Of a stretch of 25,605 nucleotides of DNA, positions 1 through 25,605 are shown one piece after another. A program made the translations under genes and the position numbers. The stretch is from a virus: IMG/VR virus record IMGVR_UViG_3300022074_000337, positions 1-25,605 of that record; one strand, 5' to 3'. A model generated the notes under the pieces. That model was not told the DNA's origin. It worked only from the letters and a program-made list of their open reading frames with translations, and ran no database searches. Each line of letters opens with the position of its first letter. Position 1 is the first letter of the stretch.

Positions 1-1242
1 GTTGAAGGCGTAGGCTTAACTAAGAATGTAGTTGAGTTTCAAAAGCTTTTCCCTGGTGTAGAAGTATTTGCTACTATTGATAAACTATGGCAAAGAATGA
101 ACTCTATGGACTTTAAAGTAAATTACTTTAGAGGTACAGATTGGGATGAAGTTAGTAAACCATCAAAGAAATTTCCAGATTTATTAACATGTTCAAAGGT
201 TGTTGAAAGAATAAATCAACTTGACATGTGTATTGTTTGGAGTGTACCGTCTAAATCTCATCCAGAGGATTGTATAAGTAACTTTATAAAAATGATGGAT
301 GAAATTAAAGTACGTAAGTCTTTAGTTCAAGTAGACCATAAAATACATTCTATAAATAGGAATGCCGGCTTAGCTGAAATATGTTCTAAAGTCGATGTAC
401 TAATGTGTCACTATGTTGACAATCCTTTTGGTCAATGGGTTAAGAAGAATAATATTAAAACACCACTAACTAATATGGGAGTAGGTTTTAACTTCAATAA
501 AGAGTATTGGAAACCTATTGAACAACAAAATCCTTACTATGTAAGATGGGTAGGTCGTACCGCTATGTGGAAAGGACCAGATGTAATGATTGATTTCCAT
601 AATGACCAGCTTCGTAAAAATCATTTCATTACAATACTTGAAGGTTTAGAAGCTTCGATTAATTACCCTGCTGTTCTTTATAAGAATCCAAAAGAAATGA
701 CTGGTAGAAGACAAGTAGTAAATTATTTTAGACCTGAAAAAGGTATTGACAATACTGGTAAACATCCGGAGTATGGTGCTGAAACGACAAATCAAGGTGC
801 GTATTTGTATGGTGCATATACACATAGTGAAATGATGGAAAGAATGAGTTTAGGTGGATTTGGTTCTGACCTTATGTATTTTAAAGAAAATATATATGGT
901 GATAACGTAGAGTACTGCCACACTGATTCATTTGCAGCAGGTGTAATACCTATATTCCATAAACACTTTTGTGATAATGTAATACATAGAAAGCAAGGTA
1001 AGCCAATAAGTCAATGTAAAGATACAGGTACATTAGCTGTTGATGCGTCAAATGCACAATCAGTTTGTTCACAAATGATTGCTCTTGCAAATGACAATGT
1101 AATGAGAAATGCATGGAGAAACATGATGTATGAATTTTGGAAAGAACATTGTGATGCTGAGACGGTGTATAACGACATCATAAATAATACACTAAATTAT
1201 AATGAAAAGAATGAAACAACACTGGAGGATTTTTTCGTATGA
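1..1242 (+). CDS. agt: DNA alpha-glucosyltransferase homologue (T4 Agt-like), 5' partial
   Basis: The frame is open from base 1, so the first ATG at 97 is internal and the true start lies left of the window; 413 residues are visible. The protein matches T4 alpha-glucosyltransferase as I remember it: an N-terminal VEGVGLTK, SVPSKS near residue 81, QVDHKIHSINRNAGL near 110, RWVGRTAMWKG at 182-192, ILEGLE at 212-217, and HSEMMERMSLGGFG at 275-288. T4 Agt is about 400 residues, so only a few N-terminal residues are probably missing. The family (GT-B fold) moves glucose from UDP-glucose to 5-hydroxymethylcytosine in phage DNA and so blocks restriction. The stop overlaps the epimerase start (ATGA), which implies translational coupling. 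The sugar and the accepting base are not proven here; another nucleotide sugar is possible. Confidence 0.82.
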   Translation, partial: VEGVGLTKNVVEFQKLFPGVEVFATIDKLWQRMNSMDFKVNYFRGTDWDEVSKPSKKFPDLLTCSKVVERINQLDMCIVWSVPSKSHPEDCISNFIKMMDEIKVRKSLVQVDHKIHSINRNAGLAEICSKVDVLMCHYVDNPFGQWVKKNNIKTPLTNMGVGFNFNKEYWKPIEQQNPYYVRWVGRTAMWKGPDVMIDFHNDQLRKNHFITILEGLEASINYPAVLYKNPKEMTGRRQVVNYFRPEKGIDNTGKHPEYGAETTNQGAYLYGAYTHSEMMERMSLGGFGSDLMYFKENIYGDNVEYCHTDSFAAGVIPIFHKHFCDNVIHRKQGKPISQCKDTGTLAVDASNAQSVCSQMIALANDNVMRNAWRNMMYEFWKEHCDAETVYNDIINNTLNYNEKNETTLEDFFV

Positions 1243-1988
1243 AAGTAGCGATTACAGGATCACGTGGTTTTATTGGTAGCCACTTAAAAACCAAGCTCGA
1301 AACTGATGGCCATGAAGTAGTTGAATGGGATTTAAGGCAAGAACCAGCAAAAGATATAGAAGACTTTAGTCCTGGTGATGTAACACACGTTGTGCATTTA
1401 GCGGCATACGCTGATGTAAGACAAAGCCTTCAAGAACCACAAAAGTATTGGACTAATAATGTAGAAAATACTACACGTATACAAAAGATATGTGGTTATA
1501 ATAACATACCATTATTATATGCATCTTCATCGTGTATACATCAATGGTGGTTATCGCCGTACGGTACAAGCAAAAAGGTAAATGAAGAAACCGCAATGCC
1601 AAATCAAGTTGGTTTAAGGTTTACTACAGTTTATGGCGATGGTGCCAGAGAATCCATGCTTATTGGTAAGCTAGTCAGCGGCACTATAAAATATTTAACT
1701 CGTCATGTAAGAGATTTTGTACACGTTAGCGATGTTGTTGATGCTATAGTTTTACTCTTAGGTAAAGATATAAGATTGCTAAAACCAGCATATGATATTG
1801 GTACTGGTAACGGTAATGTAGTAGAAGACTTAGGTAACTTAGCAGGTTGGCAAGGTATTGAAGTTACTGACGGAGATACTTGTGAAGCACAAGATAATAC
1901 TGCTGATATATCAGAAATGAAAAAATTAGGTTGGGAACCTAAAATAAATGTAGAAGATTACATTGTTAAAAACACGGTACCTCACTAA
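1239..1988 (+). CDS. NAD-dependent sugar-nucleotide epimerase/dehydratase (extended SDR)
   Basis: This 249-residue protein has the extended short-chain dehydrogenase layout: a Rossmann GSRGFIG (7-13) after the first strand, VVHLAA at 51-56, YASSS at 94-98, and the catalytic YGTSK with Y108 and K112. LRFTTVYGDG near 127 and RDFVHVSDVVDAI fit the substrate domain. Such enzymes epimerise or dehydrate NDP-sugars using tightly bound NAD. It is shorter than typical GalE (about 340), with the C-terminal half most reduced. A GGAGG-like site lies about 11 nt before the ATG, which overlaps the agt stop. Its place between a DNA glucosyltransferase and a DNA methyltransferase suggests that it supplies an unusual sugar donor for DNA. 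A role in the distant glycan island is the alternative. The substrate cannot be read from the sequence. Confidence 0.82.
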   Translation: MKVAITGSRGFIGSHLKTKLETDGHEVVEWDLRQEPAKDIEDFSPGDVTHVVHLAAYADVRQSLQEPQKYWTNNVENTTRIQKICGYNNIPLLYASSSCIHQWWLSPYGTSKKVNEETAMPNQVGLRFTTVYGDGARESMLIGKLVSGTIKYLTRHVRDFVHVSDVVDAIVLLLGKDIRLLKPAYDIGTGNGNVVEDLGNLAGWQGIEVTDGDTCEAQDNTADISEMKKLGWEPKINVEDYIVKNTVPH

Positions 1989-3184
1989 TGAATTATGCAA
2001 GCATAGTACCACTTATAGGTGGCGAAACAATTGCAATGCAAAATGTTTTCAAAAAGAAACCGGAGTACATATTAAGCTATGAAGACTTTAAAGCAAACGA
2101 TAATCACTTGGTCGAATATTATAAAGGAGAAGTTCCCTATTATCTTTTGGGAAATAACAGGTCATACAACTTACCTGCTGTCGATGTTATTAATACCGTA
2201 TGTCCTTGTGCTGGCTTGTCTAGTCTCAATACTTCAGCATCTTCTGATGCTTCTGCTAACGATTGGATGTCTACCTCTGCTAATTATGTCTTGGGTACAC
2301 TCAAACCTAGAGTATTCTGGGGCGAAAACGCACCTAGACTTGCTTCAAAAATGGGAGAGCCTGTTGTTGAAAGTCTCCGTCAAATTGGAAGAGAGCATGG
2401 CTACACTTTCTCGTTATATAAAACAAAGTCTCTCCTTCATGGACTCGGACAAGTAAGAGATAGATCTTTTTATTTCTTTTGGAAAGGCGATAAAGTACCA
2501 CAACTTAGTTATATAAAAAGGAAACATCAAAAGATCGAGGATACTATTAGGTCAACTAATAATAATCCAGATGATCCAATGAATGTGCTTACTAATACAT
2601 CAACACCGTCACACGACCCGTATTACAGATATGTACTTGAAGAACTTGAAGGTGGCATAACTCATAACGAATTTCAAAATAAAATTAATAAGAGTTATGA
2701 TGTTCTTCATTACATTGAAGATAAGCGTGTAACATATAATGAAGTATCAAAATGGATGGCAGCCAATGGCTTTGAAAAACAAGCAGTACGATGTAAAGTA
2801 ATGCATGAAAAACTAGCATCAGGCGGTAACATAATGAGAAGAGGTGTATATGTACCAAAAGATTACATTGGAGCTTTCGTAGGTAGCGCACCAACTAAAC
2901 TTACACATCCTGATATTGATAGACATCTTACTATAAGAGAATGTTTAAATATAATGGGATTACCACAAGATTTTATTTTACAAGGTGGTGTAAAAAATTT
3001 AAATCATATCTGTCAGAATGTACCAGTTACTACTGCAACAGACATGGCAGAAAATGTTTTAAGATTCTGTGATGGCAGATTAGATAATCAGTTATGGAAT
3101 CAAGATTTTATGATTCAAGATAATAAAAATCAATCGATAATTAGTGAAAATAAACCTTTACAATTAGACGAATTTATGGTATAA
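1988..3184 (+). CDS. C5-cytosine DNA methyltransferase-like protein
   Basis: The 398 residues carry the ordered C5-methyltransferase motifs in degenerate form. Motif I is IVPLIGGE (6-13) in place of the usual FxGxGG. Motif IV is VCPCAGLS, with C74 as the likely catalytic nucleophile. Motif VI is ENAP (113-116) and motif VIII is QVRDRSFYF (155-163). LTIRECLNIMGLPQDF follows in the last quarter, and NVPVTTATDMAENV corresponds to motif X. The family attacks cytosine C6 through the Cys and transfers methyl from S-adenosylmethionine to C5. The roughly 150-residue middle would hold the target-recognition domain. The ATG overlaps the epimerase TAA and has no clear Shine-Dalgarno. The last codons contain the uvsX promoter. 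It may act with the upstream glucosyltransferase; whether it methylates or only marks bases is unknown. Confidence 0.78.
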   Translation: MNYASIVPLIGGETIAMQNVFKKKPEYILSYEDFKANDNHLVEYYKGEVPYYLLGNNRSYNLPAVDVINTVCPCAGLSSLNTSASSDASANDWMSTSANYVLGTLKPRVFWGENAPRLASKMGEPVVESLRQIGREHGYTFSLYKTKSLLHGLGQVRDRSFYFFWKGDKVPQLSYIKRKHQKIEDTIRSTNNNPDDPMNVLTNTSTPSHDPYYRYVLEELEGGITHNEFQNKINKSYDVLHYIEDKRVTYNEVSKWMAANGFEKQAVRCKVMHEKLASGGNIMRRGVYVPKDYIGAFVGSAPTKLTHPDIDRHLTIRECLNIMGLPQDFILQGGVKNLNHICQNVPVTTATDMAENVLRFCDGRLDNQLWNQDFMIQDNKNQSIISENKPLQLDEFMV

Positions 3185-3197
3185 TAATACTATTATT
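3157..3197 (+). promoter_or_regulatory. sigma70-type promoter of uvsX, with inverted repeat
   Basis: TTTACA (3157-3162), a 17-nt spacer and TATAAT (3180-3185) overlap the 3' end of the methyltransferase gene, whose stop codon lies inside the -10. A perfect 7-bp inverted repeat, AATAATA-C-TATTATT (3183-3197), covers the -10 to start region. The CCTTTACA form is shared with the promoters at 7808 and 9749 and near 22025. It would uncouple the uvsX-gp41 operon from the upstream modification genes. Confidence 0.72.
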
Positions 3198-3211
3198 TGT
3201 AGGAGAAATGT

Positions 3212-4255
3212 ATGTCAATAATGGATAAACTTAAGAAGAACAGTAAAGTAGATTACACATCAGTGCTTTCTGATTCTAAATTTTTTAATGATAAAGACAT
3301 GGTACCGACCGATGTACCAATGATAAACGTAGCTTTGTCTGGCTCGATGGACGGCGGTGTATCACCGGGTCTAACAGTTTTAGCTGGTCCATCTAAACAC
3401 TTTAAAACTTCATTTGCGTTAATAATGGCAAGTGCTTATCTTAAAAAGTATGAAGATGCAGTTTTGTTATTTTATGATTCAGAATTTGGTTCACCTCAAT
3501 CTTATTTTGAAAACTTTGGTATTGATACGAGTAGAGTACTTCATACGCCAATTACAAATGTAGAAGAATTAAAGTTTGATATGATAGCGCAACTTGAAGG
3601 TTTAGAAAGAAAAGATAAAGTTGTAATAGTAATTGATTCAATCGGCAACCTAGCATCTAAAAAAGAATTAGATGATGCTATAAATGAAAAATCAGTTGCA
3701 GATATGTCAAGAGCAAAAGCACTTAAAGGTTTATTTAGAATGGTAACACCATATTTAAATATGAAAGATATACCTTTACTTGCAGTTAATCATACATATC
3801 AAGAAATTGGTTTATTTCCTAAGGCTGTGGTTTCAGGTGGCACAGGTATTTACTATAGTGCAGATAACATCTGGATTCTTGGTCGTCAACAAGATAAAGT
3901 TGGTACAGAAATAAAAGGTTACCACTTTGTAATTAACGTGGAGAAATCAAGATATGTTAAAGAAAAGTCTAAAATTCCTATTTCTGTTAGTTGGGACGGT
4001 GGTGTTCAGCAGTGGTCTGGTCTTCTTGACGTTGCTATGTCTGGCAATTATGTTTCTAAGCCAAGCCCTGGTTGGTACTGCAGAATTGATAAATCAACTG
4101 GAGAATTGGTGGAACCAAAAGTTCGAGAAAAAGAAACTCTAAACGAAGAATTTTGGAAACCGATCCTAGAAGAAACTGATTTCAAACAATACATTACTAA
4201 TAAGTATTCAATATTAAATAATAATATAAATTTAGAAAAGTTGGATCAACATTAA
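3212..4255 (+). CDS. uvsX: UvsX RecA-like recombinase
   Basis: UvsX polymerises on single-stranded DNA and drives strand exchange in T4-type recombination-dependent replication and repair. The 347-residue protein has the phage-specific Walker A GPSKHFKTS (59-67), close to the T4 UvsX form with F before KT/S, and Walker B VVIVIDS (137-143). LLAVNHTYQE and VVSGGTGIYYSADNIWILGR follow, as in RecA-fold DNA-binding loops. The length is normal for T4-like UvsX. AGGAG lies upstream of the ATG. It is the first gene after a strong host-type promoter and precedes the helicase after two small genes, an order common in marine T4-like phages. Confidence 0.95.
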   Translation: MSIMDKLKKNSKVDYTSVLSDSKFFNDKDMVPTDVPMINVALSGSMDGGVSPGLTVLAGPSKHFKTSFALIMASAYLKKYEDAVLLFYDSEFGSPQSYFENFGIDTSRVLHTPITNVEELKFDMIAQLEGLERKDKVVIVIDSIGNLASKKELDDAINEKSVADMSRAKALKGLFRMVTPYLNMKDIPLLAVNHTYQEIGLFPKAVVSGGTGIYYSADNIWILGRQQDKVGTEIKGYHFVINVEKSRYVKEKSKIPISVSWDGGVQQWSGLLDVAMSGNYVSKPSPGWYCRIDKSTGELVEPKVREKETLNEEFWKPILEETDFKQYITNKYSILNNNINLEKLDQH

Positions 4256-4569
4256 TGGTATTAACCGAAAATAAACATTATGAAATAATTCCAGATAAAG
4301 GTGATGAACAAGCTTGGAATGTAAGAATACTTTCAGGCACTTTTACTGAAACAGTATTAAAATATGGTGTTGTAAAATTTAATGGCAAAGGAAAAGATAA
4401 ATATATGTCTTTTAACTTTGATATTGTTTACACACCAGATACTGAATTAACAAAAGAAAATAAAAAGCTTCAAGAATTCGCCGGCATATTACTAGAACAA
4501 GTAATGGCTAGAGGAATTGAAGAAGGCAATGTAATAACAAGAGAGGTCAAAGATGAAAATGACAAGTAG
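4255..4569 (+). CDS. Conserved phage protein of unknown function, between uvsX and gp41
   Basis: A 104-residue soluble acidic protein with no membrane segment. A beta-rich first half, with alternating hydrophobics around WNVRILSGTF and GVVKFNGKGKDKYMSFNFDIVY, precedes a helical end around KKLQEFAGILLEQVM. I recognise no catalytic motif. Its ATG overlaps the uvsX TAA by one base, so the two are translationally coupled. Small genes between uvsX and gp41 recur in marine T4-like phages, so a role in recombination or helicase loading is possible but unproven. Confidence 0.72.
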   Translation: MVLTENKHYEIIPDKGDEQAWNVRILSGTFTETVLKYGVVKFNGKGKDKYMSFNFDIVYTPDTELTKENKKLQEFAGILLEQVMARGIEEGNVITREVKDENDK

Positions 4570-4735
4570 CCAAAGACTAGTATTATTGATGGATGAAATT
4601 GCAATTGCTAAAAGCAAACTGCAACCACATGATACTGGACACATACACACTTCAATAAGCTATTTAGAAAGTAGAGTTGAAGAAATACAACAAGATATTG
4701 AAAAGGTATTAAAGAAAGCTGCCTATGCCAACTAA
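4553..4735 (+). CDS. Small helical protein of unknown function
   Basis: A 60-residue protein, mostly helical, with a heptad-like stretch around SYLESRVEEIQQDIEKVLKKA that suggests a short coiled coil. It overlaps the preceding gene by 17 nt and the helicase gene by 11 nt, which supports expression as part of the uvsX-gp41 operon. No family is recognised. Coupling to the helicase hints at an accessory or loader role, though nothing in the sequence demonstrates it. Confidence 0.6.
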   Translation: MKMTSSQRLVLLMDEIAIAKSKLQPHDTGHIHTSISYLESRVEEIQQDIEKVLKKAAYAN

Positions 4736-6092
4736 CTTAGAACAAACTATATTACGTAATCTATTAACTGATGAAAGTTACATGCGTAAAGTATTACCAT
4801 TCATCAAGCCGGATTACTTTGAAGGCATATATCGAATACTATTTCGTGAAGCAGGTAAGTTCGTTGCTAAATACAATAAGCTGCCGAATGCTGAAGCTTT
4901 TAAAATTGAACTCGATAGTGCCGATAAATTAAATGATGAACAATATAATTTGGCTATGGATATTGTGCCGCAGTTGTACTCTAGTGAAAAGGTAGATGAT
5001 AAATGGTTGTTGGACACTACAGAAAAGTGGTGTCAAGATCGTGCAATATATCTTGCAATTATGGAATCAATATCAATTATTGATGGAAAGCATGAACAAT
5101 TAACTAAAGGTGCTTTACCTGATTTATTGACTAAAGCTTTAGGTGTTGGCTTTGATTTACAAGTCGGTCATGATTATGTAGAAAATGCTGAAGATAGATT
5201 TAAATTTTATCATACTGAAGAAGATAGATTGCCATTTGATTTAGAATACTTTAATACTATTACAAAAGGTGGTGTACCACGTAAGACATTAAATATTGCT
5301 CTCGCTGGTACCGGTGTCGGTAAGTCTTTATTTATGTGCCATGTTGCTTCCTCATCTTTAGTTCAAGGTCAAAATGTATTATACATCACTATGGAAATGG
5401 CTGAAGAAAGAATAGCCGAAAGAATAGATGCTAACTTACTTGATGTGCCTATTGATCAACTCGATAAAATATCAAAAGACAGGTTTTCATTGATGGTAAA
5501 TAATATTGCAAAGAAAACTACTGGTAAATTAATTATAAAAGAATATCCAACTGGCTCTGCACATTCAGGTCACTTTAGAGCATTACTTAATGAACTGAAA
5601 TTGAAAAGACAATTTGAACCTGATTTAATCTTTATTGATTATCTTAACATATGTGCAAGTTCAAGAATGAAAGGAATGGGCGGTGCAATCAATTCATACT
5701 CTTACATTAAAGCAATTGCTGAAGAATTACGTGGCCTTGCAGTCGAGTTCGACGTACCGATCTTCTCTGCAACGCAAACGACTCGTAGTGGTTATTCTAA
5801 CTCGGATGTTGGGCTTGAAGATACCAGTGAGTCTTTTGGATTACCCGCAACCGCGGACTTAATGTTTGCATTAATATCTACCGAAGAGCTTGAACAACAA
5901 GGTCAATTTATGGTAAAGCAATTAAAGAATAGATATAATGATCCGACATTACATAAAAGGTTTGTCGTTGGAGTTGATAGATCAAAGATGAGATTATTTG
6001 ATGTAGAAGAAAATGAACAAACACTGACCGATGATACACCAGTTTTTGACAACACAAATACTGGTCAAAGATTTAAGGATTTTAAGTTATGA
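4725..6092 (+). CDS. 41: Replicative DNA helicase, T4 gp41 / DnaB type
   Basis: gp41 is the hexameric 5'-3' helicase of the T4-type replisome and works with the primase and loader. The 455-residue protein has an N-terminal helical domain like DnaB, RGGVP-like KGGVPRKTLN leading to the Walker A GTGVGKS (195-201), Walker B LIFIDYL (301-307), and the conserved YSYIKAIAEELRGLAVEFDVPIFSATQTTRSGYSNSD segment (given here only as a landmark near 325-365) ending in sensor-type Gln and Arg residues. The length matches T4 gp41 (475). It overlaps the small upstream gene by 11 nt and shares a TGA/ATG overlap with the next gene. Confidence 0.94.
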   Translation: MPTNLEQTILRNLLTDESYMRKVLPFIKPDYFEGIYRILFREAGKFVAKYNKLPNAEAFKIELDSADKLNDEQYNLAMDIVPQLYSSEKVDDKWLLDTTEKWCQDRAIYLAIMESISIIDGKHEQLTKGALPDLLTKALGVGFDLQVGHDYVENAEDRFKFYHTEEDRLPFDLEYFNTITKGGVPRKTLNIALAGTGVGKSLFMCHVASSSLVQGQNVLYITMEMAEERIAERIDANLLDVPIDQLDKISKDRFSLMVNNIAKKTTGKLIIKEYPTGSAHSGHFRALLNELKLKRQFEPDLIFIDYLNICASSRMKGMGGAINSYSYIKAIAEELRGLAVEFDVPIFSATQTTRSGYSNSDVGLEDTSESFGLPATADLMFALISTEELEQQGQFMVKQLKNRYNDPTLHKRFVVGVDRSKMRLFDVEENEQTLTDDTPVFDNTNTGQRFKDFKL

Positions 6093-6442
6093 TAAAACAT
6101 TGGATAGCCATTATATGGTGTTTAGCATTTTGGGGTGGATTCATTTCAGGTAAAAGCGTATTTGCAGGTGAATGGAATGATAAGCCAGTTATGTGTGAAC
6201 AGAAAGAAGTAGCACTTGAAGCAATAAAAGCAAAAGGTGAAATGCCTTTGATCACTGGAGTACAAAGCGTAAAGGTAAGAGATCCTGATGGATTATCGGA
6301 TATACCAGCTCATGTACCAATGCAAATATTTGTAAATTTAAAAACTAAAACATTTAGCATATTAGAGTATCATCCGTCATATAACAGTATTTGTATAATT
6401 GGATATGGTGATGATTGGAAACAACTAGGAGAGAAGAGTTGA
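6089..6442 (+). CDS. Small exported protein with two cysteines, unknown function
   Basis: A 117-residue protein with an N-terminal signal sequence (hydrophobic 5-20, likely cleavage after VFA, residue 26). The mature part is about 91 residues with two cysteines, at residue 36 and in SICIIGYGDDWK near the end, suitable for a periplasmic disulfide. I recognise no enzymatic motif. The ATG overlaps the gp41 stop (ATGA). It shares the exported, two-Cys layout with the proteins at 11270-11533 and 25149-25376. Envelope modification or superinfection control are guesses. Confidence 0.62.
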   Translation: MIKHWIAIIWCLAFWGGFISGKSVFAGEWNDKPVMCEQKEVALEAIKAKGEMPLITGVQSVKVRDPDGLSDIPAHVPMQIFVNLKTKTFSILEYHPSYNSICIIGYGDDWKQLGEKS

Positions 6443-7101
6443 ACGCAAGGCTTATAAGTTATTCTCAACCTACTGATATTGTAGGTATAGATGATATACA
6501 AGAACTCATTGCATTTTCAGCAAGAGTTAGCAATCCATCTAATCAAATGAATAAAGAAACTAACGAAAAGTTACTAAATTATTTAATGAAGCACAAACAT
6601 TGGTCACCGTTTGAAATGGTAAACGCTTGCATTGAGATCACTACTACGAGAGATATTGCAAGACAATTGTTAAGACACCGTAGTTTTAGTTTTCAAGAAT
6701 TTAGTCAAAGATATGCCAATCCAGTAAAGGAGTTAGATTTTGTTACAAGAGAAGCGAGAATGCAAGACGATAAGAATAGACAAAGTAGTGTCGAAGTTGA
6801 TGACCAAGCTTTCCAGCTCGATTGGGAAAGAGAACAAAAGCGAGTCATATGGATGGTGCAAAAAGTATACAATGCAGCAATCAAAAAAGGAATTGCTAAA
6901 GAAGTAGCAAGAGCGGTATTGCCTGAAGGATTAACTATATCAAGATTGTATATGAATGGCACACTAAGAAGTTGGATACATTTTATAGAATTAAGATCTG
7001 CTAATGGTACACAGAAAGAATGTACTGAAGTTGCTCTTGCTTGCGCAAAAGCTATATCTGAAATATTTCCAATGGTTGACGGTTTTACTAATGGAAATTA
7101 A
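6439..7101 (+). CDS. thyX: Flavin-dependent thymidylate synthase ThyX
   Basis: ThyX makes dTMP from dUMP using FAD, NADPH and methylene-tetrahydrofolate. The signature RHRSFSFQEFSQRY is at residues 79-92, preceded by HWSPFEM and followed by ARAVLPEGL. From the start chosen here it is 220 residues, a usual ThyX length. I chose TTG at 6439 because AGGAGA (6427-6432) sits 6 nt upstream and the TTG overlaps the preceding TGA. A TTG at 6415 would add eight residues lying over that ribosome site. It supplies thymidylate for an AT-rich genome. Confidence 0.93.
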   Translation: MNARLISYSQPTDIVGIDDIQELIAFSARVSNPSNQMNKETNEKLLNYLMKHKHWSPFEMVNACIEITTTRDIARQLLRHRSFSFQEFSQRYANPVKELDFVTREARMQDDKNRQSSVEVDDQAFQLDWEREQKRVIWMVQKVYNAAIKKGIAKEVARAVLPEGLTISRLYMNGTLRSWIHFIELRSANGTQKECTEVALACAKAISEIFPMVDGFTNGN

Positions 7102-7261
7102 AAAAGATACAAGAAGAGATGCATGGGACAGAGACTACATGCCAGCCGACTGGAAAAAGCCTCAGCCTAAAAGTAGTAAACAGATTTCAAACGCTGCTCC
7201 AGTTTTTGTCTTTGCTTTCTTCTATATTGCGATACTAGTAATGATAGGTAGTATAAAATGA
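7091..7261 (+). CDS. Small membrane protein with one C-terminal anchor
   Basis: A 56-residue protein: a charged N-terminal half (KKDTRRDAWDRDYMPADWKK) and one hydrophobic helix, APVFVFAFFYIAILVMIG (about 36-53). The ATG at 7091 overlaps the thyX end by 11 nt; a longer frame from 7004 would bury 87 nt of thyX and has no better ribosome site. The stop overlaps the next start (ATGA). It looks like a tail-anchored protein; no family is recognised. Confidence 0.55.
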   Translation: MEIKKDTRRDAWDRDYMPADWKKPQPKSSKQISNAAPVFVFAFFYIAILVMIGSIK

Positions 7262-7545
7262 CAAATAGATATACACAAGACATGACTGGAACCGGAGATT
7301 TTATTGTAACAGACGAGCCAGAAAGATACTATGATTGGATGTTATGGCGTATGCGTAAAGAGAAAAATAAAGAAGCTAATCGACTCTATTATGCAGTAAA
7401 AGGCCAGCTAATACCAGACAGCTGGAGTCAAAAAGATATTGATAGGATGTCTCATCAATATACTAAAAGACTATGGGGAAACAATGAAAGATTAGAATAT
7501 ACGGAAGAACCTTTCGAAAAAATATGGAAGAAAAAATATGACTGA
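7258..7545 (+). CDS. Hypothetical protein, 95 aa
   Basis: A soluble protein rich in Tyr, Trp, Lys and Arg, with ERYYDWMLWRMRKEKNKEANRL in the first half and a basic C-terminus. There is no signal, membrane segment or recognised catalytic motif. It overlaps its neighbours by 4 and 8 nt, consistent with the operon. Function unknown. Confidence 0.6.
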   Translation: MTNRYTQDMTGTGDFIVTDEPERYYDWMLWRMRKEKNKEANRLYYAVKGQLIPDSWSQKDIDRMSHQYTKRLWGNNERLEYTEEPFEKIWKKKYD

Positions 7546-7768
7546 GTTTACACAAGGCGCATTCAACTTTTTAAAGAATATTGTAAAAGGAAGCAGCGTC
7601 ACCTTAGCAATCGTTTATACCATAGGACATATCATTATTGCTATGTCTGTTGTCAGTTTAATGACAGGTGCTAGTTTATGGGAAGCCGGCACAGTTGCAT
7701 TGATAGAACCTGCAATTAATGGAATATGGTTTTACATACTTCATTCTATATGGAAGAAATATAGTTAA
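7538..7768 (+). CDS. DUF2061-like two-helix membrane protein
   Basis: A 76-residue protein with two membrane helices (about 22-43 and 46-66) joined by TGASLWEAGTVALIEP and ending in YILHSIWKKY. This resembles the short DUF2061 family of predicted inner-membrane proteins, in which a gain of T/S-G-A precedes IEP/IEV and a closing H-E-R/S-I-W. The family function is unknown. It ends the uvsX-gp41-thyX operon: a T-rich, promoter-bearing gap follows. Confidence 0.6.
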   Translation: MTEFTQGAFNFLKNIVKGSSVTLAIVYTIGHIIIAMSVVSLMTGASLWEAGTVALIEPAINGIWFYILHSIWKKYS

Positions 7769-7795
7769 CATATTAATCACTTTTTTTAAATTAAA

Positions 7796-7844
7796 TGCAT
7801 TTTTTCCTTTACATTTGTTGAAAACTATAGTATAATAGTACTAT
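7796..7844 (+). promoter_or_regulatory. Strong sigma70-type promoter with conserved upstream box and palindrome
   Basis: The box TGCATTTTTTCCTTTACA (7796-7813) contains the -35 TTTACA (7808-7813). A 17-nt spacer leads to TATAAT (7831-7836), and the perfect palindrome ATAGTACTAT spans 7835-7844. The same box recurs at 22013 and, with one change, at 22358. A GCGGAG ribosome site follows before the ATG at 7871. The rest of the 102-nt gap holds a T-run after the DUF2061-like gene but no convincing terminator stem. Confidence 0.78.
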
Positions 7845-7870
7845 AAAATAAACAAAGCGGAGATTTTATA

Positions 7871-8026
7871 ATGAAAATTCAAGGTGCAACCACTATCCTT
7901 AAGAAAGAAGCAGAATTTCTAGGATTAACAATGGAAGAATTAAAAATAATGGTTCAGCGTAATCCTTACGCTTTTCCTAATAAAGTAATTGAAGCATTTG
8001 GTATATATTATGAGAAAGGAATATAA
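7871..8026 (+). CDS. Small orphan protein behind a strong promoter, 51 aa
   Basis: The reading frame starts at ATG 7871, 9 nt after GCGGAG, and ends at TAA 8024-8026. The 51 residues (starting MKIQGATTILKKEAEF) are mainly helical and soluble; the segment AEFLGLTMEELKIMVQRNP could form a helix-turn-helix-like pair, though no specific match is claimed. It is the first gene after one of the three box promoters, a position typical of early host-takeover proteins. Function unknown. Confidence 0.62.
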   Translation: MKIQGATTILKKEAEFLGLTMEELKIMVQRNPYAFPNKVIEAFGIYYEKGI

Positions 8027-8027
8027 T

Positions 8028-8285
8028 ATGGGAATCCATATAGGTAAACATGACAGGTCATCTTCTTGGATCGGTAGATTTGATCCACAAAATCCGGAAG
8101 ATATGAAAGAATACGAAATGGTTAAAGCCGTCGTAAGATCATGTAATTCGTCTAAGACTAAGTTTAGAGTCGAAAAGAAAGGTAGAAAACCAACTAACGG
8201 TTTTACTTACTTTGGTGATCCTAAAGGCGGTATAAAGAATGCTACATTATGGGATGTATATGTTTATAGGAGATATACAATATGA
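8028..8285 (+). CDS. Hypothetical protein, 85 aa
   Basis: Starts at ATG 8028 with GAGAAAGGA 7 nt upstream; an in-frame TTG at 7989 would lie inside the preceding gene and has no ribosome site. The basic protein has SSSWIGRFDPQNPEDM, then KTKFRVEKKGRKP and a TYFGDPKGG loop, suggesting a small beta-rich, possibly nucleic-acid-binding fold. No family recognised. The stop overlaps the RNase H start by 4 nt. Confidence 0.62.
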   Translation: MGIHIGKHDRSSSWIGRFDPQNPEDMKEYEMVKAVVRSCNSSKTKFRVEKKGRKPTNGFTYFGDPKGGIKNATLWDVYVYRRYTI

Positions 8286-9136
8286 TTATAGTTGACTACA
8301 GTGGCATTGCTTTAGCAAGTATCATAATTAATAAAACATTTGATGAACAAATGATTCGTCATATGATATTGAATTCATTAAGGATGTATCATAAAAGATA
8401 TAGAGATGAATACGGTGAAATGGTTCTTGCTGTAGATGCTGCAAATAACTGGCGTAGAAAAGTATTTCCACAATATAAAGCTAATCGTAAAAAAGATAGA
8501 GGTACTTCATCCTTTGATTGGGATGAAGCATTTCGTATTCTGAATCTTATACGAGAAGAAATAGGAGAAAACTTTCCATATAAAGTTATTAAGATTGATG
8601 GTTGTGAAGCTGATGATGTTATTGGTACATTAGTGATTAAGAAATCACGTGTTGATTTCAATCCAGAAAAAATCATGATTGTATCTTCTGATAGAGACTT
8701 TGTACAACTACAAAGGTTCAAAAATGTCAGACAGTTCTCTCCAATTCTTAAGAAAGAAATTGTAGAAAATAATGCTAGGTACTTCTTACTTAATCATATT
8801 ATACGTGGTGATAAAGGCGATGGTGTACCAAATGTATTATCCAATGATGATGTATTTGTTGAAGGTTTCAGACAAACACCTATGTCTCAAAAGAAAGTTG
8901 ATGATATCATTGAAGACCTTGAACAAGGTGAATTACTTTATGCTGCATCATGGTATCGTAACTATTGTAGGAATGAAAAATTAATTGCTCTTAGCGAAAC
9001 ACCACCCGAGCTCAAACAACAAATTATAAATAACTATGAGGATCAAAATCCCTCTGAAAACAAAAGTAAAGTATTTCATTACTTAGTTACTAAGAGATGT
9101 AATCAATTGATTGAAAGTGTACAGGAGTTTATTTAA
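8282..9136 (+). CDS. rnh: T4-type RNase H (FEN-family 5'-3' nuclease)
   Basis: T4 RNase H removes RNA primers and trims adjacent DNA on the lagging strand. The 284-residue protein shows the metal-binding acidic residues of the flap-endonuclease family: IIVDYSG at the N-terminus, LAVDAANNWRRKVFPQYKANR near 50-70, DGCEADDVIG, IVSSDRDFVQL, and IIRGDKGDGVPNV, the last matching the helix-hairpin-helix entrance. The length is close to T4 RNase H (305). It overlaps the preceding gene by 4 nt and the next gene by one base. Confidence 0.92.
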   Translation: MIIVDYSGIALASIIINKTFDEQMIRHMILNSLRMYHKRYRDEYGEMVLAVDAANNWRRKVFPQYKANRKKDRGTSSFDWDEAFRILNLIREEIGENFPYKVIKIDGCEADDVIGTLVIKKSRVDFNPEKIMIVSSDRDFVQLQRFKNVRQFSPILKKEIVENNARYFLLNHIIRGDKGDGVPNVLSNDDVFVEGFRQTPMSQKKVDDIIEDLEQGELLYAASWYRNYCRNEKLIALSETPPELKQQIINNYEDQNPSENKSKVFHYLVTKRCNQLIESVQEFI

Positions 9137-9546
9137 TGGTTAAATATGTTTTTGAAATATTAGAAGAAGTCGGCAAACAACGAACTCGTGAAGAAAAAGT
9201 TAAGATTCTAAAAGCAAACGAATCTTGGGCTTTGAAAGATGTCATACGCGGTACGATGGATGATAGAGTACAATGGAATCTACCTGTAGGTAGACCACCA
9301 TACACTCCTTCACCAGCACACCACCATCCAGCAAATCTATTCAGAGAAAATACAAAGTTTAAATATTTTGTAAAAGGCGGTGTAGGTGATAAGATGCCAA
9401 AGTATAAAAGAGAACAACTCTTTATTGGCATGTTAGAAGGTATACATCCAGAAGATGCTAAAGTTGTTTTGTCTATGATCAACAAAGAAAAACTTAAAGG
9501 TTTAACAGAACCTGTAGTAAAGGAGGCATTTCCGAATTTACTATAA
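9136..9546 (+). CDS. DUF6433-like conserved T4-like phage protein
   Basis: A 136-residue soluble protein with the pattern I remember from this cyanophage/T4-like family: LEEVGKQRTREEKVKILKAN, VIRGTMDDRVQWNLPVGRPPY, NLFRENTKFKYFVKGG, then REQLFIGMLEGIHPEDAKVV and a closing LTEPVVKEAFPNLL. The function of the family is unknown. It is downstream of and coupled to RNase H (ATG overlaps TAA), which suggests a DNA-metabolism role. Confidence is high that the gene is real and moderate for the family name. Confidence 0.8.
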   Translation: MVKYVFEILEEVGKQRTREEKVKILKANESWALKDVIRGTMDDRVQWNLPVGRPPYTPSPAHHHPANLFRENTKFKYFVKGGVGDKMPKYKREQLFIGMLEGIHPEDAKVVLSMINKEKLKGLTEPVVKEAFPNLL

Positions 9547-9562
9547 CAACGAAAGGTAGCAC

Positions 9563-9733
9563 ATGTTGCAGCAACTTGAACGTTTACGTAAAGACTCTAA
9601 TGAATTACAAATTTATGCATTAAAACTTAAAAAGCGAGGTAAGTTAAATAAAATGAATAGAATTTTAGAAAAACGAAATTTCTTAGAAAATCAAATCAAG
9701 TTGATAAATCCGGAGGTAAGACTTTCTACTTAA
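9563..9733 (+). CDS. Small basic coiled-coil-like protein, 56 aa
   Basis: ATG at 9563 follows GAAAGG (9551-9556); TAA is at 9731-9733. The protein is highly basic and almost entirely helical, with leucine/isoleucine heptads through LERLRKDSNELQIYALKLKK and MNRILEKRNFLENQIKLI. A short coiled coil or a nucleic-acid-binding helix is likely. It was found by reading the gap between longer genes. It precedes the promoter at 9749. No family recognised. Confidence 0.58.
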   Translation: MLQQLERLRKDSNELQIYALKLKKRGKLNKMNRILEKRNFLENQIKLINPEVRLST

Positions 9734-9748
9734 AGAAAAAAGTAATCC

Positions 9749-9786
9749 TTTACAAACAGTGAAATTTATGATATAATCTATATTAT
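9749..9786 (+). promoter_or_regulatory. sigma70-type promoter with inverted repeat
   Basis: CCTTTACA contains the -35 TTTACA (9749-9754), followed by a 17-nt spacer and TATAAT (9772-9777). The inverted repeat ATAAT-CTAT-ATTAT (9773-9786) covers the -10 to start region. It lacks the TGCATTTTTTCC box of the three strongest promoters. GAAGG follows before the ATG at 9801. Confidence 0.7.
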
Positions 9787-9800
9787 TTGAAGGTGACAAT

Positions 9801-10361
9801 ATGAATATTTTTATACTTGACAAAAATCCAATTACAGCTGCACAAATGTTGTGTGACAGACATGTTCCAAAAATGATTGTGGAATCAGGTCAAATGCTAA
9901 GTACTGCACATAGATTGCTTGACGGCATACCAGAAAAGCGTAGGTCTAAATCTGGTAAGACTATTCAAACATATTATTCATTTGGCGATGAACGTGATGA
10001 CATGTATTATGCGGCAGTTCACAAGTATCATCCATGTACTACATGGACTCTATCTTCCAAACAAAACTACGAATGGCATTATGAACACTTTATTGGTATG
10101 TGTAATGAATTCGAATATCGTCGTGGCAAAGTTCATAAAACATATGAAGTTCTTGGTAAAGCACTCGCTAAAACTCCGATAAATATACCAAACATTGGAC
10201 TAACCGAGTTTGCACAAGCTATGTCACATTATCCAGATTGTATAGTTGAAGGTGATGCTGTTTCAGCATACCGTAATTACTACCACATGGCAAAGTCATT
10301 TGCTAAATGGGATTGGGGCAGGCCTGCGCCGGACTGGTGGAAAGGATATCAGGGTGCCTAA
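9801..10361 (+). CDS. Conserved marine-phage protein of unknown function (HVPKMIVES family)
   Basis: A 186-residue soluble protein opening with MNIFILDKNPITAAQMLCDRHVPKM... (landmarks: D7, D19-R-H21-V, ES at 28-29), followed by STAHRLL, HKYHPCTTWTLSS near 73-85, YEWHYEHF and a C-terminal DWGRPAPDWW. Related sequences with a D(K/R)HVxKMIxESxQ(M/L)LxTAH opening are, as I recall, widespread in cyanophages without a proven function. The many conserved His, Asp and Trp residues suggest an enzyme, perhaps metal-dependent. It is the first gene of the promoter at 9749. Confidence 0.78.
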   Translation: MNIFILDKNPITAAQMLCDRHVPKMIVESGQMLSTAHRLLDGIPEKRRSKSGKTIQTYYSFGDERDDMYYAAVHKYHPCTTWTLSSKQNYEWHYEHFIGMCNEFEYRRGKVHKTYEVLGKALAKTPINIPNIGLTEFAQAMSHYPDCIVEGDAVSAYRNYYHMAKSFAKWDWGRPAPDWWKGYQGA

Positions 10362-10596
10362 ATACACACTAAAGAAATGGGTTGATGCTAAAAACAGATA
10401 CGTTGAATGGGATGTAGATTGTCCTTCAGATGAACTTGATGCTATATGTAAAGAGTACAATGCTGAAAGAGTTTTGAAATTTCCAGGCGTTGTTAGTAGT
10501 CAAGGTAGTTTACTATCAAAGACTAGTGATGGTTGGAAAGATAATCTTAAGAGAATAAAAGATAAATCGGGTAGAGGTAATACAATTAAAGTATGA
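10354..10596 (+). CDS. Hypothetical protein, 80 aa
   Basis: I chose GTG at 10354 because AAAGGA (10341-10346) is 7 nt upstream; it overlaps the end of the previous gene by 8 nt, whereas an in-frame ATG at 10246 would cover 116 nt of it. The basic protein begins MPKYTLKKWVDAKNRYVEWD and has LDAICKEYNAERVLKFPG followed by a Ser/Lys-rich tail. No family recognised. It overlaps the phoH start by 4 nt. Confidence 0.58.
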   Translation: MPKYTLKKWVDAKNRYVEWDVDCPSDELDAICKEYNAERVLKFPGVVSSQGSLLSKTSDGWKDNLKRIKDKSGRGNTIKV

Positions 10597-11273
10597 GCAA
10601 AAGTACAGTGAGGTTCGAAGATTTAATTAATATAGAACCTATAACTAAGAATCAAGAAAAAGCTTTTGAATCTTGGCAACATAATGAAAACTTAGTTCTT
10701 GCTGGTTCTGCCGGTACAGGCAAAACTTTTATTGCAATGTATTTAGCTTTGCAATCTACATTAGAATCAGCAACACCTTATTATAAAACAGTAGTGGTAA
10801 GATCTATTGTACCAACACGCGATGTTGGTTATTTGCCTGGTAGCTTGCAAGAAAAAGCTGAACCCTTTGAAGAGCCATACAAACAAATTTCTTTAGAATT
10901 ATTTGATTATGATTCTGCCGCATACAATAAGCTTATAAATAATCATCAGATGGAGTTTTTAACTACATCATTCATTCGTGGCACTCAAATTAACAACGCC
11001 GTAGTCATCATAGACGAAATGCAAAATCTGAATTTCCACGAGCTTGACTCGGTGATCACACGTATAGGCCAAGATTGTAGAGTCATTTTTTCAGGCGATT
11101 ACTATCAATCTGATTTTCGTGAAGGTTATGAGAGAGATGGTATTCAAAGGTTCCTAAGAATAGTCGAACGGCTAAAGAACTTCAGTGTTATAACATTCGG
11201 TTGGGACGATATAGTGAGATCTGATTTTCTCAGAGACTACATTATGACGAAAGAAATGTTAGGTATAAAATGA
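10593..11273 (+). CDS. phoH: PhoH-family ATPase
   Basis: PhoH-like P-loop ATPases are very common in marine phages; their phage role is unsettled (phosphate-stress or RNA-linked functions have been proposed). The 226 residues include Walker A GSAGTGKT (38-45), VVVRSIVPTRDVGYLPG (67-83) and Walker B VVIIDEMQN (137-145), with FSGDYYQSD following as in superfamily-1 helicase-like ATPases. The length matches phage PhoH, without the extra domains of some bacterial forms. It overlaps both neighbours by 4 nt. Confidence 0.93.
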   Translation: MSKSTVRFEDLINIEPITKNQEKAFESWQHNENLVLAGSAGTGKTFIAMYLALQSTLESATPYYKTVVVRSIVPTRDVGYLPGSLQEKAEPFEEPYKQISLELFDYDSAAYNKLINNHQMEFLTTSFIRGTQINNAVVIIDEMQNLNFHELDSVITRIGQDCRVIFSGDYYQSDFREGYERDGIQRFLRIVERLKNFSVITFGWDDIVRSDFLRDYIMTKEMLGIK

Positions 11274-11533
11274 AGATTTTTTTAGTAGTATCATTCATCA
11301 TGGCTAATACTATGTCTACTGACCGTCCGCTTTATATATTTAAAACTCCATCATTTGGTAGTATCGACGAATGTAAACAGTATGTGTCTGTAATGTATCA
11401 AAGAATATATGCAACCGCAAGTGCATCGTATAATTTTAAACATACACCTGAAGCAATATTTTGTATAACTAAAGATCAGGTTAGAGAAATATTTGAGTAT
11501 AATTATGATGAAAAGGAAAAGAAAAATATTTAA
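11270..11533 (+). CDS. Small exported protein with two cysteines
   Basis: An 87-residue protein with a hydrophobic N-terminus (KIFLVVSFIMANTM) that reads as a signal sequence or anchor. The rest has FGSIDECKQYV and AIFCITKDQV, two cysteines about 30 residues apart, and an acidic-basic tail. The same layout (short hydrophobic start, xxECxx, later xxCxx) occurs at 25149-25376, so the two may be distant paralogues. It is coupled to phoH by ATGA. Function unknown. Confidence 0.55.
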   Translation: MKIFLVVSFIMANTMSTDRPLYIFKTPSFGSIDECKQYVSVMYQRIYATASASYNFKHTPEAIFCITKDQVREIFEYNYDEKEKKNI

Positions 11534-12194
11534 GCATGAAAAAATTGATATCGGATATGAAGACTTGGATGCAAACACTACCACAACTGGAAGAACTTAT
11601 AGTACTCCTGATGGTAAGTCTTATCCTAGTGTCACAACAGTTTTAAGTATATTAAACGAACATATCATTAAAGCTTGGCGCGAACGTGTAGGTGAAGAAG
11701 AAGCAAACCGCATTAGTGGTGTAGCTTCTAATCGTGGTACACGTGTCCACAGCATAGTTGAGAAGTATTTAAAAAATGAAGATACAACAGAGTTCTTACC
11801 AAATATCAGGCAAAGCCTTGAAAATCTCAAACCAGTCCTTGATCCAAATATTGGAAAGATATTCGGCCTCGAGGTTCCTCTATTTAGTCATCACTTAGGT
11901 GTTGCAGGTAGATGCGATTGTATTGCAGAATACAATGGTGTGCCATCTATCATAGATTTTAAAACATCTCGTTACATTAAGAAAAAAGAAAAAATCACTA
12001 ATTACTTTGCACAAGGTGCAGCGTACTCTATTATGTGGGAAGAACGCACAGGTATGGTAGCACCTAACATAGTGATCGTCATGGATGTAGACCATGAAAA
12101 ACCGTTAGTCTTTGTTGAACATCGTGACAACTGGACTGATTTATTACACAACACAATAAAAGAATATAGAACAAGAAGGATGTTTGGACACTAA
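11505..12194 (+). CDS. PD-(D/E)XK nuclease, RecB/Cas4-like
   Basis: From ATG 11505 the protein is 229 residues (TTG 11493 and ATG 11508 are alternatives). It shows the full RecB-family nuclease pattern: H82 in GTRVHSIVE, E123 in GLEVPL, D138 in GRCDCI, D151-x-K153 in IIDFKTS, and Q170xxxY174 in the helix after the core. There is no Cys cluster, so no iron-sulfur site as in Cas4. Such proteins are metal-dependent DNA exonucleases or endonucleases, and here would serve recombination or host-DNA breakdown. The start overlaps the upstream gene by about 29 nt. Confidence 0.87.
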   Translation: MMKRKRKIFKHEKIDIGYEDLDANTTTTGRTYSTPDGKSYPSVTTVLSILNEHIIKAWRERVGEEEANRISGVASNRGTRVHSIVEKYLKNEDTTEFLPNIRQSLENLKPVLDPNIGKIFGLEVPLFSHHLGVAGRCDCIAEYNGVPSIIDFKTSRYIKKKEKITNYFAQGAAYSIMWEERTGMVAPNIVIVMDVDHEKPLVFVEHRDNWTDLLHNTIKEYRTRRMFGH

Positions 12195-12430
12195 TGACTT
12201 TAATGGAAATACTTAATAAAAGATATCAATTTGAAGAAATAACTAAAGGATATAATACAGATCGAGGATCTGATATAGATAGTATAGAGTGGTTTATTGA
12301 AAATGGTCATAGGTCAAATTCTCTTCGTAATGGTTTTGATGATGCACTCAAATTAGCGAAGGAAATAAAGGAGTTTTCAAATGAATGCACAAAAACAATT
12401 ACAACCGGGGAGCAAATACGCAGCTTTTGA
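12194..12430 (+). CDS. Hypothetical protein, 78 aa
   Basis: A soluble protein beginning MTLMEILNKRYQFEEITKGY with an acidic middle (DRGSDIDSIEWFIENGH) and a helical DDALKLAKEIKEF. The ATG overlaps the nuclease TAA by one base. Its 3' end overlaps the EF-hand gene by 50 nt, an unusually long overlap here, so the last 15 residues may be incidental. No family recognised. Confidence 0.52.
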   Translation: MTLMEILNKRYQFEEITKGYNTDRGSDIDSIEWFIENGHRSNSLRNGFDDALKLAKEIKEFSNECTKTITTGEQIRSF

Positions 12431-12710
12431 TAAAGACGGTGACGGAATTGTAACCGACGAAGAATTTGAAATGGAACAGAAATTAGTTATGCTTGAAAAT
12501 GAAGATAAAAAACAAGATGCACAAAGAAACATGGCATGGTTTGCTTTAGGCGGAATGCTATTATATCCTGCATTTGTAATTATTGCTACATTGTTTGGAT
12601 TAGATAAAGCTGCCAAGATCTTAGGTGATATGGCCGCAGTTTATTTTGTATCAGTTGCAGCAATCGTAGCAGCATTTTATGGCAAAGAGGCATTAGCCAA
12701 GAAAAAATAA
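12381..12710 (+). CDS. EF-hand membrane protein
   Basis: A 109-residue protein with one canonical EF-hand calcium loop at residues 17-28 (D17, D19, D21, I23 as backbone, T25, E28; sequence DKDGDGIVTDEE), then an acidic helix and two membrane helices (about 51-71 and 84-101) ending in KKK. The EF-hand would sit on one side of the inner membrane and bind Ca2+. GGAG lies upstream of the ATG. It is the last gene before the glycan island. The role is unknown; calcium-gated lysis timing, envelope sensing or adsorption-related functions are possible. Confidence 0.72.
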   Translation: MNAQKQLQPGSKYAAFDKDGDGIVTDEEFEMEQKLVMLENEDKKQDAQRNMAWFALGGMLLYPAFVIIATLFGLDKAAKILGDMAAVYFVSVAAIVAAFYGKEALAKKK

Positions 12711-12725
12711 ACAAAAAGTTTTGTT
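12710..12725. repeat. 7-bp inverted repeat just before the glycan island
   Basis: AACAAAA (12710-12716) and TTTTGTT (12719-12725) form a perfect inverted repeat separated by 2 nt, ending at the base before the ATG of the first glycosyltransferase. That start has no Shine-Dalgarno sequence. As RNA it is a weak hairpin (stem of six with a 4-nt loop), AT-rich, so chance is possible. Confidence 0.4.
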
Positions 12726-13499
12726 ATGAAAAATTTAGTATTTCAATATTATATACCTTATGAATCTTTTGACGCTGATATGGGTGGTGTTAGAATGCCG
12801 GAATGGGCACACGCCGGATCACGTTCAGCTCAGGCATATGCAGATTTCTGTGGTGCCGAGTATGAACTATCACATGAAAGATTCTTCCAAGAGCTCGATC
12901 CAAGACTCGATTCAATTAAAATATTATTCGATAAGAAGTATGATCAATACGATCATATACTGTCTATAGATCTTGACATGTTAATACATGCAGATGTAGA
13001 TGAAAACATATTCGAGTATCCTATCAAAGATGTTGCGATGGTGCATGAACGGCATGTACATACTGGTGGACCTGCAAGATGGTTGTCTAATGTTATGTAC
13101 AAACCCTTATGGCAAAGAGGAATTATAGCTTATGGTAAACATTTATGGGGTGATGACTGGATGTTTCCAAAGAGCGCAATATATCCTGATGAAAAATTTA
13201 GATATTTAAATGGAGGTCTACAACTTTGGTCAAAAGAAGGTAGGCTTAAAGCACGTGAACATTTTACTTCGGTAGATGATTATGTACTACATACAAGATA
13301 TACAGAACAGATGTATATTAATTTACAATTATCACAACCAATATTTGAAGTAACTGAAATAGATACGCAGTGGAATAGAATGCCTTATCAATGGCATGCT
13401 AATAAACCTGACGGAAAGATTAATCACTTCTTGGCAAGAACTAAATTTGATATGCCAAGATTAGAACATACGGAGTTAAGTATATGGCAAAGTTCTTAG
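12726..13499 (+). CDS. GT-A glycosyltransferase
   Basis: A 257-residue protein starting MKNLVFQYYIPYE, the same opening (a strand, then QxW/Y) as the other glycosyltransferases at 15056, 16870 and 18327. The DLD motif at 82-84 (ILSIDLDMLIHAD) is the metal and sugar-nucleotide site of GT-A enzymes, and FRYLNGGLQLW holds the conserved NGG of the acceptor side. It transfers a sugar from an NDP-sugar, substrate unknown. It opens the glycan island and overlaps the next gene by 16 nt. No ribosome site is visible before its ATG. Confidence 0.8.
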   Translation: MKNLVFQYYIPYESFDADMGGVRMPEWAHAGSRSAQAYADFCGAEYELSHERFFQELDPRLDSIKILFDKKYDQYDHILSIDLDMLIHADVDENIFEYPIKDVAMVHERHVHTGGPARWLSNVMYKPLWQRGIIAYGKHLWGDDWMFPKSAIYPDEKFRYLNGGLQLWSKEGRLKAREHFTSVDDYVLHTRYTEQMYINLQLSQPIFEVTEIDTQWNRMPYQWHANKPDGKINHFLARTKFDMPRLEHTELSIWQSS

Positions 13500-14089
13500 A
13501 GATAGCAGCAGAAAATCCAAGAGGATTAACGTGGGAAGTTATGAATCTAGCTACACATTCAGGTGTAGCAAAAGGAGATGCAACCAATTTGCCACTACCT
13601 TACAGCGATAATCAATTCTTTGGTGTATATTCAGAACACTTTATAGAACATGTATACAAATACCAAGGAATTAATTTCTTTAAAGATGTAATGAGAATAT
13701 TAAAACCCGGCGGTGTGGTAAGAACAGTATGGCCTCCGTATGAGTTTGTAGATTTATTAGTAAGTGGAGAAGAGCTTACACCTGATCAACAAATGTTTGT
13801 AGAACATTATTATAATTTTTACATTGTAAAAGAAAAGTTTTCACCACCCGGCAACTCGCATAGATCAAAGCGAGAGCAGTGTGCTTTAGGTTTACTATAT
13901 CAAAAAGGTCAACATCTTTACATTTGGTCAAAGATTGAAATGATGAATATGTTAAAGGAATTAGGTTATACTAATGTTAAGCTTATGAATTATCAAGATA
14001 GTTCAGTGGTTGATTTTAAAAACATAGATACGCCAGGAAAAATACGTGCATTACACAGCGCAGTTGTTGAGGCAAGTAAACCGTGGTAA
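13484..14089 (+). CDS. Class I SAM methyltransferase-like protein, motif I degenerate
   Basis: A 201-residue protein of the Methyltransf_11 / COG4627 type: GDATNLPLPYSDNQFFGVYSEHFIEH is the acidic-to-HxxEH region (31-56), followed by VMRILKPGGVVRTVWP (69-84). The glycine-rich motif I (normally LxLGCG) is missing or replaced by FLEIAAENPRG, so SAM binding is uncertain. The long C-terminal part HSRSKREQCALG and YLKELGYTNVKLM-like region resembles sugar or peptide methyltransferases. It overlaps both neighbours. O-methylation of a glycan is the likely role; an inactive relative is the alternative. Confidence 0.7.
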   Translation: MAKFLEIAAENPRGLTWEVMNLATHSGVAKGDATNLPLPYSDNQFFGVYSEHFIEHVYKYQGINFFKDVMRILKPGGVVRTVWPPYEFVDLLVSGEELTPDQQMFVEHYYNFYIVKEKFSPPGNSHRSKREQCALGLLYQKGQHLYIWSKIEMMNMLKELGYTNVKLMNYQDSSVVDFKNIDTPGKIRALHSAVVEASKPW

Positions 14090-14355
14090 TAGTAATTAAC
14101 TATGATGGAAGGCAACAGATGTTTCATCATTATTGGTTGCCTCTTATATACAAACATCAAGAATGTACATTCTTTGTTGAAGATAAAACAGAGAAGATGA
14201 TATATCCATCTGACATACCAAATTTAAATGTTACTAAGCATGTTGACAGAGATAAATTAAAGAATCCAGTAATGTATTGTGATATAGATAAAGTTCCAAC
14301 ATATAGAACTATGATTGATTTTAAACATAATGTTTTTTATGAGGTGCCACTGTGA
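14083..14355 (+). CDS. Hypothetical protein, 90 aa, glycan island
   Basis: Starts at GTG 14083 with only GGCAAG upstream, and ends overlapping the next GTG (GTGA). The protein begins MVIVINYDGRQQMFHHYWLPLIY and continues with alternating strands; FFVEDKTEKMIYPSD and YCDIDKVPTYRTMIDF follow. It contains a DID at about 68-70, as in GT-A enzymes, but is far too short to be a full glycosyltransferase. It may be a fragment or an accessory protein. Not recognised. Confidence 0.5.
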   Translation: MVIVINYDGRQQMFHHYWLPLIYKHQECTFFVEDKTEKMIYPSDIPNLNVTKHVDRDKLKNPVMYCDIDKVPTYRTMIDFKHNVFYEVPL

Positions 14356-15071
14356 GTTTTTGGAACAGGCGTGTACAAGAAATTAGCACTGAATACGATA
14401 GAGGCGAATTAAATTTATCGCAAGGCATGATTCAAAAAACAATAGGTTATACACATCCTAAATACACTGCAAAGTTATATGAAAAATATCAAAACGATAA
14501 AGGCTTAGATTTAATTAAAGATCCTGACTTTGGTAATCCACAAAGATTAAAAGAATACTCTCAGTCAACTTTAAGATGTTTAGATTATGCTCGTTATTTA
14601 GAAAGCTTTGGCATAACCATTGGGAAAATAGATTCTATTACTGACTTTGGAAGCGGTTATGGTAATTTTTGCCGAATATGGAAGCTTTGGAACCAACAAG
14701 TTCTATATTATAATTGTGATTTACCTGAAATGCATGAGATACAAAAGCATTATATTGAAAATACAGTAGATAATTATGAAGGTATTGAATACATAACTCA
14801 TAAAGAATTAAATAAGGTTAAGAAGAAAAACAAATCATTATTCATTGCAGCGTATAGTTTAACTGAATGTTCTTTAGATGTTAGAACTGAGGTAGAGCCG
14901 TATCTTGCTATGTATGATTATATCCTTATAATACATAATGCAAAGTTTGACGGTATCGACAACGTTGACTACATTAAAGACCTTCAAAAAAGAAGGTTAA
15001 GTGGTTATGAATGTAAACATGAAATAGATGAAGACAGTGCAAAGTGGTGGTTAATATGCAAAAGAATTTAA
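14352..15071 (+). CDS. SAM-dependent methyltransferase, sugar O-methyltransferase-like
   Basis: A 239-residue protein with a good motif I, ITDFGSGYGNF (96-106), then YNCDLPEM (motif II, acidic) and SLFIAAYSLTEC (motif IV region). A helical N-terminal 90 residues precedes the Rossmann part, as in putative sugar O-methyltransferases. It would methylate a glycan hydroxyl with SAM. The GTG start overlaps the upstream stop, and the gene overlaps the following one by 16 nt. The acceptor is unknown. Confidence 0.72.
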   Translation: MSFWNRRVQEISTEYDRGELNLSQGMIQKTIGYTHPKYTAKLYEKYQNDKGLDLIKDPDFGNPQRLKEYSQSTLRCLDYARYLESFGITIGKIDSITDFGSGYGNFCRIWKLWNQQVLYYNCDLPEMHEIQKHYIENTVDNYEGIEYITHKELNKVKKKNKSLFIAAYSLTECSLDVRTEVEPYLAMYDYILIIHNAKFDGIDNVDYIKDLQKRRLSGYECKHEIDEDSAKWWLICKRI

Positions 15072-15865
15072 TATATCAAGTATGGGACGGTGACTTAAGA
15101 CCGGGCTGTACGTACAGTGAAAAGTTATTTCGTTACTATGCAAATATGATTGGTGCTGATTACAGATTAGATCTTAATCCAAACATTGCAAGTAAACATG
15201 TAAAAGGCAAAGATGGAATGTACTTTGAATGGTTGAATCCAATATTAGATGATTCTTTCTTAGAATATGATAAAGTGTTGGTAGTAGATCTTGACATATT
15301 TCCAGTAGATAAATTGAAAAATAATATATTTAATGAATCTGTTAAAGACTTTGGTATATGTACTGAACCATTTCAAGGTAAGTATAGAGCGAGTACTAAT
15401 GTCCCTGGAAACATAAACATGAAGAACGATGAGAGATGGGCTTCTGAAGTTAAAAAGCTTTATGGTTCTACAATGCCTAGAGATGTCAATGGCTATTTAA
15501 AAGTATATAATGCCGGTATGGTAATGTTTACTAAAAAAGGTATGATGTTGGCAAGAGAAAAGTTTGCGCCATTTCAAGAATATTTAGACGCTATGCAAAA
15601 AACAGGTCTTAGTAGATTTTATACAGTAGATCAAAATTATTTTCATGCAATGATGGTTACACATAGTGATTACACAGAAATGCAAAACGGCTGGAATAGT
15701 TATATACATTATACGCGTGGACCACTTGGCATGATAGATCCAATACATGATAGTAGAAATGCATTTACAAAATTTGTACATGTACAATTAAGTGGTGCAG
15801 ATTACTTCCATACGGATAAGTTATACAATATAGTAAATTTACCAAGATCAAAATGGAATCTTTAA
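15056..15865 (+). CDS. GT-A glycosyltransferase (paralogue of the one at 16870)
   Basis: I chose ATG 15056 because MQKNLIYQVWDGDLRPG aligns with MKNIIYQYWKGDLKPG of the paralogue at 16870; a GTG at 15044 would add four residues. The 269 residues include DLD at 78-80 (VLVVDLDIFPV), GICTEPFQGKYRASTNV, YNAGMVMFTKKGM and NGWNSYIHYTR, all mirrored in the other copy. It is a likely metal-dependent NDP-sugar transferase. It sits directly before glf with no gap, so it may use UDP-galactofuranose, but this is inference. Confidence 0.82.
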   Translation: MQKNLIYQVWDGDLRPGCTYSEKLFRYYANMIGADYRLDLNPNIASKHVKGKDGMYFEWLNPILDDSFLEYDKVLVVDLDIFPVDKLKNNIFNESVKDFGICTEPFQGKYRASTNVPGNINMKNDERWASEVKKLYGSTMPRDVNGYLKVYNAGMVMFTKKGMMLAREKFAPFQEYLDAMQKTGLSRFYTVDQNYFHAMMVTHSDYTEMQNGWNSYIHYTRGPLGMIDPIHDSRNAFTKFVHVQLSGADYFHTDKLYNIVNLPRSKWNL

Positions 15866-16873
15866 ATGTCTAAAGTATTAGTAGTAGGTGCCGGTTTTTC
15901 CGGATCTGTGGTGGCACATGAATTAAATAAGGCTGGACACCAAGTGACGGTTATCGATGAGAGAGATCACATCGGTGGTAATGCTTATGACTACACTAAT
16001 GAATATGGTATACGTATACACAAATATGGTCCACATATATTTCATACCAACAATGAAAAAGTATATAAATGGATTACACAGTTTGGTGAATGGACACCAT
16101 ATAAGCATAAAGCAAAAGCAATATTAAGTAATGGTCAATATGTTTCTTTTCCAATCAATAAAGAAGCTAAAGACATTGTTGGTGAAGAAAATATTGTAGA
16201 CACGTTCTTTCGTCCATACACATATAAGATGTGGGGTAAAACAATTGAAGAACTCGATCCATCAGTACTTAAACGAGTCTCTGTAAAAGATGACTACAAC
16301 GAATACTACTTTCCAGATGATGCATACCAAATACTACCTAACGAAGGATACACAAAAGTCTTTGAAGAAATATTAAAAGGTATCGATGTAAAATTAAATG
16401 TAAAATTTAAACATCACATGGAATCATACTACGATCATACTTTTAACTCAATGGCAATTGATGAATATTTTGATTACAAATATGGTGAGTTGCCATATAG
16501 GTCAATAAAGTTTCATCATACAACTTTACCAACACCAAAGGTTCTTCCTACGGCCTGTGTTAATATGACACATGAAGGTCCATACACTAGAATGACAGAA
16601 TGGAAAAACTTTCCAGTTCACGGTGTAAACGATCAGTATACAACTATTACATATGAAGAACCATGTGACTATAAAACAAACGACTATGAAAGGTATTATC
16701 CGGTCAAAGATATCGATGGTAGTAACAGGATCATATATAATTCATATAAACAATTAATTAAAGACAATGTAACGTTTATAGGAAGATGTGGAATGTATGT
16801 TTACGTTGATATGCATCAAGCTATAAACTCGGCATTAGTAGCGGCTAATAAATTTCTGGAGAAAAACAAATGA
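15866..16873 (+). CDS. glf: UDP-galactopyranose mutase
   Basis: Glf converts UDP-galactopyranose to UDP-galactofuranose using reduced FAD. The 335-residue protein has GAGFSG (8-13) as FAD site, DERDHIGGNAYD (31-42), HKYGPHIFHT (52-61), RPYTYKMWGKTIEEL, RVSVKDDYNEYYF, GYTKVF and the C-terminal GRCGMYVYVDMHQAINSAL (FAD-binding, active-site Arg/Tyr). The length is slightly below E. coli Glf (367). It lies between two paralogous glycosyltransferases. This makes galactofuranose a probable building block of the island's product. Stop overlaps the next start (ATGA). Confidence 0.96.
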   Translation: MSKVLVVGAGFSGSVVAHELNKAGHQVTVIDERDHIGGNAYDYTNEYGIRIHKYGPHIFHTNNEKVYKWITQFGEWTPYKHKAKAILSNGQYVSFPINKEAKDIVGEENIVDTFFRPYTYKMWGKTIEELDPSVLKRVSVKDDYNEYYFPDDAYQILPNEGYTKVFEEILKGIDVKLNVKFKHHMESYYDHTFNSMAIDEYFDYKYGELPYRSIKFHHTTLPTPKVLPTACVNMTHEGPYTRMTEWKNFPVHGVNDQYTTITYEEPCDYKTNDYERYYPVKDIDGSNRIIYNSYKQLIKDNVTFIGRCGMYVYVDMHQAINSALVAANKFLEKNK

Positions 16874-17763
16874 AAAATATAATATATCAATATTGGAAAG
16901 GTGATTTAAAACCCGGTGTTGTTTACAGTACAGAACTTATTAAAAAGTATGCCGAAAAGATTGGAGCAGAATACAGATTCGATCATAATAAAACAATTGC
17001 TGGTAAAGTTTGTTCGATACCGATTTATTATGAACCAGCTAATCCTTTAGTTGATCCATACTTTGATGATTATGATAATGTTGCTTTAATCGATATTGAT
17101 GTGTTTCCAGTAGAGAACTTAAATGAAAATTTATTTGATCAACTCGATGGTGAAGATGCAGGTATATGCACTGAACCAGATCAACCTTTCTTTAGAAGCA
17201 CTATGAACGTTTCCGATATAACATACGAAAATGATATGAGATGGGCTCGATTTCTTAAAGATAAATGGAATGTTAAATATTCATATGATGAGAAAGATAG
17301 ACCTATGGTTTATAACACAGGTGTAGTAGTTATATCTAAAGAAGGTTTAAAGAAGATGAAAACTCAATGGCCGTCATTTCAAGAATATGTTAACTCTATA
17401 CAGAGTCTACGCTTAGCTAGATTTTACTACTTATTTCAAGATTACTTTTCTGCATTTATCCACATGGATGGATTTAAATTTAAAAAGTTACATAACGGCT
17501 GGAACTCTTATATGCATAAATTAAGATCTCATCCTAATGCTACAATAAACGATACACGTACAGAAGATACTAAATTAGTTCATATTATGTTTAGAACCGC
17601 CGATGATTGGCCAAGAGAAACCTTATGGGCAATAACTAACTCACCAATGGAAGAGTGGAGAAAATTAGTGCCGGTCTGGAAAGAGTGGCCAAATGATCCA
17701 GAAAAAACAATAAAGGCAGAGTCCAGTTTAGTATCATCTATTAAAAATATACAGGAGAATTGA
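16870..17763 (+). CDS. GT-A glycosyltransferase (paralogue of the one at 15056)
   Basis: A 297-residue protein with IIYQYWKGDLKPG (4-16), DID at 75-77 (VALIDIDVFPV), GICTEPDQPFFRSTMNV, VYNTGVVVISKEGL, ARFYYLFQDYF and NGWNSYMHKLR, each with a counterpart in the gene at 15056. The two copies flank glf. The C-terminal tail of about 30 residues is unique. The start overlaps the glf stop (ATGA), and ATACAGGAG near the end serves the next gene. It is probably a galactofuranosyl- or related transferase, substrate unproven. Confidence 0.82.
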   Translation: MKNIIYQYWKGDLKPGVVYSTELIKKYAEKIGAEYRFDHNKTIAGKVCSIPIYYEPANPLVDPYFDDYDNVALIDIDVFPVENLNENLFDQLDGEDAGICTEPDQPFFRSTMNVSDITYENDMRWARFLKDKWNVKYSYDEKDRPMVYNTGVVVISKEGLKKMKTQWPSFQEYVNSIQSLRLARFYYLFQDYFSAFIHMDGFKFKKLHNGWNSYMHKLRSHPNATINDTRTEDTKLVHIMFRTADDWPRETLWAITNSPMEEWRKLVPVWKEWPNDPEKTIKAESSLVSSIKNIQEN

Positions 17764-17764
17764 T

Positions 17765-18334
17765 ATGCTTACAGCTGATTTAAATCATGTAAAAACCGTA
17801 GAAGAATTTTACAAATCGATAAGAACTCAACAAGAAGTAGCACATGGTAAAGCGTACTGTGATCAGCATGATGCTATTACAAAATATATGAAAGAGTGTA
17901 ACTCATATAAAGAATTAGGTACACACCAAGGTGGCACAGCCGCATGTGCTATGTTATCAAAACCAAAATATATTGAATTAATTGACATTAATCATTACAA
18001 GTATAGGTGGAAACTACAACCTCTTGCTGAAACTTATTGTAAAGAACATGGTATTGAGCTGGTAGTAAAAGATGCAGATTCCTCATCACTAGCATCACTA
18101 GGTGCACCGGTTGATATGATGTTAATAGATTCATTACATAAACCTGATCACATGAAAAAAGAATTAGATTTACATGGTGTTTCAGTTAATAAGTACATCA
18201 TTGCACATGACACTTATGTAAATCAAGCACTTCATCAATGTTTAGAAAATTGGTGTAATGAAAATCGTGCTTGGAAAGTACACGAAAGAGGAACCGTAAA
18301 CGTAGGATATACGGTGTTAAAGAAAAATGCGTAA
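17765..18334 (+). CDS. Class I SAM methyltransferase (Methyltransf_24-like)
   Basis: A 189-residue protein with motif I YKELGTHQGGTAACA (48-62), motif II IELIDIN (70-76), and LIDSLHKPDHMKKEL (120-134), which matches the IDxxHxxxxxxxDL signature of cephalosporin-hydroxylase / catechol-type O-methyltransferases. YIIAHDTYVN follows as the acidic-His metal-binding region. The gene overlaps the next by 8 nt; AGGAG precedes the ATG. It is probably a glycan O-methyltransferase. Confidence 0.77.
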   Translation: MLTADLNHVKTVEEFYKSIRTQQEVAHGKAYCDQHDAITKYMKECNSYKELGTHQGGTAACAMLSKPKYIELIDINHYKYRWKLQPLAETYCKEHGIELVVKDADSSSLASLGAPVDMMLIDSLHKPDHMKKELDLHGVSVNKYIIAHDTYVNQALHQCLENWCNENRAWKVHERGTVNVGYTVLKKNA

Positions 18335-19028
18335 TATAATACTACAACACTTTGATGGTGAAATGAGACCACTTGATTATGAATCAATGTGGAACATCAT
18401 GGATTATGCAGACATGGTCTATGCTGATTATAAATTAGTGTTAGGTAAACCATTTAGAGAAAATTTAACAAACGCCTGTCAAAAGGTTCATATGATACAT
18501 GAAGAGTTCGATGAATGGGATAACGTGTTGATGTTAGATATTGATATGTTTAGACCTGAAGAAATGAGGTTAAATATATTTGACCAACCCGGTATCGGCT
18601 TATATGCAGATGTTCAACAAAATCTACATAGAAGATTAATACAATGGTACCCTATGCTAGGGAGTATGGACACACCATATTGGGGCGGCGCCATATACAA
18701 AATGGATAGGCTTACAAGACAAACACTTCGTAAACAACTTGGTGGTAATGAAGGTTGGATGCAGAATTTCAATAAACCTTACAATTATGAAGATGAAGGT
18801 ATTATGCATGTCTTGGCAATGAGGTCAGGTATGAAATTTGAACAACCGTATCTTGATCGTAAATGGTGCCAGTGCTCGTTCTTACCTAATCCTGAAAGAG
18901 CAGGCTTTATTCATGTAAGAACTAAAGTAACTCCTCAAGGACCTAAAAGAGAAAAAATACTTAATTGGAAAGAGTTGGTAGACAAAAAAATATTAGGTGC
19001 TTATAAACCACACGATAGTGATGCTTAA
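18327..19028 (+). CDS. GT-A glycosyltransferase
   Basis: A 233-residue protein opening MRNIILQHFDGEMRP, the same N-terminal layout as the other GT-A genes here. DID at 71-73 (VLMLDIDMFRP), GLYADVQQNLH, and PYWGGAIYKMDR (the acceptor loop) follow, with YEDEGIMHVLA and DRKWCQCSFLP near the end. It is a putative NDP-sugar transferase. It overlaps its neighbours by 8 nt on each side. Substrate unknown. Confidence 0.78.
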   Translation: MRNIILQHFDGEMRPLDYESMWNIMDYADMVYADYKLVLGKPFRENLTNACQKVHMIHEEFDEWDNVLMLDIDMFRPEEMRLNIFDQPGIGLYADVQQNLHRRLIQWYPMLGSMDTPYWGGAIYKMDRLTRQTLRKQLGGNEGWMQNFNKPYNYEDEGIMHVLAMRSGMKFEQPYLDRKWCQCSFLPNPERAGFIHVRTKVTPQGPKREKILNWKELVDKKILGAYKPHDSDA

Positions 19029-19434
19029 CGTATTATTCGAAAGGTATAAATCTAAAAGATTGAAGTATCATTTATATTATGAGAAAGAATTCTTTAACCG
19101 TAGATTTGAACCACTCATGATATTACAAGTCGGCATAGAACCGAGCTTACAGGTTTGGCAAAGATACTTTACTAGATCTCGAATATATTGCATAGACAGG
19201 TTTGTACATACAGATCCTAAAAATATTTCTTACTTAGATGAAGAAAGAATACACTGGTCAAGATGTGATGTAAATAATAAAAAGCAACTTAATCATGTCA
19301 TGATAGATGTGTGGAAAAAACCACGGTTTAACATTATAATAGATAATATTAGTGATCATAAAACAATGAGACATTACGGTATCGATAAGTACTATAAAGA
19401 GGTTAACGATGAAGTCTTTTGCCATAGTTGTTGA
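19021..19434 (+). CDS. C-terminally shortened methyltransferase-like protein
   Basis: Taken from ATG 19021 (137 residues); an in-frame upstream start at 18997 would lie inside the preceding gene. MILQVGIEPSLQVWQRYFTRSRIYCIDRF looks like the motif I-II region of sugar O-methyltransferases (LEVGxxxGxSLxxWxxYFPxAxIxGIDxF) with the glycines mostly lost, and FNIIIDNISDH resembles the IDDGSH motif. The usual end (GGxYxIED) is absent, because the frame stops inside the following gene. It is probably a decayed or minimal methyltransferase, possibly inactive. Confidence 0.5.
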   Translation: MLNVLFERYKSKRLKYHLYYEKEFFNRRFEPLMILQVGIEPSLQVWQRYFTRSRIYCIDRFVHTDPKNISYLDEERIHWSRCDVNNKKQLNHVMIDVWKKPRFNIIIDNISDHKTMRHYGIDKYYKEVNDEVFCHSC

Positions 19435-20107
19435 AGGCAATAAAATATCAGAATCAGGTTATCAAGAACTTAAAGAAAGTTACGATAAGTATGGTTATGA
19501 AGACGAATTGCAAATACATCCTGCTATACCTACTGACAAAGTAGTTGGCTATTGTGGAGGCAATGGTTTAGTTTGGAACTATCCTTGGGTAGGTAGTCAT
19601 GTAGATTTAAAGACAGGCCTTATCAAATCTGCATATCCTACAGAAGATAAAAATAAAAGAATTTCTTGCTTTTTAAGCCATTGGTATTTGTGGCATAAGT
19701 GCAAGAACTTAGATGAAATGATTATGGTATTTGAACATGATTCAAGAATTATAAAGAAGCTTCCAGCAGACAGTACATTTCAAAAATCAAAGTTTGATAT
19801 TATAGGTATAAATGATCCATCAATGGCAACAAGAAAATCTAAATTATATCATGATATGATACTTAAAAACACTGAGTTCTTTCAACCGGTTCCACGTATA
19901 GATGAGTTCAATATACCACAAGGATTAGCAGGTAATTCAGCATATGTCATTAAACCTGCAGGTGCAATTAAAATGATAGACTTAGCACAAGAACACGGCA
20001 TGTGGCCAAATGATGCATTAATGTGTTATCAACTTATCGAAACACTTGGAGTAACACGTAACTTTTATACAAGAGTTCAAGGATTGAGGTCAACAACAAC
20101 ACTATGA
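19409..20107 (+). CDS. GT25-like glycosyltransferase (tandem copy 1)
   Basis: A 232-residue protein resembling family 25 LPS transferases: CFLSHWYLWHKC (87-98) is the SH motif and MVFEHDSRI (106-114) stands where the family has EDD. AGNSAYVIKPAGAIKMI is the conserved YxxxxxGAxxxL segment. The neighbour at 20104 shares all three, so these are tandem paralogues. EHD in place of EDD is a change at the presumed metal/donor site. It overlaps both flanking genes. The likely role is adding hexose to a surface glycan or glycoprotein. Confidence 0.77.
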   Translation: MKSFAIVVEGNKISESGYQELKESYDKYGYEDELQIHPAIPTDKVVGYCGGNGLVWNYPWVGSHVDLKTGLIKSAYPTEDKNKRISCFLSHWYLWHKCKNLDEMIMVFEHDSRIIKKLPADSTFQKSKFDIIGINDPSMATRKSKLYHDMILKNTEFFQPVPRIDEFNIPQGLAGNSAYVIKPAGAIKMIDLAQEHGMWPNDALMCYQLIETLGVTRNFYTRVQGLRSTTTL

Positions 20108-20745
20108 AGATGTATGTAATAACAATAATGGATAACGAAAGGTCAGTGCAGGTTGCTGACAGGTGTATACAAAGTGGATTAGTATTCGGTAATAAAATAG
20201 AAAAACATCCAGCATTTTCTCCACAAAATTGTAATGTATATGAAGAACTTGAAAAGCATGGATACGATAAAGCTGGATTTATAGAGAAGTACAGTAGACC
20301 AGAGAATTGTATTGCAGGATTCTTAAGTCACCACAGCTTATGGGAAAAATGCATTGAAATTGGAGAGCCTATAGTCATATTTGAACACGATGCTGTGATA
20401 ACAAATGACATACCACTACTACATATGTTTGACATATTGAGTATAGGTAAACCATCTTACGGTAAATTCAATACTCCATCATTCTTAGGTTATGGTGCAT
20501 TAGTATCTAAACCATATTTCCCTGGTGCACATGCATATCGCATTACACCGAAAGGTGCGGCTGCATTGATAAATGAAGCTCAATTTAGTGCAGGTCCTAC
20601 AGACGTGTATATACATACAAGTAAATTTACATTAGGTGAATATTATCCTTGGCCAGTAGAAGCAAAAGATAGTTTTACTACAATACAAAGAAAAGAAGGT
20701 TGCTACGCAAAACATAATTATGGCGAAACATACGACATCATATGA
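20104..20745 (+). CDS. GT25-like glycosyltransferase (tandem copy 2)
   Basis: A 213-residue paralogue of the preceding gene: MYVITIMDNERSVQVADRC at the N-terminus, AGFLSHHSLWEKC (71-83), VIFEHDAVI (91-99) and GAHAYRITPKGAAALI. It again has EHD rather than EDD. It shares a 4-nt ATGA overlap with copy 1 and overlaps the next gene by 26 nt. The two probably arose by duplication and act on successive steps or on different acceptors. Confidence 0.77.
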   Translation: MKMYVITIMDNERSVQVADRCIQSGLVFGNKIEKHPAFSPQNCNVYEELEKHGYDKAGFIEKYSRPENCIAGFLSHHSLWEKCIEIGEPIVIFEHDAVITNDIPLLHMFDILSIGKPSYGKFNTPSFLGYGALVSKPYFPGAHAYRITPKGAAALINEAQFSAGPTDVYIHTSKFTLGEYYPWPVEAKDSFTTIQRKEGCYAKHNYGETYDII

Positions 20746-21376
20746 TGAGGCTTTTTTAACCGGTTGTGATAGTTCACAGGAGTGGATGCTTACTTGGTTT
20801 TTAAAGAATTATAAAAAGAACTCAACTAAACCTCTAGTATTTGCAAACTTTGGAGTAACAGATGAGTGTCTTGATATCATGAGAGCCAACTGTCATGCCA
20901 TCATGGATATGACAACCACTGAAGAAAAAGGCTGGTTTAAAAAACCATTGTCAATAATAAAATGTCCGGCATATAAAACAGTATGGTTAGACACCGATTG
21001 TGAAATACGTATGAACATAGACGGCATATTTAATTTACTTCAACCAAATATACTTAATATGGTAGAAGATGAACCATGGTCAATGCGAGCAGGTCAAAAG
21101 TGGCACAACTCAGGTGTTGTCGGTGTCATAGATAAACCTATGATATTAAATCAATGGGCTCTTGAAATTAGAAAGAATGGTGGCCAACAAGGAGACCAAG
21201 AAGTACTTCATTCTATGTTGACACCAATAACAAAGATTAGCGCAATACACGACTTGCCTAATGAGTATAATGTATTAAGAATACAAACGGAAGTTGATAA
21301 AACTTATGATGGACCTATACGTATAATGCATTGGACTGGTTACAAAGGCAAAAATATTATTAAGGAATTGATATGA
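20720..21376 (+). CDS. GT-A glycosyltransferase
   Basis: A 218-residue protein with the DTD metal site at 91-93 (TVWLDTDCEIRMN) and WHNSGVVGVIDKPMI as the acceptor loop, then QQGDQEVLHSML and a closing RIMHWTGYKG. This is the nucleotide-diphospho-sugar transferase layout. It is unlike the other GT-A copies in the N-terminal 60 residues. The start at 20720 overlaps copy 2 of the GT25-like pair, and the stop overlaps the next ATG by 4 nt. Substrate unknown. Confidence 0.78.
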   Translation: MAKHTTSYDEAFLTGCDSSQEWMLTWFLKNYKKNSTKPLVFANFGVTDECLDIMRANCHAIMDMTTTEEKGWFKKPLSIIKCPAYKTVWLDTDCEIRMNIDGIFNLLQPNILNMVEDEPWSMRAGQKWHNSGVVGVIDKPMILNQWALEIRKNGGQQGDQEVLHSMLTPITKISAIHDLPNEYNVLRIQTEVDKTYDGPIRIMHWTGYKGKNIIKELI

Positions 21377-21996
21377 AGAGAATAGTACATATTGTTGGTA
21401 ATGGCGATCATGCTGGATATTACTGGAATGAACCAAGACAAGGCATGAAATTAACGTGTAATGTTCCACCATTTACAATACCTAATGTTTATGCTACTAT
21501 AATGGTGGACTTCAAAATGATGAAAGCTATTCATGATGGTTCAGTAGGTTTTACTAGTGAATGGATAGTTGGAATGAGACCAAAGATATATATGGGAAAC
21601 AATCCATCATTCCATATTAAGATGTCTCCTTACATCAAAGAATTCTATACAGAACTACCTAAGTATGTAGCAAACTACACAGACTTTAACTGCGGTCACA
21701 TGGCAGTTCACTACGCAGCAAACAAAGTAAAAGCTGAAGAAATACACATGTATGGATTCGATTCTTTGTTTGATTTTAATCTTCGAAGCTACACAGATTT
21801 GTTTCTAAATTCAGACAGAGGAGATGCTAATAATATCAGACTTGCAAATAATTGGCGACCAGTATGGGAGAATATGTTTAAGGAGTTTCCAAAGACAGAT
21901 TTCGTTCTACACCATAAGCATAATGCAATAAAAGTTAATATTAGTGACAATGTTAAGATAGTAACATACGATAAGATGGCTAAACCACCCGAATAA
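21373..21996 (+). CDS. Putative transferase, GT42/DUF115-like
   Basis: A 207-residue protein with an N-terminal HIVGNGDHAG that resembles the VxGNGPS nucleotide site of GT42 sialyltransferases and DUF115 proteins, then TIMVDFKMMKAI and a later HMAVHYAANKVKAEEIHMYGFDSLFD, similar to the A..A...G..EIyl.G.D segment of those families. Similarity is by motif only. It closes the glycan island, and a T8 run and the promoter at 22013 follow directly. If the reading is right it would use a nucleotide-activated acidic sugar. Confidence 0.5.
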   Translation: MKRIVHIVGNGDHAGYYWNEPRQGMKLTCNVPPFTIPNVYATIMVDFKMMKAIHDGSVGFTSEWIVGMRPKIYMGNNPSFHIKMSPYIKEFYTELPKYVANYTDFNCGHMAVHYAANKVKAEEIHMYGFDSLFDFNLRSYTDLFLNSDRGDANNIRLANNWRPVWENMFKEFPKTDFVLHHKHNAIKVNISDNVKIVTYDKMAKPPE

Positions 21997-22012
21997 TTTT
22001 TTTTCATTTAAG

Positions 22013-22061
22013 TGCATTTTTTCCTTTACAAACGGTTTTTTTTGTGGTATAATAGTACTAT
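22013..22061 (+). promoter_or_regulatory. Strong sigma70-type promoter with conserved box and palindrome
   Basis: The box TGCATTTTTTCCTTTACA (22013-22030) includes -35 TTTACA (22025-22030), then a 17-nt spacer, TATAAT (22048-22053) and the palindrome ATAGTACTAT (22052-22061). The box is identical to the one at 7796. The T-rich stretch just upstream, after the glycan-island stop, could also mark the end of that operon, but no stem is seen. Confidence 0.8.
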
Positions 22062-22087
22062 AAAATAAAAAATTAAGGAGTTGAAAT

Positions 22088-22357
22088 ATGAAGCATTTAA
22101 ATAATCTAATAAAAGGTACAATCACAGATTCTAAAGCACCTTGGGCTATCAGCGAAGATATGGTTGATATGTACAAGCAAGATGCTAAAGATTTCAAAGA
22201 TATTCTTAACATGATTAAGGATAAGAATTTCTCTGGTGCAAAGAAGTTAATCCAGTTCATGGACACTTTACCAAGAGAAGGTGTTCTTGTAGCTATCGCT
22301 CGTGACTTAGGTAATGACTGGGTCGAAGAAAACTTAGAGTATGAGGTAAGAATTTAA
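22088..22357 (+). CDS. Small orphan protein behind a strong promoter, 89 aa
   Basis: An 89-residue soluble, mostly helical protein (starting MKHLNNLIKGTITDSKAPW) with charged helices DMYKQDAKDFKDILNMIKD and an acidic end WVEENLEYEV. AAGGAG lies 7 nt upstream of the ATG. It is a single-gene unit: its own promoter precedes it and another promoter begins at the base after its stop. That position is typical of early host-takeover proteins. Function unknown. Confidence 0.7.
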   Translation: MKHLNNLIKGTITDSKAPWAISEDMVDMYKQDAKDFKDILNMIKDKNFSGAKKLIQFMDTLPREGVLVAIARDLGNDWVEENLEYEVRI

Positions 22358-22406
22358 TGCATTTTTTCCTTTACTTTTCGGAAAAACTGTTGTATAATAG
22401 ATCTAT
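22358..22406 (+). promoter_or_regulatory. Strong sigma70-type promoter with conserved box and palindrome
   Basis: TGCATTTTTTCCTTTACT (22358-22375) starts at the base after the preceding stop codon. The -35 TTTACT (22370-22375), a 17-nt spacer and TATAAT (22393-22398) follow. The palindrome ATAGATCTAT (22397-22406) differs from the copies at 7835 and 22052 by two mirrored changes that keep it perfect. Confidence 0.8.
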
Positions 22407-22432
22407 AATAATTAAAAGGGAGTTAAAATATT

Positions 22433-22621
22433 ATGGCAAAAGTTAAAAGTTTATACATGGATTCATTAGATAAATTCTACGGTGAGGCAGAAGTTATCAT
22501 CGAAGATTGTGAAACAATCGAAGAAGCCAAAGAAAAGGTTGAAGTTCTAAGAAAAGAAAAGTTCAACTGGCTTGACAGATTCACCATCTATAACGAAGTA
22601 GAGTTGTATTGGTATGCTTAA
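22433..22621 (+). CDS. Small orphan acidic protein, 62 aa
   Basis: A 62-residue acidic protein: MAKVKSLYMDSLDKF, then EVIIEDCETIEEAKEKVEVL and a Tyr/Trp-rich end VELYWYA. AAGGGAG is 10 nt before the ATG. It has its own strong promoter. An alpha/beta two-strand, one-helix fold is plausible; no family recognised. Overlaps the hydrolase start by 8 nt, so the promoter may also drive lysis genes. Confidence 0.68.
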   Translation: MAKVKSLYMDSLDKFYGEAEVIIEDCETIEEAKEKVEVLRKEKFNWLDRFTIYNEVELYWYA

Positions 22622-23174
22622 CAACATCAATGCAATGAAAGCGTTTATTGCAGGGACTATAGGATTCTTAGGTTTATCGTTCTGTAGTCCTCAATCTTAT
22701 GCATATGCCTCACCATACGAAGGTACTGCACACCAACAGATTGTATGTTTAGCCGATAATATATACTGGGAAGCACGTAATCAACCGGTAAGAGGTATGT
22801 TTGCAGTGGCATTTGTTGTTGATAATCGTGTCAGTGATAAACGTTATCCTAACACTTATTGTGAAGTAATACAGCAAGGCCCTACAAGACCATCATGGAA
22901 AGACAAATCTGTATACTTTCCAGTAAAAAACAGATGTCAGTTCAGTTGGTATTGTGATGGCAAAGGCGATGATATTCCATCATATGATAGAGAAGTTTAC
23001 AAGATTGCAATGGAAATAGCAAGAATTATATTCTTTGGTCAATATAAAGAAGACATAACATACGGTGCAACACATTATCATGCGGATTATGTATATCCTG
23101 CATGGAGAAAAACTAAAACTAAAACTCTTATTGTAGGCAATCATATATTCTACAGATGGGAAACTAATGAATAA
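22614..23174 (+). CDS. Exported SleB/CwlJ-type cell-wall hydrolase (candidate endolysin)
   Basis: A 186-residue protein with a signal sequence (hydrophobic 9-23, likely cleavage after QSYA at 30 or AYA at 32) and a Hydrolase_2 domain: LADNIYWEARNQPVRG (46-61, E53 the presumed catalytic Glu), VDNRV, CQFSWYCDG and the closing GATHYHADYVYPAW. The family cleaves peptidoglycan glycan strands. The signal sequence would send it to the periplasm without a classical holin. ATG 22635 (residue 8) is an alternative start. Confidence 0.85.
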   Translation: MLNNINAMKAFIAGTIGFLGLSFCSPQSYAYASPYEGTAHQQIVCLADNIYWEARNQPVRGMFAVAFVVDNRVSDKRYPNTYCEVIQQGPTRPSWKDKSVYFPVKNRCQFSWYCDGKGDDIPSYDREVYKIAMEIARIIFFGQYKEDITYGATHYHADYVYPAWRKTKTKTLIVGNHIFYRWETNE

Positions 23175-23808
23175 CGATCCAGAAAATATAATGCCAGTCA
23201 ACTCCAACGTAATGGAGTTTTCGTTCTTTTCTGAAGAAGAATGTAATGACATTAAAAAGTATTGTCATAATGTAGAGAAGAAACTCATAGACGATGGATA
23301 TAATAAAGATACAGGTCATGAATCATTGGGTGATGTAGTTACTACTGTTAACTACTTTCGTTATAACTTCTTTGCCGATAATCCACAATATGCAGAAAGA
23401 CTCGTAAATTGTTTACGTAAGACCAACCAATACTTAGAATGGCCAATAGTCTGTCAGTCATGGGTTAATGTATACCACAAAGGTCAAGGCATTGGTTGGC
23501 ACAATCATCAAGGTACTATGGGTAGGAGCTTTAGCGCTAACATCTTTATTGATGGACCAACAAAACCCGGTATAACATTCAAACACTTTGGTGAAAAGGC
23601 AAAGGTGATAGAAAATAAAAAGGGTTACATTCAGATATTTCCATGCGAGTTAATGCACATGGTACCTCCTACCGAAGAAGAAAGAATCACAGTTGGAATT
23701 ACTATACACAGCTATCCATCAATTACAAGAGGATTGATAGACCAACTTGCATTTAACTCACAAGAACATAAAGGATCAATAATATTAACAAGGAAACACT
23801 ATGGATAA
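23167..23808 (+). CDS. 2-oxoglutarate/Fe(II) oxygenase
   Basis: A 213-residue protein of the 2OG-FeII_Oxy type common in marine T4-like phages: SWVNVYHKGQGIGWHNHQG places H112 and the H114 position where HxD is usual, FIDGPTKPGITFKH follows, ELMHMVPP gives the distal H164, and EERITVGITIH gives R173 for 2-oxoglutarate. The proximal motif reads HNH rather than HxD, so the third ligand may differ. It probably hydroxylates a protein or small molecule; its position with late genes argues against a TET-like DNA role. It overlaps the hydrolase gene by 8 nt. Confidence 0.8.
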   Translation: MNNDPENIMPVNSNVMEFSFFSEEECNDIKKYCHNVEKKLIDDGYNKDTGHESLGDVVTTVNYFRYNFFADNPQYAERLVNCLRKTNQYLEWPIVCQSWVNVYHKGQGIGWHNHQGTMGRSFSANIFIDGPTKPGITFKHFGEKAKVIENKKGYIQIFPCELMHMVPPTEEERITVGITIHSYPSITRGLIDQLAFNSQEHKGSIILTRKHYG

Positions 23809-23965
23809 TGTAGAATTTTGGGAACACTACTGTTGTGTTCAAAGAGATATAATGGGATTTCCGAAGGGTGTAGCATGCGATTGGTGTGATGAAGAAGATC
23901 CAAATCCATTTTCGATTAAAGTAATTGTAAGAGATGATGAAAGGCCTGTTCAAGAAGATGAATAA
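23801..23965 (+). CDS. Small Cys-rich acidic protein, 54 aa
   Basis: ATG at 23801 and TAA at 23963-23965, found by reading the gap. The protein has YCC at 10-12 and CDWC at 26-29, a CC-CxxC arrangement that could bind zinc or iron, in a strongly acidic context (EEDP, RDDER). It overlaps the oxygenase end by 8 nt and the next gene by 8 nt (or 32 nt if that gene starts earlier). No family recognised. Confidence 0.6.
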   Translation: MDNVEFWEHYCCVQRDIMGFPKGVACDWCDEEDPNPFSIKVIVRDDERPVQEDE

Positions 23966-24320
23966 ATTTGTTTATGATAGCTGGAATATGATAATGAATG
24001 CAGATATCAATCCACTCAAAAATATACCACACTTAAATACAAGACATATGGTTATGCAGGTATTAGCGTGGATGTGGTGTATAACATTTTCAATGTACTT
24101 CAGTAGTATGTGGATATTCGGTGTCACGGCAGTAGCACATATATTATTAATAGCCGCAATAGTATTAACTGTAAGTACATTTGATGTAGCACAGAAACGA
24201 CCAGAATTCTTCTTAAAGAAAAATGGTTATCATAGTTTTTCAAGAGCAAGACAATATATGTGGATAAATGGTAAAAAAGTTAAATTAGATCCTAATGACC
24301 CAGGAGGCGAGCATGAGTAA
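23958..24320 (+). CDS. Two-helix membrane protein, 120 aa
   Basis: Taken from ATG 23958, which gives the 8-nt overlap seen elsewhere here; ATG 23934 would add eight residues and is not excluded. The membrane helices lie at about 33-50 and 53-76, followed by a basic cytoplasmic C-terminus with KKNGYHSFSRARQYMWINGKK. The stop overlaps the following gene by 8 nt. Function unknown. Confidence 0.62.
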   Translation: MNKFVYDSWNMIMNADINPLKNIPHLNTRHMVMQVLAWMWCITFSMYFSSMWIFGVTAVAHILLIAAIVLTVSTFDVAQKRPEFFLKKNGYHSFSRARQYMWINGKKVKLDPNDPGGEHE

Positions 24321-24657
24321 AAAACCAAAAGGTGAATATAAGTTTAATGAAAAAGAGTATGTTGAAGAGTTACTAAGAGTTATTGATTCAACTTATACTG
24401 GTCATTATTCTAGACAGCATTTTCAAGCAACAGAATTTATAATTGACGGTGGCCACGGTACAGGTTTCTGTATTGGTAATATTATGAAGTACGCACAAAG
24501 ATACGGTAAAAAAGGTAGCAGAGCTGATGCTCGTAAAGATTTATTAAAAGTATTACATTATGGAATTATACAATTGTTTGTACACGATTTTGAAGAAATT
24601 GATAAGTGTAGTGACATTGATTCAGACATGAAAGAATATAAGTACAACACAGATTAG
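24313..24657 (+). CDS. DUF3310-like protein, 114 aa
   Basis: AGGAGG (24302-24307) lies 5 nt before ATG 24313, which decides this start over an in-frame one at 24295. The protein contains FCIGNIMKYAQRYGKKGS and RKDLLKVLHYGIIQL, matching the DUF3310 pattern (G.....iKYl.R...K....dD..KA..Y) found in many phages as a nucleotide-metabolism-linked protein of uncertain activity. Function not established. Confidence 0.72.
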   Translation: MSKKPKGEYKFNEKEYVEELLRVIDSTYTGHYSRQHFQATEFIIDGGHGTGFCIGNIMKYAQRYGKKGSRADARKDLLKVLHYGIIQLFVHDFEEIDKCSDIDSDMKEYKYNTD

Positions 24658-24666
24658 TCAAAAACC

Positions 24667-24708
24667 TGACAGTATATTGTGTCAAATAATAGATACTGTC
24701 AATTTTTT
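24667..24708 (+). terminator. Terminator-like hairpin
   Basis: TGACAGTAT (24667-24675) and ATACTGTCA (24693-24701) form a 9-bp stem with a 17-nt loop, followed by ATTTTTT. It lies right after the DUF3310-like gene and before a late promoter, as expected at an operon end. The loop is long for an intrinsic terminator. TGTCAA-TTTT-TTGACA (24697-24712) is a competing 6-bp hairpin that shares bases with the stem. Confidence 0.55.
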
Positions 24709-24715
24709 GACATTA

Positions 24716-24723
24716 TATAAATA
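24716..24723 (+). promoter_or_regulatory. T4-type late promoter, TATAAATA
   Basis: TATAAATA exactly matches the T4 late-promoter -10, read by the gp55 sigma factor with no -35. It lies in an intergenic gap, 19 nt before the ATG at 24742 and just after a terminator-like hairpin. The same octamer occurs inside genes by chance in this AT-rich sequence, so position is the main support. Confidence 0.6.
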
Positions 24724-24741
24724 ATATTGTAAGGAGTAATC

Positions 24742-25149
24742 ATGCCAAAAATATCTGAAAACACTGGCGTTGAAATGCCGATACGAAATCTGCTGTCGAT
24801 TATTGCGGCAGTGGCTGTAGGTGTATGGGCGTACTTTGGTATTATTGAGAGATTAAATAAAGTTGAAACTGAACTCATAATAATCAACACAGATCTTGAA
24901 AAGAATACTGAATTTAGAATTAAATGGCCACGTGGCGAGATGGGTAGTTTACCAGCAGACAGCGAACAGTTTATGTTAATTGAACATTTAGCGGGTCAAC
25001 TCGAAAAACTTGCATTGAATATTGAAACAGGTAAAGCTCCATTTGATCAACAACAAAAGCTTACACTCGATTTTTATAAGTCAAGAATTGAAAAACTCGA
25101 GGACCAGATAGAGAAGCTGAAAGATAAAATAGTAAACGGAAAACACTAA
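24742..25149 (+). CDS. Single-pass membrane protein with coiled coil, 135 aa
   Basis: A hydrophobic helix at about 16-35 (NLLSIIAAVAVGVWAYFGII) is followed by a leucine-heptad stretch ERLNKVETELIIIN, a central loop with KWPRGEMGSLPADSEQF, and a C-terminal coiled coil (KSRIEKLEDQIEKLKDKI). The layout suggests an inner-membrane protein with a periplasmic or cytoplasmic coiled coil; a virion or spanin-like role is possible as it follows a late promoter. AAGGAG precedes the ATG. Not recognised with certainty. Confidence 0.7.
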   Translation: MPKISENTGVEMPIRNLLSIIAAVAVGVWAYFGIIERLNKVETELIIINTDLEKNTEFRIKWPRGEMGSLPADSEQFMLIEHLAGQLEKLALNIETGKAPFDQQQKLTLDFYKSRIEKLEDQIEKLKDKIVNGKH

Positions 25150-25376
25150 TGGAAATATTCTCAGGATTTATTTTGTTAATGTTTATGAGCGGAGATGTTA
25201 AACCTACAGAGTTTACACCTCGTGACTCGATGATGGAATGTTTGAAAGTGAAGAGATACATTAAAAGAAAACAAGGACCGGGCGGACCAAGATGGGTATG
25301 TCAAAAAGGCAAACTCGAGTTCGAAATAAAAAACGGCGAAAAACATCCACTTAAAATAATAGAATTGAATAAATAG
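25149..25376 (+). CDS. Small exported protein with two cysteines
   Basis: A 75-residue protein with a hydrophobic N-terminus (IFSGFILLMFM), then a basic domain with SMMECLKVKRYIKRK and GGPRWVCQKGK, two cysteines about 20 residues apart. The layout recalls the protein at 11270-11533. The ATG overlaps the previous TAA by one base. It could be an exported disulfide protein in the same late operon. Function unknown. Confidence 0.58.
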   Translation: MEIFSGFILLMFMSGDVKPTEFTPRDSMMECLKVKRYIKRKQGPGGPRWVCQKGKLEFEIKNGEKHPLKIIELNK

Positions 25377-25388
25377 TAATACATTAAA

Positions 25389-25437
25389 CGTTCACCCGTA
25401 AGGGCGGAAGTAGGCAGTCGCTGAAGGAACGCACCTA
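25389..25437 (+). promoter_or_regulatory. Glutamine-riboswitch-like RNA (glnA / Downstream-peptide class)
   Basis: The sequence carries the core of the glnA/Downstream-peptide RNA class, which binds L-glutamine. P1 pairs CGTTC (25389-25393) with GAACG (25427-25431). A hairpin pairs CCC (25395-25397) with GGG (25402-25404) around GTAA. The conserved GGAAGTAGG run is at 25406-25414. CAG (25415-25417) pairs with CTG (25421-25423), and GAAGGAACGC follows. TAGG (25411-25414) can pair with CCTA (25434-25437) as the family's pseudoknot. Only part of this could be chance. It precedes a short basic peptide, as known for the Downstream-peptide motif. Confidence 0.88.
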
Positions 25438-25461
25438 ACCATTAACGAGGGAGGGTGACTA

Positions 25462-25563
25462 ATGACTTACAGACCATATTCTTGGAAGAGGTTTTGTCAG
25501 GCACGTGATCGCGCTAGAGTTCATAGAATTCTAAACTATCGCATGCCACTGAGAGCAGCCTAA
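25462..25563 (+). CDS. 33-residue strongly basic peptide under riboswitch control
   Basis: ATG 25462 follows GGGAGG (25449-25455 region) at normal spacing; the TAA is at 25561-25563. The peptide MTYRPYSWKRFCQARDRARV... ends RMPLRAA; it has eight Arg and one Lys against one Asp. Short ORFs of this kind define the Downstream-peptide motif. In cyanobacteria a glutamine riboswitch also controls gifB, whose small basic product (IF17) inactivates glutamine synthetase through Arg residues; the HRILNYR...LRAA end recalls such factors, but I cannot verify an alignment. Codon use is more GC-rich than in its neighbours. Confidence 0.78.
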   Translation: MTYRPYSWKRFCQARDRARVHRILNYRMPLRAA

Positions 25564-25564
25564 T

Positions 25565-25580
25565 ACACTTTAGTGTTTTT
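25565..25580 (+). terminator. Weak terminator-like hairpin after the basic peptide
   Basis: ACAC (25565-25568), loop TTTA and GTGT (25573-25576) followed by TTTT form a short hairpin with a U-tract just after the peptide stop. The 4-bp stem is weak. It would make the riboswitch and peptide a small separate transcript end. Confidence 0.35.
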
Positions 25581-25584
25581 ACCG

Positions 25585-25602
25585 ATGCGCTTAGGTACGC
25601 AT
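25585..25602. repeat. Inverted repeat at the window edge
   Basis: ATGCG (25585-25589) and CGCAT (25598-25602) can pair around an 8-nt loop. The window ends three bases later, so it may be part of a larger terminator or structured RNA that is cut off. Nothing more can be said. Confidence 0.35.
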
Positions 25603-25605
25603 ACA

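Follow-up and report, generated by a model that had tools for sequence, protein, structure and literature searches.

Glutamine-I riboswitches (the glnA class; Rfam RF01739) fold as a three-way junction that lacks a pseudoknot, with the ligand touching the terminal base pair of P1 (G59:C1) and a long-range pair capping that helix (PMC6698751). Glutamine riboswitches were described in a 2018 review as restricted to cyanobacteria, where elements of the glutamine-I class govern gifB, the gene for the inactivating factor IF17 (PMC6316151); both the gifB element and glutamine-II riboswitches have been reported to act as ON switches (PMC6316151, PMC6698751). Glutamine-II, or Downstream-peptide, RNAs (RF01704) recognize the same ligand through a pseudoknot fold and precede short ORFs of 17-100 aa, which were reported in 2010 (PMC2864571); tandem glutamine switches were reported in 2022 (PMC9481103). 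Phage-borne glutamine-I switches have likewise already been published: one lies within the ssrA (tmRNA) region of the OM43 myophage Melnitz (PMC9004378), and in the cyanophage S-CREM1 glnA was noted as a motif only (PMC9964418).

The stretch of DNA analyzed here (the window) spans the whole of a 25,605-base virus record, itself a 25.6-kb fragment, with T4-like gene content that includes a DnaB-type helicase (gp41), a UvsX-like recombinase, PhoH, ThyX and a DNA alpha-glucosyltransferase. The glucosyltransferase-like gene (PF11440) occupies positions 1-1242, and a run of ORFs at approximately 12700-21400 resembles, by eye, glycosyltransferases, methyltransferases and nucleotide-sugar enzymes. 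The sole Rfam match within the window, at positions 25387-25435 on the + strand, is to RF01739; the covariance-model alignment spans the whole model (positions 1-53/53) and scores 55.3 bits against a gathering threshold of 35 (E 7.8e-10). RF01704, by comparison, scores 11.1 bits (E 2.5) against a cut-off of 33, which assigns the aptamer to the glnA class. An earlier, sequence-only reading had proposed a phage glutamine riboswitch of a combined glnA/Downstream-peptide type; the riboswitch and the first half of this label are borne out, and the second half is not.

Inspection of the covariance-model alignment places the 5' strand of P1 (CGTTC, 25389-25393, +) opposite GAACG at 25427-25431, a P2 hairpin (CCC-GTAA-GGG) at 25395-25404 (+), and a P3 hairpin (GGC-AGTC-GCT) at 25413-25422 (+). 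P1, the P2 hairpin, and the GGAAGTAGG and GAAGGAACGC elements all lie where the sequence-only reading had put them. The TAGG/CCTA pseudoknot that it had also described is ruled out by covariation in P3: across 233 distinct leaders, the two bases 3' of GGAAGTA pair with the bases 5' of GAAGG in 232/233 and 233/233 cases, with GC, AT, GT, CG and TA pairs all represented. Both pseudoknot strings are present in the window, but the GG falls within P3, and the CCTA belongs to an anti-Shine-Dalgarno (anti-SD) segment that covaries with the Shine-Dalgarno (SD) element. Together, the modeled structure and the P3 covariation describe a P1/P2/P3 three-way junction with no pseudoknot, the fold that separates this locus from glutamine-II elements, with which it has in common the ligand and a short downstream ORF. 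Judged by its sequence, the window RNA is thus a genuine glutamine-sensing switch of the glutamine-I class and is predicted to bind L-glutamine. It shares every conserved element of the glutamine-I aptamer, and differs from described members in residing in a T4-like phage, in forming a single-gene unit, in following a late-promoter-like box, and in preceding an unnamed peptide family.

That family, which we term F1, is represented in the window by a 33-aa basic peptide (MTYRPYSWKRFCQARDRARVHRILNYRMPLRAA; ORF at 25462-25563, +) containing eight arginines, one lysine and one aspartate. A strict form of the aptamer motif occurs in 120 IMG/VR stretches, each of which continues, 18-28 nt on, into an SD-preceded short ORF. 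A DNA-pattern search identified 42 viral contigs that carry an F1 start behind the same SD as the window, and across all loci the family has 55 instances, which represent 35 distinct peptides. Computed for the first 27 codons, pN/pS is 0.33, and third codon positions vary most; the other reading frames are closed, and frame-breaking changes are absent among the 35 distinct peptides. The earlier expectation of a conserved, very basic short peptide behind the switch, its frame kept in related phages, is therefore upheld, and these measures of coding constraint identify the 33-aa ORF as a genuine gene. AlphaFold2 models the peptide as a single helix (residues 8-31; mean pLDDT 78). In several phage copies, homology to the cellular relatives described below reaches as far as a C-terminal CxCK motif, which the window copy has lost.

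Searches for relatives among annotated families and named phages were negative. F1 had no Pfam match up to E 1, the family is not represented in PHROGs, and the peptide had no significant match among 50,697 phage records; tblastn against named phages returned only Gordonia phage matches at E values of at least 3, as expected by chance, and the DNA at 25340-25605 matched no named phage. Neither Melnitz nor S-CREM1, which resemble the window in carrying a glutamine-I aptamer, has been described as encoding an F1-type peptide. A scan of the window found no intrinsic terminator 3' of the ORF. A ACACTTTAGTGTTTTT sequence 3' of the ORF overlaps the apparent end of a convergent frame, and in relatives the DNA corresponding to 25560-25605 looks, by eye, like the terminus of a convergent gene, so that the switch unit may be the last element of a rightward block of genes.

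How aptamer and ORF are connected is indicated by the segment between them. Beginning at the first base after P1, an anti-SD sequence, CACCU (25432-25436, +), pairs in the MFE structure with the GGGUG portion (25453-25457) of an SD element, GGAGGGTG (25450-25457, +). This extended SD is present in 116/121 riboswitch leaders and in 0/873 of the remaining start regions on those contigs, which sets it apart from the SD that these phages ordinarily use. Among phages, the tail after P1 and the SD change together, occurring as CACCU/GGGUG, CAUCU/AGAUG, CACUC/GAGUG, CAAUCU/AGAUUG and GCCUC/GAGGC. When 58 leaders balanced over 21 tail classes were compared with permuted tails, mean contiguous pairing was 3.74 as opposed to 2.64 (sd 0.14), the highest mean in 2000 permutations being 3.14; at least five anti-SD pairs can form in 130/190 distinct leaders. 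The aptamer accordingly lies in the 5' UTR of a conserved ORF with a covarying anti-SD and SD, a location in keeping with the glutamine-I class, and cyanobacterial genes of the IF7/IF17 family (L481, L482) share this translational layout. The covariation, which appears to be new, points to a specific mechanism for glutamine-I riboswitches. A different leader is seen in gammaproteobacterial loci (L124, L131, L136, L140, L172 and similar), where CACCAAACT after P1 is complementary to a downstream AGTTTGGTG.

The window's MFE structure holds P1, P2, P3 and the anti-SD helix simultaneously, and its stability is unremarkable relative to shuffled sequences (z -0.47). Holding the first C and A after P1 unpaired raised mean SD accessibility only from 0.56 to 0.61, no clear effect, and a simple two-state switch in secondary structure was rejected as a model. 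Because plain secondary-structure modeling shows no clear switch, any coupling between ligand binding and the SD must be tertiary. The long-range pair that caps P1 in the glutamine-I structure, which we take to be G23-C60, presumably uses the C directly 3' of P1, the same C that opens the anti-SD helix.

Upstream, 13 nt 5' of P1, the window carries a AATAAATA box (25368-25375, +) that differs by one mismatch from TATAAATA and may serve as the -10-like element of a T4-type late promoter. Four close relatives (L002, L035, L077, L093) have TATAAATA itself at this position, and either TATAAATA or CTAAATA lies 5' of 112/163 distinct single phage aptamers, as against 5.1 after shuffling. The usual spacing in phage loci is 6-9 nt before P1, shorter than the 13 nt seen here. 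It is reasonable to infer that late transcription begins just 5' of the aptamer.

To locate the switch and its peptide outside viruses, a strict aptamer pattern was run against 84,980 bacterial and archaeal genomes. F1 peptides were found in four alphaproteobacterial records, L142, L148 (labelled SAR116), L157 and L158, in each of which the F1 gene follows two tandem glutamine-I aptamers and long, terminator-like inverted repeats lie 3' of the ORF. The neighbors of the L157 gene (short-chain and zinc dehydrogenases, a transporter and a ribosome-associated protein) are of metabolic type with no phage genes among them, indicating that this locus is chromosomal. As far as sequence similarity reveals, chromosomal genes of marine Alphaproteobacteria are the only cellular F1 relatives found. 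A second family, F2 (MNLWTQYCRRQAR...), stands behind tandem glutamine aptamers on chromosomes of Burkholderiales/Betaproteobacteria (L125, L130, L135, L149, L150, L159 and L164, in genomes G005-G011); a GlnE domain went undetected in all seven of these genomes, which may be incomplete. Absence of GlnE was rejected as a general explanation, a GlnE-type domain being present in each of the four F1 genomes.

These relatives also bear on the host, for which the sequence-only reading had assumed a cyanobacterial setting. Against 386 cyanobacterial genomes, F1 gave four matches (E 0.004-0.009) where approximately four are expected by chance, and thus no convincing homolog. Neither psbA nor psbD occurs in 16 F1 phage contigs (~660 kb in total), and both Synechococcus phage controls carry psbA/psbD. 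With homologs on alphaproteobacterial chromosomes, this pattern tells against that setting, and we favor a proteobacterial host for the F1 phage. A cyanobacterial host is possible: gp41 shares up to 67% identity with that of Synechococcus phages, and its best matches include two named Kyanoviridae that infect Synechococcus. Among named phages, only Phage C48C1, for which no host is recorded, is nearer in gp41 than the Synechococcus phages.

Proteobacterial members of this aptamer class precede genes of nitrogen assimilation: glutamine synthetase (L489 and, in SAR86, L171), ammonium transporters (Amt; L490), the glutamate synthase large subunit (GltB; L205, with a CACUU/AAGUG anti-SD) and a GltD-like protein (L172). 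Since these are nitrogen genes, position and switch would place F1 in a glutamine-controlled nitrogen regulon. Outside cyanobacteria (L489, L490, L492, L483-L487, L205, L171, L172), glutamine-I elements also accompany circularly permuted ATP-grasp genes, and one alphaproteobacterial genome (G244) holds eight aptamers.

Taken as a whole, the locus is best read, with moderate confidence, as a glutamine switch by which a T4-like phage controls translation of a single gene, the ON direction, timing, host and nitrogen role being the interpretive parts of this reading. A short transcript would begin just 5' of the aptamer late in infection. Without glutamine, CACCU directly 3' of P1 would pair with GGGUG of the SD and so prevent translation; binding of glutamine at the terminus of P1, the location of the first C of the anti-SD, would break the anti-SD helix. 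By taking this C from the anti-SD, ligand binding would free the SD, so that the 33-residue basic, helical peptide would be translated when glutamine is high. The peptide would then most likely act, at high glutamine, on the network through which a proteobacterial host assimilates nitrogen. F1 is probably a host-type peptide that the phage carries and produces late, when glutamine is plentiful, and the earlier suggestion that it tunes host nitrogen flow as glutamine rises is plausible once transferred to a proteobacterial host. A further proposal, which we offer tentatively, is that F1 and F2 are proteobacterial counterparts of the inactivating factors, restraining GS or glutamate synthase directly in streamlined marine Alpha- and Betaproteobacteria, and that phages have taken them over to direct nitrogen flow in late infection. 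The locus ties a phage switch to a peptide family with chromosomal, tandem-switch-controlled homologs in marine Alphaproteobacteria. It offers a compact (~190 nt) unit for asking whether phages steer host nitrogen metabolism via glutamine sensing, and bears on whether nitrogen assimilation in heterotrophic marine bacteria is under the control of peptides.

Alternatively, the aptamer could act as a resource sensor, with the peptide serving phage timing, virion production or lysis as opposed to host nitrogen metabolism. The late-promoter-like box is in line with such a role, as are the unrelated small proteins found behind the same switch in related phages and the proposal by the Melnitz authors that a late rise in glutamine could trigger lysis (PMC9004378). 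We nevertheless regard this role as doubtful, given that it fails to explain chromosomal F1 genes with tandem aptamers and without phage neighbors.

The polarity of the switch could also be reversed, such that a glutamine-stabilized P1 stacks on the adjoining anti-SD helix and locks the SD shut. P1 and the anti-SD helix are indeed directly adjacent and coexist in the predicted MFE structure, but the glutamine-II and gifB elements have been reported as ON switches (PMC6316151, PMC6698751), and the anti-SD starts at the base after G59, beside the ligand and the long-range capping pair of P1 (PMC6698751). Because its start adjoins both, the anti-SD and the bound aptamer probably compete, making an OFF switch unlikely.

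The sequence-only reading had itself cast the peptide as a cyanophage's minimal mimic of the cyanobacterial inactivating factors IF7 and IF17 (the products of gifA and gifB), an idea to which we now assign little probability. F1 is like these factors in being a small basic protein presumably made under nitrogen-rich conditions, gifB itself being under a glutamine switch (PMC6316151), and its short, basic, helical form resembles the IF7 core; the profile score between F1 and IF7, 8.5, exceeds those of 30 column-shuffled controls (maximum 5.6), and the gp41 similarity to Synechococcus phages would suit a cyanophage. The factors nonetheless differ from F1 in cellular lineage and, with no detectable similarity, in sequence: profile comparison with hhalign gives a probability of 0.36% (E 0.095), the IF7 HMM scores no F1 member better than E 0.5, and the Pfam search up to E 1 did not detect the DUF4278 (YRG) N-terminus of IF17. 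Because the IF7 similarity is not significant, we do not claim F1 as a member of that family. The cyanobacterial genomes, the psbA-free contigs and the alphaproteobacterial homologs described above weigh further against mimicry. The IF7 query retrieved cyanobacterial homologs at up to 71% identity; against the PDB it gave only chance matches, leaving no solved IF complex for comparison. That the functional product is instead the RNA, as an sRNA or decoy aptamer with an incidental ORF, is very improbable: the aptamer is more conserved than the peptide's C-terminus, but pN/pS is 0.33, the frame is intact in 35 distinct peptides, and a riboswitch-specific SD is present.

A literature search, with most subscription journals outside its coverage, returned no description of F1, its alphaproteobacterial homologs or the anti-SD covariation, all of which appear to be new. 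Other families accompany the same switch. F3 (L004, L005, L008 and ~57 other distinct members) is a 65-aa phage protein under riboswitch control; it has distant matches among Pelagibacter phages, belongs with a PHROG that has no assigned function, and scores marginally against the IF7 HMM (E 0.0013). In the F0 cluster (L220, L234, L239 and others), a phage glutamine riboswitch precedes proteins of 33-60 aa whose YRG repeats resemble the N-terminal moiety of IF17. Finally, six phage contigs (L038, L074, L080, L099, L113, L116) carry a riboswitch-controlled 51-aa ORF with an F2-like N-terminus and a C-terminus matching PqqA, the PQQ precursor peptide (Pfam PF08042, E 1.3e-10); these contigs may derive from phages of PQQ-using hosts.
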